Shown piece by piece: positions 1 to 62,856 of a stretch of DNA of 62,856 nucleotides (position 1 is its first letter; each line of letters starts with the position of its first letter). Made by a program: the position numbers and the translations under genes. Origin of the DNA: Saprospiraceae bacterium (lineage in GTDB: Bacteria; Bacteroidota; Bacteroidia; Chitinophagales; Saprospiraceae). Under the pieces are notes generated by a model. The model did no database searches. It was not told the origin of the DNA and saw only the letters and a list, made by a program, of their open reading frames with translations. The stretch lies in assembly GCA_030728245.1 (NCBI GenBank), contig JANQZX010000098.1:14745-77600 (forward strand), in the 5' to 3' direction.

Positions 1-1472
1 AAGACTTATCTATTGCCAGAAACATAGAATACGCTAAGTTGAATAAAGGATTAGGGTTAACGACAATGAGTCTTGCTGATGTTCACGAGGATGCAGCAAC
101 CATGGCAGCCAATGCAGTAAGAAAGCTTATAGAGCAAAACGAACTAAATCCAAGTCATATAGGAAGAATTTATTTAGGTACAGAAAGCGCTCTTGATGGT
201 TCCAAACCTACCGCTTCCTACGCTTTGGATATGCTGAATGATTATTTTTCACCAAAATATGGTCCCGATTGCTTTTTAAATTGTGATGTGGTCGATTTAA
301 CTTTTGCTTGTATTGGGGCGGTGGATGCCCTTCAAAATTCATTGGACTGGGTAAGAACAGGAGATGATAGAATAGCTATTGTCATTGGGTCTGATGTAGC
401 TAAATATGAATTGGCCTCCACAGGTGAATATACCCAAGGTGCTGGTGCCATTGCACTTCTTGTGAAAGAAAATCCACGATTACTTGCTTTTGACGAACAA
501 TGGGGTGTTGCCACACGACCTGTTCATGATTTCTTTAAACCTATCAGAACGGTTCAAAAAAATCAGCTTTTAACAGAAATTGAAGAGAAAGGCATTGGGC
601 AGAACCTGAATTTCAATAATCTTGAAAATGCCATTTTTCAGAAATTAGATCAGTCAGGATTTTGGGACACTAACGAAACCAACGTTCATATCCATAAAGT
701 AACGCCCGTTTTTGATGGCCCCTATTCTAATTCTTGTTATCAGGAAAGAATCAAGGAAGCTCTACAACATTATATTTCCCAAAATGGCTTGCCTGTAAAT
801 GAAGCGGCCACAGATAACTGGCGCAGATTGATTTTCCACCTTCCTTACGCTTATCAGGCCCGACGAATGTTTTCTGAAATATTTTATGCCGAAGCCAAAA
901 AAAGAGGTGATCATGATATTCTGATACAGGAACTTGGTCAAACTGAACCATTAATTCATCAATTTGAGGAAGACGCGGCCTATCAAGAAGCTTTTTCTAA
1001 ATTTTTAACCGCAATTACTAAAACTGAAAGATATAAAAGATTTATTGCTGAAAAAATTGAAAAGGGAGAAAGAGCCTCGTCATTGATGGGAAATCTTTAC
1101 ACAGCTTCCATTTTCCTTTCTTTAATGAGTACCCTTGCCATCGATTTAGACAATGATATTGAATTAACTGATGCAAGAATTGGTTTCTTCGCCTACGGCA
1201 GTGGATCAAAATCAAAGGTTTTTACAGCATCCGTTCAACCTTCTTGGCGAGAAATTACCCATAGGTTCCAATTGTTTAATCAATTGGAAAACAGGCAGGC
1301 TGTTTCTTACAACGAATATGAGGCGCTGCACAGAGAAAATTTAACTCAAAGCATCAAGCAAGTGGAGGGTGAATTTTATCTGGCGTCTATTTGTTCCGAA
1401 AAGGGTGTAAAAGAAGGAGCCAGACGCTACGGTTGGCGTCCTACAGAAGTTCCAGTAACAGTAAAAATGTAA
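1..1472 (+). CDS. Hydroxymethylglutaryl-CoA synthase (5' truncated by window edge)
   Basis: This enzyme condenses acetyl-CoA with acetoacetyl-CoA to HMG-CoA, the first committed step of the mevalonate isoprenoid route. The frame stays open to base 3, and the residues before the first TTG (DLSIARNIEYAKLNKGLGL) already fit the family, so the true start lies outside the window and the TTG at 39 is internal. 489 residues are visible. Counting from that TTG, the family's catalytic residues are present: Glu49 in GTESALD, the nucleophile Cys91 in LTFACIGA and His267 in FHLPYAY. The GSDVAKY and TQGAGAIALL motifs of the thiolase fold follow. Its length of about 500 residues resembles the longer, eukaryote-like synthases more than the roughly 390-residue Gram-positive form. 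The neighbour is the convergent HhH gene. A role in HMG-type beta-branching of polyketides is possible but nothing nearby supports it. Confidence 0.93.
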   Translation, partial: DLSIARNIEYAKLNKGLGLTTMSLADVHEDAATMAANAVRKLIEQNELNPSHIGRIYLGTESALDGSKPTASYALDMLNDYFSPKYGPDCFLNCDVVDLTFACIGAVDALQNSLDWVRTGDDRIAIVIGSDVAKYELASTGEYTQGAGAIALLVKENPRLLAFDEQWGVATRPVHDFFKPIRTVQKNQLLTEIEEKGIGQNLNFNNLENAIFQKLDQSGFWDTNETNVHIHKVTPVFDGPYSNSCYQERIKEALQHYISQNGLPVNEAATDNWRRLIFHLPYAYQARRMFSEIFYAEAKKRGDHDILIQELGQTEPLIHQFEEDAAYQEAFSKFLTAITKTERYKRFIAEKIEKGERASSLMGNLYTASIFLSLMSTLAIDLDNDIELTDARIGFFAYGSGSKSKVFTASVQPSWREITHRFQLFNQLENRQAVSYNEYEALHRENLTQSIKQVEGEFYLASICSEKGVKEGARRYGWRPTEVPVTVKM

Positions 1473-1489
1473 AAGTAACCCAAGTTTTC

Positions 1490-2341
1490 CTAAAGGTTAT
1501 TTATTGTTATATATGGCAATAGTTTAAGGTAAATGGAGTCATTCACATTGGGGAGTTTCTTTAAGTCCTCAATGTGTTGAAACAATCCATTATTTTCTCT
1601 ATATAAACAGATAGCTCTGGCTAGTTTGTACCTCACATAAGGGTGTTTTGAAAGCCCTTCCTGATTTGTATAATTTATTGAAATGCAGGGTTTCAATATT
1701 TTTTCTATGGTTAAACAAGTTTTAATGGATTGAAATACTGAGTCCCTCAATCCATACGTTTCTTTCACTTGCTCGACAGATACAAATCCGCAGAGAGATT
1801 CTCTAAAAGTTATAATTCTTTTGGCCAGATAAGGGCCAATTCCATAAAGTGATTCCCACTGGGCAGAATCTGCTTCGTTTATGTCTATTGTTTTACATCG
1901 AAAGACTCTATTTTCCTTTAAAAAAGGTTTACGCTGTTTTTCTTCGGCCTTTTCTACATGTAAATATTTTGATATACCAGAGTATAGCGGCTCTGACATA
2001 CCGTAAAGCTTTTTAACATCCACCACCCTTTTAAAATTACCCCCATTCTCCAAATATTTCACCCAGCGCCTGGCCAAAAAATCAGGCACAGATAATATGT
2101 CCAGTGATTGAAGATCCGCTTCATTGATATTAAGAGAGAAATACAAGGGTATGTTTTTCTGTTTAGCTGGCTGATTTTCTGCCTTAAATACGGAATAGAC
2201 GGGCATATTCTCATCTGTTTCTGAAGAACTTAAAGCCCATAATTGCCTGCTTAACAGACACCAAACCAATAAAAAGAGCGCAAGAAATCCATTACGTAAT
2301 GCGTTTGGGAAATAGAAAAAGGAAGAAAATTTATTTTTCAT
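1490..2341 (-). CDS. Secreted helix-hairpin-helix DNA-binding protein (ComEA-like)
   Basis: This 283-residue protein has an N-terminal hydrophobic segment (about residues 15-37, ending in LWALSS) that looks like a signal peptide or anchor. Three ComEA/T2SK-type helix-hairpin-helix units follow, each opening with an IN-containing strand: about 70-130 (INEADLQSLDILSVPD), 150-215 (DINEADSAQWESLYGIGPYLAKRI) and 218-280. Only the middle unit keeps the classical GIGPYLAKRI hairpin; the others are degenerate. It lies 3 bp downstream of comEC on the same strand, so the two are probably cotranscribed. Periplasmic binding of incoming DNA is inferred from the fold and this partner. It could instead be a structural HhH protein unrelated to competence. 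Confidence 0.8.
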   Translation of the reverse strand: MKNKFSSFFYFPNALRNGFLALFLLVWCLLSRQLWALSSSETDENMPVYSVFKAENQPAKQKNIPLYFSLNINEADLQSLDILSVPDFLARRWVKYLENGGNFKRVVDVKKLYGMSEPLYSGISKYLHVEKAEEKQRKPFLKENRVFRCKTIDINEADSAQWESLYGIGPYLAKRIITFRESLCGFVSVEQVKETYGLRDSVFQSIKTCLTIEKILKPCISINYTNQEGLSKHPYVRYKLARAICLYRENNGLFQHIEDLKKLPNVNDSIYLKLLPYITINNL

Positions 2342-2344
2342 TGA

Positions 2345-4369
2345 TTAATTTTTAGATAGATTAAAAGCACCCGACACGCCAATATCATAAACCTCTATGT
2401 TTAGTTTTCCAGCTAACTCCAGCAGTTTTCGTTTAAAATAAAATGGTAGATCGGCATTTAAAATCAATAATTTTGGAGGACATTCCCTCAACCATTTTTC
2501 CCAGGGACCGACAAAATAGCTGGCTACCCACCAATGAGTGCCAAAGGGAATAAAATCATGAGACTTTTCACCGTTAAGCAGGACAAAAGTTGCATTGTGC
2601 ATATTGAAAGAAATGACAGATTCTGGTAAAATTGTATAATGACGCTTTGTCGCCCATTTTTCTAAATACAAGATGTCTTGACGCTTTTTATCGATAGATT
2701 TATTAGAAAAAACAAAAAAAGAATGCCCTTTTCGAATAGTTAAAACGGCGTTCCCCCTTTCAGATAAAATATAAGTTTGTTCTTCTTTATTGTAGTATAA
2801 AAATGAAACTTGAAATAGGGTAAATAATAAACAGGTGGAAATAATAAAAACATTTCGTTTTTGGTATTCAATAGATAATGCTATAAGAAAAACAATGATA
2901 ACAAGGCAGATAATAGCAGCATCTGGCAGATAAATGCCTTCTGAAACCGCCCAGGTAACATCACTTAAAAAGGACATGATCCAACGAAATAAAAAAACAG
3001 AAAATTCGAGCAACCAACCAATAACAGCATTTAACAAAGGAATACCAGATACTGTGATATAAAGTAAGGCTACCGCAAGAATGAAGGTAGATAAGGGAAT
3101 AGCTACCCAGCCTGTAATTAGAAAAAGCCATGAAAACTGTTGAAAATGATATAGTAAAAGGGGCAAAGTGACCCATTGCGCTGCAAAACCCATGACGGTC
3201 ATTTCCCAAAAATACTGCATTAGTTTATTGGAAAACGTATACCTTCCTACCCACGACTTATAGAATCCTATGATCCCAGCCACAGCCAGAAAAGATAATT
3301 GGAACCCAATATGAAAAAAGAAGTTTGGATCCAACAGGAGTAAAAAACAAGCCATAGCAAATAAATTATTCCAGACATTGGCTGTTTTCTGGAATATTCT
3401 GGCCGATATCATTAGAATGGAACCACCCACTGCCCTGAGTATTGCCGGCTCAAAATGAGTTAACCAAGCGAAAAGAACAAGGAAAAGAATAAATAAGCCA
3501 GCACTAAAAATTCTTCCTCTTTTACTATAAACAGGAAGTAAGCCAAGAATAAATTGAATGATACCCGCTAATATTCCAACATGGAGCCCACTGACGGCAA
3601 GTATATGCATCGCACCCGTTCGCTTAAAATCGGTCATAATATCAGAGGTAAGACCCGATTTATTTCCCAGCAATAAGGCATCCATCAATCCTAAAGAAAT
3701 ACTATCTTTTAGTGCTTTTCCTAATATACTAGAAATGTATTGCTGTGCTTTATCTCTGTAAAACAAAGATCCCGAAGCAGCTTTAATTTCCTTCCAATTG
3801 GCTCTGTTTCCATACGCTTTATGAAAAATTCTCTTTAGAGACCAATATTTTTGTTGATTAAATGAACCTGGATTATATGCGTTGGGTATGGGGAGAAGCT
3901 GATAAATTTCCCCCTGAACGATCGAACCAGAGGAAAACGGGGGCAAATCGGAGGCTGAAAGATACAGTAATATGAGTCCTGACGAGGTAACAGTCGTATC
4001 TTTATTGTTAAAAGTGTTCGAGACATCCAAAACATACCTATGTCCGCCGTTCGTCCTCGACTTACTGCTTAGTACTGTTCCCTGAAATTTAACAGCAGAT
4101 AATTTGTTGCCTATATAGGTGCTTTTATTTGTTGGGTTCAAAGAGGCCATTCTAAAAAAAAGAAAAGCTACAATAAGGCAGATAAAAAATGGATAAAAGA
4201 CTAATGCTGATAATTTCTCATTTCTATTTATAAAAAAAGATATTCCTATAAAAAGGGTACTGATTAACCAAAGTCCTAAAATATTTTCAATGATAAAATA
4301 AGGATATAGTAGTATCCCTGCTACTAATCCAATAAACAATTTTAGAAATGGTACTTCGTGAAAACGCAT
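2345..4369 (-). CDS. comEC: ComEC/Rec2-family DNA uptake channel
   Basis: This is the inner-membrane channel that passes single-stranded DNA into the cytoplasm in natural transformation. I chose the ATG at 4369 (MRFHEVPFLK, 674 residues) over a TTG 21 bases upstream. The order is: N-terminal membrane helices and a DUF4131-like OB region (about 1-190), then the competence domain beginning near residue 220 with LLLGNKSGLTSDIMTDFKRT and the hallmark HILAVSGLHVGIL, then a run of about eight membrane helices to about residue 510. The last 160 residues are soluble and show none of the HxHxDH metal ligands of the beta-lactamase domain carried by many ComEC proteins, so this is a short or degenerate form. 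The HhH gene follows 3 bp downstream. Confidence 0.9.
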   Translation of the reverse strand: MRFHEVPFLKLFIGLVAGILLYPYFIIENILGLWLISTLFIGISFFINRNEKLSALVFYPFFICLIVAFLFFRMASLNPTNKSTYIGNKLSAVKFQGTVLSSKSRTNGGHRYVLDVSNTFNNKDTTVTSSGLILLYLSASDLPPFSSGSIVQGEIYQLLPIPNAYNPGSFNQQKYWSLKRIFHKAYGNRANWKEIKAASGSLFYRDKAQQYISSILGKALKDSISLGLMDALLLGNKSGLTSDIMTDFKRTGAMHILAVSGLHVGILAGIIQFILGLLPVYSKRGRIFSAGLFILFLVLFAWLTHFEPAILRAVGGSILMISARIFQKTANVWNNLFAMACFLLLLDPNFFFHIGFQLSFLAVAGIIGFYKSWVGRYTFSNKLMQYFWEMTVMGFAAQWVTLPLLLYHFQQFSWLFLITGWVAIPLSTFILAVALLYITVSGIPLLNAVIGWLLEFSVFLFRWIMSFLSDVTWAVSEGIYLPDAAIICLVIIVFLIALSIEYQKRNVFIISTCLLFTLFQVSFLYYNKEEQTYILSERGNAVLTIRKGHSFFVFSNKSIDKKRQDILYLEKWATKRHYTILPESVISFNMHNATFVLLNGEKSHDFIPFGTHWWVASYFVGPWEKWLRECPPKLLILNADLPFYFKRKLLELAGKLNIEVYDIGVSGAFNLSKN

Positions 4370-4528
4370 ACTAACTTTACTTAAAAGCAAAAGTCGTTGA
4401 TATTTTTATGGTTTACAGGTAATTTATGGGACAGAAGTAACCATTTTCCAACTTATCAGGTTATATATAAAATTAGATTTAGAAGCTAGAAAGTTCTTAT
4501 TTTGTGCTTTTTAAAATTCACCTCAAAT

Positions 4529-5116
4529 ATGCTTACAGAAAATTTCATCGATGCTAATTTATATGATATTGAAACAGCTGTTTTAGGTAAAAAGGTGCTC
4601 ATTAGAAGATTACGAGAGGGAGATGGCAAGTTTTTTTATGATCTGGTGGCGGAAAATAATAGTTTAATAAGTGAATATTTCCCCGTAATTACCTCTGCTT
4701 TATCTACTTTGGATGGTGCCGAGCTTTATGCAAGAAAAACCATTATTTCTTGGTTAAAACAGGAATCATTCAGTTTTGGCTTGTGGGATAAAGATAAATT
4801 ATGCTTAGTTGGCTACCTTGATATTTCAAGAAGAATGCCGGAAAATATAGGTGAACTGAGATTTTTTACAGATAAAAACAGAATGGGGGAAGGTATCATG
4901 TCCGACACCTTAAGCACTATGATTCCCTATTTTTTCAACCAGCTTCTTTTAAATAAAATCACCATAAAAGCATCCACTGAAAATTTTACGCTACCTACGT
5001 TAGCTAGAAAATTTGGATTTTTACGCGAAGGTGAACTCCGTGGGGAGATTTATAAACAGTCAGGCGATCGCGGCGATGTCTGGGTTTATGGTTTATTAAA
5101 AAACATGTACAAATAA
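4529..5116 (+). CDS. GNAT-family N-acetyltransferase (RimJ/RimL type)
   Basis: This 195-residue acetyl-CoA-dependent acyltransferase fits the RimJ/RimL branch. The N-terminal strand VLIRRLREGDGKFFYDLV is followed by a central strand (GYLDISRR...GELRFFTDKNRMGEGIMSDTLSTMI) holding the acetyl-CoA loop, and the C-terminal signature ASTENFTLPTLARKFGFLREGELRGEIY is typical of this branch. I prefer the ATG at 4529 to an in-frame TTG 27 bases upstream because the extra residues are not conserved in character. The gene opens a tightly spaced plus-strand run; the next start is 10 bp past its stop. The substrate cannot be read from the sequence: protein N-termini, small amines and antibiotics are all possible in this branch. 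Confidence 0.88.
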   Translation: MLTENFIDANLYDIETAVLGKKVLIRRLREGDGKFFYDLVAENNSLISEYFPVITSALSTLDGAELYARKTIISWLKQESFSFGLWDKDKLCLVGYLDISRRMPENIGELRFFTDKNRMGEGIMSDTLSTMIPYFFNQLLLNKITIKASTENFTLPTLARKFGFLREGELRGEIYKQSGDRGDVWVYGLLKNMYK

Positions 5117-5126
5117 AACAATAACA

Positions 5127-8105
5127 TTGATTTCATATATTAACTTATTCCTGGAATGGGGTAAAACCCTGCCAATCAGTAAACAAAATGAATTAACAGC
5201 TTTCTTAAAAGCTGTTAATAATGAAATTTCTCAGGAGGAATTTGAAAATCGTTTACTTGCCTTTCGCAACGCAGAAATAAATCCGTTGTCAAACCATCCA
5301 TTTTTTTCGGGAAATCATAAACACATAGTACCTAATTTAATAGGTCATAGTTTGGCAGCTCTCAATAAGCTTCAAACCCAATATAACCCAAATAGTCAGT
5401 TATTCCTTAACGAATTTTTGCGCTATTTTTTAATTCAGGAAAATTTTATCAAAGGAAAAGATATTCTTTCCGAGGTATTAAAAGTTGGATTAATTGCGCA
5501 CGAAGCCACGGATTCATTTCAACAAGATTCTGCCCAATACTCCAGGTTAATGGAGCAATTATTCACCTTTATCCTGTTAAAAAAAGAGGAATTTCCTGGT
5601 GAAAGTACCTATCTGCTTTTTTACAAAGAAGCCGTTACTACGACCCTTGGATTATCCTTTTTTCGCTACTTAGATGAAGAGAATGTACATTTATCTTTGG
5701 AAAGAGTCTATTTTGTCTATCAACATATTCCGCTGGAGGCAAAAGACAGGATGTTTGTATTTGATGTATTCCTGCGTATTGCCTTTGAAAGCGCTGGAAA
5801 TCAACAGTATAACCAACTACCTGTTAATCCGCTCCTGAGCTGGTATAAAAAAGGAGAAAACAAAGGAATTCAAGACGTAATTGCGGGAAGATTCTTAACC
5901 CTTTCTTTAGAAAAGGGTATTTTTAATATTGCTTACTTAACAGAAAAATTCCCTGTTATTAGTACTGCCATGCACGCAATCTGGCAATTTAATGAGAAAA
6001 ATATACTTTCAAATACTTTAGAAAGCAAAGAATTATTTCTCGAAAATGCCGGGAAAATATTGGATGTCATTATTAAATTTCCCTATTTAGTTACCTCAGA
6101 TACTCAAAATACGTCGCCTATTTATCAATTACTCCAGGGTTTTGATATAATAAAAGAAAGTTTACCCGATACCATAAAAAGCAATCATGTTTTACAACGT
6201 TTTTTGTTGGACAAATATCTACAATGTGCTGCTGAAAATCCAACCCTTTGGGAAAGTAACCAAGAGAAGATTGGAAATCAAAGTATTTTAGATCGTGGTG
6301 TATTGTTAGTTGTTACAGCGGCATTTCATCGCCAAAATGAAATGAGTGAGGGAAAAAACATAGCCCTTTTCAGGTCATTAATTTCATTTACTTTAGAAGA
6401 AATTTTACAGACCTACCCAAGTGAGTTAGGTTTGACCTTCATAAAAATTATCGTTTCCCCTGACACAGGATTTGGCTTCAGGTATGGTTTTGATCGTCAA
6501 TGGGCCGATCAAATGGTAGAAGCTGCTTTGGCTTTATTTTCACAACATCCGCACCTTATAGCAGCTGAAAATACATGGGATGACTTGTTCTCTGGCGTTT
6601 CTGATGCATTGAAAGAATCAAAAATTCAGCAACTCAACCTGCTTCCTGAGTTAACACGCATGATTTTAGAGAAATCTGCATTACAACTAAACCTGAGGGT
6701 ATCCTTAGAAAATGGAAAAGAAGAGTATCTTCTTATTGCGGGCTTGAGGGAAATTTTAGCTGCCCTTTCTGCCAATGAAACATCCAATTCTAAGCACCCT
6801 CAATTAACCCCTGGACAGTTACTTTCCTTCGTAGAATTATTACTGGATGCTGTTATAAAAAATCCTAACTGGTTGACTACCTCATTTGAAGGTAACCCCA
6901 TGATTAGAGAAGTATTGGCTATTCCATTCCGCACCTTATCGAAAATACCTGCGGATCAACGCTTAGGCTATGACTTACTTACTCAGGTCATTGAGTCCGA
7001 ACTTGAGGCGATAGAAAGGAGTCCGCATTTAATGGATCGGATACAATACGGTGAATCTCCTTCAGAAAAAACAGTATTAGAGCATGCCTTTAATTTAGTG
7101 ATTGCGTGGTTATTTCCTCCCGGTGAGAGAGCCGGCTTGCATAAAACCAAGCAATTAATGGACGTCATCGCTTATGCCATTGAAGATTTAGTTTCTGAAA
7201 ATCCAAACACCACTGGCTTAGCTATTTTAGAACTTATTTTATCTGATGCAGTAGGATTGGATTTATCCAATGGGATTATTGAAGACCAAACCGACGAATT
7301 GGTTGAAGCCGTGCTGCTTGCCATTGCTACACAACCTGAATTAATACAAGAGGCACCAGGATTAAGGGAAATTGCACAGGAATCAGCTGGGGCCATTCAT
7401 CTTTTATCTATTGATCATCCCGAAATAGGTTTAGAAATTCTTCGAAACCTATTTGAAGAAAGTGCAGGACGATTAACTATTTTACTGGAGGTAAATGACA
7501 CTCAATTCCGCCATTTACTTATCGAGGCTTTGCAGCAATTTGCTACAGCCATAAGTATGGAACGCAAAAATGGAAGATATACAATAAAATTAAGTGAGGA
7601 CCAGATTCTTGATTTAGTTCAAATTATATTTGAAGGTGTGGTAGAGCAGCCGGAATGGGTGGAAGACGAATATATCCATCAGGTTCTTGATGCTATTTTA
7701 CAAGCGGTTGATGCTAAAAGTGGAGGGAGAAGAATACCCTATTTGCTAGTCTCATTACTATTTCAAGCTCTCCTTCCAATGGCACAGGAACGATCCGAAT
7801 TGCTTGAAAAAATAGAATTTGGCGAAAAAAGAGAGGCCATTGCCATTAGTTACGTCGTAGAAAGATTGCTAAATCTATTGTTGGGCTTAGATCTCAAAGA
7901 TTGGAGAAAAGTAACTCAGGATGAGGCTATTGAAGCCATCGTTCACTTCTATTTAAACCTGATTAATCAGTGGGATATGAGCGCTGCATCTATTGAAGCC
8001 GCTATGACTCACTTAAAACAATTAGTAAGGCAGTTTGCTACGGGAACTTTATCTCAGGATGAGTTTTTGGATTTATTAAGTGAAGAAGACGATGATGAAG
8101 AATAA
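5127..8105 (+). CDS. Large helical protein with tandem repeats of about 262 residues; function unknown
   Basis: I do not recognise the family. The 992-residue product has no signal peptide or membrane segment, looks almost entirely alpha-helical, and ends in an acidic tail (LSEEDDDEE). Residues 1 to about 300 form a distinct N-terminal region. After that, units about 262 residues long recur: helix-P-hydrophobic motifs sit at Pro319 (IIKFPYLV), Pro580 (VIKNPNWL) and Pro842 (VVEQPEWV), and a second motif at Pro475 (SQHPHLI) and Pro737 (ATQPELI). The flanks agree as well (IQYGESPSEKTVLEHAFNLVI with IEFGEKREAIAISYVVERLL). N-terminal ISQEEFENRLLAF echoes C-terminal LSQDEFLDLL. No ATG is available before residue 140, so the TTG at 5127 is the likely start. 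It sits 10 bp after the GNAT gene and directly abuts the next start. A cytoplasmic scaffold role is only a guess. Confidence 0.85.
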   Translation: MISYINLFLEWGKTLPISKQNELTAFLKAVNNEISQEEFENRLLAFRNAEINPLSNHPFFSGNHKHIVPNLIGHSLAALNKLQTQYNPNSQLFLNEFLRYFLIQENFIKGKDILSEVLKVGLIAHEATDSFQQDSAQYSRLMEQLFTFILLKKEEFPGESTYLLFYKEAVTTTLGLSFFRYLDEENVHLSLERVYFVYQHIPLEAKDRMFVFDVFLRIAFESAGNQQYNQLPVNPLLSWYKKGENKGIQDVIAGRFLTLSLEKGIFNIAYLTEKFPVISTAMHAIWQFNEKNILSNTLESKELFLENAGKILDVIIKFPYLVTSDTQNTSPIYQLLQGFDIIKESLPDTIKSNHVLQRFLLDKYLQCAAENPTLWESNQEKIGNQSILDRGVLLVVTAAFHRQNEMSEGKNIALFRSLISFTLEEILQTYPSELGLTFIKIIVSPDTGFGFRYGFDRQWADQMVEAALALFSQHPHLIAAENTWDDLFSGVSDALKESKIQQLNLLPELTRMILEKSALQLNLRVSLENGKEEYLLIAGLREILAALSANETSNSKHPQLTPGQLLSFVELLLDAVIKNPNWLTTSFEGNPMIREVLAIPFRTLSKIPADQRLGYDLLTQVIESELEAIERSPHLMDRIQYGESPSEKTVLEHAFNLVIAWLFPPGERAGLHKTKQLMDVIAYAIEDLVSENPNTTGLAILELILSDAVGLDLSNGIIEDQTDELVEAVLLAIATQPELIQEAPGLREIAQESAGAIHLLSIDHPEIGLEILRNLFEESAGRLTILLEVNDTQFRHLLIEALQQFATAISMERKNGRYTIKLSEDQILDLVQIIFEGVVEQPEWVEDEYIHQVLDAILQAVDAKSGGRRIPYLLVSLLFQALLPMAQERSELLEKIEFGEKREAIAISYVVERLLNLLLGLDLKDWRKVTQDEAIEAIVHFYLNLINQWDMSAASIEAAMTHLKQLVRQFATGTLSQDEFLDLLSEEDDDEE

Positions 8106-8318
8106 ATGATGAATACATTAATTATGAATGAATTATTGTATGAAGTTGGAAAGGTTACCTTTATATTGGGCATCTTCAACAACCTAAGATATTTTCTTGT
8201 GGCTGGTATTCCTTTCCTGGTTTTCTATATATTCTATTCAAAAAAGTTCCACTATATTATTCAGACACGAAGACATTTTAACGAATATCAAGAATTAAAT
8301 CTTAATAACAAAGCATGA
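8106..8318 (+). CDS. Small membrane protein resembling the N-terminus of sterol desaturases (possible remnant)
   Basis: This product of up to 70 residues (possible starts at 8106, 8109 or 8124) has one or two hydrophobic stretches, with a core NLRYFLVAGIPFLVFYIFYSKKF. To my eye this matches the opening of Bacteroidota sterol-desaturase/fatty-acid-hydroxylase proteins, but those run to roughly 250-300 residues and carry histidine clusters; here translation stops soon after the first helix and no histidine box follows. It starts at the base after the preceding stop codon, and its own stop overlaps the next start in an ATGA, so it still sits in a translationally coupled run. It may be a decayed gene kept because it couples translation, or a genuine small membrane protein. 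The similarity is from memory and unverified. Confidence 0.5.
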   Translation: MMNTLIMNELLYEVGKVTFILGIFNNLRYFLVAGIPFLVFYIFYSKKFHYIIQTRRHFNEYQELNLNNKA

Positions 8319-9550
8319 TCTCCTACGAAAAAATGGTTCTTCAAAATGGGCTAACGGTATTGATGCATGAAGATAAAAATACGCCCATTGCGAGTATTAG
8401 CGTGCTTTATAAAGTAGGATCAAGAGACGAACATCCTGAAAAAACAGGTTTTGCCCATCTTTTTGAGCATTTAATGTTTGGGGGATCAATAAATATTCCT
8501 GACTATGATGGCGTTATGCAAAGGGCTGGAGGGGAAAATAATGCATATACCAATCATGATTATACCCATTTTTTCACTACACTGCCAGCCATAAATATTG
8601 AAACTGCATTATGGTTAGAATCTGACAGGATGTTAGAGTTAATGCTGCAAAAAGAGGTCCTTGATGTGCAAAAAAAAGTAGTGGTTGAAGAATTTTATGA
8701 AACCTGTCTCAATTTGCCTTATGGTGATGTATGGCATGAATTATCCGCATTAAACTATGAGAAGCATCCTTATAAATGGCCAACCATCGGTGTACACCCC
8801 AGTCACATTGAAAAAGCCAATTTAACCGACGTTAAAAAATTTTACAATAAATATTATCATCCGGGTAATGCCATATTGGTTATAGCTGGACCTATTTCTA
8901 TAAAAAGGATGAAGGAATTGGCTAGGAAATGGTTTAATGATATTCCATCTGGTAAGACGATCAAAAAAAATTATTCCTCGGAACCTCCAAAGAAAGAGGC
9001 CAGACACAAACAAAGTCAGGCGGAAGTTCCCGTTGATGCTATTTATATGACCTTTCCATGTCCCGCACGGGCAGACAAAGCATTTTATTCTGTTGATTTG
9101 CTAAGTGACATATTCAGTAACGGTCCATCGTCCAGATTAATACACCGGTTAACCCGGGAAAACAAATATTTTAACCAAATTGATTGTTACGTCACGGGGG
9201 ATTTTGACCCGGGCCTTATTGTATTTGAAGGAAGACCTACGGAAAAAATTTCTTTACAGGATGCTGAGGAAATTATATGTAAGGAGATAAATGATCTTAA
9301 AAACCAGTTGATTGAATCTGCTGAACTACAGAAATGGAAAAACAAAGCTGAAAGTACCTTAGTACTTTCAGAAATGGGTATTCAATCTAAATCGATGAAC
9401 TTAGGCTTTTTCGAAGCTTTGGGAAACGCCGATTTAATGAATGCGGAATCAAAGATATACCAATCTTTGACCGCCGAGGAAATCCAACAGGCGGCAAAGG
9501 AATGGCTTAGAGATGATCAAAAATCAGTACTGACTTACAAGGGAAAATAA
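8315..9550 (+). CDS. M16-family zinc metallopeptidase (pitrilysin/processing-peptidase type)
   Basis: This 411-residue protease carries the inverted zinc motif HxxEH at His48-Glu51-His52 (GFAHLFEHLMF) and a downstream glutamate at 124/125 (KKVVVEEFYE), the complete metal site of catalytically active M16 subunits. A second, non-catalytic M16 half begins near residue 200, including FSNGPSSRLIHRLTRENKY. The size matches single-chain bacterial homologues of the mitochondrial processing peptidase beta subunit. There is no signal peptide, so the product is probably cytoplasmic. Its start overlaps the stop of the small membrane gene (ATGA), ending the four-gene run from 4529. The target protein is unknown. 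An inactive M16 partner subunit often lies alongside; none is present here. Confidence 0.93.
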   Translation: MISYEKMVLQNGLTVLMHEDKNTPIASISVLYKVGSRDEHPEKTGFAHLFEHLMFGGSINIPDYDGVMQRAGGENNAYTNHDYTHFFTTLPAINIETALWLESDRMLELMLQKEVLDVQKKVVVEEFYETCLNLPYGDVWHELSALNYEKHPYKWPTIGVHPSHIEKANLTDVKKFYNKYYHPGNAILVIAGPISIKRMKELARKWFNDIPSGKTIKKNYSSEPPKKEARHKQSQAEVPVDAIYMTFPCPARADKAFYSVDLLSDIFSNGPSSRLIHRLTRENKYFNQIDCYVTGDFDPGLIVFEGRPTEKISLQDAEEIICKEINDLKNQLIESAELQKWKNKAESTLVLSEMGIQSKSMNLGFFEALGNADLMNAESKIYQSLTAEEIQQAAKEWLRDDQKSVLTYKGK

Positions 9551-9557
9551 AAATCCA

Positions 9558-10940
9558 TTATTTTCCTCCCGGAGTAGATTTTTCAGTAAAGATTTCTGCC
9601 AGTTTTCTTTCCAATTCTGCCCCCCTTAAATCCCTGGCTATAATCATGCCATTGGGATCGACCAAAAACGTTTTCGGAATAGCTGAAATTTCATACAATT
9701 TACTCACCTCATTGGACCAGCCCTTTAAGTCACTGGTATGTTTCCAGGTGAGTTTATCTGCCTGAATAGCCTGTAACCAACGCTCTCTATTTTGGTCAAG
9801 GCTAATACCCAGTATTTCAAATCCACTTGTTTTATATTTGTTATATAACTTAACCACATTAGGATTTTCCTTTCTGCAAGGCCCACACCAGGATGCCCAA
9901 AAATCTAGTAACACATATTTTCCTTTGAAATCAGATAGTTTAACTGGTGTGCCTTCAGGAGAAACCTGGGTAAATTCAGGTGCTTTTGCACCCTCCATCA
10001 AACGCATTGTTCTTTCCAACATTTCAGAAATTTCCATCGCAGCGTCCGGCGCTTTGTCTTGATATTCAGTAACGAATCTTTTACCATATTTTGCCAATAA
10101 AGGGTGTTTAAGAGATTGCATTACCGCAATAGCAGCACCTAAACATTGCATACGGGCATGAGAACCTTCTGGAATTTTACTAATAATATTCTCAATAAAA
10201 TACTCCACCTGGTTTTCTACTACGCCGGCATTCACCATAACATTTACATAAGTTCTAAAGGATTCGTACAACCAAATAAGGTGATTATAGCCAGGATCTG
10301 AGAAATCAACTTTCGCAAAAAATTCATTTAGAAAATAACTTAACTCGTCAGGATAACGATTATCCTTGTTGTTTAATTGATAACTTTGGTAAGCATTCAA
10401 AGCCATCACTCTATACTGAAAAGGATTTACCACCTTTAGGGAATCCAATAATCGAAGTTTTTTAGCATCTAAGCCAGCAAGCTGATTGACCAACTGATTT
10501 TGATTTGCAGGGTTTCCTTCACTTAATCCTCTTAAAATTTCACCCATTTCGTTATTAAGGCCACCGATGATATTTTTTAAATTATTATATCCATCATTTT
10601 CCTTTGAATTTGAAATGACTGCTGTACCCATACTCTCAGCATTACCGGTTATTTCAACCTTATCTTCCTGCCCGAGAATGACAGGAATAACCTGATCGGA
10701 ATTTTGACCAATATAAAACATTCTTGGAGTTTGCCGGGGAACATCCATAACAAACTGTCCTGGTTTCTCAGCTGTTACGCTATGTTTAGGAGAGAAACCA
10801 AAACCATTAAACTCATATAAAAAGAGGGAATTACCTCCTCCACTTAGGTTACATATTACTTGAATGGTAGATTGACCCGATAGTCCAGTCTGTAAGAGAG
10901 CGAACATAATCAAAAAAACGAACCCTGATAATTTACGCAT
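9558..10940 (-). CDS. Exported TlpA-like thiol-disulfide protein with DUF4369-like N-terminus
   Basis: This 460-residue protein starts with a signal peptide (residues 1-22, cleavage near LSGQS). An N-terminal beta-rich region of about 100 residues resembles DUF4369, and a helical middle follows. From about residue 325 there is an AhpC/TSA-thioredoxin domain with active site WCGPC (Cys352, Cys355) and cis-Pro near 422 (AIPKTF). Bacteroidota encode many such periplasmic, probably membrane-anchored, redox proteins acting on cysteines of exported proteins or in cytochrome c assembly. Its 3' end is 8 bp from the convergent M16 gene. A TATATTTG box lies just upstream on its strand. The specific partner is not evident. 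Confidence 0.88.
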   Translation of the reverse strand: MRKLSGFVFLIMFALLQTGLSGQSTIQVICNLSGGGNSLFLYEFNGFGFSPKHSVTAEKPGQFVMDVPRQTPRMFYIGQNSDQVIPVILGQEDKVEITGNAESMGTAVISNSKENDGYNNLKNIIGGLNNEMGEILRGLSEGNPANQNQLVNQLAGLDAKKLRLLDSLKVVNPFQYRVMALNAYQSYQLNNKDNRYPDELSYFLNEFFAKVDFSDPGYNHLIWLYESFRTYVNVMVNAGVVENQVEYFIENIISKIPEGSHARMQCLGAAIAVMQSLKHPLLAKYGKRFVTEYQDKAPDAAMEISEMLERTMRLMEGAKAPEFTQVSPEGTPVKLSDFKGKYVLLDFWASWCGPCRKENPNVVKLYNKYKTSGFEILGISLDQNRERWLQAIQADKLTWKHTSDLKGWSNEVSKLYEISAIPKTFLVDPNGMIIARDLRGAELERKLAEIFTEKSTPGGK

Positions 10941-10955
10941 GCTTGAAAATTTTTA

Positions 10956-10963
10956 CAAATATA
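10956..10963 (-). promoter_or_regulatory. Candidate -7 promoter box (TATATTTG)
   Basis: On the minus strand this is an exact match to the Bacteroidota -7 consensus TAnnTTTG, 15 bases before the TlpA-like gene's ATG. I see no clear TTTG -33 element at the usual distance, and the leader would be very short, so the assignment is tentative. Confidence 0.4.
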
Positions 10964-11069
10964 ATCTAAATTTATTTTAGTATAAAACTAAGTGTTGTTA
11001 TGAAAGTTCTACACCAATAAAACATTATTTAGGAAATGATTATTATATTGTTATCAAAAATTATTAAAC

Positions 11070-11489
11070 ATGATTTATCGCAGTTTTAACACCGCAGGAA
11101 AATTCCCCTTTTTGGGTTTATTGATAATGGGTTTATTCTTATTCATAATTTTTCTTTTTCTCAGGGCACTCTTCATTTTGTTGTATTATTTAACCCCTGT
11201 ACTCTTTATATTGATATTAGTTTTTGATGCCAAAGTAATACTCAATCACGTAAAATATTTGGGAAGAAAAATCAAGGATAATCCTGTTTCTGGTTTGATT
11301 CAAACTGGTTTTACTATACTATTTCTTCCCATTGTATTGGTTTATTTGTTATTCCAGGCGCTAATAAACAGACAATTTAAAAAGAACCAAATGAACACTG
11401 GGAATAATCAAACGAGTGATTGGGCAGATTTTGAGGAGCTGGAAAGTCAAATACCTATTAAAAAAGCTGATCCAAGAGACTTAGTGTAA
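11070..11489 (+). CDS. Small integral membrane protein, function unknown
   Basis: This 139-residue product has about three hydrophobic helices (roughly residues 13-35, 37-55 and 77-100) and a polar, charged C-terminal tail (ending ADPRDLV). I do not recognise the family. Its TAA overlaps the ATG of the following glycosyltransferase by one base (TAATG), indicating translational coupling, so it probably acts with that enzyme at the inner membrane, for instance as an accessory to glycan or lipid glycosylation. This role rests on gene order alone. The start is the only reasonable ATG. Confidence 0.75.
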   Translation: MIYRSFNTAGKFPFLGLLIMGLFLFIIFLFLRALFILLYYLTPVLFILILVFDAKVILNHVKYLGRKIKDNPVSGLIQTGFTILFLPIVLVYLLFQALINRQFKKNQMNTGNNQTSDWADFEELESQIPIKKADPRDLV

Positions 11490-12643
11490 TGTTTTTTGTG
11501 GGTATTGTTCTTAGTTTCGTTTTAGGTTTTTCTTATTTATATATTATCGCCAACTATCTAAAAAACTGGCGTAACTTAAAGTTTGTACCAGGTAGAAATA
11601 ATCTGGATAACATACCTTTTATGTCCGTAGTTGTGGCGGCGAGGGATGAGGAAAAGAATGTATCACTCTGCATTCAAAGTTTACTTGACCAAGACTATCC
11701 TCTCGATAAATATGAGATTATAATTGTTGACGATTTTTCGACAGATAAGACGGCCGAATTAATTAAAAATTTTGAAACATCGGTAACGAATCTGCAGTAT
11801 CTTTCTTCAAATGCCAATGAGCAAGGACATATAATATCCTATAAAAGAGAGGCCCTTCAAACAGGGATAAACGCCTCAAAAGGAGAGTATATTCTTTTAA
11901 CTGATGCAGATTGTACCGTTCCAACTTCATGGATTACCACATATTCTGAACAATTCATAAAGGAAGATTCAGTATTCATTGGAGGGCCCGTTATTATTTC
12001 AGATGAAAACCAAAATCTTTTGACATCATTTCAGGGTCTCGATATGATTGGCATGATGGTTATAACGGGAGCTGGCTATCAGTCAGGCAACCAACTTTTA
12101 GCTAATGGGGCTAACATGGGCTTTTCAAAACAAGTATTTAATGCCTTGGGAGGGTATGACCATTTTCCCAAAAAGGCTTCAGGAGACGATATGTTTTTAT
12201 TGCATCATTTTCACCAACATCACCCAAAAAACATTCGATTTTTAAAAACACTATCGGCCGTTGTTGTTACTCAACCTGAATATTCCATAAAATCGTTACT
12301 AAGACAAAGAATTAGATGGGCGAGTAAGAATAATGCTTACAAAGAAATGAATATCAATTTTTCTCTTTCCGTCCTATTCATTGTATCCCTGACAATTGTC
12401 ATTTTAGGAGTTCTCAGCATCATACAAGCGAGCATTTTTTTTCCTATGTTTTGTTTACTTTATATATTTAAAATCTTTAGCGACTATCTTTTACAGAGAG
12501 AAGCCATAAGATTTTTCAACAAAAGAAAATTAAAAAATTACTTCTTCCTATCACAGAGCATACATACGCTGTATATTGCCTGGGTAGGTATTATGGCCGG
12601 TTTATTTCCAGTTTATCGGTGGAAAGGAAGAAAAGTCCGTTAA
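11489..12643 (+). CDS. Family 2 membrane glycosyltransferase
   Basis: This 384-residue enzyme has one N-terminal membrane helix (1-20), a GT-A catalytic domain and C-terminal helices (about 285-325 and 350-370). Motifs in order: SVVVAARDEEKN (46-57), DDFS (81-84) for nucleotide binding, the metal-binding DAD (139-141, LLTDADC), GDD near 232 and QRIRW (273-277), the QxxRW signature of processive and related GT2 enzymes. It would transfer a sugar from a nucleotide sugar to a lipid or polysaccharide acceptor at the inner membrane. It is coupled to the small membrane protein upstream and is convergent with prfC, 5 bp away. Donor and acceptor cannot be told from sequence alone. Confidence 0.9.
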   Translation: MFFVGIVLSFVLGFSYLYIIANYLKNWRNLKFVPGRNNLDNIPFMSVVVAARDEEKNVSLCIQSLLDQDYPLDKYEIIIVDDFSTDKTAELIKNFETSVTNLQYLSSNANEQGHIISYKREALQTGINASKGEYILLTDADCTVPTSWITTYSEQFIKEDSVFIGGPVIISDENQNLLTSFQGLDMIGMMVITGAGYQSGNQLLANGANMGFSKQVFNALGGYDHFPKKASGDDMFLLHHFHQHHPKNIRFLKTLSAVVVTQPEYSIKSLLRQRIRWASKNNAYKEMNINFSLSVLFIVSLTIVILGVLSIIQASIFFPMFCLLYIFKIFSDYLLQREAIRFFNKRKLKNYFFLSQSIHTLYIAWVGIMAGLFPVYRWKGRKVR

Positions 12644-12648
12644 AATCC

Positions 12649-14229
12649 TTACTCAAATTCGCTAATAAAGTGGAAAGTAATTTCCGGATTATTCTCTTGT
12701 AGTAACTTCAATGCCCAGGGTGATTCTGCGAGATATACCCATTTTCCCGATTTATCTTTAGCGAGGTCTCTTTTTCGTCTTTGCAGAAATGCCTGGAGAT
12801 CTGAATCTTTTTCGGCACTTATCCAACAAGCTTTATATAGGTTTACTGGTTCAAATTGTACAGAAGCTCCATATTCATGTAACAATCTGTATTGAATAAC
12901 ATCAAATTGAAGGGCACCTACCGTACCTATTAGCTTTCGGCCATCAAATTCTTTGGTAAATAATTGAGCGACACCTTCATCCATCAACTGATCCAATCCT
13001 TTTGCTAATTGTTTGGTTTTCAATGGATCCACATTATTCACGTATCTGAACATTTCAGGAGAGAACCTTGGAATTCCTTTAAAATGCAGTACTTCGCCTT
13101 CTGTTAAGGTATCACCTATTTTAAAATTTCCAGAATCGTAAAGGCCAATAACATCACCGGGAAAAGCTTCTTCCACTATGGTCTTTTTAGCTGCCATAAA
13201 GGACGTTGGATTAGAAAATTTCAGTTTTCTATTCTGTCTTACATGCAAATAATTAGTATTTCGGTGAAAAACGCCTGAACATATTCTAAGGAAAGCGATT
13301 CTATCGCGATGATTGGGATCCATATTTGCGTGTATTTTAAATACAAATCCAGAAAAGCCCGCTTCATTAGGTTCAATAATTCTTTCCTCCGCTTGTCTTG
13401 GTAGCGGTTGAGGAGCGATTTGAATAAAACAATCCAACAATTCTCTTACCCCAAAATTATTAATAGCACTACCAAAAAATACCGGGGAAATCATCCCCAG
13501 AAGATAATCTTCCCTTTCGAAGGCAGGATAAACTTCAGAAATTAACTTCACCTCCTCCTTCAGTGTTTTAGCATCTTGAATACCCACTATTTTCTCCAGG
13601 AGAGGATCATTCACAGAGGCAATTTCTATAGTATCTTCCTCATCTTGCTTTCCATGAGGCTTAAATAACTTTAGATTTTTCTCAAAAATACTAAAAACAC
13701 CTTTAAAATGCTGTCCCATCCCGATGGGCCAGCTCAGGGGAGTCACCTGAATATCGAGTTTACTTTCTATTTCATCCAGAAGATCAAATGCGTCCTTCCC
13801 TTCCCTATCTAATTTATTTACGAAAACTATGATAGGCGTATTTCTCATACGGCAGACCTTCACTAATTTTTCTGTTTGACTTTCTACGCCCTTTGCCGCA
13901 TCGATAACTACAATCACACTATCTACGGCAGTGAGGGTTCGGTAGGTATCTTCGGCAAAATCCTCATGACCAGGTGTATCTAAAATATTTACTTTAAGAT
14001 CCTTATAATCAAAAGCCATCACCGAGGTAGCCACAGAAATACCTCTCTGCTTCTCAATTTCCATGAAATCGGAAGTGGCTGATTTTTTAATCTTATTAGA
14101 CTTGACCGCACCGGCCACTTGTATTGCACCTCCGAAAAGGAGCAGCTTTTCAGTAAGGGTCGTTTTTCCCGCATCGGGGTGACTTACAATCCCAAATGTT
14201 TTCCGCTTATTAATCTCCAGTTCATTCAT
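12649..14229 (-). CDS. prfC: Peptide chain release factor 3
   Basis: RF3 is the GTPase that removes RF1/RF2 from the ribosome after peptide release. The 526-residue length is normal for RF3. The G domain shows the P-loop in [13 protein letters not shown] (16-28), switch [10 protein letters not shown] (84-91), and NKLD (138-141). The [10 protein letters not shown] segment of translational GTPases and the C-terminal RF3 domain ([19 protein letters not shown]) are present. It starts at ATG 14229, divergent from the TetR gene. No truncation or unusual residue is visible. EF-G and LepA are excluded by the RF3-type C-terminus and the [11 protein letters not shown] spacing. Confidence 0.97.
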
Positions 14230-14343
14230 GAAAATAAATTTTCTTAGGTAAAATTGACTGCGAAATTAAAGATTTAAATTATCCTTTTAGTAAAAATTTT
14301 AGTCGTATTTTGCAGTTTTAAATTCCATAAATCCTAAATTAAA

Positions 14344-15015
14344 ATGCCGGTAAACATTCATAGTGGATTATACCTAAGGAATCCGAAAGAAACCACTTTA
14401 GGACAAAGTATATTAAAATATTCCATTATTCTAATTGACGAACTAGGTTTTGAACATTTTACGTTTAAAAAATTAGCTGCTAAAATCAATTCAACCGAAG
14501 CGTCTATATATAGATATTTTGAAAACAAACATTTGCTACTGGTTTATTTATCTAATTGGTATTGGGAATATATGTATGTTAACATTCTAAATAAATTAGA
14601 AAATATTAATTCACCTGAAGAGAAACTAAAAATTGCCATAGGCGGTATACTGGATAGTATGACGAAAAACGATGGAATTACCTACATTGATGAAGATATT
14701 CTTCATAGTATTATGGTAAGTCAAGCGGATAAGGTATATAGAATTAAGGAAGTTACTGAAGAAAATAAAAATGGATTTTTCCTGGCTTATAAAAAAGTGG
14801 TCCGTTTTATTTCTGATATCATGCTTGAGGTTGATCCCGATTTCCCTTACGCAAGAATTCTTGCCAGTACATTGACAGAAATGCCAAATCAACAACTTTA
14901 TTACGCAAAGAACCTACCTTCATTAACAAGTCTTGCGAATCAAAAAGATAACCAGGCAGAACTACAAAAGGTCATGGAAAATATGGCCCTTTCCTGGATA
15001 AAAGCCTACAAATAA
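14344..15015 (+). CDS. TetR/AcrR-family transcriptional regulator
   Basis: This 223-residue protein has an N-terminal TetR helix-turn-helix at about residues 20-65: ILKYSIILIDELGFEHFTFKKLAAKIN, then STEASIYRYFENKHLLL, including the characteristic recognition helix and Tyr-Arg-Tyr-Phe. The remaining 150 residues are a helical ligand/dimerisation domain that I cannot assign. The gene is divergent from prfC with a 114-bp AT-rich intergenic region, and convergent with the secreted protein at 15018 (2 bp gap). No clear palindromic operator is visible upstream. The ligand and target genes are unknown; no efflux or lipid genes lie immediately next to it. Confidence 0.9.
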   Translation: MPVNIHSGLYLRNPKETTLGQSILKYSIILIDELGFEHFTFKKLAAKINSTEASIYRYFENKHLLLVYLSNWYWEYMYVNILNKLENINSPEEKLKIAIGGILDSMTKNDGITYIDEDILHSIMVSQADKVYRIKEVTEENKNGFFLAYKKVVRFISDIMLEVDPDFPYARILASTLTEMPNQQLYYAKNLPSLTSLANQKDNQAELQKVMENMALSWIKAYK

Positions 15016-15017
15016 AT

Positions 15018-15596
15018 CTATGGCTTAACAGGCATTACTCCAGCTGCTTCTCCTACACAACGGATGGTTTGCAGAAACTTTTTTTGCTGTTCCGTAAACA
15101 AAGAAACGGTTCTTTTTATGCCACTTTTGTATTGTAACCTGATTTTATCTATTTTGAAATGAGCCAAAGCGTAGTACAAATCGATGGGGAGGACACAAAC
15201 TGCCTCATATCTTCTCATATTTGTTTTTTTATCCAGCGTTCCCCTATCCTCAACTGTATTTAACTTTAAAATACTACCGTTCTCCAGCAGAAGCATTACA
15301 TTTTCTCCCGCTTCGAGCACCTGGTATTCCCATTCCATTAAAGCCAGAGTAAGAAAAAACGACTCAATTGAATCATTTTCGGCATAAGTAACTAATAATT
15401 TAGCTTCTTCCACCATTTTATTTCCCTCTTCCACTTCGAAATTAGAAGTGACCAATCCGCCAATGTTTAAAGGTTTATCGTAAATTACCCTCGTACTATC
15501 AAATGCATCGGTTTCTATTTTAACCGACGTACATTGTCCGGACAATTTAAAACAAGGCAATAAAAACAACGTAAAAAGTAAAAATCTATTCAGCAC
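15018..15596 (-). CDS. Secreted protein of unknown function
   Basis: This 192-residue product starts at a GTG preceded by an A/G-rich AATAAGG. A signal peptide (MLNRFLLFTLFLLPCFKLSGQ) predicts cleavage before residue 22. The mature part is predicted to be mostly beta strands with a short helical C-terminus (FTEQQKKFLQTIRCVGEAAGV), and holds two cysteines that could pair. No domain is recognised. It follows the 1312-residue CHU_C surface protein by 32 bp on the same strand, but a TATATTTG box between them suggests its own promoter. A periplasmic location is inferred from the signal peptide. Confidence 0.7.
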   Translation of the reverse strand: MLNRFLLFTLFLLPCFKLSGQCTSVKIETDAFDSTRVIYDKPLNIGGLVTSNFEVEEGNKMVEEAKLLVTYAENDSIESFFLTLALMEWEYQVLEAGENVMLLLENGSILKLNTVEDRGTLDKKTNMRRYEAVCVLPIDLYYALAHFKIDKIRLQYKSGIKRTVSLFTEQQKKFLQTIRCVGEAAGVMPVKP

Positions 15597-15613
15597 CTTA
15601 TTGAGAATTTTTG

Positions 15614-15621
15614 CAAATATA
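15614..15621 (-). promoter_or_regulatory. Candidate -7 promoter box (TATATTTG)
   Basis: Exact TAnnTTTG match on the minus strand, 17 bases upstream of the GTG start at 15596 and within the 32-bp gap after the CHU_C gene. No good -33 TTTG is seen at 17-23 bases, so confidence is moderate to low. Confidence 0.4.
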
Positions 15622-15628
15622 CAACGTC

Positions 15629-18600
15629 TTATTTAATTAACGTTACGTTTCCACGTTTGGCAAAATTTCCACCATCAAGGCAACGAACGGTAAGATAGTA
15701 TCCAAAAACATCAGGCCCCAAATCTTTGCCCTTGTATGTGCCATCCCAACCTTCTAACTGATTATTAGTAGTAAACAGTTCCTGTCCATATCTATTATAT
15801 ACCACAAAACGAAGAGAAGTTATCCAACGTCCTCTTACGAGCAACTCATCGTTATTACCGTCATTATTCGGTGTAAATGCATTGGGAACAAAGATATTTG
15901 GCTCTTCGCATTGAACATCATCGACGTTAATTCTTATGGTTCCTGTAACAGAACACCCCTGTTTACTGGCAATTACCTTGTAAATAGTTGTATCATTAGG
16001 CATGGCAATAACTACACTATCTGTTAAGCTATTCAAGGTATTAAAAGGAGACCATATATACTGACAAACTTCACATCCACTAACCTTTATGATAGCCTTA
16101 TCTCCCTTGTTTTTAATTAATGTTTCAACATCTGCAGTAAGTTTAACCGTAGGATTAATCAAGGTTAACTTTGTGCTTAGCGTAGATTCACACCCATACT
16201 TATTCATTAACAAAACCGAAACCGTAGTATCTTTTGTGATTTGAGCCAAAGCGATGGGACCTTCTAAAGGGTCAGATTTTATTACCCCGTTTGGTGCCCA
16301 TAAATAATTTAAAAACTGAGAAGTATCGTTATCTGTCACCTGAATTTTTATAGTATCTGAGGGTAAGCAAACAGCATAATTATCTGGCATAGAAGCGGCT
16401 ATAGGAAATACAAATAATTTTATAGTATCCAAATACACACATTTATCTGTATTTTCTCCTCTTACGTACAACGTATTTATACCCCGTTCAAGGGTATAGT
16501 TTATTTGATCTCCTATTGATAAAATGGTATTAAAAGTTGGAGATTTCGACCAGGTTGGCTGTACCGGAATATTAGTATTTACTTTAATTTCAATACTTCC
16601 CAAAGTACATAATGTACTATCTCTGCCCGCTGAAAAGGTTACGGGAATGCCATTATTAGAAAAAGAAATCTGCGTATTAAGTTCTTTTCTACATCCATAT
16701 TGATTTTGAAGGGAAACGCTAACTCTACCAGAGTCTCGCATAAAAAATTTACCTTCAGCGCTAGTGAGCGGATTTAGGAATGTACCTCCTTTAGGGAACC
16801 AGTTGTAACTTAATGTTTGCAGGGAATCCAGGTTCTTTACATTAACTATCGCTGTATCTGGTTGTTTACAAAGAACGAGAAAAGACGGCATGGTCGCCAT
16901 AATGGAAGAAAACCTAATATGGATAGAATCTGTCAAAACACAACCTAAGGTATCCGTTGCTTTTACAAAAAATGAATTTAATCCTTGATTTAAAACAGTA
17001 GAAACTAATTTTCCAGTTCCAATGCTTGTATTAAAATTTGCGTCCTTTGCCCAACTGTAGGAAATACCATTTGTTAATCCATTGACCAACAAAGAATACT
17101 TATCTATATCACATATAGTCGTATCATTTCCCAAGCTAATCTGGTTAAGTAACCCTTTTTTTACGGCAACTTCCTTAACTATTTTACAATTATTGAACGG
17201 ATTGGTTACAGTAACTTTATAATTTCTACTTACGGAAGATGAAAATATTGGATTCCCAATAGAGTTACTACTTAAACCGAAACCTGGGGCCCATAGATAA
17301 GTATATGACGGATTAAATCCTGGATTTAAAACGATGGGAGACGATGTACAGGCAGTCATTAATGTGTCTAAAGCAGGATCGAATGTCTGCGCATTTAGGT
17401 TAAAATCCTTATTGATTGAACATCCCACGGTATTGGTAATATTTAGTTGTAGGTTCGATGATTTGTCCGTCAAAATAACTATGGTTGGGGAGCCTTGCCC
17501 TTCTTTAATTACATTTAACGGTGTCCATAGAAATCTATTCTCATAGGGAGAAGAAACGGTTTTTACTTCTAATTTAAACTCATTATTCGTACATATTTTA
17601 ATAGAATCAGGAGGAAAAGGAGGTAACAAACTAATCCTTCCAGGTATTAATTTTACTGAATCTAGTTTTTCACAGCCCAAAATATTTACCATAGCTACAT
17701 ACGCAAAATGCGCTGATAATGGATAACCAAAGGTTGGAGAAGCAGATGTATCATTTAAAATTCCCTTCTCACTAGAGGTCCATTTTAAACGTAAAAGATC
17801 TGAACCGTTCAAAGAGATTGGGGTTATTTTTTTAGCTAACGAATCACAAAAGACTAAAGAATCAGGATAATTAAGGTTAAATGGGACATGGATTAAAGTA
17901 CCTAGAGAAAGAATCAAAGTGTCTTTACAACCCAAACTATTTATGGCGACCAATTTGGACGGTCTGTTTTCAGACCAGGACAAAGAAATGGGGTTACCCG
18001 AAGCAATGACCTTATTCTCATTATTCAACCATAAAATTTCATTTACAGGCAAGGTTGAATTTACTTTTAGAAACAGTGAATCGAGGCATTGATCGACATC
18101 ATTTATGGATAAATTAAAATCACTTCCTGAAGATGGACTGGTAGTAAACACTCTGGATATGCTATCGATGCAATTTGAGGCAGTCACCTTTAAAGTAATA
18201 TTACCTGTAGAACCTAAAGGAATATCAAAAACGGGCGATTTTAGCGTGCTTGTCAACACGCTATTTCCAAAAGATACTGTCCATAAATATTGTGGGGTGG
18301 CTATATCATTAGTAACAGAAATATCATTTAAAGAAAATCGTGAAAAATTTTCGCAAAGAAAATCCAGTTTATTGAGGGTAAAATCAACCTCTGTACCAAT
18401 TACCTGAAAACGACGAGTCTGTGTACTTTCACAAAATTGACCCTTATCGGTTATTAAGGTAAGTACATAAAATCCAATTTCATTAAACTTCAATTTTATG
18501 GCAAAATCCCTGCTAATCAGTTCTCTATCTTCTCCTTCCCCTAAATACCACTCAAAAGTACTCGCTTCAGGATTTTCCCGAAAAACGGTAAGCTCCGAAT

Positions 18601-19567
18601 TTCTACAAATTTTGTCAGGTAAACTAAATGCAGCATTGGAACCTGTGCAATTCACCACATTATACTGAAAATCTCTTCTTGTTTCTGAAAGTAGCGCTTT
18701 AGTTACTTTATCATACTCTTCGATACAAACACCAACGACAAACTGACCCAATGTTTGAGGCACCCCTGACATTACTCCTGTTTTTGAGTCAATAACAAGA
18801 GGGAAACTTCCGCCTAACATATTTGACAAACTATAGGTAGGATTAACCCAGACCACCGTGTCATAAGGAGGGCCATCAGGAGGAACTGGCTGTGGAATAG
18901 CAAAAGTAGCGCCTTGAAATGGGGTACAGAATTTGTAAACTAAAGAATCGAAATTTTCATCCGTAGCTTTTGAATTCACAAGTAAGGGTCTGTTATTACA
19001 TACATAAACAGGTGGCCAGGAATTGATAACAGGACTTGAATTACAATCTATCATGGCTGCTTCCGTGAGCAGAATGTCAAAAGTGGCGCCTGTTTCCAGC
19101 GGATTAATGATATTGACAATCGTTTGATTTCTACAACAGCGCTGATAGACAAATCGGTATCCACCTAACCTCGGAAAGAGATTTATGGTATCCTTATAGG
19201 TGGTGGTATGTACACAAACCGGCCTGGAAATGGTGAGACAAGGATCGGAACCTTCACTCAGCGTATCATTACCAATAGGACTTAAAGTGAAAGTAGAAAT
19301 CAGAATGCCCTCTCTGTTGTAAACACCTATGGTAGCCGGATCATCAAAATAAGCGCCATCAGCAGCATTAAAACAATCTCTGAAGACACGTAATGTAATT
19401 TCAAAATTATTATTTCCAAGACACCTGTATCCTATTTCACCTCCAACAATATGGGTAGCAAATAGTGATTTTGAGAAAAGAAAAAAGAAAAAACACAAAA
19501 TAACAAGACGATAGGTTGACTTATCATTTGCATAAGAGTAAAACCAACTTTTGTTTATGCTCCCCAT
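15629..19567 (-). CDS. Giant T9SS-exported surface protein with gliding-motility-type C-terminal domain
   Basis: This 1312-residue protein begins with a basic leader and a hydrophobic segment (about 20-37, LVILCFFFFLFSKSLFA), then a conserved module opening THIVGGEIGYRCLGNNNFEITLRVFRDCFNA (about 38-310). A long middle of Ig/PKD-like beta repeats follows, rich in Asn, Ser and Thr with regularly spaced cysteine pairs. The last 85 residues are the CHU_C/type-B sorting domain (FVPNAFTPNNDGNNDELLVRGRW...VYNRYGQELFTT..GWDG...GYYLTVRCLDG..KRGNVTLIK). Type-B substrates leave through the type IX secretion system and depend on PorP/SprF-like partners, one of which is encoded upstream. It is a paralogue of the 1056-residue protein next door. 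Adhesion or motility is likely; the ligand is unknown. Confidence 0.92.
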   Translation of the reverse strand: MGSINKSWFYSYANDKSTYRLVILCFFFFLFSKSLFATHIVGGEIGYRCLGNNNFEITLRVFRDCFNAADGAYFDDPATIGVYNREGILISTFTLSPIGNDTLSEGSDPCLTISRPVCVHTTTYKDTINLFPRLGGYRFVYQRCCRNQTIVNIINPLETGATFDILLTEAAMIDCNSSPVINSWPPVYVCNNRPLLVNSKATDENFDSLVYKFCTPFQGATFAIPQPVPPDGPPYDTVVWVNPTYSLSNMLGGSFPLVIDSKTGVMSGVPQTLGQFVVGVCIEEYDKVTKALLSETRRDFQYNVVNCTGSNAAFSLPDKICRNSELTVFRENPEASTFEWYLGEGEDRELISRDFAIKLKFNEIGFYVLTLITDKGQFCESTQTRRFQVIGTEVDFTLNKLDFLCENFSRFSLNDISVTNDIATPQYLWTVSFGNSVLTSTLKSPVFDIPLGSTGNITLKVTASNCIDSISRVFTTSPSSGSDFNLSINDVDQCLDSLFLKVNSTLPVNEILWLNNENKVIASGNPISLSWSENRPSKLVAINSLGCKDTLILSLGTLIHVPFNLNYPDSLVFCDSLAKKITPISLNGSDLLRLKWTSSEKGILNDTSASPTFGYPLSAHFAYVAMVNILGCEKLDSVKLIPGRISLLPPFPPDSIKICTNNEFKLEVKTVSSPYENRFLWTPLNVIKEGQGSPTIVILTDKSSNLQLNITNTVGCSINKDFNLNAQTFDPALDTLMTACTSSPIVLNPGFNPSYTYLWAPGFGLSSNSIGNPIFSSSVSRNYKVTVTNPFNNCKIVKEVAVKKGLLNQISLGNDTTICDIDKYSLLVNGLTNGISYSWAKDANFNTSIGTGKLVSTVLNQGLNSFFVKATDTLGCVLTDSIHIRFSSIMATMPSFLVLCKQPDTAIVNVKNLDSLQTLSYNWFPKGGTFLNPLTSAEGKFFMRDSGRVSVSLQNQYGCRKELNTQISFSNNGIPVTFSAGRDSTLCTLGSIEIKVNTNIPVQPTWSKSPTFNTILSIGDQINYTLERGINTLYVRGENTDKCVYLDTIKLFVFPIAASMPDNYAVCLPSDTIKIQVTDNDTSQFLNYLWAPNGVIKSDPLEGPIALAQITKDTTVSVLLMNKYGCESTLSTKLTLINPTVKLTADVETLIKNKGDKAIIKVSGCEVCQYIWSPFNTLNSLTDSVVIAMPNDTTIYKVIASKQGCSVTGTIRINVDDVQCEEPNIFVPNAFTPNNDGNNDELLVRGRWITSLRFVVYNRYGQELFTTNNQLEGWDGTYKGKDLGPDVFGYYLTVRCLDGGNFAKRGNVTLIK

Positions 19568-19632
19568 TTTGTAGTTTTCATTTTCTCAATTAAGATCAAA
19601 AAGACCTTAAAAGCTTATCATCAATATAATTA

Positions 19633-19640
19633 CAAATATA
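19633..19640 (-). promoter_or_regulatory. Candidate promoter -7 box for the 1312-residue surface protein
   Basis: Minus-strand TATATTTG matches TAnnTTTG exactly and lies 65 bases before the ATG at 19567. It is downstream of a terminator-like hairpin (19694-19719), so the second surface protein appears to be an independent transcription unit. A -33 TTTG is not obvious. Confidence 0.5.
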
Positions 19641-19693
19641 CGAATTTTATCTAATATAAAACAGGATGAAAATGTAATGTGTCCGAAAAATGA

Positions 19694-19719
19694 AAAATGG
19701 CAACCGAGGCTGCCATTTT
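19694..19719 (-). terminator. Hairpin terminator after the 1056-residue surface protein
   Basis: AAAATGGCA and TGCCATTTT form a 9-bp stem around an 8-base loop. On the minus strand it is followed by TTTTCATTTTT, 30 bases past the stop codon at 19750. This suggests that transcription through the PorP-OmpA-CHU_C unit ends here at least partly. Confidence 0.65.
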
Positions 19720-19749
19720 CCAATGATTATCAATAAATGACCATTCAAA

Positions 19750-22700
19750 TCATTTAATCAGCGTAGTATTTCCCCTTTTCGAGAAAATTTTATTATCCAG
19801 ACAAGTCACCTGAAGGAAGTAATTATAAACATCGGGTGCCACCTCATTTCCTTTGAAAACGCCGTTCCATCCATTATTTAAATCTGTGGTTGTAAACATC
19901 TCTTGTCCCCATCTATTATAGACAACAAATTGAAGTTTTGAAATCCATCTACCCCTTACTTTAAGGACATCATTATTACCATCATTATTAGGAGTAAATG
20001 CATTGGGAACAAAAATATTTGGTTCGCCGCAATTCACATTATCTACATTGATACGAATTGTTTTCTCCTCTTTACAACCCTTTTTTGAAACAACCACCTT
20101 ATAAATCGTAGTATCTTGTGGTGTAGCTCTTACGGAAGCTATATTTGTTGCATTTAAACCTGAAGAAGGCATCCAGTCATATTCACAATCGGTACAACCT
20201 GTCACTGAAATATTAGCTATTTCATTATTACCTTTTATAAGCGTTTCCTTATCCGCAGCAATATTTACTTTCAAATCTATCAATTCCAACTGAGTATCCA
20301 AAGTTTTCTTACAGCCATATTTATTTTCAAAATTAACATTCACCAGTGAGGTTGCGTTTATTTTGTAGATAGCAGAAGGCCCTTCATTTGGTTTTGTAGT
20401 CAAAGAATTTACAGGGAACCAGCTATAATTTTTCAAGCCCTGATTTGGATCATTATCCTTAATAGTCACCGTGGTCAAATCGACTGGTTTACAAACCACA
20501 AAGTTATCTGGCATAGAAGCTTCAACCGGACCTGCACTAATTACCACAGTATCTCTCCAGAAACAGCCTTTAGCGTCTGTAGCCTTAAGATAAAAAGTAT
20601 TTTCAGTTCTACTCAAAGTATCTCTTTTTAAGGTAGCCTGATTGCCCAGATTATTAGAAAAATCTGATACTCCAGACCACTGGAAAGAAAGAGGAAGAGA
20701 AGACGTAGCCGTCAAAGTATAAGGGCCATAATTACAAAGCGTCGTATCTATACCTGCAGAAATAACCGCCTCAGGACTTACTTGAGCATTTACTTTCCAA
20801 ACCAGATTACAATTAGTTTTGGGATCAGTAACCTTTACTGTATATAATTGATTGTTCGTTAAAGTAAACGTAGGATTAGCTACATTGGCATTATCCAAGC
20901 CCGTTGAAGGAGACCATAAATAGGTCACTAAAGGGCTTTCAGGAAGATTAACCTTTTTGGGAATACCAGGACAAAAATCCAGTGTGGTATCCAATTCCAC
21001 CACGGGAAGCATAGGACTCACCTCTACGCGCACAGAAATTGTGGTATCACAACCGGAGGCAGGATTCTGAATTTTCACCGAGTATGACGTTGATTCTTTT
21101 AACATTACCGTAGGATTACCTTTATTGGTTTCACTTAGGCCTGTTGCAGGACTCCAGGAATAAATCAATGTATTATTAAACTTTGGATTAATCTGCTTTC
21201 CAACATTATAACAAACGGTTGACAGGCTGTCAATGCCGGTTTCCGCACCAAAAGGTTTGACTAGGGCATTAAATGAAATGGTAGTATCACATTTAGTTTC
21301 CGGATTAGTAATTTTTACGGAATAGATTTGGCTGCTATTCAGCGTAATGACAGGATTACCAATGCCTGGATTACTTAATCCACTTTGTGGCAACCAACTA
21401 TAGGAAAGATTATTATTAAAATTTGCGTTGGTACCCGTTGGCACATCTCTGCATAATTGAACACCCGAATTTATATTTGATTGAATGGAAGCGTGTATTG
21501 CCACTGGAAAAATCAATGTAGATTTACAGCCAAGGGCATTGGAAAGATTGAGGGTAATAAGGGTTGGTGCATCCATTTTAAAGGTAGCTAAAGAAGAACC
21601 CTGTCCTGAAACCAGATTTCCATTGGTTTGCCAATCGTAGGTTAGCACCCTATTCACGTCTTTATTTTGAATATTTACTTCAAAATTAGACCCTCTACAA
21701 ACCACTGAGTTTTGACCTGCTAAGGGTAAAGAAATGACATCTATTGCCACAGCATCAATAACGGTAGAAAAGGTACTTTGGCAAGCAGTTCCTTTTTCGT
21801 AGTATAAGGTGATTCTATTTTTACCCGCCGATGGGAAAGTCAAATTAACTGAATCACCCTTCGCGATTAACTTTTCCGCGCCAGGTTCTCCAAGATACCA
21901 TTCTACTGATTTAGCCCCTGGAGTACTTTGTTTTAAAGTAAAAGTTGAACCCACGCACACCGCTTCCGGAGCTTCAAAAGTAGCTTGAGGCACGGTACAA
22001 TTCACCACATTATATTGAAAATCGCGACGAACGACAGATAACAAATTTTTAGTAGTTCTATCATACTCCTCAAGACAAACAGCCACCACAAATTGGCCTA
22101 ATACTGGGGGAACTCCCTTCATAATACCTGTGTTAACATCAATGGTTAAAGGATTATTCCCGCCCAGAACATTCGCCAAAGAATAAGTTGGGCCTAACCA
22201 GATAATGGGTTGAAATGGTGGCGCAGTGGGAGGTATAGGTTGAGGTCTTTGAAGTGTTCCACCCACTAATGGGGTACAAAGTTTATACGCAATAGAATCG
22301 TTATCTACATCGGTAGCTTCAGAATTTACATTAAGTTCCTGATTGGCACAAACATAAACAGGTGGCCAACGATTTACCACAGGACTGGAATTACATTTTT
22401 GCATAGCTGCCTCGGTAAGCAAGATATCATACGTTGCCCCTGCCTCGGTAGGATTAACAATATTAGAAATGGTGGTATTTCGGCAGCAACGTTGATACAC
22501 AAAATGATAACCCCCTACGCGAGGATTTAATGTAATTATGGATCTGTAAACGGTAGTGTGAACACAAACACTATTTATAAAAGAGGTGTAACAAGAATCA
22601 AGACCCTGTCTTAACGTATCATTTCCCATAGGTCTGAGTGAGATATTACTTAGCCTTAAACCATTTGAAGCGTAAACCCCTATAATGCCCGGATCATCAA

Positions 22701-22920
22701 ACAAAGCCGTTGGATCGGCATTAAAACAATCTCTAAAAACCCTCAATGTTATTTCATACTGATTGCCACCAAGACATCTGTAGCCAATTTCACCACCCAC
22801 AATATGGGTGGCATTGACAGTTAAAGGAAGCATAAATAAAATGGCAGGTATAAGAAACGTTAATTTTAAACGCAAGTACGTTATAAAATCATGTTTTTTA
22901 TTTATATTATGTTGATTCAT
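19750..22920 (-). CDS. Large T9SS-exported surface protein with tandem Ig-like repeats and CHU_C sorting domain
   Basis: This 1056-residue protein has a signal peptide (hydrophobic about 18-37), then the same THIVGGEIGYRCLG module as its neighbour (about 38-320). Several repeats of about 85 residues in the middle share a pattern: Y-S-W-x-P-x-x-G-L, then G-N-P-x-x-x-L, then Y-x-V-K-I/V-x-N/D-P-x-x-x-C. The C-terminus is a CHU_C domain (NAFTPNNDGNNDVLKVRGRW...KRGNTTLIK) that directs type IX export. The gene starts 8 bp after the OmpA/TPR gene, so both are probably cotranscribed. Most likely it is an anchored fibre or adhesin. Sequence identity with the paralogue is strongest at both ends and weak between. 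Confidence 0.92.
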   Translation of the reverse strand: MNQHNINKKHDFITYLRLKLTFLIPAILFMLPLTVNATHIVGGEIGYRCLGGNQYEITLRVFRDCFNADPTALFDDPGIIGVYASNGLRLSNISLRPMGNDTLRQGLDSCYTSFINSVCVHTTVYRSIITLNPRVGGYHFVYQRCCRNTTISNIVNPTEAGATYDILLTEAAMQKCNSSPVVNRWPPVYVCANQELNVNSEATDVDNDSIAYKLCTPLVGGTLQRPQPIPPTAPPFQPIIWLGPTYSLANVLGGNNPLTIDVNTGIMKGVPPVLGQFVVAVCLEEYDRTTKNLLSVVRRDFQYNVVNCTVPQATFEAPEAVCVGSTFTLKQSTPGAKSVEWYLGEPGAEKLIAKGDSVNLTFPSAGKNRITLYYEKGTACQSTFSTVIDAVAIDVISLPLAGQNSVVCRGSNFEVNIQNKDVNRVLTYDWQTNGNLVSGQGSSLATFKMDAPTLITLNLSNALGCKSTLIFPVAIHASIQSNINSGVQLCRDVPTGTNANFNNNLSYSWLPQSGLSNPGIGNPVITLNSSQIYSVKITNPETKCDTTISFNALVKPFGAETGIDSLSTVCYNVGKQINPKFNNTLIYSWSPATGLSETNKGNPTVMLKESTSYSVKIQNPASGCDTTISVRVEVSPMLPVVELDTTLDFCPGIPKKVNLPESPLVTYLWSPSTGLDNANVANPTFTLTNNQLYTVKVTDPKTNCNLVWKVNAQVSPEAVISAGIDTTLCNYGPYTLTATSSLPLSFQWSGVSDFSNNLGNQATLKRDTLSRTENTFYLKATDAKGCFWRDTVVISAGPVEASMPDNFVVCKPVDLTTVTIKDNDPNQGLKNYSWFPVNSLTTKPNEGPSAIYKINATSLVNVNFENKYGCKKTLDTQLELIDLKVNIAADKETLIKGNNEIANISVTGCTDCEYDWMPSSGLNATNIASVRATPQDTTIYKVVVSKKGCKEEKTIRINVDNVNCGEPNIFVPNAFTPNNDGNNDVLKVRGRWISKLQFVVYNRWGQEMFTTTDLNNGWNGVFKGNEVAPDVYNYFLQVTCLDNKIFSKRGNTTLIK

Positions 22921-22928
22921 AGCTCTAT

Positions 22929-25373
22929 TTAATTAAGAATTTTTACTAAAATTTCAACTCTTCGCTCAACAGAAGCTACCAGGCTGAAAACAGAATTCCT
23001 CTTATCCATCGGATTATCCGACACCTGCTTTTTCGATTTATTCTCACCGTAAGCAGAAGTAATAAACTTCAATTGTCCATTTTTAACAGACTCAGCCAAT
23101 TTGCCTTGATTACTTTGCAGCAGATAATTTTGTATGGTTTTAATACGTCGATCGCTCAATAATTTATTAGAGGAGGCACTACCCAATGGACTGGCAAATC
23201 CACTTAAGTTGATTTCCAGTTTCTTGCCCTCCCCTAACTTAGCGGCGATAGCTTTTGACAAATATTCAAGACTTACCGTACCCATTTTCACTTCCCTGTT
23301 AAAGAACAAATCATATTGTTCATTTAATACAAATTTCTCTGCTTCAGGAAGTACCTTAGTGAAATTAGAAATGAAAGATTCCTTCTGATTATAATAGGTA
23401 TTTGAAAGTTCGACATAATTCTCTGTCCCCTTTATCTTCATTTCCTTCGCCTTTGGTATGTCATTGTCAAAATATAAGGCAATGGGCGTAGATAAAGGTG
23501 GCTTAAGATAGACTTCAATAGTTATTTTTTTACCTAAACCTTTTACATCGCTTAAAGTAAAACTTATGTCCTTTTCGACAGATTCATAATTATCTTTACT
23601 TGCTACCAACTTATATTTATGATTCTGAATAACTGGGAAAGTAAAGGAATTACCCTTCTCATTCGTTTGAATATTGTCCACAGAATTCTTTGTGTCTATC
23701 CATTTTAACAGATTAACTGTTGTGCCGTTAAGTGCCTCCTTTGTTCGGTCATCAAAGGTTAAAACCTGAAGTTCTATTACAGTAGGATTTAAATAAACCT
23801 CAATAACAACAGTATCTCCTGTAAATGGATATCCTGCAATATTTAGATCTCCCTGATAAGGGTCAAAACCATCACTTTGGACTCCTACGGCATAATTTTC
23901 AGAAGAATTCCAAGAAAAATAGGGCCAGTTGCCATAAGAAACATCCACTTTTTCTGCTGTTCCGGAAGGAAGACTTTGAACGGAAAGATTAGCCTCTCTG
24001 ATTAAAGAAGAATCATTTGCATTACGAGCTAAAATTCTCACTTTTCTCATTGGCATATCCCAGGTTACCAGGTTATAACAGCAAGCGTCAGGAACTTCCG
24101 TGGTACACGAACTTCCCTTTTCACCCCGAACGGTTAACCAGCCATTGGTTCCCTTTTCACTGAGGGAGAAAAATAAATCATCAGACGAGGCATTCATTTG
24201 AACTCCCATATTCATTGGGTTAGTCCAGCCATTTGAAGTTGGGGAAGAGGCGTAAACATCATAACCTCCAAAAGTAAATCTGCCCTGAGTGCTAAAATAA
24301 AGCCGTTGGGTTGGCGTATGAAAAAATGGCGTAACATCTTCTTCTGACGTATTCAGAGTTACCAAATTTTCTGGTGCATCCACCTCACCATTTTCTAACA
24401 CTGCGGCGCGATATAAATCATCTTTACCTTTACCGCCGGGTCTGTTGGAAGAAAAATATAACCATAATTTTCCGTTATTATCTTTTCCCACTGCAGGATG
24501 CTGCGTTGAAAATCCACTGGCATTTGCGGAAATTTTTAAAGGTTCCCCTACGCCACCATTCTCATTAAATTTTCTAAAGAAAATATCACACCTAACCTCC
24601 ATTAAATTTACTTTGTCACACAAACAATAGTATAAACCAGTATTTTCAGGTAGGAAAGTAACACCAGAAATTAATTTATTAGGTACAGCCAATTGAGGCA
24701 ACCAATTGGTATCTCCCTGACTATTCATTAACCTAAAATTTGACACAAAAGCAATGCTGTCTTTCTTTGAGGTTACTCTGTCATTTTCAGAAAATTTGGC
24801 ATAAACAAGATCATTTTTATAAGCAACGGCCCCAAATTCCGCTTCCAAACAATCATTAGAGGTAGATATTTTTTTGGTTTGTCCGGGAACATTTGTGTAA
24901 TTAGCGTATTCCTTTATGATTCGGCTGCAACTGGCTTCCATCATTAACGCTTTATTTTTTAAAAGATCTCCATCTTTAGCTTTTCTGAAATAGGATTGAA
25001 GGTTCTTTTGTGCGCCATTATAATCTGCTAACCTCATATTAATCCATGCTGAATAAAAATAATTTTCAGCGGTAACAACCGAATCTGGAAAACGAAGAAC
25101 TTTATCGTAAATGGATCTCGCTGTTTGCAATCCCTGCATATTACGCGCAGATTCTGCCATTTTCACCCATATATCCACCCTGGTAGAATCATAATTTGTT
25201 GCTGCCTGATAAAAATTAAAAGCGGTTCGATAGTCCTTTTCTACATAGAAGGACTGATCAGCTGCTTTCAACCAGTTTTCTAATTTTTGTCCATAGGAAT
25301 TAAATTGAAAAGTGCCTATCAATAAAAAGCTGAATAGCAGCTTATAAAGGGTATAAGTATTAAAATTTCGCAT
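22929..25373 (-). CDS. OmpA-family protein with TPR, PD40 propeller and carboxypeptidase-regulatory-like domains (PorE-like)
   Basis: This 814-residue envelope protein has a signal peptide (1-28, ending NSYGQ). The order is: TPR-like helices (about 30-135; FNFYQAATNYDSTRVDIWVKMAESARNM), a PD40/WD40-like beta propeller (about 165-435; ...GKLWLYFSSNRPGGKGKDDLYRA), two regulatory-like beta domains (about 440-630), and a C-terminal OmpA peptidoglycan-binding domain (about 690-814; LEINLSGFASPLGS...LSDRRIKTIQNYL). This architecture matches PorE and related T9SS components. It lies between porP and the CHU_C gene, so it probably anchors the export or surface apparatus to peptidoglycan. It may serve this cluster only rather than be the core PorE. 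Confidence 0.88.
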   Translation of the reverse strand: MRNFNTYTLYKLLFSFLLIGTFQFNSYGQKLENWLKAADQSFYVEKDYRTAFNFYQAATNYDSTRVDIWVKMAESARNMQGLQTARSIYDKVLRFPDSVVTAENYFYSAWINMRLADYNGAQKNLQSYFRKAKDGDLLKNKALMMEASCSRIIKEYANYTNVPGQTKKISTSNDCLEAEFGAVAYKNDLVYAKFSENDRVTSKKDSIAFVSNFRLMNSQGDTNWLPQLAVPNKLISGVTFLPENTGLYYCLCDKVNLMEVRCDIFFRKFNENGGVGEPLKISANASGFSTQHPAVGKDNNGKLWLYFSSNRPGGKGKDDLYRAAVLENGEVDAPENLVTLNTSEEDVTPFFHTPTQRLYFSTQGRFTFGGYDVYASSPTSNGWTNPMNMGVQMNASSDDLFFSLSEKGTNGWLTVRGEKGSSCTTEVPDACCYNLVTWDMPMRKVRILARNANDSSLIREANLSVQSLPSGTAEKVDVSYGNWPYFSWNSSENYAVGVQSDGFDPYQGDLNIAGYPFTGDTVVIEVYLNPTVIELQVLTFDDRTKEALNGTTVNLLKWIDTKNSVDNIQTNEKGNSFTFPVIQNHKYKLVASKDNYESVEKDISFTLSDVKGLGKKITIEVYLKPPLSTPIALYFDNDIPKAKEMKIKGTENYVELSNTYYNQKESFISNFTKVLPEAEKFVLNEQYDLFFNREVKMGTVSLEYLSKAIAAKLGEGKKLEINLSGFASPLGSASSNKLLSDRRIKTIQNYLLQSNQGKLAESVKNGQLKFITSAYGENKSKKQVSDNPMDKRNSVFSLVASVERRVEILVKILN

Positions 25374-25390
25374 TATTGGTAATTTTTTAC

Positions 25391-25407
25391 ATCTGTATGA
25401 TACAGAT
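25391..25407. promoter_or_regulatory. 17-bp perfect palindrome between porP-like and OmpA-like genes
   Basis: ATCTGTAT-G-ATACAGAT is a perfect inverted repeat in the 55-bp gap between the two genes, 17 bases upstream of the OmpA-like ATG. It could bind a dimeric regulator, or fold into a 7-bp RNA hairpin that tunes the ratio of the two proteins. No U-tract follows, so it is not a strong terminator. Confidence 0.4.
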
Positions 25408-25428
25408 TAGGAAAATAAATTTTTTACA

Positions 25429-26502
25429 TCAAATCAATGGACAAACCCTCACCGTTTTATAACGAGGTATTTTCTTGATTATATAATGCACAAAAATTTC
25501 AGGATCTGCCTGACCCGTTGGCAAAACGCCTGTCTTTGTTAAATTAATATCATAACTAAATCCAGCTCTGACATTACGATAAAGCATTTCAATAGACGGT
25601 GCAATCCTATTACCTATTTCCCGTTGTTGATAGTTAACATTTAAGTCAATGGCAAAAGTATTTCCTGGATTCTTATCTAAATAAACGCGAAATCCTGCGC
25701 TGGCCATCCACTCATTATAAGCTGCCTGTGTTACATAAATGAGATTTGTCGTAAGATCAATATTATTTGAAACTTGTAAAACACCCATTACATAAGGATT
25801 TAATCGCATAGGAATTTTTGACACAGCGTCAGGAAAGAAACTGGTATTTGGTGAAAATAAATGATGAACACCTACGCCAATGTCTAACTTACTCCTTTTA
25901 TTCAAAAGATCAACTAATTGTCCCTTTTGATCTGCCTGGATTCTAATATTTGCTCCCATACCGGCATCAAAAAATATTTTCGATAAATCCCATAGTCCTT
26001 CTCCATTTGGAGCGGAAGCATTCACACCATTGATTGATGGGTCATATTGACGATCAAATAACAATGCACCGGGGTCAAAACCTCTTTGATTTCCACTAAG
26101 GTTAAATCCTATAGTACCAAAAACCTTCTGGCTGAATTTTTTTGTGTATCCTCCACCTACAAATATTCCTGTTTGTTGTAAACGTGAATCTCCTGCCAAA
26201 TCATAGGTTAACCCACCATTTAATGACCAGAATTTATCATCTTCCAAGTAGGAAGGTAATTTAGTATCAAAGGAAAGCGTTACCGTTTTGTAATCAACAG
26301 GAATTTCCCTCCATTGATTTCTGGCCTGAAACATCAATCTCGTATCACCGTTGAACACACCCGATAATCCAGGTGAAACTTGCAATGGGTTTCTGAAAAA
26401 TTGAGTGAAATGAATATCTTGAGCAATTACCTTTGCAGATAAAAACATCAAAAACCAAAACAAGGAAAATAATTTTGAATTCTTTTTGTAAATTTTCATC
26501 AT
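25429..26502 (-). CDS. PorP/SprF-family type IX secretion outer-membrane protein
   Basis: This 357-residue outer-membrane beta-barrel has a signal peptide (about 1-27, ending in AKVIAQ) and the family opening DIHFTQFFRNPLQVSPGLSGVFNGDTRLMFQARNQWREI, which is diagnostic for PorP/SprF. Further family strands include SLNGGLTYDLAGDSRLQQTGIFVGGGYTKK. Proteins of this family partner with individual CHU_C (type-B) substrates for surface delivery or attachment. It is the first gene of the minus-strand cluster followed by the OmpA-like and surface-protein genes, so these surface proteins are the obvious clients. The dedicated client assignment is inferred from gene order. Confidence 0.93.
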   Translation of the reverse strand: MMKIYKKNSKLFSLFWFLMFLSAKVIAQDIHFTQFFRNPLQVSPGLSGVFNGDTRLMFQARNQWREIPVDYKTVTLSFDTKLPSYLEDDKFWSLNGGLTYDLAGDSRLQQTGIFVGGGYTKKFSQKVFGTIGFNLSGNQRGFDPGALLFDRQYDPSINGVNASAPNGEGLWDLSKIFFDAGMGANIRIQADQKGQLVDLLNKRSKLDIGVGVHHLFSPNTSFFPDAVSKIPMRLNPYVMGVLQVSNNIDLTTNLIYVTQAAYNEWMASAGFRVYLDKNPGNTFAIDLNVNYQQREIGNRIAPSIEMLYRNVRAGFSYDINLTKTGVLPTGQADPEIFVHYIIKKIPRYKTVRVCPLI

Positions 26503-26661
26503 GGAGTAAGTATTAGTATGTTATAGCAAATAAAGCATCGGTAAAATACAAATTTTAAATTTAATTTAAAAACAAAACAAACAATATTGAACATATATAA
26601 ATAAATCTCTATATTTATCGTTAATACAATAGTGTCATTTAATTTTTAAAGCCCAGGGAAC

Positions 26662-27699
26662 ATGAAACCAATATTTATTAAAGCACTCATTTTATGCACA
26701 TTATTCTTCGTTTTGGAAGGAAATGCGAAGACTATATTTGTAAAAATGGATGGGAAAGGGAACGGGGAAAGTTGGGAAAATGCCCTATCTAACCTTCAAA
26801 TTGCTATTGACATTGCAACGGAATCAGACCAAATTTGGGTAAAAACAGGTACTTATTATCCAACAAAAACTAATAATAGGCAAATTCCATTTTTAATTGA
26901 TAAATCAGTACAAATTTTTGGAGGTTTTTCAGGCAGTGAAAAGGCATTGAAAGAAAGAGATTTCGAACAATTTCAAACCATAATCTCCGGAGAAATAGGC
27001 GATAAAACCACACTCCTGGACAACTCACACAATATTTTTTTAATTGATATTGAAAAGGGTGATATTGTTTTAGACGGTATTACAATACAGCGTGGAATGG
27101 CAAATATTTCATCCAATGCTTCCGATAGAAAAGCATCGGGAGCGGGAATATTTTATACCAGTGGTGGCAATAAAAGTAGTCTCTGGGTATCTAATTGTTT
27201 ATTTATCGATAATCAAGCTCTTTACGGTGGGGCTATATCTGCGTTCACTCTTGAGGGAGGCGACGGGACTATTCACATAGAAAACTGTGTTTTTCAAAAT
27301 AATACTGCCGAAATTGAAGGTGGGGCTATTTACCATTTTGCATCAAAAGGCAGCAAGGATCTGTTGGAAATTCAACACACCACCTTTACTCAAAATATCG
27401 CCACCTTTGGGGGAGCTATTTACCACAAAGCAGATAAAGGATCAATCTCCTCGCCACGGGTAAGTTTTTCTGATTTTGCTGCCAATATTGCCTACGTGAG
27501 AGGTTCTTGCATTTATAATCAATTAGACGATGAAGAAACCGGAAGTCCGTTCTTTATAGATTGTAGCTTTTTCGAGAACAAAGAAACGGTTGGTAATGCT
27601 ATGGGTGATTCCAATAACATTCAAAAAAGCCAAAATAATGCTGACCGTATGATCATCAGACCGACGCTACGCATCAATTCAAAAAGGAAGATTCCCTAA
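26662..27699 (+). CDS. Exported parallel beta-helix protein with Pmp-like GGAI/FxxN repeats
   Basis: This 345-residue protein has a signal peptide (1-22, ending GNA). The mature N-terminus (TIFVKMDGKGNGESWENALSNLQIAID...DQIWVKTGTYYPT) is the usual start of exported pectate-lyase-like beta-helices. At least three coils pair FxxN with GGAI (FIDN..GGAI, FQNN..GGAI, FTQN..GGAI), the motif pair known from chlamydial polymorphic membrane proteins; a fourth (FAAN) is degenerate. No T9SS sorting domain is present; the protein ends soon after the repeats in basic INSKRKIP, and its last 21 bases overlap the convergent dehydratase gene. The C-terminus may therefore be lost. A TTG-N20-TATATTTA pair at 26587-26617 could be its promoter. 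Confidence 0.8.
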   Translation: MKPIFIKALILCTLFFVLEGNAKTIFVKMDGKGNGESWENALSNLQIAIDIATESDQIWVKTGTYYPTKTNNRQIPFLIDKSVQIFGGFSGSEKALKERDFEQFQTIISGEIGDKTTLLDNSHNIFLIDIEKGDIVLDGITIQRGMANISSNASDRKASGAGIFYTSGGNKSSLWVSNCLFIDNQALYGGAISAFTLEGGDGTIHIENCVFQNNTAEIEGGAIYHFASKGSKDLLEIQHTTFTQNIATFGGAIYHKADKGSISSPRVSFSDFAANIAYVRGSCIYNQLDDEETGSPFFIDCSFFENKETVGNAMGDSNNIQKSQNNADRMIIRPTLRINSKRKIP

Positions 27700-28635
27700 A
27701 TCGACATTCCCCCCTGTGAGTATTACCCCTACCTGTTTCCCTCTAAAGGTTTCCTTATTGGCCAATATGGCGGCCAAAGGTACGGCGCAGGAAGGTTCAA
27801 TGATAATTTTCATTCTCTCCCATATTAATCGCATGGCCTGAACAATTTCCTCCTCTTCTACAGTAAAAATATCGGTAACATGCCTTTTTATAATATCGAG
27901 GGTTAAAGGTCCCAGGGTTGTTCGTAAGCCATCTGCAATGGTATCAGTCCTTTCATTTTGTTCAATATGCCCACTTCTGAGAGACCTAAGGGCATCATCC
28001 ACCCTTTTAGGTTCTGCCCCTAATACCATAATCTCAGGATTAACATAATGTGCGGCCAGTGAGGTTCCACTTAACAATCCGCCGCCGCCGACAGGAGCTA
28101 CCACAATATCTAACTGAGGAAAATCTTCTAATAACTCTAAAGTAGCGGTTGCCTGCCCGGCAATTACATCATAATTATCATAAGGGTGAATAAAATGAGC
28201 TCCTGTTTTTCTTACAACTTCCGCCAAGGTCTTTTCTCTCGCCATTTGAATTGGTTCACAGAAAATGATTTCTGCTCCATAAGCACGCGTTCCTTCCACT
28301 TTTATTTTAGGAGCATTATTAGGCATAACGATATAGGCGGGTATACCTAAAAATTGAGCAGCTTTAGCTACGGCTTGAGCATGATTTCCCGATGAATGCG
28401 TAGCTATTCCCAAATTTTTAACCTCCCCTTGTAATCTCAAAGAAGCACTCGCTGCACCTCTCATTTTAAAGGCACCTATTTTTTGGAAATTTTCACATTT
28501 AAAATAAATAGAACAACCAGCCATACCATTTAAAAATTGGTTTGTCAGTACAGGTGTTCTATGAATCATCGATTTTATGGCGTCTTGGGTCAGCTTTAAA
28601 TCAGATAAGGTGGGAATACTTGAAAGTGATTTCAT
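27679..28635 (-). CDS. PLP-dependent threonine/serine dehydratase
   Basis: This 318-residue fold-type II PLP enzyme deaminates threonine (and probably serine) to 2-oxobutyrate or pyruvate. The PLP lysine is Lys57 in NFQKIGAFKMRGA, the substrate loop is HSSGNHAQA (80-88), and the phosphate-binding GGGGLLSG is at 183-190. It has no C-terminal ACT regulatory domain, so it resembles short catabolic dehydratases and serine racemases more than full-length biosynthetic IlvA. Serine racemase activity is a real alternative, since both share these motifs. It lies 9 bp downstream of the dacB-like gene on the same strand, and its 3' end overlaps the convergent beta-helix gene. Confidence 0.9.
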   Translation of the reverse strand: MKSLSSIPTLSDLKLTQDAIKSMIHRTPVLTNQFLNGMAGCSIYFKCENFQKIGAFKMRGAASASLRLQGEVKNLGIATHSSGNHAQAVAKAAQFLGIPAYIVMPNNAPKIKVEGTRAYGAEIIFCEPIQMAREKTLAEVVRKTGAHFIHPYDNYDVIAGQATATLELLEDFPQLDIVVAPVGGGGLLSGTSLAAHYVNPEIMVLGAEPKRVDDALRSLRSGHIEQNERTDTIADGLRTTLGPLTLDIIKRHVTDIFTVEEEEIVQAMRLIWERMKIIIEPSCAVPLAAILANKETFRGKQVGVILTGGNVDLGNLPF

Positions 28636-28644
28636 TTCTTATAT

Positions 28645-29976
28645 TTAAAAGTTATCTCTCAGAAAGGTTAATACCTTATTCATCTCATTTTTAACCACGG
28701 CACTCCCTTCCACAAAATGATTATTCATAAAACTGAATATCAACGTTTTGCCTTTATTTGTTACCACATATCCGCTGAGGCAATGATTATTAGATAGTGA
28801 TCCAGTTTTAGCAAAAACAAAAGGCTTTCCCTGACCTTTGTAAGAACCGGAGATGGTACCCGATACCCCACCCGCGGGCAGTAAGCTAAAAAGTCTTTCT
28901 TGTGGCATCATTTTATGTAACTTTTTTAAAATAAAAACCATATCCATCGGTGAAAAAAGATTGTACCTTGAAAGACCTGAGCCGTCTGCCCAAACTGGTT
29001 TTTGTGGTAAGTCAGAAAGTAAAGAATCTCTTGCATATCCAATAAATTTTTCTGGATCGAGATAACCAAACTGTTTATCTGAACATAAAATCAATAATTG
29101 TTCTCCAATAAAATTATCACTTTCTTGTAAAAAAAAACGATAAAGGGTATCTGGAATGGGGACTTTATAATTTATAAAAGAAACGTTTTCTGCATTGAGT
29201 TTTATTTGAGAAACAGGTTGCTGAATATCCTCTCTAAAAATACCTAACACTGTTTCTACATCGGTACGAAATGGAACGAGCAAATTAAAAGTGGTATCAA
29301 AAGCTACTTTATTGGCGTAAAATTTATTCTCAAATTCATCTCTGTATATTTTAGGTTTTTTACCCTTATCTGAATCATCGAAAGTTAAATGATCCAACCA
29401 AAAACCGGGTGTGGTCAACCACTTACCCAGGCTATCTTTTTTAAATTGCACATAATTTCCATGTATAGGAATGGGGCTTCTTTCAACCTGGTAATAATAG
29501 GGATAATCTGCCCACGACCATCCTGAACCAAACCGATTCCCCTTCCAGTTATCAAAAGAGAGCTTTACCGGCAGATTTGATTCTTTCCATGGCTCCGGTT
29601 GTTCCACAGACAAAAAAGCCGGGTGCCGCCACATTGGATTTCCCGTCCCCTGAATCACGAGTTGTCCCTCTTTTTCAGCTACTCGCCAAACATTCAAACT
29701 ATCTCCTAATACCTTTAACGCAGCGTAAAAGGTAACTAATTTAACATTAGAAGCGGGTGTAAAATGTTTGTCTGCCTCTCTTTTTAATAAAATTTCCCCT
29801 GATTCTGCATCTTCAATCATTAATCCACTAAAATGCTGATTAAATATTACAGAATTATGAACCAGATTATCTAATTCTTTTACCTGCTTTTTATGTGCCT
29901 TTTGACCGGAAACGGAAGCAATACATAAAAAAGAAATAACTATAATCCCTGAAAAAGAAACATAAATTTTTGTCAT
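28645..29976 (-). CDS. dacB: D-alanyl-D-alanine carboxypeptidase/endopeptidase (PBP4, family S13)
   Basis: This 443-residue periplasmic enzyme hydrolyses D-Ala-D-Ala or D-Ala-meso-DAP bonds in peptidoglycan. After a signal peptide (1-24) come the penicillin-binding motifs: SxxK at Ser76-Lys79 (TPASNVKLVT), SxN at Ser286-Asn288 (QESDNFIGEQ) and KTG at 390-392 (FAKTGSLSNNHCLSGY). The inserted region between the first two motifs and the typical DGSGLSRYNLFSP segment identify S13 rather than low-molecular-mass PBP5 types. It lies head to head with the beta-lactamase-family gene and is followed after 9 bp by the dehydratase. Confidence 0.93.
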   Translation of the reverse strand: MTKIYVSFSGIIVISFLCIASVSGQKAHKKQVKELDNLVHNSVIFNQHFSGLMIEDAESGEILLKREADKHFTPASNVKLVTFYAALKVLGDSLNVWRVAEKEGQLVIQGTGNPMWRHPAFLSVEQPEPWKESNLPVKLSFDNWKGNRFGSGWSWADYPYYYQVERSPIPIHGNYVQFKKDSLGKWLTTPGFWLDHLTFDDSDKGKKPKIYRDEFENKFYANKVAFDTTFNLLVPFRTDVETVLGIFREDIQQPVSQIKLNAENVSFINYKVPIPDTLYRFFLQESDNFIGEQLLILCSDKQFGYLDPEKFIGYARDSLLSDLPQKPVWADGSGLSRYNLFSPMDMVFILKKLHKMMPQERLFSLLPAGGVSGTISGSYKGQGKPFVFAKTGSLSNNHCLSGYVVTNKGKTLIFSFMNNHFVEGSAVVKNEMNKVLTFLRDNF

Positions 29977-30071
29977 TATGATTTATTTTTTCTAAAAAAT
30001 TTGATTTGAAAGGGTTACAAATCTTTACTAATTCGTACTTTTCAGCTAAGTTAAAAAAAATACCCTTGAAA

Positions 30072-31913
30072 ATGTCATTCCTCAAATACACCATCATCAT
30101 TTTTCTGTCATTGATCGTTTCAAACGCAGTGTTTAGTCAGATAAACAACAACGATTCTTATCAGGTTGCCTTACAACAAATAAGATTGACCTCCAATGAA
30201 AAATCAATTATTCCATTTAAAAAACTGGAGCAATTATCTATTTCACACCTGGTATTGGGCACGCCTCAAGTTAAAACCAACGTTTTTAGTGAGCAATTAG
30301 ATAAATATACCTCAGTTAGTCATTACCAGCTACCTTTTCAAGATGATTCTAAAAATCTTGAAATTTGGTTAAAATCCAGAAAATCTGCCGGTAATAATGC
30401 CTTTATACTCGAAATCTGGACCGATGAATATTTTAAATCAGATAAATTAAATCAAATAAAAACATTATTTGAAGGCATTCCTGTTGTTCTTGTAAACTTC
30501 GAGACAAAATATTTTGACCGTAAGGATGATATTGGAAATGCTGTAAAATTTGACATTCAAACCCTTTCCGGTTACTGGCACCAATCTTTAGCGGCACAAC
30601 TTATATTTGGAGGGGTAAGTATAGAAGATGGTAAAGAAGCGAAGGGCGTCCGACTTGGATATTCACCCATAGCCAGTGTTGGCATGAATTCGAATATCCT
30701 ACATGACAGCATTAAATCTATTATAGAACAAGGTATTGCAGCTAAAGCTTTTCCTGGTGCTCAGGTGCTCGTGGCAAAAAAGGGTAAAATTGTTTATCAT
30801 GAGGCATTCGGCAAACATACTTATGAAGGGGAACAAAAGCTATCTACCCATGATATTTACGATATGGCCTCTGTTACTAAAGTTAGTAGTGGCCTTGCTG
30901 CGTTAATGAAATGGTATGGCGAAGACAAATTAAATTTAGATGCCCCATTAAGCACTTATTTGCCGGAAGCAAAAGGAACCAACAAAGCGGATTTAAAGAT
31001 GAGGGATATACTTACTCATCAAGCCAGATTAAGGGCCTGGATTCCGTTTTGGAAAGGTACTTTGGTGGGAAATAGCAGGAACCCATGGCAAAAAAACTGG
31101 AACAATAATCGAAATAATGATTACAGATTTAAGGCAAAAACTTTCAGATTGCAAGCATCAAAAAATTATTCAATCGAAGTTCCTGGTGGCTTATGGTTGC
31201 ATAAAAATTATCCTGATAAAATGGCCTCGTATATTTTCAAATCTCCCCTTAATGCTAAACCTGGCTATGTTTATTCCGATTTCTTTTTTATACTCATGCC
31301 GAGATTAGTGAAGGCCCAGACGGGCCAAGAATTTGAAAGCTATATTAAAACACAGTTTTACAAACCATTGGGCGCTAATACCTTAACTTGGAACCCATTG
31401 CGATTTTTTGATACCACTCGAATTGTCCCCACTGAAAGAGACACTTTTTTTAGAATGACCCTCTTACAGGGAAATGTACACGACGAAGGTGCCGGTATGT
31501 TAAACGGAATTTCCGGTCATGCCGGTTTATTTGGTTCAGCCAACGACCTAGCCAAATTAATGCAGTTATATCTTAATAAAGGCATTTATGGTGGAGAAAG
31601 ACTTATCGGGGAAAAAGCTTTTGATGAGTTTACCCGCTGTCAATTCTGCCCTGATAATTATCGGGGGGTAGGTTTTGACAAACCATTAGTCCAATATATA
31701 CCCGGTAAAAGTTCCATTGCCAAAGATGCTTCTCCAGAAAGCTACGGTCATAGCGGTTATACAGGTACTTTTGTTTGGATAGACCCAAAGGAAGAACTTA
31801 TTTACATTTTCTTATCCAACCGAGTGTATCCTACCAGAGAAAGCAGGGCCATTTACGATTTGAATATCAGACCACGTATCCAACAATCTATTTATGACGC
31901 ATTGAGAAACTAA
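30072..31913 (+). CDS. Exported class C beta-lactamase-family serine hydrolase with GH3 C-domain remnant
   Basis: From ATG 30072 the 613-residue product has a signal peptide (1-22, ending AVFSQ); an upstream GTG/TTG-type start at 30006 would mask it. Residues about 30-220 (QIRLTSNEKSIIPFKKLEQLSISHLVLGTP...SLAAQLIFGGVSI) read like the C-terminal domain of family 3 glycosidases. From about 230 an AmpC/esterase-type domain follows, with catalytic SxxK at Ser267-Lys270 (ASVTK), a tyrosine motif in GYVYSDFFF, and HSGYTGT near the end in the KTG position. Bacteroidota often have a full GH3 fused to this domain in about 1000 residues; here the GH3 catalytic barrel is missing. The substrate is unknown; a peptidoglycan-related role fits the neighbouring dacB. 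Confidence 0.85.
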   Translation: MSFLKYTIIIFLSLIVSNAVFSQINNNDSYQVALQQIRLTSNEKSIIPFKKLEQLSISHLVLGTPQVKTNVFSEQLDKYTSVSHYQLPFQDDSKNLEIWLKSRKSAGNNAFILEIWTDEYFKSDKLNQIKTLFEGIPVVLVNFETKYFDRKDDIGNAVKFDIQTLSGYWHQSLAAQLIFGGVSIEDGKEAKGVRLGYSPIASVGMNSNILHDSIKSIIEQGIAAKAFPGAQVLVAKKGKIVYHEAFGKHTYEGEQKLSTHDIYDMASVTKVSSGLAALMKWYGEDKLNLDAPLSTYLPEAKGTNKADLKMRDILTHQARLRAWIPFWKGTLVGNSRNPWQKNWNNNRNNDYRFKAKTFRLQASKNYSIEVPGGLWLHKNYPDKMASYIFKSPLNAKPGYVYSDFFFILMPRLVKAQTGQEFESYIKTQFYKPLGANTLTWNPLRFFDTTRIVPTERDTFFRMTLLQGNVHDEGAGMLNGISGHAGLFGSANDLAKLMQLYLNKGIYGGERLIGEKAFDEFTRCQFCPDNYRGVGFDKPLVQYIPGKSSIAKDASPESYGHSGYTGTFVWIDPKEELIYIFLSNRVYPTRESRAIYDLNIRPRIQQSIYDALRN

Positions 31914-31915
31914 AA

Positions 31916-33307
31916 TCAATTTTTGATTGGTTCAAAAAGATTTATTCTTACACCCGATTGAAAAGAAACCGTCGAAATACGGTCATTGTAGGGACCTATA
32001 CCTTTACTTATGTGTCCCACAAAAGATTGATAACTCGATTGTGCGAAAATACTTGTCCTTGGAGAAATCATCTTTTCAGCCCCAACCCCCATGTCCATAG
32101 ATAAATAAACATTATCAGTAAGCGTTCCTCCCTGCATTAATCCTTCTTCCAGATTTTGATAAATACTATTACTTTTACCCGTTAAAGCAACTGAGGAAGG
32201 AAAAAATCCTGGGTGTACAATAAAGTAATTGGCGGAGAGAGTGACTTGAGCCGTAGCACCCAATGTGGCATAAATACGCCAATTTTCTTTATGAACAATA
32301 TTGAAGCGGGTAAATACCGGAATTTGTAAAAGATTTAGCTGAATTTTCTTTAACTGCTCAGTAGTATATCCATCCCTTAAACTACCTTGGATAAAGGTAA
32401 CCGCCGGTGCATTATACTCCTTATGGGCATAAATGAACCCAAAACCAGTTTCTAAACGTTTTGCTCCCTCACTTAGCAAGAAACCAAGATGAAACCCTGA
32501 TGAATTTCTAATGGTTTCAGGCACTTTAAATCTTGGGTAAGAAGGTGTAAAAACATTATCACCGTCTAATCCTGTCAATAATGTTAAATGCCATTTTCCG
32601 AAGTCAAGTATATTATTTACATAAATTTTTCTTGTACTAATGGGAATATGTCTTGATGCTAAGGTAGGAATTTGACTTATTTCCGAGAAAGATTTAGAAT
32701 AAACGGGTGCGGCTGCCGTTTTAAGAACTGGCGCAGGAGAGCTCGGAATAGGTTCAATATCTAATAGAACTTTTTTGGGTAGTAGTTTATCCCCCCCCAC
32801 ATCAGATTGATTATCTGATAACTTAGATAATATTCCAGCTGTCTGGGCACTACGACTTTTGATTTGATTGCTCCTTTCTACTATCTTAATTTCATTAAAT
32901 GCAGGAGAATTTTTATCAACCGATACTTTGGTTCTATTTTCAAAATTTACCGACTGAGAGGTAGGTACCCGACGAATGACTCCTACATGTAAACAAGTAA
33001 AGAATAACAAAACAGCCATAGTAACTTCCATGGCTTTAAACCAAATAATCTTATTTTCATTACTTTTGATATGGGAATAATAGGAATGAAAATGAGCCCA
33101 GGCGTGACCTTCATTTGTAGAAAAAATAAATTGATTTAATTTTTCATGAATGGTTTGGTCAAATTTTTTTTCCTCAGCAGTCTGATCATCCAATAACGCG
33201 TCATTCCATTTTTCAGAGAAACTTTTCCATGCATCTTTTGGAACCTTCGTTTCCAGAGATTCAAGTTTATCCTTCAAAAGTTGATCCATTTTATCCTCTT
33301 CCATCAT
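31916..33307 (-). CDS. Composite anti-sigma-like / outer-membrane beta-barrel-like protein
   Basis: This 463-residue protein begins with a charged helical region (1-105) holding repeated W-x-x-F patterns (DAWKSFSEKW, AWAHFHSYY), as seen in Bacteroidota proteins paired with ECF sigma factors. One membrane helix follows at about 108-128 (AMEVTMAVLLFFTCLHVGVI), then a low-complexity linker. The C-terminal 230 residues have alternating aromatic strands (FHLGFLLSEGAKRLETGFGFIYAH...FARFNIV..IYATLGATAQVTL) like a small OMP beta-barrel. Its ATG overlaps the sigma-factor stop by one base. The likely role is to hold the sigma factor at the inner membrane. A barrel behind an inner-membrane helix is topologically odd. 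The linker carries a run of eight G on the coding strand (32791-32798). Confidence 0.75.
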   Translation of the reverse strand: MMEEDKMDQLLKDKLESLETKVPKDAWKSFSEKWNDALLDDQTAEEKKFDQTIHEKLNQFIFSTNEGHAWAHFHSYYSHIKSNENKIIWFKAMEVTMAVLLFFTCLHVGVIRRVPTSQSVNFENRTKVSVDKNSPAFNEIKIVERSNQIKSRSAQTAGILSKLSDNQSDVGGDKLLPKKVLLDIEPIPSSPAPVLKTAAAPVYSKSFSEISQIPTLASRHIPISTRKIYVNNILDFGKWHLTLLTGLDGDNVFTPSYPRFKVPETIRNSSGFHLGFLLSEGAKRLETGFGFIYAHKEYNAPAVTFIQGSLRDGYTTEQLKKIQLNLLQIPVFTRFNIVHKENWRIYATLGATAQVTLSANYFIVHPGFFPSSVALTGKSNSIYQNLEEGLMQGGTLTDNVYLSMDMGVGAEKMISPRTSIFAQSSYQSFVGHISKGIGPYNDRISTVSFQSGVRINLFEPIKN

Positions 33308-33858
33308 TACCCCTGCTTCAATAAAATGTTTTGTAATTTGAGTCTTGCCTTCACCAAATTTGATCTTGACGTACTTTCATTAACATCAAGTAATTGGCTA
33401 ATTTCTTTGTGCGAATAACCTTCAATAACATATAAATTAAAAACAGCGCGATAGGAGGGAGAAAGTTGCTGTACAGCATCTAAAATTTCCAATTCTGAAA
33501 AACGGCTCACTGCATCCGCATCAAAGCTGGCTACGTGACTGGCCTCGTCCATATCAGAAGTTCTCCTGCGCATATTTGACCTATAATAATCAATTGAGGT
33601 ATTAATCATTATTCGTCTAATCCAGGAAACCAAAGAAGTACCTGGCTGAAAGGAATGAATATTCCTTAATATTTTGATAAAACCCTCGTGCATAATGTCG
33701 AGAGCATCATTTTCATTATTAGCGTATCGCATACAAACGCCCATCATGCGCGCATAATACTCTTCATAAAGAGCTTGTTGCGCCCATTTTTCTCTGCGTA
33801 TGCAAGCTAAAACCACATTTTGTTCAGCATCCCAACTACCAGGAATTACTAATTCCAT
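33307..33858 (-). CDS. ECF-type RNA polymerase sigma factor
   Basis: This 183-residue sigma-70 factor contains only regions 2 and 4. Region 2 spans about 25-95 (ALYEEYYARMMGVCMRYANNENDALDIMHEGFIKILRNIHSFQPGTSLVSWIRRIMINTSIDYYR), and region 4 spans about 125-180 (LDAVQQLSPSYRAVFNLYVIEGYSHKEISQLLDVNESTSRSNLVKARLKLQNIL). The gene directly upstream of the overlapping membrane/barrel protein is most simply read as a sigma/anti-sigma pair. It is separated from the upstream small gene by 63 bp. The regulon cannot be read from the window, and no ECF-type promoter is obvious at its own start. Confidence 0.95.
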   Translation of the reverse strand: MELVIPGSWDAEQNVVLACIRREKWAQQALYEEYYARMMGVCMRYANNENDALDIMHEGFIKILRNIHSFQPGTSLVSWIRRIMINTSIDYYRSNMRRRTSDMDEASHVASFDADAVSRFSELEILDAVQQLSPSYRAVFNLYVIEGYSHKEISQLLDVNESTSRSNLVKARLKLQNILLKQG

Positions 33859-33921
33859 AAAATACGATTGAAAAATTGAATCAAGGCTAGCAAGTTACTC
33901 TGTTATTTAGAAAAACACCAA

Positions 33922-34302
33922 TTAGTTGGCGTAATTTTTTAGCAGTACTTCATTTTCCGCATCTAAACGTTTAAAAAAATGAATAATTTGTTCAATTAAA
34001 TATCTCTCCTGGGCTTCAGGGCCTTCCACCGGACTTTTTGTTACCCTGTCGTAATGTGGCCATCCATCTGCATCTCTTCCTTTAAACACATAAATTCCCT
34101 GTTGACTCAATAACTCACAAATAGCAATATGCATTAAATCTTGCTTTTCTTCCTTTGTATATGTTTTTTGCCACCGACCTAATATTTGAATCCCAACCAG
34201 CAACAAAACGGCATTGAGATCGGGAAGTTCCGGCTTCTTGAAAGCATCCTTTATTTGATTTCTAATGCGTAGCCACTCAAAATTTATTTCCCATTCTTCC
34301 AT
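33922..34302 (-). CDS. Conserved-looking small cytosolic protein in a metH operon
   Basis: This 126-residue protein is predicted helical with no signal peptide or membrane segment. It has a central GRWQKTYTKEEKQDLMHIAICELLSQ and a GWPHYDRVTKSP segment near residue 85. I do not recognise a domain. Its ATG lies 1 bp after the metH stop codon on the same strand, which implies one transcript and probably coupled translation. A housekeeping role linked to methionine or one-carbon metabolism is a guess from position alone. Confidence 0.75.
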   Translation of the reverse strand: MEEWEINFEWLRIRNQIKDAFKKPELPDLNAVLLLVGIQILGRWQKTYTKEEKQDLMHIAICELLSQQGIYVFKGRDADGWPHYDRVTKSPVEGPEAQERYLIEQIIHFFKRLDAENEVLLKNYAN

Positions 34303-34303
34303 A

Positions 34304-37300
34304 TTAGTTGTTATAATTTAGATTTGGAGAAAGCCATCTTTCAATAATCTCCAAAGACATATTTTTTCTTTCTGCATAATTTTCTACCTGATCTTTAGAT
34401 ATTTGGCCCACGCCAAAATAAGTAGAGGCAGGATTTGAAAAATACCAACCGCTTACTGAGGCTGCGGGATACATAGCAAAACTTTCGGTCAAAATAATAC
34501 CTGTTCTTTTTTCCACTTCAAGCAGTTCCCACAATTTCTCTTTTTCAGTATGATCCGGGCAGGCAGGATAACCAGGGGCTGGTCTAATACCCTGAAAATC
34601 TTCTTTTAATAAATCTATAGCAGAATAATTTTCATCTTTAGCATACGCCCAGGTATCCATTCTTACCCATTCGTGTAATTTTTCAGCCAGGGCTTCTGCC
34701 AATCTATCTGCCAATGCTTTAAGTAAAATAGATTGATAATCATCTAAATTCTCCAGAAAATAGGCATCCATTTTCTCGATATTAAAGCCTGCGGAAACGG
34801 CAAAAGAGCCAATAAAATCGGGTTTACCAACTGGAGCAATAAAGTCGGAAAGTGATCTATTAGGTTGACCGGGTGCCTTTTTAAGTTGTTGCCTCAAGCA
34901 CTGCAAGCGCATTTTTTCAGTGGTTCTCTCTTCATCGTCGTAGATAATAATATCATCTTCCGTCCCTTGATTTGCAGGAAAAATGCCCCAAACGGCTCTG
35001 GCCTCGAGCCATTTTTCATCCACTATTTTTTTGAGCATAGCATTTGCTTCGACAAAAAGTTTCGTTGCCTCCTCCCCTACGACAGCATCTGTGAGAATAT
35101 CGGGATATTTACCTGCCAGTTCCCAAGAACTAAAAAAGGGTGTCCAATCGATATAAGGAACTAATTCTTCCAGTGGAAAAGGAATTTTTTCCTGAATTCC
35201 AATCTTGTCAGGCACCGGAGGCGTGTAAGTGGACCAATCCATGGTCCATTTATTTTTCCTGGCTTCTGCAATAGGCAGAAATTGTTTTACCTGTTCTCTT
35301 CCTACTCTTTGCTCCCTAATTCTATTATTTTCAGCTCTGACATCTAAAATAAAATTACTGCTAACATCTCCTTGTTCGCTAAGTAAATTACTCACTACGC
35401 CTACTGCACGAGACGCGTCTAATACATGGACTACAGGGCCTTTATATTTTGGTTCTATTTTTACGGCAGTATGGGTTCGACTGGTTGTAGCACCGCCAAT
35501 CAACAAGGGAATAGTAAATCCCAGACGTTGCATTTCACTGGCAAGGTGAACCATTTCATCTAAAGAAGGGGTAATCAGACCTGACAATCCAATAACATCT
35601 ACTTTTTCCTCTTTTGCTCTTTGCAGTATTTTATCAGCGGGCACCATAACCCCAAGATCTACAATATCATAATCGTTACAACCGAGAACAACGCCAACAA
35701 TATTTTTACCAATATCATGCACATCTCCCTTCACCGTCGCGAGCAAAATTTTACCTTTCGCCCGACTATTTCCATTTTTATTTGCTTCAATATAAGGGGT
35801 AAGCCAGGCAACCGCCTTTTTCATTACTCTGGCACTTTTAACCACTTGAGGAAGAAACATTTTACCTTCACCAAATAAGTCACCCACATAATTCATGCCA
35901 TCCATCAAGGGGCCTTCAATAACTGCTAAAGGTTCAGCTACTTGCGTGCGTGCTTCTTCAACATCCTCGTCAATATAGTCTGTAATTCCCTTTACTAAAG
36001 CATATTTAAGTCTTTCATTTACGGATTGATTTCTCCAGGAGAGATCTTTCTGAATCGACTTTCCTGCATCACCTCTAAGCGACACGGCTAAGTCAGTTAA
36101 TCGTTCGGTAGCATCTGCTCTTCTGTTAAAAAGCACATCTTCCACCTTTTCGAGTAAATCGGGTTCAATATTAGAATAAATATCAATCATCCCGGCGTTT
36201 ACAATCCCCATATCCATACCAGCACGAACAGCGTGATAGAGAAATGCAGTATGCATTGCCTCTCTGACCACTTCATTTCCCCTGAAGGAGAAAGAAATAT
36301 TACTCACTCCGCCACTCACTTTAGCACCTGGGCAAAGTTTTTTTATCTGTCTCGTAGCTTCAATAAAATGAATAGCATAATCATTATGTTCCTCAATGCC
36401 AGTAGCTACGGCAAAAATATTTGGATCAAAGATGATATCTTCGGGAATGAAACCTACCTTTTGGATAAGCAAATCGTAGGCTCTTTTGCAAATACTTACC
36501 TTTCGTTCCACTGTATCGGCCTGACCCACTTCATCGAAAGCCATAACTACAGCTGCCGCGCCATAACGACGAACCAATTTTGCTTGTTTTAAAAAGGCTT
36601 CTTCCCCTTCTTTTAATGAGATTGAATTTACGATGCATTTGCCCTGAACACATTTTAAACCAGCCTCAATGACAGAAAACTTTGAAGAATCAATCATTAT
36701 GGGAAGCTTTGCGATATCGGGTTCAGACATAACAAGATTTAAAAATTCCACCATAGCTTGTTCCGAATCGAGCAAGCCCTCATCCATATTTATATCAATA
36801 ATTTGGGCTCCCCCCTCCACTTGTTGTTGAGCAACCTTTAGGGCTTCTGTATAATTTTTCTCCCGAATTAATCTTGCAAATTGCTTGGAACCAGTAACAT
36901 TTGTCCTTTCACCTACGTTAACGAAATTTGTTTCGGGACGAATAACAAGAGGTTCAAGGCCACTAAGAGTAGTAAAATGGCTTTTATGAGTAAGTTTTCT
37001 CGGAACAATACCCTTAACAGCTTCCGCCATGGCTTGAATGTGATCGGGCGTTGTTCCACAACAGCCGCCCACTATATTTACAAAACCAGAAGAGGCAAAT
37101 TCCTTTATATACTGTTGCATTTCTGAAGCACCCTGATCATATTCCCCAAACTCGTTAGGTAAACCTGCATTAGGATAAGCGGAAATATAACAGTCTGCAA
37201 TATCTGATAACTCCTGAAGATAAGGTCTCATTTCCGTTGCTCCCAACGCACAATTTAACCCTACACTTAATAAAGGAATATGGTTAATGGAGGCCCAAAA

Positions 37301-37981
37301 AGCGCCAACGGTTTGTCCTGAAAGGGTTCTTCCGCTCGCATCGGTGATGGTACCGGATATCATAACAGGAAGACGATCGCCTACCTCCTCAAATAATTCT
37401 TCAATGGCAAATAGGGCAGCTTTTGCATTAAGGGTATCAAAAATGGTTTCCACGATGAGCGCATCACAACCACCATCCATTAATCCTTTTGCCTGTTCAT
37501 AATACGCTTCTTTAAGTTCGTCAAAAGACACTCCCCTGAAACCGGGATTATTAACATCAGGGGAAAGCGATGCCGTTTTATTGGTTGGACCTATTGCCCC
37601 GGCAACAAAACGAGGCTTTTCAGGTGTTTTTATATTAAATTCATCTGCTGCCTTTCTGGCTATTTTTGCCGCCTCAAGATTCATTTCGTAAGCCAGGCTT
37701 TCCAAATGATAATCGGCTTGGGCAATTTTTGTAGCTCCAAAGGTATTTGTTTCTAATATATCGGCACCGGCCTCAAGATAGGCAAGATGAATAGCTTCAA
37801 TTATATGAGGTTGAGTAAAAACGAGGATTTCATTATTACCTTGAATATCATAAGCATGATTGGCAAATCGAGTGCCCCGATAATCCTTTTCCGTTAGTTT
37901 ATACTGTTGTATCATTGTGCCCATGGCACCATCAATAACTAGAATACGGTCTTTAAGTAAAGCTTCAAGCCTAATATTCAT
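34304..37981 (-). CDS. metH: Cobalamin-dependent methionine synthase
   Basis: This 1225-residue enzyme transfers a methyl group from 5-methyltetrahydrofolate through cobalamin to homocysteine. All four modules are present. The homocysteine domain (about 1-330) has zinc cysteines in GLNCALG and [10 protein letters not shown]. The pterin-binding domain is at about 345-620 ([27 protein letters not shown]). The B12 cap and Rossmann domain are at about 645-885, with the cobalt-coordinating [17 protein letters not shown]. The C-terminal reactivation domain has [15 protein letters not shown]. The full length indicates a working enzyme that needs B12. A TAnnTTTG box sits 33 bases before the ATG. I looked for a SAM or cobalamin riboswitch in the short leader and saw none. 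Confidence 0.98.
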
Positions 37982-38014
37982 TTTCTATTTTAATTTGATG
38001 AAAAATTCAATACT

Positions 38015-38022
38015 CAAAGGTA
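38015..38022 (-). promoter_or_regulatory. Candidate metH promoter -7 box (TACCTTTG)
   Basis: Minus-strand TACCTTTG fits TAnnTTTG exactly and lies 33 bases before the metH ATG. A TTTGAC further upstream is 29 bases away, beyond the usual 17-23 spacing, so the -33 element is uncertain. Confidence 0.5.
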
Positions 38023-38074
38023 TAAGAAAAGTATGTAAACTTATAATTTGTCAAAGGGTTCACTATTTTAATAA

Positions 38075-38106
38075 TAAAAAAAGCCTCCAATGAGGAAGCT
38101 TTTTTT
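38075..38106 (-). terminator. Rho-independent terminator after the TIM-barrel isomerase gene
   Basis: AAAAAGC-C-TCC and GGA-A-GCTTTTT pair around an AATGA loop with a single internal C/A mismatch, flanked by A and T runs. Read on the minus strand it lies just after the stop codon at 38133 and ends in TTTTTTTATTATT. It separates this gene from metH. Confidence 0.75.
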
Positions 38107-38132
38107 AAAAAATATTTTACTGATTCATTAAA

Positions 38133-38888
38133 TTAAACGGTACATAGTTCCTTTGCCCTACGTAAACTTTCCAGGGGTTTCCCTGAAGTAGGTATAAATT
38201 CTTGCCCTAAAAAGCCATCATAACCCGTACTCTTTATGGTTTTAATGATATGAGGATAGTAAAGTTCCTGACTTTCATCGATTTCGTTTCTTCCTGGAAG
38301 ACCTGCCGTATGATAATGGCCAATCACCTCATGATATTTCAGGATATTATTACTAATATTTCCCTCCATTACCTGAGCGTGATAAATATCATACAATAAT
38401 TTAAAGTTCGGGGAGCCCAATTTTTGTACTAAAGCTGCACCCCAGGCGGTATGATCGCATTGATAATCAGCATGATCAATATAACTATTCAGCAGTTCAA
38501 TAACTATTTTGACACCGTATTTTTCAGCTTCCTTTGTCACCATTTCCAAACCTCTTGCACAATTTTCAAGTCCTTGCTCGTCCGAAATACCATTTCTGTT
38601 TCCAGAAAAACAAATAACGGAAGGAATTCCATTTTCACTTGCCTGTCTGATAAACCTCGCATAATTCTCTTGAAGGAAGGCATGATTTTTAGGATCATTA
38701 AATCCTTTAGAAATATTACAAAAGCTATCCATACCAACGGCACAAGTAAGACCTGCATCTTTGACGACCTTCCAATCGGCAGGCCCTAAAATTTCTACCG
38801 ATTCAAAACCCAATGCTTTAACCTCTTTACAAAACTCGGGTAAGGTATAAAAGGCGCGAAAACACCAGTAACAAACAGAATGTTTCAT
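38133..38888 (-). CDS. Hydroxypyruvate isomerase-like TIM-barrel sugar isomerase
   Basis: This 251-residue AP-endonuclease/xylose-isomerase-type TIM barrel belongs with the hydroxypyruvate isomerase (Hyi) branch. The visible metal and catalytic residues are Glu131 (IELLNS), Asp167 and His170 (LLYDIYHAQVMEGN), the segment HYHTAGLPGRNEID (191-204) and Glu230 (FLGQEF). It likely interconverts a small keto-sugar or keto-acid in the cytoplasm. It lies 57 bp downstream of the gluconate-dehydrogenase-subunit-3-like and GMC genes, so the substrate may be a product of that oxidoreductase. Other substrates such as keto-sugars (2-keto or 3-keto) cannot be ruled out from motifs. Confidence 0.85.
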   Translation of the reverse strand: MKHSVCYWCFRAFYTLPEFCKEVKALGFESVEILGPADWKVVKDAGLTCAVGMDSFCNISKGFNDPKNHAFLQENYARFIRQASENGIPSVICFSGNRNGISDEQGLENCARGLEMVTKEAEKYGVKIVIELLNSYIDHADYQCDHTAWGAALVQKLGSPNFKLLYDIYHAQVMEGNISNNILKYHEVIGHYHTAGLPGRNEIDESQELYYPHIIKTIKSTGYDGFLGQEFIPTSGKPLESLRRAKELCTV

Positions 38889-38945
38889 AAGACGGAACGA
38901 TTAAAATGACTTAAAAACAATAACAAAATGATTTAATAAAATGAA

Positions 38946-39569
38946 TCAGACAGGCGCATAAGCCAGACCTTTTGTATCTGCTAAGGGTGTACAACCTTTA
39001 AAAACACCGGGAATAGGATCATACACCAGTATTTCGGTACAAAGTTGTTCATTAGCGAAATAACCTTTATATATGGTATCCTTCAGCATCATAAAAAACT
39101 GATGAGAAGGCAATGGTTTAGCACCGACCGGAAGCAGTTTAACGGCTTCTCTAATTTCAGTATTTAGCGCATTTAAATAATCCGTACGTTCTGATTCAGC
39201 AAGAGCAACGAAAGATTTGCCCATTTTTTCCTTTACCTTGACGTCAAAATTATCAAGACCGTTTAAAAAGAGTTGTTTTGTGTCCGGCGCAGCCCAATCT
39301 GAAAGAAGTAAATCTACAAATCTATCGACACCCAGCTCTGAAGCAGAGGGCGTTTTTGTTTTAGGCAGCATAGTATCAGCAATCAAAGTAACCCAGGCAA
39401 ACTGTTCTGCAGTTAGCGCTGAGGGAACCCAATTATCCTTTTCTTTACCCTCTGATGGGGCGTTTTCATTATTAGGTTTACAGGACGATACCAACCCAGC
39501 TAAGGATCCGGTGGCGGCTGTAAATCCAATAACCATCCCTGTATATTTTAAAAGTTCACGACGTTGCAT
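38946..39569 (-). CDS. Gluconate 2-dehydrogenase subunit 3-like Tat lipoprotein
   Basis: This 207-residue small subunit has an N-terminal twin-arginine motif (MQRRELLKYTG) with a lipobox-like LVSSC near residue 30, so it is probably exported folded and anchored as a lipoprotein. The body (about 50-200) matches the gluconate_2-dh3 family: LTAEQFAWVTLIADTMLPKTKTPSASELGVDRFVDLLLSDW, and C-terminal MMLKDTIYKGYFANEQ. In known complexes this subunit supports a GMC-type flavoprotein; the GMC gene is 18 bp upstream. It may carry the flavoprotein through the Tat pathway, since that subunit lacks its own signal. The function is inferred from the family. Confidence 0.88.
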   Translation of the reverse strand: MQRRELLKYTGMVIGFTAATGSLAGLVSSCKPNNENAPSEGKEKDNWVPSALTAEQFAWVTLIADTMLPKTKTPSASELGVDRFVDLLLSDWAAPDTKQLFLNGLDNFDVKVKEKMGKSFVALAESERTDYLNALNTEIREAVKLLPVGAKPLPSHQFFMMLKDTIYKGYFANEQLCTEILVYDPIPGVFKGCTPLADTKGLAYAPV

Positions 39570-39587
39570 AGTGGCTATTATAAAGGT

Positions 39588-41315
39588 TTACAGATTGTTA
39601 TTTTTCAATTGCTTAACAGCATAATCAACCGCTCTGGCTGTTAAAGCCATATAGGTTAACGATGGATTAACGCAAGCGGCAGAGGTCATACAAGCGCCAT
39701 CAGTCACGAAAACATTAGACACCTGGTGCATTTGATTCCATTTGTTGAGAATAGACGTTTTTGGGTCATTTCCCATTCTGGCTGTTCCCATTTCATGAAT
39801 ACCCAAACCGAGGGAATAACCATCGTCGTAGGTGGTGATATCTTTTAATCCGGCAGCTTCCAGCATTTCAGCTGCAGCATTCATCATATCAAGACGCATG
39901 ATTTTTTCATTTGTCTTAATGCCTGCATCAAATTTAAGTACAGGAAGACCCCATTTATCTAAGCGGCTGTAATCGAGTTCGACTTTATTCTCATGATATG
40001 GCAGTGTTTCTCCAAAGCCGAGTAAATTCATAGACCAAGGTCCTGGTTCTGAAAGTTGATCTTTAGATTGCGCACCCATTAGGAAAGCCTCCTCGGCTAC
40101 TAAAGCACCGAAGCTTTGCCTTCCACCACCACCCTGATAACCGTAACCCCTTATAAAGTCCTTTCTTTTGGTGGCATTATCTATATTTCTAAACCTTGGG
40201 ACATAAATTCCATTAGGTCTTCTACCTTTAAAATATTTATCGCCAAATAATTCAGACTTAGCTCTGGCACCTGCTCTAAAATGGTGATCCATAATATTAT
40301 GTCCAAGCTCACCACTTAGATTCCCCAAACCATTTGGATGAGAATCGTACCTTGAATTCAATAGAATATGGGTAGTTCCTAACGCAGAGGCACAACAGAA
40401 AATCACTTTAGCAAAAAACTCATGCACTTCCATGGTTTCAGCATCGATAATACGAACCCCTACTGCCTTTTGCGTTTTTTCATCCAAAATGATATTCTGA
40501 ACGATAGAATGGGGTCTGAGTGTCATATTTCCAGTAGCTTCGGCAGCGGGCAAAGCGGCAGCATTGGAACTGTAGTAAGCACCATAAGGACATCCTCTTA
40601 TACAGCGATTTCTGGACAGACACTGACCTCTTGTTCCATGATACTCAGGATTTGGCTGCGTAAGATGAGCCGTTCTGCCTATCGTTATTCGACGTTCAGG
40701 ATATTTAGCTTCTGATTTTTCCTTTACAAATTCTTCTATACAATTAAACTCCATGGGCGGCAAAAACTCACCGTCAGGTAGCTGATGCAAGCCTTCCTTC
40801 TGACCACTTACCCCAATATATCGCTCAACATAATCATACCAGGGAGCGATATCAGCATATCTGATTGGCCAATCTATAGCAATACCATCTTTTGCATTGG
40901 CTTCAAAATCAAGGTCACTCCATCGGTAACTTTGTCTTCCCCACATGATGGAACGTCCGCCCACATGGTATCCCCTCATCCAATCGAAGCGTTGAACTTC
41001 AGTATAAGGCTGTTCAGAATCTTTAACAAAAAAATGTTTGGTAGATTCTTTTATAGTATATCCTGTTCTCGATTGGTTGAAATAATGCTCTTTCACTTCA
41101 GCTTCCGGTACATTGTCCCCATTAGGCAATTCCCAGGGATCGAGAGAGGCTGTTGGATAATCTACTACGTGTTTGACATCCCTACCCCTTTCGAGGACGA
41201 GCGTTTTAAGTCCCTTTTCACAGAGTTCTTTGGCGGCAAAACCTCCACTAATCCCAGATCCGATGACAATGGCATCATAAGTGACTTCTTTTTTACCTTC
41301 AGTGTTTACGTACAT
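39588..41315 (-). CDS. GMC-family FAD oxidoreductase (sugar/alcohol dehydrogenase large subunit)
   Basis: This 575-residue flavoprotein opens with the FAD-binding GxGxxG motif in YDAIVIGSGISGGFAAKELCEKG (12-34) and the adjacent LVLERG. The GMC signatures GGRSIMWGRQSYRW (about 120) and C-terminal LGIHEMGTARMG with CVNPSLTYMALTARAVDYA follow. Central cysteines (CLSRNRCIRGCPYGA) are typical of subunits that work with gluconate_2-dh3 partners. It would oxidise a sugar or sugar acid and pass electrons on. It has no export signal of its own; export on the partner's Tat signal is likely. A 12-bp palindrome (41348-41359) lies upstream. Confidence 0.93.
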   Translation of the reverse strand: MYVNTEGKKEVTYDAIVIGSGISGGFAAKELCEKGLKTLVLERGRDVKHVVDYPTASLDPWELPNGDNVPEAEVKEHYFNQSRTGYTIKESTKHFFVKDSEQPYTEVQRFDWMRGYHVGGRSIMWGRQSYRWSDLDFEANAKDGIAIDWPIRYADIAPWYDYVERYIGVSGQKEGLHQLPDGEFLPPMEFNCIEEFVKEKSEAKYPERRITIGRTAHLTQPNPEYHGTRGQCLSRNRCIRGCPYGAYYSSNAAALPAAEATGNMTLRPHSIVQNIILDEKTQKAVGVRIIDAETMEVHEFFAKVIFCCASALGTTHILLNSRYDSHPNGLGNLSGELGHNIMDHHFRAGARAKSELFGDKYFKGRRPNGIYVPRFRNIDNATKRKDFIRGYGYQGGGGRQSFGALVAEEAFLMGAQSKDQLSEPGPWSMNLLGFGETLPYHENKVELDYSRLDKWGLPVLKFDAGIKTNEKIMRLDMMNAAAEMLEAAGLKDITTYDDGYSLGLGIHEMGTARMGNDPKTSILNKWNQMHQVSNVFVTDGACMTSAACVNPSLTYMALTARAVDYAVKQLKNNNL

Positions 41316-41347
41316 TGTTGCTTTATGAAAATTTATTGAGTGATAAA

Positions 41348-41359
41348 CCTAAATTTAGG
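41348..41359. promoter_or_regulatory. 12-bp palindrome upstream of the GMC oxidoreductase gene
   Basis: CCTAAATTTAGG is a perfect palindrome 32 bases before the GMC ATG. Its minus-strand TAAATTTA is one base off the -7 consensus, so it may be an operator overlapping a weak promoter. The divergent aconitase promoter is about 55 bases away. Confidence 0.35.
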
Positions 41360-41414
41360 GTATTTTAATTATAAAAAAAACCTATTCTTAAAATTTAATT
41401 AAATATCATAAAAT

Positions 41415-41448
41415 TTTGGGTAAATATCCTTCAATAGTTCTAAATTTG
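41415..41448 (+). promoter_or_regulatory. Promoter of the aconitase gene (TTTG-N22-TAAATTTG)
   Basis: TTTG at 41415-41418 and TAAATTTG at 41441-41448 match both elements of the Bacteroidota housekeeping promoter (TTTG, 17-23 bases, TAnnTTTG). The ATG follows 45 bases downstream. This is the best promoter in the window. Confidence 0.75.
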
Positions 41449-41493
41449 GGCGAAATTTAAAAAACCAAAGCATAGACTAAATAACCAACGATT

Positions 41494-43764
41494 ATGCCAT
41501 TTGATATTAATATGATCGAAGCATGGTATGCTGCATTACCACAACGCATTGCTGACGCAAGAAAAGTACTTGGAAGACCATTAAATCTTACCGAGAAAAT
41601 ACTTTATGCCCATCTTCACGACGCTTCTCCTTTGCAAAGTTATCAGAAAGGTAAGGATTATGTATTCTTTGCCCCTGACCGTGTTGCCATGCAAGATGCC
41701 ACTGCACAAATGGCTCTTCTCCAGTTTATGACTTGTGGAATGCCCAATACTGCGGTTCCCACTACGGTTCATTGTGATCATTTGATTCAGGCCGAGGTTG
41801 GTTCTGCTGAAGATTTAAGCACGGCACTTCGAGAAAATGATGAGGTTTATCAATTTTTGGCTGACGTTTCTATCAAATACGGTATAGGTTTCTGGAAACC
41901 TGGTGCGGGTATCATTCACCAGATTGTTCTCGAAAATTACGCTTTTCCAGGTGGAATGATGATTGGAACAGATTCTCATACTCCCAATGCAGGTGGATTA
42001 GGTATGGTGGCCATCGGGGTTGGTGGTGCTGACGCTGTAGACGTTATGGTGGGCATGCCCTGGGAATTAAAAATGCCAAAAGTCATTGGTGTTAAACTAA
42101 CAGGTAAACTAAACGGCTGGACCTCTCCAAAAGACGTTATTCTAAAGGTAGCGGGTATTCTTACCGTTAAAGGTGGTACAGGTGCTATCGTTGAATATTT
42201 TGGACCCGGTGCGGAATCTCTTTCGTGTACAGGAAAAGGTACCATTTGTAATATGGGGGCTGAAATTGGCGCGACTACGTCAACTTTCGGTTACGATGCC
42301 TCAATGAGCAGATATCTTAAGGCTACCGGAAGAACCGATATTGCCGCCTTAGCCGATAAGGTAGCCGAACATTTAACCGGTGACGAAGCTTGTTATGCAA
42401 ATCCTGCAGACTATTTCGACCAGGTTATAGAGATTGATTTAAATACACTGGAACCACATATTAACGGTCCTTATACGCCAGATTTAGCCTGGCCAATTTC
42501 TCAGTTTGCTCAGGCAGTGAGAGATAATGGTTATCCGGCAAAATTAGAAGTTGGTCTGATTGGCTCTTGTACCAATTCTTCTTACGAAGATTTAGACAGA
42601 GCTGCCTCCGTGGCAAGACAGGCTGGTGAAAAAAATATTAAAGCGAAAGCAGAATTTACCATAACTCCTGGTTCTGAACTTATCAGATACACGGTAAATC
42701 GCGATGGTCAGCTGGCCGATTTTGAAAAAATTGGTGGTGTGGTTATGGCGAATGCTTGTGGACCATGTATCGGACAATGGGCAAGACATACTGACGATCC
42801 AACGAGAGCAAATTCTATCATTACCTCATTTAATCGTAATTTTTCTAAACGAAATGATGGTAATCCACAAACAAGAGCCTTCGTTGCTTCTCCTGAAATT
42901 GTTACCGCACTAACCATCGCCGGTGATTTGACCTTCAATCCGTTAACTGATACTTTGTTGAATGAGGATGGTGTCTCTGTTAAATTAGATCCACCAAGTG
43001 GCGATGAATTACCAACAAATGGTTTCGCCGTTGAAGATGCTGGTTATGTCGCTCCCGCTGATAACGGCAATGAGGTGACCATATCAGTAAGCCCTGCATC
43101 GGAAAGATTACAACTTTTATCTCCATTTACCCCTATTCAGGCGGAACACCTGAAAGGTATGCGTATCTTGATTAAAGCAAAGGGAAAATGTACCACAGAT
43201 CATATTTCTATGGCAGGACCATGGTTAACTTATCGCGGACATTTACAAAATATTGCTAAAAATACGTTCATCAGTGCCATTAACGCCTTTAATGGTGAAA
43301 CCAATAAGGTGATTAACTTTATTAAAAATGATTACCTTTCGGTTCCTGATTCAGGGCTCGCGTATAAAGAAGCAGGTATTGGTACCGTCGTTTTTGGTGA
43401 AGAAAATTATGGTGAGGGTTCTTCCAGGGAACATGCAGCCATGCAGCCAAGATTTCTTGGCGTGAGGGCCGTGATTGTTAAATCATTTGCCAGGATTCAT
43501 GAAACCAATTTGAAAAAACAAGGTATGCTCGGCTTAACTTTCGCAGATGCCGCCGATTATGAAAAAATCCGTCAGGATGATTTAATTAATATCGAGGGTT
43601 TCGATACCATGACGCCAGGAACTCCGTTGACTTTAGTACTTCATCATTCCGACGGCAGCAGAGATTCTTTCAATGTAAATCATACTTACAATCAACAACA
43701 AATCGAATGGGTGCAAGCAGGTTCAGCCTTAAATAAAATAAGGACGACCTTACTTTCTGCCTAA
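41494..43764 (+). CDS. Aconitate hydratase (mitochondrial type)
   Basis: This 756-residue TCA-cycle enzyme interconverts citrate and isocitrate. The three [4Fe-4S] ligands are Cys359 ([10 protein letters not shown]) and Cys422/Cys425 ([11 protein letters not shown]). Substrate motifs include [12 protein letters not shown] (about 155) and [19 protein letters not shown] (about 640-660) in the swivel domain. Length and motif order fit the mitochondrial-type aconitase rather than the longer AcnB or the roughly 900-residue AcnA/IRP form. The gene stands alone, with a consensus promoter upstream and a strong terminator downstream. Confidence 0.97.
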
Positions 43765-43784
43765 ATAGATAGTTTAATAAATAT

Positions 43785-43827
43785 AGAGGGAAATCATCCG
43801 TTTTTCGGGTGATTTCCCTCTTTTTTT
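43785..43827 (+). terminator. Rho-independent terminator of the aconitase gene
   Basis: AGAGGGAAATCATCCG and CGGGTGATTTCCCTCT form a 16-bp stem with one G-T wobble around TTTTT, followed by seven T. It lies 20 bases after the stop codon. It also separates the convergent lipoprotein gene at 43829. Confidence 0.93.
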
Positions 43828-43828
43828 G

Positions 43829-44191
43829 TCAGGGAATTACCTCGATAGCATAAGAAACCTTCGGAGGAGCATCATAAAGTAAACATTGAATACAATCATT
43901 TTGCGTTAGAGAAATGATTTTAAATTTAAATGTCTTTCCCATTTCCAGATTCACTTTACAAATATTTTCCACTTTAAAAACATTATCATACTTCTGCACA
44001 CCTGCTGACATTTCATCCATCCAACCGTCCTCACCGTATTTTTCTGCATTTTTAATATGAACAACCGTCGAGGCACAAGTTACCCTAATGACTTGACCTT
44101 GTAAAATTGAATCGTCCAGCATATCGTTTTTTTCACAACCAAAGAAGAGCTGAGAAACAACAAATAAAAAAATTAATATTTCCTTTTTCAT
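43829..44191 (-). CDS. Small lipoprotein, function unknown
   Basis: This 120-residue product has a lipoprotein signal: MKKEILIFLFVVSQLFFGC, with the lipidated Cys at residue 19. The mature part (about 100 residues) includes QGQVIRVTCASTVVHIKNAEKYGEDGW and a C-terminal NDCIQCLLYDAPPKVSYAIEVIP, a beta-rich region with a CxxC-like pair. No family is recognised. It stands alone, convergent with aconitase and divergent from the helicase gene (95 bp). Outer-membrane or periplasmic anchoring is inferred from the lipobox. Confidence 0.75.
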   Translation of the reverse strand: MKKEILIFLFVVSQLFFGCEKNDMLDDSILQGQVIRVTCASTVVHIKNAEKYGEDGWMDEMSAGVQKYDNVFKVENICKVNLEMGKTFKFKIISLTQNDCIQCLLYDAPPKVSYAIEVIP

Positions 44192-44286
44192 CTTAAATTT
44201 TTCAGTAAAAACGAAAAAACTGTAAATAAAATTGTAAATAGCAATGCGATAGAATATGATAACTTACTATAAAAATTTTATACAAT

Positions 44287-47200
44287 ATGGCATTTACTAT
44301 AATTTCTGCAGGTGCTGGAAGTGGAAAAACATACAGGCTTACTCAAGAAATGGTTAAAAAGTTAAATGAGGGCTATCCAGCTGCTGGCATCATTGCTACC
44401 ACTTTTACTCAAAAAGCTGCGTCCGAGTTGCAAAGTAGAGTAAGGATAGCTTTATTAAAATTAGGATTACGACAAGAAGCTGAAGCGTTAACCAATGCAT
44501 TGATTGGAACCGTTCATAGTCTGGGAATCAAATTATTACAACGCTTTGCCTTTGAAGCAGGCGTATCACCCATTGTAAATATTATTACTGAAGGAGAACC
44601 GCAATACTATTTCAATCTGGCTATGACTTCTATTTTGACTCCGGAAAAGGTAGAAAAAATGGAGGAGTTGAGCAGGAGACTTACTATCGTAAAAGATGAA
44701 AATAATGGCACAGATTGGAGAAATATAGTAAAAGATTTAACAGATATTGCCAGGGCTAATAATTTTTCAGCAGCCATGTTAAGGGAATCAGCCAACGAAT
44801 CCGTTGCTACCCAACTAAATCTCCTCGAACCTCCTGAGATGGACGCTGAAGCGTTTGACAGGCTTCTCTTAGATCAAATAAAAGATACCTTACATAAAGT
44901 TAGCGAAATCGGTGATGTAACCAAGGTTACTTCAACCAGTCTTGACAAGATTAAAAAAGTAAAGCAATACCTTGAAAACAACATCTTTCCGCCATGGGAA
45001 GATTGGGCCAGGCTATCTAAATTAGATGCCGGGGCAAAAAGTAAGGATGCTATAAAAGAAATGACTGATTTTGCAGCCAGTCATATCCGACATCCACGAT
45101 TCCATGCTGACATTTCCGCATTTATACATGAGATATTTGAACTCGCCATCGAAGCTATGCAAGAGTATAGCCATTTCAAAACACAACGAGGTCTCATTGA
45201 TTACACAGATATGGAGGTTAAAGTGGACGAATTACTCGACAATCCTACCGTTTGCGACATATTGAGATCGGAAATCAGTATTTTAATGGTCGATGAGTTT
45301 CAAGATACCAGCCCCATTCAGTTATCCATATTTCTCAAACTTTCTCAAATAGCTAAACATACTATTTGGGTGGGAGATCCAAAACAAAGTATCTACGGAT
45401 TTAGAGGGGCCGAACCTTCTCTGATGAAAGCCATTATCGATAAAAACGGAGGAGTAAAACCTGAGGATGTTCAAGGAAATTCTTACCGGTCCCGGCAAGA
45501 TCTGGTAAATTGTGTTAACGCTCTTTTCGTTCGCGGATTTAACGATATGCCCTCCTCACAGGTAGAACTTCAACCCATTCGTACCAGGGAAAGTGAATCT
45601 GATCTGTTTGGTCCGGCTCTAAATATGTGGGAATTAAATAAAAATGAAGATGGTAAGAAGCAAAAATTTAATATTCAACATATATCCAACGCATTAGCTC
45701 ACTCCCTAAAATCTCAGTTACAAAAGGGCATCTATATAAAGGATGATCAAAGTGGTGAAATGAGAAGGGCACAAGCAGGTGATGTCGCTATTCTTTGTAA
45801 AAAAAACAGCCTTTGTTTAGACATGGCAGCCTCCTTAAAAATGGCCGGGTTAAATGCTGCCCTTTCTCAACCAGGCATTTTTGACACCATCGAAGGTATT
45901 CTGATTCTCGCCTGTTTAAAATATGTTCAAAGTAAAGATGAGATTGCCCTCACAGAAATTTTATTGTATGGCGAAAAAATGAGTCTCGAGGCAATTTTAC
46001 ACGCAAAGGCTGATCGCCAACGCCAAAAAGCAAATGAAAATGGTCTGAAATTACCCGAATGGGGCATGGATTACCCTCTAACGAGGAAACTGATAGCGTT
46101 ACGAAAAAATAGAAAATATCTCTCCGTTTTTGAAATATTAGACCAGATAATCTCCTCTCTTGATATAAAAAGATTAATTGTTGAATGGGGAAATCCAGAT
46201 CAGCGATTAGATAATATTGATCAAATCAGATCTATTGCTCTTAAATATGAAGAAAGTTGTAAGAGTCTTCATATCGCTACCTCGTTGAGCGGATTTATTT
46301 TCTGGTGTCAACGAAAAATTGAAACTAAAGCAGATTTTCAAGGGGCTGGAGAAGGCCCCGATGCCGTTAGAGTGCTCACCTACCACAGAAGCAAAGGACT
46401 TGAATGGCCTATCGTAATTCTTATGGATCTCGATAAAGAAATTAACACTAAAATCAATAATCTGACCATTGTTCCCAAAAATAACATGGTAGATTTATCT
46501 AATATTCTGGGAAACCGATGGGTTCGTTTATGGATTAATCCTTACGGTAAGAACAATAAAAAAACAGTGCTCTGGGATAATATTGAAAAATCTCCTGAAT
46601 GGGATCACCAGAATAAACAAGATCTTGCCGAAGAAATCAGGCTATTTTATGTAGGATTTACCCGAGCAAGAGATTATCTTATTTTGCCCCAAGCCGACAA
46701 AGATCTCTCCGTTATCAATAGAATCTGGAATAAAGATCTGGAAGAATTGAATGTACTGGATCTTAAAAATGAAACAATTTCTATACCCTGGAAAAATGAA
46801 AACCTAACCTTTAATAGATTTCCTATACGTTTTATTGATAAGACGCCCGAGGTCGTTAGAGAATATGCTTCTTTTCTTTATACGGAAACAGCGAAAGGGG
46901 AGGTTGACCATATAAATAAACTGATTCAATATGAAGATTTATCCGGCATAAAAGAGGTGACAACTACTTTTAATATTATTGAAACTTTTACCATTTGGGA
47001 GGATTTAAACATAGAAAATTGGTCGAATAAAGAAAAAGAAAATTTTAAACTGGCTGTGACAGCCTTTATAAATGAATGGCATCCAGACGAGGAAAGTTAT
47101 AGAATTAAAATTTTGGCAGAAGATTTATTAAAGGAATTTTCACTGACTGACCTTTTACCAAATACCTTTTTCGTAGAGGTAAGTAATCGTTTAACCTCTT

Positions 47201-47532
47201 TAGTCGAACCCCTTTTCTTTGATTTTATAGAGAAAAATCGACCAATTACTTCCTATATTGCACAAAGGGAATATAACTTTGATATTCCTGTGGTCATAGA
47301 ATCAGAACAAGAAAATGTTTTTATCACCCTGATTAATAATTTAGACAGTACAACAGTTGAAGGCCTTTTGGAAGATCATAAAAACAAGCTTGCCTTTGAA
47401 AATGAATTAATTAAGCGGAATAAAGCTTCTGAAAACATTCAAAATTGGGTGCTGTTAGTCTCAAAAGGAATCATTGTAAAAATCGATTGGACCCTAAAAG
47501 ATTCTTTAGAGGAAATTATAAATAACTTGTAA
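44287..47532 (+). CDS. UvrD/Rep-type (AddA-like) superfamily 1 helicase
   Basis: This 1081-residue ATPase has the full UvrD/AddA motor: Walker A GAGSGKT (9-15), motif Ia (TTFTQKAASEL), motif II LMVDEFQDTSP (near 335), GDPKQSIYGFRGAEP (near 365), VRVLTYHRSKGLEWPIVIL (near 700) and YVGFTRARDYL (near 795). Its long inserts and ATFTQKAA motif resemble the AddA/RecB branch. The C-terminal 200 residues show no PD-(D/E)xK motif such as GxIDL...DYK, so a nuclease domain is absent or badly degraded, and no AddB-like gene lies beside it. It probably translocates on single-stranded DNA in repair or recombination. The downstream DinB gene starts 2 bp later. Confidence 0.9.
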   Translation: MAFTIISAGAGSGKTYRLTQEMVKKLNEGYPAAGIIATTFTQKAASELQSRVRIALLKLGLRQEAEALTNALIGTVHSLGIKLLQRFAFEAGVSPIVNIITEGEPQYYFNLAMTSILTPEKVEKMEELSRRLTIVKDENNGTDWRNIVKDLTDIARANNFSAAMLRESANESVATQLNLLEPPEMDAEAFDRLLLDQIKDTLHKVSEIGDVTKVTSTSLDKIKKVKQYLENNIFPPWEDWARLSKLDAGAKSKDAIKEMTDFAASHIRHPRFHADISAFIHEIFELAIEAMQEYSHFKTQRGLIDYTDMEVKVDELLDNPTVCDILRSEISILMVDEFQDTSPIQLSIFLKLSQIAKHTIWVGDPKQSIYGFRGAEPSLMKAIIDKNGGVKPEDVQGNSYRSRQDLVNCVNALFVRGFNDMPSSQVELQPIRTRESESDLFGPALNMWELNKNEDGKKQKFNIQHISNALAHSLKSQLQKGIYIKDDQSGEMRRAQAGDVAILCKKNSLCLDMAASLKMAGLNAALSQPGIFDTIEGILILACLKYVQSKDEIALTEILLYGEKMSLEAILHAKADRQRQKANENGLKLPEWGMDYPLTRKLIALRKNRKYLSVFEILDQIISSLDIKRLIVEWGNPDQRLDNIDQIRSIALKYEESCKSLHIATSLSGFIFWCQRKIETKADFQGAGEGPDAVRVLTYHRSKGLEWPIVILMDLDKEINTKINNLTIVPKNNMVDLSNILGNRWVRLWINPYGKNNKKTVLWDNIEKSPEWDHQNKQDLAEEIRLFYVGFTRARDYLILPQADKDLSVINRIWNKDLEELNVLDLKNETISIPWKNENLTFNRFPIRFIDKTPEVVREYASFLYTETAKGEVDHINKLIQYEDLSGIKEVTTTFNIIETFTIWEDLNIENWSNKEKENFKLAVTAFINEWHPDEESYRIKILAEDLLKEFSLTDLLPNTFFVEVSNRLTSLVEPLFFDFIEKNRPITSYIAQREYNFDIPVVIESEQENVFITLINNLDSTTVEGLLEDHKNKLAFENELIKRNKASENIQNWVLLVSKGIIVKIDWTLKDSLEEIINNL

Positions 47533-47534
47533 CC

Positions 47535-48050
47535 ATGAAAAAAAATATTAGCCTCATTTTATGCCTCTCTTTCTTTTTGTCAGTCATGAACGGGCAAATC
47601 TCTTTTATCCAGGACCATATTACTAAATGGCAAAATGGACTAAAATATACAGAGGATGTTATGAATACGCTGCCCGATTCACTCTGGAATTTTAAACCTG
47701 TAAAAGAAGAAATGTCTTTTCGGGAACAAGTTTTACATATTACTCAAAATATGTATTGGTTAAGCAGTACTTACCTGAATGGTGAAAGTTTAGGGTTGAA
47801 AATAAAAGATGAAGGTCAATCTATCCAGGAAATTAAGTCCCAATACCTCGACATCGGAAAATATACCTTAAAAGTGCTTAAGAATTTAGAGGAAAATGAA
47901 CTTTCTGAAAGAGTAAATTTTTTTGCAGGAAACCTCACCCGCTGGCAGATATTTGAATTGATGCATGATCATCATACGCATCATAGAGGACAAATTATCG
48001 TTTACCTAAGGCTTAATGGATTCAAACCACCTAAGTACGTCGGATGGTAG
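47535..48050 (+). CDS. Exported DinB-family protein
   Basis: This 171-residue protein has a signal peptide (1-20, ending VMNGQ) and a DinB/YfiT four-helix domain. The putative metal-binding histidines are His68 (VLHITQNMYWL) and the HDHHTHHRGQ cluster at 144-152, which is typical of DinB-like thiol transferases and hydrolases. Its start is 2 bp after the helicase stop, so the genes are probably cotranscribed. The DinB name comes from a DNA-damage-induced gene, but the fold has no polymerase activity. The periplasmic location is notable next to a DNA helicase, and its substrate is unknown. Confidence 0.85.
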   Translation: MKKNISLILCLSFFLSVMNGQISFIQDHITKWQNGLKYTEDVMNTLPDSLWNFKPVKEEMSFREQVLHITQNMYWLSSTYLNGESLGLKIKDEGQSIQEIKSQYLDIGKYTLKVLKNLEENELSERVNFFAGNLTRWQIFELMHDHHTHHRGQIIVYLRLNGFKPPKYVGW

Positions 48051-48135
48051 TATTACTATCAATAACATTATAGTGCTTTTGTCGATAAAAAATACTATAT
48101 CTTCTAAATATAATATGGAGGTAGTAAAACCACTA

Positions 48136-48143
48136 TATCTTTG
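48136..48143 (+). promoter_or_regulatory. Candidate promoter -7 box (TATCTTTG)
   Basis: An exact TAnnTTTG match 18 bases before the ATG at 48162. It also covers an in-frame TTG at 48141, which is therefore unlikely to be the start codon. No clear -33 TTTG. Confidence 0.45.
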
Positions 48144-48161
48144 AAAAAAAATAAATCCAAA

Positions 48162-48878
48162 ATGATGAAAACAACATTTTTTTCTATCCTAACCATGGTT
48201 TGTATCCTATTTACCAATGTGACTGGAAATGCTCAAACCGCGGATGAAATTATTAATAAGTATCTAGAGGCATTAGGAGGTCAGGAAAAATTAAAAACCA
48301 TTCAAACCGTTGTTATGGAAGGAAGTCTTTCCGTTCAAGGTTTTGAATTACCTATTAAATTATCCTCTGTGCACAACAAAGGAGTGCGTCAGGACTTCAG
48401 TTTAAACGGCATGAATGGATATTCCATTATAACTCCTACTGCAGGCTGGAACTTTAATCCATTCCAGGGGCAGACAAAACCTGAACCTGTTACAGCAGAT
48501 GACATTAATGAAGGCATTAACCAATTGGATATTCAAAGTCCCTTTGTTGATTACGCAGCGAAAGGACATGCCATTGAATTGTTGGAAAATGAGGATATTG
48601 AAGGTACTGAATGCCATAAAATCAGGTTTACCTACAAAAATGGAAAAGAAGAATTCTGCTTTTTCGATCCATCCACCTTTTATATGGTCAGACAGAAAAG
48701 TAAAACCAAGGCAAACGGTCAGGAAATAGAATTGGTAAGTGATTTGTCAGGCTATTCGCCCAATGAACAGGGTTATGTATTTCCAATGACTATTGGCAGT
48801 GCTATGGGTACCATTACCATGAAATCGGTAAAAGTAAACACAACGGTTGCTGAAACATTATTCACCGTAGATAAATAA
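48162..48878 (+). CDS. Exported LolA-like lipoprotein-sorting-fold protein
   Basis: From ATG 48162 (or the adjacent ATG) the product is about 238 residues. The signal peptide reads MMKTTFFSILTMVCILFTNVTGNAQ. The mature part begins TADEIINKYLEALGGQEKLKTIQTVVMEGSLSVQGFELP, the standard opening of a Bacteroidota family with a LolA/LppX-like half-barrel, followed by strands up to SAMGTITMKSVKVNT. Such proteins bind hydrophobic ligands in the periplasm; ligand and partner are unknown. Its stop overlaps the start of the propeller gene by one base (TAATG), so the pair is translationally coupled. Confidence 0.85.
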   Translation: MMKTTFFSILTMVCILFTNVTGNAQTADEIINKYLEALGGQEKLKTIQTVVMEGSLSVQGFELPIKLSSVHNKGVRQDFSLNGMNGYSIITPTAGWNFNPFQGQTKPEPVTADDINEGINQLDIQSPFVDYAAKGHAIELLENEDIEGTECHKIRFTYKNGKEEFCFFDPSTFYMVRQKSKTKANGQEIELVSDLSGYSPNEQGYVFPMTIGSAMGTITMKSVKVNTTVAETLFTVDK

Positions 48879-51800
48879 TGATGAATTTAAAGAAATTTAT
48901 TGGCTTAAATCTCCTGATTGGAGGTTTAAGTTTACCTTCTTTTGCCCAAAATACTACGATTAATGCCAGTACCTTTGGTGTATTGGAAGCCAGGCAATTA
49001 GGCCCGGGAACGATGAGTGGCAGAATTTCCGCCATTGAAGGCGTTGTGTCGGATCCAAAAATCCTTTATGTTGGTACAGCGGGTGGAGGTATCTGGAAAT
49101 CCATAAATTCAGGCGCCTCTTTCAAACCTATTTTTGATAAATACTGTCAGAGCATTGGTGCCTTAGCTATTGACCCCACCAATGCAAAGATTATTTATGC
49201 GGGAACAGGTGAGAGTAACATGCGAAACTCTGTGTCCATTGGTGATGGTCTTTACAAAACGACCGATAGTGGGGAAAACTGGAAGAAAATAGGTCTTGAC
49301 AGTACTGAACATATTTCAAAAATTGCCATTGATCCCAAAAATCCTTCTACTTTATATGTAGCCGTACCAGGTGCCCTGTGGTCTGATAGCCCTCACCGGG
49401 GATTATATAAATCTGAAGATGGAGGAAAAACATGGTCTAAAATTTTATATATCAATGAAAAAACGGGTGTTGCAGACCTGTTACTCGACCCCCGTGACGC
49501 CTCTGTCATTTATGCAACTACCTGGGAGTTCCGAAGAACCGCTTATAGTTTTTCAAGTGGTGGCAATGGCAGCGGTCTTTATAAAAGTACGGATGCAGGG
49601 AAAACCTGGAAAGAAATTACCAAAGGTCTTCCTCAAAAACCATTTGGAAGAATCGCCATGGCTTTAGCTCCTTCTGCGCCTGAAAATTTACTGGCTATTG
49701 TAGAAAGTGAAAATACCGGGCTATATATTAGTAGCGATAATGGTGAAAGCTGGAAACCTCAGAGTGCTTCCTTAAATGTAGTGAGCAGGCCTTTTTATTT
49801 CAGTACCCTGGTGGTTGACCCCAAAGACGCGAAAAGGGTTTACCGCCCAGCTTACAGTTTCAGTTATAGTAGTGATGGTGGCTATTCATTCACCGATGCC
49901 AGTAGCGAAGGTGGTTGGGTTCATAGTGATCATCATGCGCTTTGGATTAACCCCAATAATACCGCTCAAATGTACCTTGGAACCGACGGTGGGGTTTATT
50001 TGAGTCAAGACAGAGGGGTTACCTGGATTTTTCTAAGCAACCTTCCCGTAGGTCAATTTTATCACGTCGCCGTGGATAATGAAACTCCCTATCGAATTTA
50101 TGGCGGATTACAAGATAATGGGAGTTGGGTCGCTCCTTCTGCCGTGCCAGGTGGTATAAGTAATGGCGATTGGAAAAGCATTTATGGAGGAGATGGATTC
50201 TGGACCGTACCCGATCCTTTACATCCTGATTATGCTTATGCAGAAGCACAGGGTGGTTCCATGGCCAGAGTCCATTTAAAAACATTCAAAACGCTTGACA
50301 TAAAACCTCAGGCAGGAAAGGGCGATGGTAAGTTGCGATGGAATTGGAATACGCCCATCGTTACCGGTGCTGCAAATAAAGGTAATCTTTATACGGGTGC
50401 TCAATATTTGTTCAAAAGCACAGACCAGGGTAGAAATTGGGAGAGAATTTCTCCCGATTTGACTACAAATGATCCAAAAAAGCAGGAACAAGAAAAAAGC
50501 GGTGGTATCAGCGCCGATGTGACCAGTGCTGAAAACCACACGACTATCTTCGCTATAGCAGAAAGTCCGTTAGACGAAAAAATCATTTGGGTAGGTACCG
50601 ATGACGGAAATTTACAGGTGACCACCGATGGAGGTAAAACCTGGACAAATACCAGTGCCAATGTGGCAAAAACAGGTATTCCTGCCCAGGCTTGGGTCAG
50701 TAGTGTGGAACCGGGCAGATTTGATAAAAACACTATTTATGCCACTTTTGACCACCATGCCTATGGGGATCATAAAACATATTTAGCAAAATCAACTGAC
50801 CTGGGCAAAACATGGATTTCTTTAAAAAGTAGTGAATTCACAGGTTTTGCTCATAAGATAAAAGAAGATCTGGTGCGTCCCGATTTACTTTTCCTTGGCA
50901 CAGAAATGGGATTTTTCACCAGTTTTGATGGAGGAAAAAAATGGAACAGGATGAAAAATAATATTCCCTGGTATGCCTTAGTCCGGGATATTGCCATTCA
51001 TCCTAAAACAAACGACCTCATTCTTGGTACTCACGGCAGAGGAATCATTGTTATAGATGATATAAGTCCTATGAGATCATTGACGGAAAAAGAAGCGATG
51101 CAAGCCGCCATTTTTCTGCCTACCCCTCCCCTTGCCATTTCAGATGGTGAATTTTCAGCAGGAAGCTTTCCCGCAACGGGCGGATGGGTAGCTCCAAATG
51201 CTCCAGGAATAAAACCTATAATTTATTATCTTAAAGATAGACCGAGTACGGGTGAATTTTCCATTGATATTTTGGATGAACAAGGGAAGCTGGTACAAAA
51301 ACTAAGTAATCCTTCCAAAAGAAAAGGATTAAACAAGGTGTTTTGGAATTTGCGAATGGAACCCCCAAAAACGGCCAAAGGAAGCAAGGTAGATTATGCT
51401 ACTTTTACTGCACCCGCTGTTTTACCAGGTAATTATACAGTTAGGATGACCAAAGGTACTGAGGTAATTACCCAAAATATTCAGCTGGTTCACGACGAAT
51501 CTAATCCCTCTTTTAGTTTGGAAGACAGGAAAGCAAGGCATGCCTTGAGTATGCAATTATACGAAATGCAAAAGAATTTAGCCTCTTTGGTAGATGAATT
51601 GATCGCTGAGGAGGAACTCTTAACTAAATTAAGTGCGGAAGTTAAAAAACCTGCTTACAAGGAAACCCTTTCCCAATCGGCCAAAGCACTTTATACATTG
51701 AGAGAAACATTGGTTCCCGTCGAAATGAAAAGCATGTTTGCCGACATCAGAAGGCTTCGGGAGGATATCAGTGAAGTTTATGTCGCCGTTTGTAGCAATG

Positions 51801-51934
51801 ACTCAAAACCTAGTAATTTGCAGGAAACGAGGGCAAAAGACCTAAATGAAGAAATAAAGAAGGCAAATGAAGCCCTTACCTCGTTGAAAAACAAATATGT
51901 GCCCATTTTGAATAAGATAGGGCCAAAACCATAA
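48878..51934 (+). CDS. Secreted sortilin/BNR-type beta-propeller protein
   Basis: This 1018-residue protein has a signal peptide (1-23, ending PSFAQ). About 700 residues of beta-propeller follow with many Asp-box repeats (S/T-x-D-x-G-x-x-W): TTDSGENW, SEDGGKTW, STDAGKTW, SSDNGESW, TTDGGKTW, STDLGKTW. The first blade carries the conserved RQLGPGTMSGRISAIEG and VGTAGGGIWKSINSGASF seen in the VPS10/sortilin-like family of Bacteroidota. A C-terminal beta domain (about 750-860) and a helical tail (about 870-1010) complete it. There is no T9SS sorting domain, so it is probably periplasmic or cell-associated. Glycosyl-hydrolase naming is common for the family but no catalytic residues are evident. 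It is coupled to the LolA-like gene. Confidence 0.9.
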   Translation: MMNLKKFIGLNLLIGGLSLPSFAQNTTINASTFGVLEARQLGPGTMSGRISAIEGVVSDPKILYVGTAGGGIWKSINSGASFKPIFDKYCQSIGALAIDPTNAKIIYAGTGESNMRNSVSIGDGLYKTTDSGENWKKIGLDSTEHISKIAIDPKNPSTLYVAVPGALWSDSPHRGLYKSEDGGKTWSKILYINEKTGVADLLLDPRDASVIYATTWEFRRTAYSFSSGGNGSGLYKSTDAGKTWKEITKGLPQKPFGRIAMALAPSAPENLLAIVESENTGLYISSDNGESWKPQSASLNVVSRPFYFSTLVVDPKDAKRVYRPAYSFSYSSDGGYSFTDASSEGGWVHSDHHALWINPNNTAQMYLGTDGGVYLSQDRGVTWIFLSNLPVGQFYHVAVDNETPYRIYGGLQDNGSWVAPSAVPGGISNGDWKSIYGGDGFWTVPDPLHPDYAYAEAQGGSMARVHLKTFKTLDIKPQAGKGDGKLRWNWNTPIVTGAANKGNLYTGAQYLFKSTDQGRNWERISPDLTTNDPKKQEQEKSGGISADVTSAENHTTIFAIAESPLDEKIIWVGTDDGNLQVTTDGGKTWTNTSANVAKTGIPAQAWVSSVEPGRFDKNTIYATFDHHAYGDHKTYLAKSTDLGKTWISLKSSEFTGFAHKIKEDLVRPDLLFLGTEMGFFTSFDGGKKWNRMKNNIPWYALVRDIAIHPKTNDLILGTHGRGIIVIDDISPMRSLTEKEAMQAAIFLPTPPLAISDGEFSAGSFPATGGWVAPNAPGIKPIIYYLKDRPSTGEFSIDILDEQGKLVQKLSNPSKRKGLNKVFWNLRMEPPKTAKGSKVDYATFTAPAVLPGNYTVRMTKGTEVITQNIQLVHDESNPSFSLEDRKARHALSMQLYEMQKNLASLVDELIAEEELLTKLSAEVKKPAYKETLSQSAKALYTLRETLVPVEMKSMFADIRRLREDISEVYVAVCSNDSKPSNLQETRAKDLNEEIKKANEALTSLKNKYVPILNKIGPKP

Positions 51935-51958
51935 TTCATAAAATAATTAATTTTGATC

Positions 51959-52009
51959 GGACAATCCTCTTTTCCTTTGATGTAAGGAAAGGAGGATTGT
52001 CCTTTTTTT
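51959..52009 (+). terminator. Strong rho-independent terminator after the propeller gene
   Basis: A 19-bp stem (GGACAATCCTCTTTTCCTT paired with AAGGAAAGGAGGATTGTCC, one T-G wobble) with a 6-base loop is followed by seven T. It begins 24 bases after the propeller stop. The T-tract end (TTTG) also serves as possible -33 of the next promoter. Confidence 0.95.
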
Positions 52010-52032
52010 GTCCTTTCCTTTTATTATATTTG
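52007..52032 (+). promoter_or_regulatory. Candidate promoter for the DUF1080 gene (TTTG-N14-TATATTTG)
   Basis: TATATTTG at 52025-52032 is an exact TAnnTTTG match 29 bases before the ATG at 52062. The nearest TTTG (52007-52010), at the end of the preceding terminator T-run, is 14 bases away, slightly short of the usual 17-23. Confidence 0.5.
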
Positions 52033-52061
52033 TATATCAAATTTTAACAAAACAATTGTAA

Positions 52062-53852
52062 ATGGAAAAGATTTTTTGGGTATGCTTATTTTGGATACCA
52101 ATGACCTTGAATGCTCAGGAATATATTCCTCTGGAAGATTTATCTTTCTTTAAATCTACTGGGAAAACAAATTGGAAATTAGCTAAGGATGCTTCAGCTG
52201 ATCTTTCAAAAAAAGATATATTTACGCTTACTCCTGGCACAGGTGTTTTGGTGAATCTACCTTCCGAAGGTAATATGTCAAATCTTCATTCGGCGAAAGA
52301 ATATGGAGACGTTGATATCAGCTTTGATTTTATGATGTCCGCTCATTCTAATTCCGGTTTTTATTTACAGGGTAGATATGAGGTTCAATTACTGGATTCA
52401 TGGGGTGTTTTAAATCCGACAACGGCCGATTGTGGTGGTATATATCAGAGATTCAAGCAAGGTCCTCCCCTTGTAACCTACGAAGGTTATGCTCCCAGGG
52501 TAAACGCTTGTCTGGCTCCCGGCTTGTGGCAACACATAGATATTTCTTTTCAAGCGCCAAGATTTGATGGTAATGGAAAAAAAATATCCGATGCAAAAAT
52601 GATTCAAATTAAGCTTAACGGTGCCGTTATTCATGAAAACGTAAGCCTTAGCGGTCCCACAGGAGGTTCAATTTCTGAAATGGAAACAGAAAAAGGACCT
52701 TTTGTTATACAAGGAGATCATGGATCTGTAGCTTTCAGACATTTTACTGTGAAAGACCTGGGCGACAAACCTGCCTATTTAGATCCTGTTAATTATCAGG
52801 TTTATTTTGGAGAATTCAAAGGTCGCGAAGAATTATCAGCTAAAAAACCAGAGGTAACAGTAACTTCAGATAAGCTTACCTGGGATCTTACCTCAAATAC
52901 TTCTCAATTTGCAAATAGCATAAAAACAATGCTAAATATTCCCACCGCCGGAGAACATAGAGTTGAATTTGAAATTAAAGGAAAGTATTTTATTCAGATA
53001 AATGGCAAGGAGGTTTATGCAGAACCTAAAGAGGAAGATAATAATCGGAGAACTCTTCTCCTTGACTTACCGGCAGGAAAGGTTCCGTTTGAAATTATTC
53101 AAATTAAAACAGATAAAAGGGTAAATAACTCTTTGGGCTTTTGGATAAGCGGTCCAAATTTCAGAAATACCGCCCTTCATAGCACTGGCTCTTATCTATC
53201 TACATCAACTAGTGAAGAAATTACCCTCGATGCAAGTACTCCCAGAGTATTTCGTTCCTTCATGGATGTAATGAAAAATGGGAAAAGGATAAAAAGAGTG
53301 GTCCATGCCGTAAATGTGGGAAGTCCTGATAAATTGCACTACACCTTTGACCTGGATAATGCTAATATAGTTCAGATATGGAAAGGAAACTTTTTGAACA
53401 CCACCCCAATGTGGGATGATCGTGGCGATGGTTCGTCCAGACCCTTAGGTGCTGTTTTAACGCTTTCTCCCAATGCTTTTTTTACTGGTAAATCCACTGT
53501 TTTTAGTCAGGATAATTTAGGTGAAAATCTATTGATAAAAGGCTATGAACTTGATAATGAAGATATTCCAACCTTTAATTATATGATTGACGGTGCTGAT
53601 ATTCTTGACAAAACCGTTTTGGTTAATAAAAAGCATTTCCAAAGAACGCTGACAATAAAAAATCCTAATCCCAATCATGTTTGTCGACTTGCCGTGGGTA
53701 GTGACATCATAAAAACTGGGGAAAACAGGTATCTTATAGATGGGAAAGCCTATTATATCGAAGTCGCTGGAGCAACGATTGAAACGGGAGATAATCAAAA
53801 AGCATTGGTTGTTCCGGCTTCAGACAAAGTTCAATATTCAATTATTTGGTAA
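52062..53852 (+). CDS. Secreted DUF1080 (3-keto-disaccharide hydrolase-like) protein
   Basis: This 596-residue protein has a signal peptide (1-18, ending LNAQ). Residues about 35-235 match the DUF1080 concanavalin-like fold: EYGDVDISFDFMMSAHSNSGFYLQGRYEVQLLDSWGV, then GGIYQR, PGLWQHIDISFQAPRFD and GPFVIQGDHGSVAFRHFTVKDL. Characterised members cleave 3-keto-glycosides. The remaining 350 residues contain further beta domains, including a PA14-like segment (MLNIPTAGEHRVEFEIKGKYFIQINGKEVY) that may bind sugars. It is followed after 18 bp by the propeller-cytochrome gene and likely works with it. Hydrolysis of oxidised disaccharides is inferred from the family, and no substrate is proven. Confidence 0.88.
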   Translation: MEKIFWVCLFWIPMTLNAQEYIPLEDLSFFKSTGKTNWKLAKDASADLSKKDIFTLTPGTGVLVNLPSEGNMSNLHSAKEYGDVDISFDFMMSAHSNSGFYLQGRYEVQLLDSWGVLNPTTADCGGIYQRFKQGPPLVTYEGYAPRVNACLAPGLWQHIDISFQAPRFDGNGKKISDAKMIQIKLNGAVIHENVSLSGPTGGSISEMETEKGPFVIQGDHGSVAFRHFTVKDLGDKPAYLDPVNYQVYFGEFKGREELSAKKPEVTVTSDKLTWDLTSNTSQFANSIKTMLNIPTAGEHRVEFEIKGKYFIQINGKEVYAEPKEEDNNRRTLLLDLPAGKVPFEIIQIKTDKRVNNSLGFWISGPNFRNTALHSTGSYLSTSTSEEITLDASTPRVFRSFMDVMKNGKRIKRVVHAVNVGSPDKLHYTFDLDNANIVQIWKGNFLNTTPMWDDRGDGSSRPLGAVLTLSPNAFFTGKSTVFSQDNLGENLLIKGYELDNEDIPTFNYMIDGADILDKTVLVNKKHFQRTLTIKNPNPNHVCRLAVGSDIIKTGENRYLIDGKAYYIEVAGATIETGDNQKALVVPASDKVQYSIIW

Positions 53853-53870
53853 ATCATCAATGACCATAAC

Positions 53871-55808
53871 ATGAAAAGCAATCTTTTAATTCTACTTTTT
53901 TTATACTCATTTTCTGTTTTTGCTCAAGAACCAACAGAAAACGATTATTACAGAATAGCAAAAATATCTATTCCTGAGGGTATTATTCTGGAGGCAGGCG
54001 GCATGGCCACCATGTCAAATGGTAATGTAGTCGTTTCCTCCAGGAGGGGTGATGTTTACATTGTCGAAAATCCATATTCCACAAAGCCCTATTTCCGGAA
54101 ATTTGCTACGGGACTTCATGAAATACTAGGCTTAGCCATTAAGGACGATGTTATTTATTGTGCTCAGCGAGGTGAATTAACACGCCTGGTTGACAAAAAT
54201 AGAGATGGAAAAGCAGACAAATACGAAACTGTTTATTCCTGGCCCATCTCTGGTCATTACCATGAATATTCTTACGGACCCAAAATAGGACCCGATGGTT
54301 CCTTTTATGTGACGGCGAATGTTGCCTTTGGTAATTCTGACTGGTGGGCGGGAAAATCACTCGTTCCATGGAGAGGTTGGACAATGAAAATAAGTGCTGA
54401 CGGTAAAATGGAGCCTTTTGCTGCCGGTATGCGCTCTCCCTGTGGCATTGGAATGATTAACGGAGACTTTTTTTACGGTGATAATCAAGGGGATTGGCAA
54501 GGTTCAGGTTTCATTTCCCATGTTGAAAAAGGTGACTTTTTAGGACATCCAGCTTCTCTGGCATGGGCCGATAATCCCAATTCACCCGTAAAAATGAGAA
54601 AAGAAGAAATTTTTGCTTTGGTAGATCCACGTGATAATCCGAGAGTTAAACCAGAGTATGTTGAAAAGGAAGCGCTACCTCAAACTACTATTTTTGATAT
54701 GAGTAAAGCGATAACAGGAAAAGGCATAAAACCACCCGCAGTTTGGCTTCCTCACGGTGTTTTAGGCGTTTCTACCTCTGAAATCATTGCCGATGAAACC
54801 CAGGGAGGATTCGGTCCATTTTCAGGTCAACTTTTTGTTGGTGATCAGGGAATGTCAAAAATCGCCAGAGTTTTTCTTGAAAAAGTAAATGGCCAATATC
54901 AAGGTGCCGCGTTCGATTTTCGCTCAGGATTTAGATCAGGAGTTTTGAGAATGTCCTGGGGTAATGACCATAGCTTATTTGTTGGTGGAACAAATAGAGG
55001 TTGGGGGTCTATTGGAAATGAGGCATTTGGCTTGGAAAGACTCATTTTCACAGGAAAAATGCCATTTGAAATGAAATCAGTAAAAGCTATGCCTGATGGA
55101 TTTGAGATTGAGTTTACCCTTCCTGTCAATAAAAAATTAGCCGCTGATGTCAATAATTATGACGTAAGTAGCTTTACCTATAAATATCATCCTGTTTATG
55201 GCAGCCCTATGGTTAATATAGGAGAAAATCCTGTGAGAGGTGCTATTGTTTCAGAAGATGGCTTAAAGGTTAGAATCGTCGTGGATGCACTTAGACCGGG
55301 TTACATTCATGCGGTAGTGCCTGAAGGCGTTCTTTCTCAAACCGAAAACCTACCTTTATTGCATAAGACAGCATACTATACCCTAAACGCGATTCCTTCA
55401 GGGAGTAAAGCTAATATCACACTAGTAACACCAAAATCGAAAGCAGAAAGAGAAAGAATTGACGCAGGAAAACAAGTTAATTCTCCGGATAATCAAATGA
55501 AAGAGGCAGCGCCTAAAGGAACACCAAAACCAAGCGCTTCTTCTAGTACCGTTATTTCTGATAAAGAGGCTATGGCCTTGTTAACAAAGCATACTTGTGT
55601 TGCTTGTCATAAGGATAAAGAACGTGCGGTTGGTCCTTCTTTTGCCGATATTGCTAAACGCAAATATACAGTAGCACAAATGGAGGCTTTAATTGTGGCA
55701 CCAAAGCCAGAAAATTGGCCTGATTATTCTACGCCTATGGCGCCAATGGGACATGTTCCACGTGCCGATATCCGTAAACTTGCCGCCTGGATTAATACCA
55801 GAAAATAA
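53871..55808 (+). CDS. Secreted beta-propeller dehydrogenase-like protein with C-terminal cytochrome c domain
   Basis: This 645-residue protein has a signal peptide (1-18, ending SVFAQ). Residues about 25-400 form a propeller like soluble PQQ glucose-dehydrogenase relatives: MATMSNGNVVVSSRRGDVYIV, GLHEILGLAIKDDVIYCAQRGELTRLVDKNRDGKADKYE, FAAGMRSPCGIGMINGDFFYGDNQGDW. After a beta linker, residues about 560-645 hold a c-type haem motif Cys576-Val-Ala-Cys579-His580 with axial Met in PMAPMGH. It could oxidise a sugar and pass electrons to the haem; whether it binds PQQ is not shown. It is cotranscribed with the DUF1080 gene and ended by a strong terminator. Confidence 0.87.
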   Translation: MKSNLLILLFLYSFSVFAQEPTENDYYRIAKISIPEGIILEAGGMATMSNGNVVVSSRRGDVYIVENPYSTKPYFRKFATGLHEILGLAIKDDVIYCAQRGELTRLVDKNRDGKADKYETVYSWPISGHYHEYSYGPKIGPDGSFYVTANVAFGNSDWWAGKSLVPWRGWTMKISADGKMEPFAAGMRSPCGIGMINGDFFYGDNQGDWQGSGFISHVEKGDFLGHPASLAWADNPNSPVKMRKEEIFALVDPRDNPRVKPEYVEKEALPQTTIFDMSKAITGKGIKPPAVWLPHGVLGVSTSEIIADETQGGFGPFSGQLFVGDQGMSKIARVFLEKVNGQYQGAAFDFRSGFRSGVLRMSWGNDHSLFVGGTNRGWGSIGNEAFGLERLIFTGKMPFEMKSVKAMPDGFEIEFTLPVNKKLAADVNNYDVSSFTYKYHPVYGSPMVNIGENPVRGAIVSEDGLKVRIVVDALRPGYIHAVVPEGVLSQTENLPLLHKTAYYTLNAIPSGSKANITLVTPKSKAERERIDAGKQVNSPDNQMKEAAPKGTPKPSASSSTVISDKEAMALLTKHTCVACHKDKERAVGPSFADIAKRKYTVAQMEALIVAPKPENWPDYSTPMAPMGHVPRADIRKLAAWINTRK

Positions 55809-55816
55809 AAAATTAC

Positions 55817-55850
55817 AACGAGGCTATCTAAAAAGATAGCCTCGTTTTTT
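55817..55850 (+). terminator. Rho-independent terminator after the cytochrome gene
   Basis: AACGAGGCTATCT and AGATAGCCTCGTT form a perfect 13-bp stem with an AAAA loop, followed by TTTT. It starts 8 bases past the stop codon at 55808. Confidence 0.95.
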
Positions 55851-55852
55851 AA

Positions 55853-55880
55853 TCAGAATTTACAGGATTATCAGGATTAT
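55853..55880 (+). repeat. TCAGRATTTACAGGATT-type repeat, copy 1
   Basis: This 28-base unit contains TCAGAATTTACAGGATTATC and has a second copy at 55947 (94-base spacing). The motif looks like a dispersed intergenic repeat I associate with Bacteroidota genomes; this was not checked here. Confidence 0.6.
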
Positions 55881-55946
55881 AGCTTACGTCTTCGGTTTGG
55901 TGATAATCTTTATTCGACGATGGTTACTTCATCGTGGCGTTCTGAA

Positions 55947-55974
55947 TCAGGATTTACAGGATTTTGAGGATTAC
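55947..55974 (+). repeat. TCAGGATTTACAGGATT-type repeat, copy 2
   Basis: A second copy of the unit at 55853, differing at five of 28 positions. Both copies are in the same orientation. Confidence 0.6.
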
Positions 55975-56080
55975 CGGTTTTTCGTAGAAATCAGTATCAG
56001 GGCTATTTTTAAAGAATTGTTAAATCTGTAAACTTTTTTTAGGACGGGTCATTATTCTAATACAAATTTACAATGTCCAT

Positions 56081-56095
56081 GACCCCTCTGGGGTC
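56081..56095. repeat. Small GC-rich hairpin (GACCCC-TCT-GGGGTC)
   Basis: A perfect 6-bp inverted repeat with a 3-base loop in an otherwise AT-rich gap, directly before the tandem 27-bp repeats. It may belong to one dispersed repeat element together with them. Confidence 0.6.
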
Positions 56096-56108
56096 ACACG
56101 TCTATAGC

Positions 56109-56173
56109 CCATCATGCCCCCGGCGGCACAAATTTTCACAAAATCCCCATCATGCCCCTGGCGGCACAAATTT
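56109..56173. repeat. Tandem pair of 27-bp GC-rich repeats
   Basis: Copies at 56109-56135 and 56147-56173 share CCATCATGCCCC(C/T)GGCGG plus CACAAATTT, with one difference in 27 bases and a 38-base period. They end 12 bases before the stop codon of the arsR-arsM fusion gene. Transcript readthrough into them would place them in its 3' region. Confidence 0.85.
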
Positions 56174-56185
56174 CCATAGTTTTTT

Positions 56186-57319
56186 TTATAAAATCACCGG
56201 TTTTTCTGCGTAAACCGTTACACTGAATATACCTGTATTGCCATTTTTAAATGCTTCCAGTTCGGCATTATCCAAATATTTACTTAATATATCATCAGGA
56301 ATAATGATAGACTTTTCTTTTTGAACAGAAACGTTTGTAAATCCATTATTAGAAATAAAACCTAAATATTCCTCCTTTTGAATGGCACCTGAAACACATC
56401 CGGCATACATTTCTGCATCCTTTTGTAAATTTTCCGGCAATTCACCAATGAGCACCACATCAGAAATACTAAAATGTCCGCCTGGCTTCAATACCCGGTA
56501 AATTTCTTTGATGACCGCTTCTTTGTTTGGCACCAAATTGAGGACACAATTGCTCACCACCACATCGGCAATATTTGATTCAACAGGCATCTCCTCAATA
56601 TCACCTTGTATAAATTGGACATTAGTAAATCCAAGCTTTTTTGCATTAATCCTTGCCTTTTCTATCATGGCTGTCGTGAAATCAATACCAATCACTTTAC
56701 CTGTTTCACCAACTTCTTCCCTCGCAATAAAACAATCATTTCCTGCACCACTTCCCAAATCAATCACCGTATTTCCTTTTTGAATTTTTGCATATTGTGT
56801 AGGTAATCCACAGCCCAAACCCAAATCTGCATCAGGATTATATCCTATTAGATCAGTGTAATCATCGGTCATAATATTATACACTTCCGTAGAACAACCT
56901 CCTGCGCCGCAACAAGATGATTGATTTACCTCTTTTTCCTGCAAAGCAATTTCACTGTATTTTTGCTTCACAATCTCCTTAAGTTGAACATCCGTTTTCA
57001 TTTTCCCTAAATTAAAATATTTGAAAAAATCATTCCATAATGCTTGTACCTGCTCCCATTTTTGGTCGTCGATACAATAACAAACCTTAGTGCCTTCAAT
57101 GTCACCTTTTATTAATCCAACCGATTTTAATTCCTTTAAATGCTGAGAAACTGTGCTCTGAGCGAGAGGTAATTCATCTACTATGTCACCGCAAATACAA
57201 GCATTCCTTGCTTTCAGTAAGTTAAGGATGGCAATTCTCGCCGGATGAGCTAATGCTTTGGCATATTTAGCTATCTCAATTTCTGTTTGAATAAAATCAG
57301 TCGGTTTGGCTTCAATCAT
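56186..57319 (-). CDS. ArsR repressor fused to ArsM arsenite methyltransferase
   Basis: This 377-residue fusion joins two normally separate arsenic proteins. Residues 1-100 are an ArsR/SmtB winged helix ([27 protein letters not shown]...[21 protein letters not shown]), with a CxC metalloid-sensing pair at Cys41/Cys43 in the ArsR position. Residues about 140-377 are ArsM, a SAM-dependent As(III) methyltransferase: SAM loop DLGSGAGND (187-195), and the three conserved arsenic-binding cysteines Cys170 (GLGCGLP), Cys258 (SNCVLNL) and Cys308 (AGCVSGA). A cysteine-rich CCGAGGC (136-142) bridges them. A perfect palindrome 8 bp upstream is the likely operator, so the protein probably represses its own gene. 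No arsenic pump or reductase lies nearby. Confidence 0.92.
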
Positions 57320-57327
57320 AAGGCAAT

Positions 57328-57357
57328 TATATTAATCGTAAAATTACGATTAATATA
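57328..57357. promoter_or_regulatory. Perfect 30-bp palindromic operator of the ArsR-ArsM gene
   Basis: TATATTAATCGTAA, two bases (AA), then its exact reverse complement TTACGATTAATATA. The site lies 8 bp before the ATG at 57319, in the 46-bp gap after the channel gene, where bound repressor would block transcription start or elongation. ArsR-family dimers bind such dyads. No other gene lies next to it on the same strand downstream. Confidence 0.85.
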
Positions 57358-57365
57358 GCTAAAAG

Positions 57366-59276
57366 TCAAGACTCAGCCAAAACAATTAAAAAATCACCGT
57401 GATTGAACTGTATAGATTTTGATTTTAGCGGATTTAATACAATACCAAATTTACCATTTTCATACTCCTTTGGACTTAGTTTTCTGTAGCCAATGGCAGT
57501 ATGTCCGATTTTTGAAGCACATTCTATCACCTGGTAAAAGTCCGTGGGCTGATGAACATCTAAATACTCCTCCACTGGATTAAGGTAAATCTCTGCCCCT
57601 TCATCATTAAATAATGAATCGTATACTTTTTCCAGGTCTTTATTTTCAGCAATTTGAGTCATTAAAAGACTTAACAGATTATCACTGACGATGAAATCAT
57701 CTGCTTTTGCCACCTCTGCAAGTTCTCTGTTTTGAACATCCTGCATTTCCGATACTACTGAAAAATCCTTGCCAGCTTTTTCAGATATATCTCTCAAATG
57801 GACAAGACAAATCAGAGTAATGGCATCGGAGATTTGAATGCTCCCCTTATCCATATAACTTAATACAATAATGTGATTAAATGATTCAATTCGTAACTCG
57901 TCCAAAGTATTTCTATCATTAATATTGCCATGTTGAAAGTAAAGGGTAATATTTTGAAGCTCTTCAGACAGCACACCCAGAGAATCTTTAATATCATCAA
58001 TTTCGCCCAAAATACTTACGGAAGATCCTTTGATAACGTAATTATCCAATTCTTCAATGATTTTTTTTCCTTTATTATTCCATCCTAAAATCAGCGTTGT
58101 TTCCATTTCTTTCTCCCTTTTCGGAGCCGGATTGAAGTTTACAGGTAATATATCTTTGGGAATGAGCAATCTGTTAATTTTACTATCATCTTGAGCGATT
58201 AAAATGATTTGATCATCCTTTTCAACCTTATAATTCATGGCTGGATTGAGCAGCACCTCTTTATTTGCTGTAAAGATTCCCATAACACAGGCATCTTCGA
58301 AGGAATTTAAACATTGTCTAAACGTCATTCCGGGCAGACCATGATCTGAATAAAAATAAACTTCATCCCCTTCAAATTGTAATAAATCAGAATAAATAAT
58401 GCTTAATCCTGACTGTCGGCAGGTCTGAGCTGTTAATCTGGAAATCAGATCGGAAGAAAAGACATACGAAACCTCTTTTCCACCTACTAAATTAGCTACT
58501 TGTTTATTTTCATTATTTTTAATTTCTGCAACGATATGATAGGGCTCTTTTTTCCGGTTCTTATTTCCGGTGATAGATAACACGGATTTAATAACGTGAT
58601 TATCAGGATTTTCTTCGCTTTCAGGACTTAGAAGGATAATAGATTTTGCTTCATTATAATTTACCATTTGCAAGTCCCTTAAATCCAATGGATTACCACT
58701 GCGAACAATAATTTTAGATGTTTTAGTGTCTGAAATTTTAGATCGAATATCATCTTCCATTTCCACTTTATCTTTATCAGCAAGTACCACAATGACTGCT
58801 TTTTTATTACTTTCATTTGCAAGGCATAACTCAGAAATAACAGAATAAATCATAGAGCTATAGCCTAAAATCAAGGTGTGATTGGTTTCAATAACTTTTG
58901 ATTTTCCTTTTCTAAGATTGGAAATACTTTCATCAATTCCGCTGGATATCGAACCAATAAGAGAAGAGAAAATAAACAATCCTGCTATAGTGATAAGTAA
59001 CATAAACAAACGGAATGCCCAACCCTCGTCACCGGTAACCGTACCGGCATCGAGCACTCTCATCAAACTTTGCCACATACCTTCAGTCAAATCAAAAGGT
59101 TCATTTTCTATTGGATTTGCACTTAATCCAAATATAAAAAGAAGAATACCTGCTAAAATTACCAATAAAAAAGTAACCAGAGCCAACCAGGATATAATAG
59201 CTATAGGTCCATTAGAGAGGGTGTTATCAAAATTATACCTTAATTTTTCTTTAAAGCTTGCCTTTGTCATCTTCAT
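57366..59276 (-). CDS. CASTOR/POLLUX-type ion channel-like protein
   Basis: This 636-residue membrane protein has an N-terminal helix (about 24-50), a pore-like segment LMRVLDAGTVTGDEGWAFRLFM (about 70-95), a second helix (about 92-110) and two tandem RCK-like cytosolic domains (from about 130, NHTLILGYSSMIYSVISELC, and from about 390, METTLILGWNNKGKKIIEEL). This matches the bacterial relatives of the plant nuclear channels CASTOR and POLLUX. The DAGTVTGDEG filter differs from the TVGYG motif of K+ channels, so the ion selectivity is uncertain. It ends 46 bp before the arsR-arsM start on the same strand. No ligand is known for the RCK domains. Confidence 0.85.
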   Translation of the reverse strand: MKMTKASFKEKLRYNFDNTLSNGPIAIISWLALVTFLLVILAGILLFIFGLSANPIENEPFDLTEGMWQSLMRVLDAGTVTGDEGWAFRLFMLLITIAGLFIFSSLIGSISSGIDESISNLRKGKSKVIETNHTLILGYSSMIYSVISELCLANESNKKAVIVVLADKDKVEMEDDIRSKISDTKTSKIIVRSGNPLDLRDLQMVNYNEAKSIILLSPESEENPDNHVIKSVLSITGNKNRKKEPYHIVAEIKNNENKQVANLVGGKEVSYVFSSDLISRLTAQTCRQSGLSIIYSDLLQFEGDEVYFYSDHGLPGMTFRQCLNSFEDACVMGIFTANKEVLLNPAMNYKVEKDDQIILIAQDDSKINRLLIPKDILPVNFNPAPKREKEMETTLILGWNNKGKKIIEELDNYVIKGSSVSILGEIDDIKDSLGVLSEELQNITLYFQHGNINDRNTLDELRIESFNHIIVLSYMDKGSIQISDAITLICLVHLRDISEKAGKDFSVVSEMQDVQNRELAEVAKADDFIVSDNLLSLLMTQIAENKDLEKVYDSLFNDEGAEIYLNPVEEYLDVHQPTDFYQVIECASKIGHTAIGYRKLSPKEYENGKFGIVLNPLKSKSIQFNHGDFLIVLAES

Positions 59277-59356
59277 TGCGATTTTGTTCCATGTAATATA
59301 ATTATTAAATCTATTATTCTTGAATTCACCATTTATCTATTTTGTTATTTTTGAGC

Positions 59357-61420
59357 ATGAAAAAAACAACGACACTTCAACTCCTTTCCTTTTTAGGTTT
59401 TCTATGTTTAATTAAGCCTGTATTTTCACAAAACAATTCAACTTCAAATGTACCGGACAGTTTAATATCTCTTAACCTTAATGAGGTCATTTTTACGGGT
59501 AAAAAATTGAAATCCAATGTTTTTAATACTGCGGAATCCATATCCATCCTTCATTCAAAATCTCTTTCCTTAAATTCCCAGCGAAATACGCCTGAGTTAT
59601 TAAATGAATCACCGGGAGTATTTATTCAGAAGACAAATCATGGTGGAGGTTCTGCGTTTCTAAGAGGATTAACTGGCAATCAAGTATTATATTTAATTGA
59701 TGGTATTAGGATAAATAATGCCATTACCCGTTATGGCCCCAATCAATATTTGAACACTATTGATCGGTTTAGCTTAGAAAGAATTGAGATTGTTCGTGGT
59801 TCAGGTTCCGTACTTTTTGGCTCTGATGCAATAGGTGGTGTCATAAATATGTTGAGCATAAATCCAGATGTAAATCAACAAAAGAAGTTATTGGGTAAAA
59901 TTTCAACCAGGATTGGCTCTAATCATCTGGAAGAAAGTTTAAATGGAAGAATAAGTTATCAAAACAAAGAAAGTTGGTTGACCTCGGGCATCACAACCCG
60001 TTCCTTTGGTGATTTGATTGGCGGAAAAAATACCAAGTTACAGCATCCCAGTGGCTATGACGAATTTTGCTATGATGTAAAAACTAATTTACAAATTAAC
60101 AAAAGGCACACTATACAAGGTCTTTTTCAGTACGTCCACCAAAAGGATGTGCCAGTTTATCATAAATATATTTTGGAAAATTTTGCCCTTAATAAAATGG
60201 ATCCTCAAAAAAGGAATCTGGCGTATGTCGGTTATACTTATACTCCTGAAAAAGGATTTATCCAAAACATTAAATTCACCCCCAATTTCCAACAGGTCAC
60301 AGAGAGTCGATGGAGTAAAAAAAATAACAGCAACCTGACTACTATTGAAAATGATACGGTTGAGATATTTGGCGTATTGACTGAATTGAATACCTTAAAA
60401 AATATAGGGGATTGGAAATGGTCGGGAAGCCATGGATTTGACCTTTATCATGACAAAGTAAACAGTAATAGGTTTCAAATCTATGATGATAATAATACAC
60501 CTATATATAGAAGAGGACTTTATCCTGATGATGCTACGCAAATCAGTTATGCTTTTTTTACCAACCAACATATCGAGAAAAATAAATTTCAGGTAACCCT
60601 GGGAAATCGTATCCAGTTCCTTTCCTTACAAATTCCCATTGACAATGGGCAGGTGATAAATATTCAACCCAAGGCATGGGTAGGAAATTTATATGTAGCA
60701 CAAGCCATATTACCGAAATTAAAATTGATTTACGGGTTAAATACCGGATTTAGAGCGCCAAATATAGATGATTTAGGTAGTCTGGGCATTGTTGATTTCA
60801 GATATGAGATACCCAATTATGAATTAAGACCTGAAAAATCGGCACAGATACAAATAGGTTACAAATGGAATGGGCCTAAATTTAACATGGAAACTTATAC
60901 TTATTATAATCGCCTGAAGGACATTGTCGTACGAAACAAAAAAGGAAATGAAACAATAGATGGCTACCCAGTTTACATCAAGGAAAATGCAGAAAACGGA
61001 TATATTATGGGTGTGGAGACAAATTTTCAGTATATCCTGAGCAGATACTTACAAATGACAGGGAGCCTTACCTACACCTATGGACAGAATACAAGTAAGA
61101 AAGAACCTATCAGAAGAATTCCCCCCCTTTTTGGTTATGTCAATATTCAATATCAAAAGGAGAAATATTGGGCTAAATTATTTTTTCAACTGGCTGGTAA
61201 ACAACAAAGGCTTGCTGCAGGAGATATTTCTGACAATAGGATTGGCCGCTTGGGAACGCCAGGCTGGAGCGTAATCAATATATCCAATGGATTCAATTTC
61301 AAAAAAATGGATATAAATCTTACGCTCCAGAATGTATTGGACAAGGATTATAAATTCCATGGATCTGGAATTAATGGCGTTGGCAGATCCTTAATTCTTG
61401 GATTTAGCTGGTCCATTTGA
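59357..61420 (+). CDS. TonB-dependent outer-membrane receptor
   Basis: Starting at ATG 59357 the product is 687 residues: a signal peptide (1-24, ending PVFSQ), no CarboxypepD-type N-terminal extension, a plug domain (about 40-165; ELLNESPGVFIQKTNHGGGSAFLRGLTGNQVLYLIDGIRINNAITRYG...ERIEIVRGSGSVLFGSDAIGGVINM) and a beta-barrel ending in the typical aromatic SLILGFSWSI. It would import a bulky substrate across the outer membrane with TonB energy. The short form resembles receptors for siderophores, haem or vitamin B12 rather than SusC-type glycan transporters. The last 30 bases overlap the convergent phosphoesterase gene. A C7 tract occurs at 61121-61127. Confidence 0.95.
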   Translation: MKKTTTLQLLSFLGFLCLIKPVFSQNNSTSNVPDSLISLNLNEVIFTGKKLKSNVFNTAESISILHSKSLSLNSQRNTPELLNESPGVFIQKTNHGGGSAFLRGLTGNQVLYLIDGIRINNAITRYGPNQYLNTIDRFSLERIEIVRGSGSVLFGSDAIGGVINMLSINPDVNQQKKLLGKISTRIGSNHLEESLNGRISYQNKESWLTSGITTRSFGDLIGGKNTKLQHPSGYDEFCYDVKTNLQINKRHTIQGLFQYVHQKDVPVYHKYILENFALNKMDPQKRNLAYVGYTYTPEKGFIQNIKFTPNFQQVTESRWSKKNNSNLTTIENDTVEIFGVLTELNTLKNIGDWKWSGSHGFDLYHDKVNSNRFQIYDDNNTPIYRRGLYPDDATQISYAFFTNQHIEKNKFQVTLGNRIQFLSLQIPIDNGQVINIQPKAWVGNLYVAQAILPKLKLIYGLNTGFRAPNIDDLGSLGIVDFRYEIPNYELRPEKSAQIQIGYKWNGPKFNMETYTYYNRLKDIVVRNKKGNETIDGYPVYIKENAENGYIMGVETNFQYILSRYLQMTGSLTYTYGQNTSKKEPIRRIPPLFGYVNIQYQKEKYWAKLFFQLAGKQQRLAAGDISDNRIGRLGTPGWSVINISNGFNFKKMDINLTLQNVLDKDYKFHGSGINGVGRSLILGFSWSI

Positions 61421-62856
61421 CGGTTTCTTCTCTGATTTTTCCTCACGTTCCTTTGCCTGTCGTTTCATTTCTTTCATGTCATCCATTTCAGGACTTTCTT
61501 TTAGTGCCTTCCAGTCAAATTTCTCATCAAAAGGATCCAATGCTTTTTGCGGGTCAAAAATTCGGGCATCTACTGGTAAGGCGATATAGGGAGAAAAATC
61601 AGGTTTATCGGTAAACATATCAGATAAATCGGTGGCAGAAGCATCGTATTGATTCAGATAAGGAATGCCAAGTATATTCCAGAATGTCTTGAAAATACTA
61701 CCGAAACTGCTATGGGTATGGCTGACATAATTACGTTTTGTATAAGGCGAAATAGCCATGAGTACACTTCTATGTGCATCCACATGATCTACTCCACCCT
61801 GCGCATCATCTTCTGTTATTAAAATGAGCATATTTTTCCAATAAGGAGTTTTGGATAAAAACTCAACAATTCTGCCAACTGCCAGGTCATTATCGGCCAT
61901 ATAACTCTCCTTAAACGGATAACCAGCCTCGGGTCTTTCCCCAGAACCATGATCATTTGGCAAAATTACGGTAAGCATACTTGGTAAACTATCTTTCCCG
62001 GGTCCCCATTTCTCATTAAACTCCTTTTCAAAAACAGTCATTCTAAATTGGTCTGGAATGGCCATATTGTAAGTGGCATATTCGTAACTGGTTCTATCTA
62101 ATAAAGGGGTTGGCATCGGATAATTTGCCTTATGGCGAATGCCACCATATTTATAAGTGTCTTTATAATCAGCAGGTTCGAACATAACCCCAAAACCAAA
62201 ATTAAAATATGATTTATTATGTCTGAACAAATGATCCCACATGGAACCTGCTTCGTTATAATCTTCGGGAAAAATAGCACCGGCGGCACCATTAATGCCC
62301 AAATTCCCCGGAGCTTCTGAATTTTCCTTGTGTTCCCTGTTATTTCCATAATTAGCTGGCGTCGTAGCCTCTACCCATTCATTAGGATAAGTATTTGCCA
62401 ACCAACGATGGCCGTCAGCCGACACATCGGAATCGACATAAAAATTATCACTTATCGCAAATCGTTCTGCCAATTTTATATGGTTTGGCATAACATTTAC
62501 ATTGTCAATAATTTTAGATTTATTTTTATTTGAAACGGTACGATTTAATCCATAAGGTGCCAACGTAGAGTCCCCAAGCCCATTCTTCATTTGGCCGAAA
62601 ATATCGTCATAGGTTCTATTTTCCTTAGAAATGAAAACTATGTGTTTGATTGGGGAATCTTTTTGTCCAGGAAAAAGAGGAATAGGATTATTCTTTCTGG
62701 TATTATGTATTGGGCTATTGGCTGGTGTAATTTTGAAATTATTCTCAATCACCTGTTTTGTTAAGGCAGGTAATTGATCATCCGATGGAACATCAGTTAC
62801 CTGAACGGCACCATGCATTAAATTGCCAATATAACTTCCCGACACACCCATTTTAA
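61391..62856 (-). CDS. Phosphoesterase/acid-phosphatase-like secreted protein (5' truncated by window edge)
   Basis: The frame remains open past the ATG at 62851 to the window edge, and the visible N-terminus (SGSYIGNLMHGAVQVTDVPSDDQLPALTKQVIENN) fits the end of a YncE-like propeller that normally precedes this enzyme, so the gene continues upstream. The visible phosphoesterase part (alkaline phosphatase superfamily) includes HIVFISKENRTYDDIFGQM (metal-binding Asn/Arg/Thr site), LAERFAISDNFYVDSDVSADGHRWLANTYPNEW, VILPNDHGSGERPEAGYPFKESYMADND and ILITEDDAQGGVDHVDAHRSVLMAISPY. It likely hydrolyses phosphate esters outside the inner membrane. The C-terminus is basic (KREEKSEKKPSNGPAKSKN-like). 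It overlaps the TonB receptor gene 3' ends by 30 bp. Confidence 0.88.
   Translation of the reverse strand, partial: KMGVSGSYIGNLMHGAVQVTDVPSDDQLPALTKQVIENNFKITPANSPIHNTRKNNPIPLFPGQKDSPIKHIVFISKENRTYDDIFGQMKNGLGDSTLAPYGLNRTVSNKNKSKIIDNVNVMPNHIKLAERFAISDNFYVDSDVSADGHRWLANTYPNEWVEATTPANYGNNREHKENSEAPGNLGINGAAGAIFPEDYNEAGSMWDHLFRHNKSYFNFGFGVMFEPADYKDTYKYGGIRHKANYPMPTPLLDRTSYEYATYNMAIPDQFRMTVFEKEFNEKWGPGKDSLPSMLTVILPNDHGSGERPEAGYPFKESYMADNDLAVGRIVEFLSKTPYWKNMLILITEDDAQGGVDHVDAHRSVLMAISPYTKRNYVSHTHSSFGSIFKTFWNILGIPYLNQYDASATDLSDMFTDKPDFSPYIALPVDARIFDPQKALDPFDEKFDWKALKESPEMDDMKEMKRQAKEREEKSEKKPSNGPAKSKN

Follow-up and report, generated by a model that had tools for sequence, protein, structure and literature searches.

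The Repeat Gene and Its Locus

The window, i.e., the whole 62,856-nucleotide stretch of Saprospiraceae DNA that was analyzed, contains close to its start a gene for a 992-residue protein that is built, in its larger part, from very long tandem units. It is present as one copy in the source genome, a 3.92-Mb draft, and it is preceded by the gene of a GNAT acetyltransferase and followed by a relic of a fatty-acid hydroxylase gene and by the gene of an M16 protease (Table 1). Close relatives with 93–97% identity come from five records of the same genus, where they are full or nearly full length, while a sixth assembly has the gene as two contig pieces. These relatives are drafts, and their records are labelled Saprospiraceae, Haliscomenobacteraceae, Haliscomenobacter, or just Bacteroidota or Bacteroidetes.

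Table 1. Repeat gene of the window, the parts of its product, and two adjacent features (positions count from the first letter of the window)
Feature	Positions	Strand	Remarks
GNAT acetyltransferase	4502..5116	+	10-nt gap before the repeat gene; Acetyltransf_3 E 8.8e-9
992-residue repeat protein	5127..8105	+	TTG start, TAA stop
Residues 1-160, short and diverged N-terminal region	5127..5606	+	no match to the N-domain profile of the family; alignment
Residues 161-417, probable decayed first repeat unit	5607..6377	+	recognizable over residues 300-401 (hhalign); fast-evolving
Residues 418-679, repeat unit of middle type	6378..7163	+	unit HMM 284 bits
Residues 680-941, repeat unit of last type	7164..7949	+	unit HMM 231 bits; inside the supported set of last units
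Residues 942-992, short acidic tail	7950..8102	+	composition, alignment
70-residue fatty-acid-hydroxylase relic	8106..8318	+	between the repeat gene and the M16 gene; longer in L024, L026

A preliminary description, made from the letters of the window, had proposed that the protein arose by an old internal duplication of a unit of about 262 residues, and the self-comparison bears this out. In an ungapped BLOSUM62 diagonal scan, the diagonal is present at offset 262, where residues 418–587 match residues 680–849 with a score of 171, against a maximum of 48 over 30 residue shuffles. The third copy, which had been read from the pair Pro319 and Pro580, stands in part: the same scan gives a score of 38 at offset 261 (residues 311–379), which is within chance, whereas a very shallow profile of residues 155–417, built from six sequences of the genus, can be aligned to the unit profile of the family over residues 300–401 (hhalign, E 1.3e-4, probability 54%). 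Judged from the sequence, the protein holds two clear copies of the unit and probably one decayed copy before them. Inside the unit, neither an apparent shorter period of about 105 residues nor a tandem repeat of about 40 residues, the hallmark of HEAT/ARM proteins, is supported (best offset score 41, 95% null 49). The acidic tail that had been noted is evident in the composition of residues 942–992, with 12 D/E and 2 K/R, and the ISQEEF motif gives a SHOCT line at E 0.052, below the Pfam cut-off.

A Repeat Family Confined to Saprospiraceae

With the window protein as query, matches were found in 15 of 60 relatives and in 42 of the 298 genomes of the taxonomic family, the Saprospiraceae; the profile of the unit finds 41 of the 298. 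The genome G027, with a weak match to the window protein (E 7.9e-4), is not recovered by the unit profile and was dropped as a carrier. Draws of genomes over the order and over the phylum gave 12 of 298, all in the same taxonomic family, and 1 of 395, namely the window's own genome, so that the unit appeared in no second taxonomic family within these wider draws.

Iterated profile searches and the fetched open reading frames (ORFs) define a common architecture, in which an N-terminal domain of about 290 residues (N-domain) is followed by two to five units and then by a short tail. Among the 25 full-length members from outside the window's genus (L074 and L033, both cut by contig ends, are left out of this count), one has two scored units, 15 have three, seven have four, and two have five. 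The members fall into length groups near 851, 1110, 1380, and 1640 residues; those of 989, 1058, and 1198 residues do not fit these groups. One genome, G132, has the repeat gene twice, as diverged copies (L069 and L070), each followed by its own gene for a lipoprotein of the type described below.

Regarding the history of the units, a tree of 66 of them, made without ten near-duplicate loci, partial units, and proteins having fewer than two units, groups them by position, needing 4 label changes where shuffling gives 31.5 on average. The unit alignment (A1) comprises 63 of the 82 listed units together with the two from the window. These last two fall with the middle and last types, the first of them having carried the label "first" in that count; residues 418–679 lie closest to middle units from other genera, and no small set around them is well supported. 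The grouping by position argues for an ancestor with three distinct units, to which middle units would have been added later. Most likely, the longer members are those that gained middle units, and the first unit of the window protein decayed.

With two consecutive units that match the unit profile, the window protein is a derived member of this family, one without the N-domain. The family itself is undescribed, restricted to one lineage, and absent from the libraries searched; among the published works listed, judged by title or by the opening of the abstract, none resembles it.

Comparison with Known Families and Folds

In keeping with the preliminary description, which named no family with this architecture, the library searches place the protein in no catalogued family. 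For the window protein, Pfam gave three sub-threshold lines, PHROGs one line at E 0.74, and the PDB sequences one line at E 2.8, and there was no line in NCBIfam or PADLOC. NCBIfam also gave none for three other family members and two lipoproteins, and no single Pfam family matched more than two of 14 full-length members. When profiles were compared with the PDB sequences, the full alignment gave two lines, both with E of at least 0.17, the N-domain gave no match, and the unit retrieved designed helical repeats, the best being 5cwp at E 0.00078, along with lines attributable to chance.

The models obtained with AlphaFold2 from shallow alignments are mostly helical; the mean pLDDT is 42.8 over the full-length model and 55.3 over that of a single unit. 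Foldseek found no match in the PDB at E ≤ 0.001 (best E 0.051), and its weak lines include solenoids of the HEAT/ARM type; given the low pLDDT and the lack of a significant match, the fold is to be taken as a lead only. The solenoid idea of the preliminary description is not confirmed by these models.

The likeness to HEAT/ARM-type solenoids, such as importin-alpha, beta-catenin, STAG, and the TOG domains, consists of the mostly helical models and of a length that varies through repeats. The differences are that the detectable unit here has about 262 residues instead of about 40, that no HEAT/ARM family of Pfam gives a line for the window protein or for the 14 members, and that the Foldseek lines stay above the threshold given. 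The tetratricopeptide families of Pfam likewise give no line for the window protein or for the 14 members (alignment A2); PF25785, which is labelled TPR and is the nucleoprotein TPR-like domain, reaches E 0.006 in one family member. As for the designed helical repeat proteins, their similarity to the unit profile most likely reflects a common helix-repeat composition; they are artificial and not homologues, and the match speaks for a helical and repetitive look only. On these searches, the window protein is not placed among the HEAT, ARM, or TPR proteins.

The N-Domain and a Secreted Lipoprotein

At 19 of 27 loci outside the window's genus, a lipoprotein gene is found downstream of the repeat gene and on the same strand, and at 16 it is directly next to it. 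The alignment of these lipoproteins (A3) includes 11 of the 19; the lipobox cysteine is invariant in all 11, and some lipoproteins have weak TPR matches in Pfam (best 1e-4). These two traits are shared with TPR lipoproteins, but they belong to the partner gene, which is absent from the window's genome, and the lipoprotein profile found nothing among the PDB sequences below E 0.14.

The lipoprotein is present in 36 of the 298 genomes, i.e., in 33 of the 41 with units and in 3 of the 257 without (Fisher 7.7e-33, a value that ignores kinship). The three are G020 and, with weak matches, G207 and G254. In several genomes, including that of Haliscomenobacter hydrossis (G153), the lipoprotein gene lies at a large distance from the repeat gene or on a different contig, and thus the association is more than linkage.

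In G020, the lipoprotein-like domain ends a frame of 1658 residues (L107, 8016–12989, minus strand) that has PKD and Amidase_2 matches, and the gene beside this frame is one that we take to resemble a MoxR-type ATPase. The arrangement hints at a link of the lipoprotein family with peptidoglycan. A UPF0102 gene on the opposite strand was also observed near the lipoprotein gene at 10 tabulated loci (e.g., L030, 12482–12916, the one on which Pfam was run), as well as beside lipoprotein genes that lie apart from the repeat gene.

The N-domain occurs in 35 of the 298 genomes, all of them among the 41 carriers of the unit. It is nearly whole in 34, being split over two frames in G296 and located on another contig in G074, while G024 retains just its second half (positions 136–269 of 291). 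The hypothesis that this domain is another diverged unit was not accepted (hhalign probability 7.5%). The lipoprotein accompanies the nearly whole N-domain in 33 of these 34 genomes and is present in none of the seven other carriers of the unit; the remaining genome, G149, has the N-domain and no lipoprotein match, in a fragmented assembly that is 80% complete. The N-domain profile (A9) matches none of the six genomes of the window's genus in the draw, the window's own (G000) included, and in G000 the lipoprotein profile has no match even at E ≤ 1.

A quick tree, which carries SH-aLRT support only, joins G024 to H. hydrossis (support 95) and separates it from the window's genus, which points to two events in which the full N-domain disappeared along with the lipoprotein. 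In the tree test the absences fall together in 2 of 2 cases (sign test p 0.5), G149 (L062) having been given no lipoprotein state. This coincidence is suggestive and falls short of proof, and the half N-domain kept by G024 counts against it.

Other Neighboring Genes

The coupling to an upstream GNAT gene, as first described, holds in the window and beyond it: a GNAT of the same group is immediately upstream at 17 of the 32 family loci, five of these from the window's genus. These counts are in loci and come from a neighborhood table whose genes are ORFs chosen by length, L035 being excluded because it has no family ORF. A strong GNAT match (E < 1e-30) was found in 11 of 12 carriers hand-picked from the 41 and in 2 of 14 non-carriers hand-picked from the 257, and in three of the 11 carriers the best match is on another contig. 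The GNAT is associated with the repeat gene, not exclusive to it, and it was rejected as an obligate partner. Another neighbor common to some other genera is a presumably ComEC-like gene.

The M16 protease, which had been placed in the same operon, does not qualify as a partner. Its gene starts 209 nt downstream, and in the neighborhood table its cluster is confined to five loci, all from the window's genus; elsewhere the common downstream gene is that of the lipoprotein. Between the two genes of the window, the hydroxylase relic starts directly after the stop of the repeat gene, in the slot of the lipoprotein gene in many other genera, and shares 4 nt with the start of the M16 gene. Its counterparts have 276 residues in L024 and 270 in L026; Pfam, run on that of L024, gives FA_hydroxylase at E 1.6e-28, and gives no match on the 70-residue relic itself.

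Opposite Constraint in the Two Parts of the Gene

The two parts of the gene differ sharply in selection. Compared with genome G006, residues 418–992 have a dN/dS of 0.0026 (dN 0.0007, dS 0.289), the lowest among those of the 39 compared window ORFs that have a comparable dS, with the next at 0.005, whereas the value for residues 1–417, 0.25, is among the highest of the window ORFs. For L026, compared separately, residues 418–992 give dN 0.0015 and dS 0.41. A codon map of six genus sequences, made without L026 because of indels and with L025 ending at residue 805, places the break in constraint between residues 403 and 404. Of the 403 codons on its N-terminal side, 87 differ in amino acid and a further 76 show synonymous variation alone; of the 589 on its C-terminal side, the corresponding figures are 4 and 214. 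The many synonymous changes after the break make recent exchange or a constraint at the DNA level unlikely as its cause. For the first part of the gene, the synonymous rates come out somewhat lower.

Such a split within the gene was not found in seven pairs from five other genera, where dN/dS ranges from 0.014 to 0.16 where computable, many bins are saturated, and one short tail is without amino-acid change. In two of the saturated pairs, the direction is the reverse, some units evolving faster than the N-domain by a factor of up to about three.

Elsewhere in the window, two ORFs on the minus strand (25432–26502 and 38136–38888) have dS values to G006 of 0.009 and 0.013, with at least 0.15 for the other 37, and we read them as possible cases of recent exchange or mobile genes. 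The fastest-changing ORF compared (59342–61417, plus strand) has 72% identity and a dS of 1.1 to its G006 counterpart.

Place in the Cell and Possible Role

Among the listed family rows, no 19-residue Kyte-Doolittle window exceeds 1.75 and no signal-like N terminus is seen by eye, and for these reasons the protein is placed in the cytoplasm. The most likely reading, which we favor with about as much confidence as doubt, is that the window protein works like an alpha-helical scaffold. The wider form of this proposal, a soluble binding scaffold of helical repeats in the cytoplasm whose envelope-linked half was discarded in the window's genus, stands at a similarly balanced level of confidence. 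The helices within a unit of about 262 residues would pack as a bundle, and such bundles, joined head to tail, would give an extended surface that is longer or shorter according to how many middle units there are. Because the N-domain accompanies a secreted TPR-like lipoprotein in most carriers, an ancestral role for the cell envelope is probable, and it could have been served either directly or through a membrane-crossing partner. The lipoprotein would be expected on the side facing away from the cytoplasm, and its contact with a repeat protein lacking a signal should need an extra step.

The window's genus no longer has the N-domain or the lipoprotein, and its first unit has probably decayed; the last two units and the tail are kept nearly unchanged, as might be expected of a surface bound to one fixed and important partner. 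The idea of a scaffold or of a substrate holder, first raised as speculation, thus gains the data on copy number, domain loss, and selection behind its scaffold part, but it keeps the status of an inference; the two saturated pairs in which the units are not the most constrained part count against it, and whatever speaks for binding does so indirectly. More tentatively, and on balance doubtfully, the observations may be combined into a two-part system specific to Saprospiraceae, in which a cytoplasmic scaffold of long units and a secreted TPR-like lipoprotein are coupled via the N-domain. The window's genus would have lost the coupled half, its two units would have been captured by an invariant partner, and the halves of the gene would have moved to opposite evolutionary extremes, possibly with two translation products.

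Other explanations were weighed against a scaffold. Units of different molecules might pack together and so build filaments or a lattice, the protein being a self-assembling, cytoskeleton-like element serving the shape of the cell or of the filament. A long repeat protein of variable copy number with nearly frozen units, suited to lattice contacts, would fit this, as would the presence among the carriers of H. hydrossis (G153), a sheathed species found mostly in chains according to PMC3156403. Against it stand the net negative charge of both units and the tail (−13, −28, and −10) and the restriction of the data on cell form to this one carrier, and we regard the proposal as unlikely.

The N-domain might instead be an enzyme or a regulator for which the repeats hold the substrate, so that the gene of the window would have lost its active part. 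The domain is indeed the better conserved portion, with 24 invariant columns in 19 sequences and a mean column identity of 49% (the pooled unit alignment has no invariant column and an identity of 38%), and it is the one that was not found in the window's genus. Against this are the Pfam searches, in which no family matches more than two of the 14 members, and the lack of a PDB match for the N-domain profile; moreover, what remains in the genus is not decaying, since residues 418–992 have the lowest dN/dS of the window ORFs with comparable dS. This reading is thus rather improbable. To the same low degree we credit the notion that an internal start at Met406 yields the frozen part as an additional, separate protein in the window's genus, the first 405 residues being a loosely constrained leader or a second product. 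The break at 403/404 is three codons before an ATG that is identical in the six genus sequences, but it also coincides with a boundary between units, and the frame is open through the Met406 region in the members fetched.

A decaying gene, or one in a mobile or defense island, is very improbable: the patchy distribution (41 of 298 genomes) and the probable decay of the first unit would suit it, but decay is rejected for residues 418–992 on account of their dN/dS, GNAT and ComEC-like neighbors are common to some other genera, PADLOC had no match and PHROGs its single line, and an origin as a phage or plasmid gene is rejected because the window protein had no match in 72,556 plasmid records and that of L068 none in 50,697 phage records.

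Significance

A scaffold built of helical units, the reading that we prefer, would belong to a family whose repeat is far longer than usual and whose copy number shifts by whole units. The paired absence of the N-domain and the lipoprotein offers a testable clue to the role of this family in the Saprospiraceae. Moreover, the sharp break in constraint marks a stretch of 589 residues whose partner could be fished out directly.
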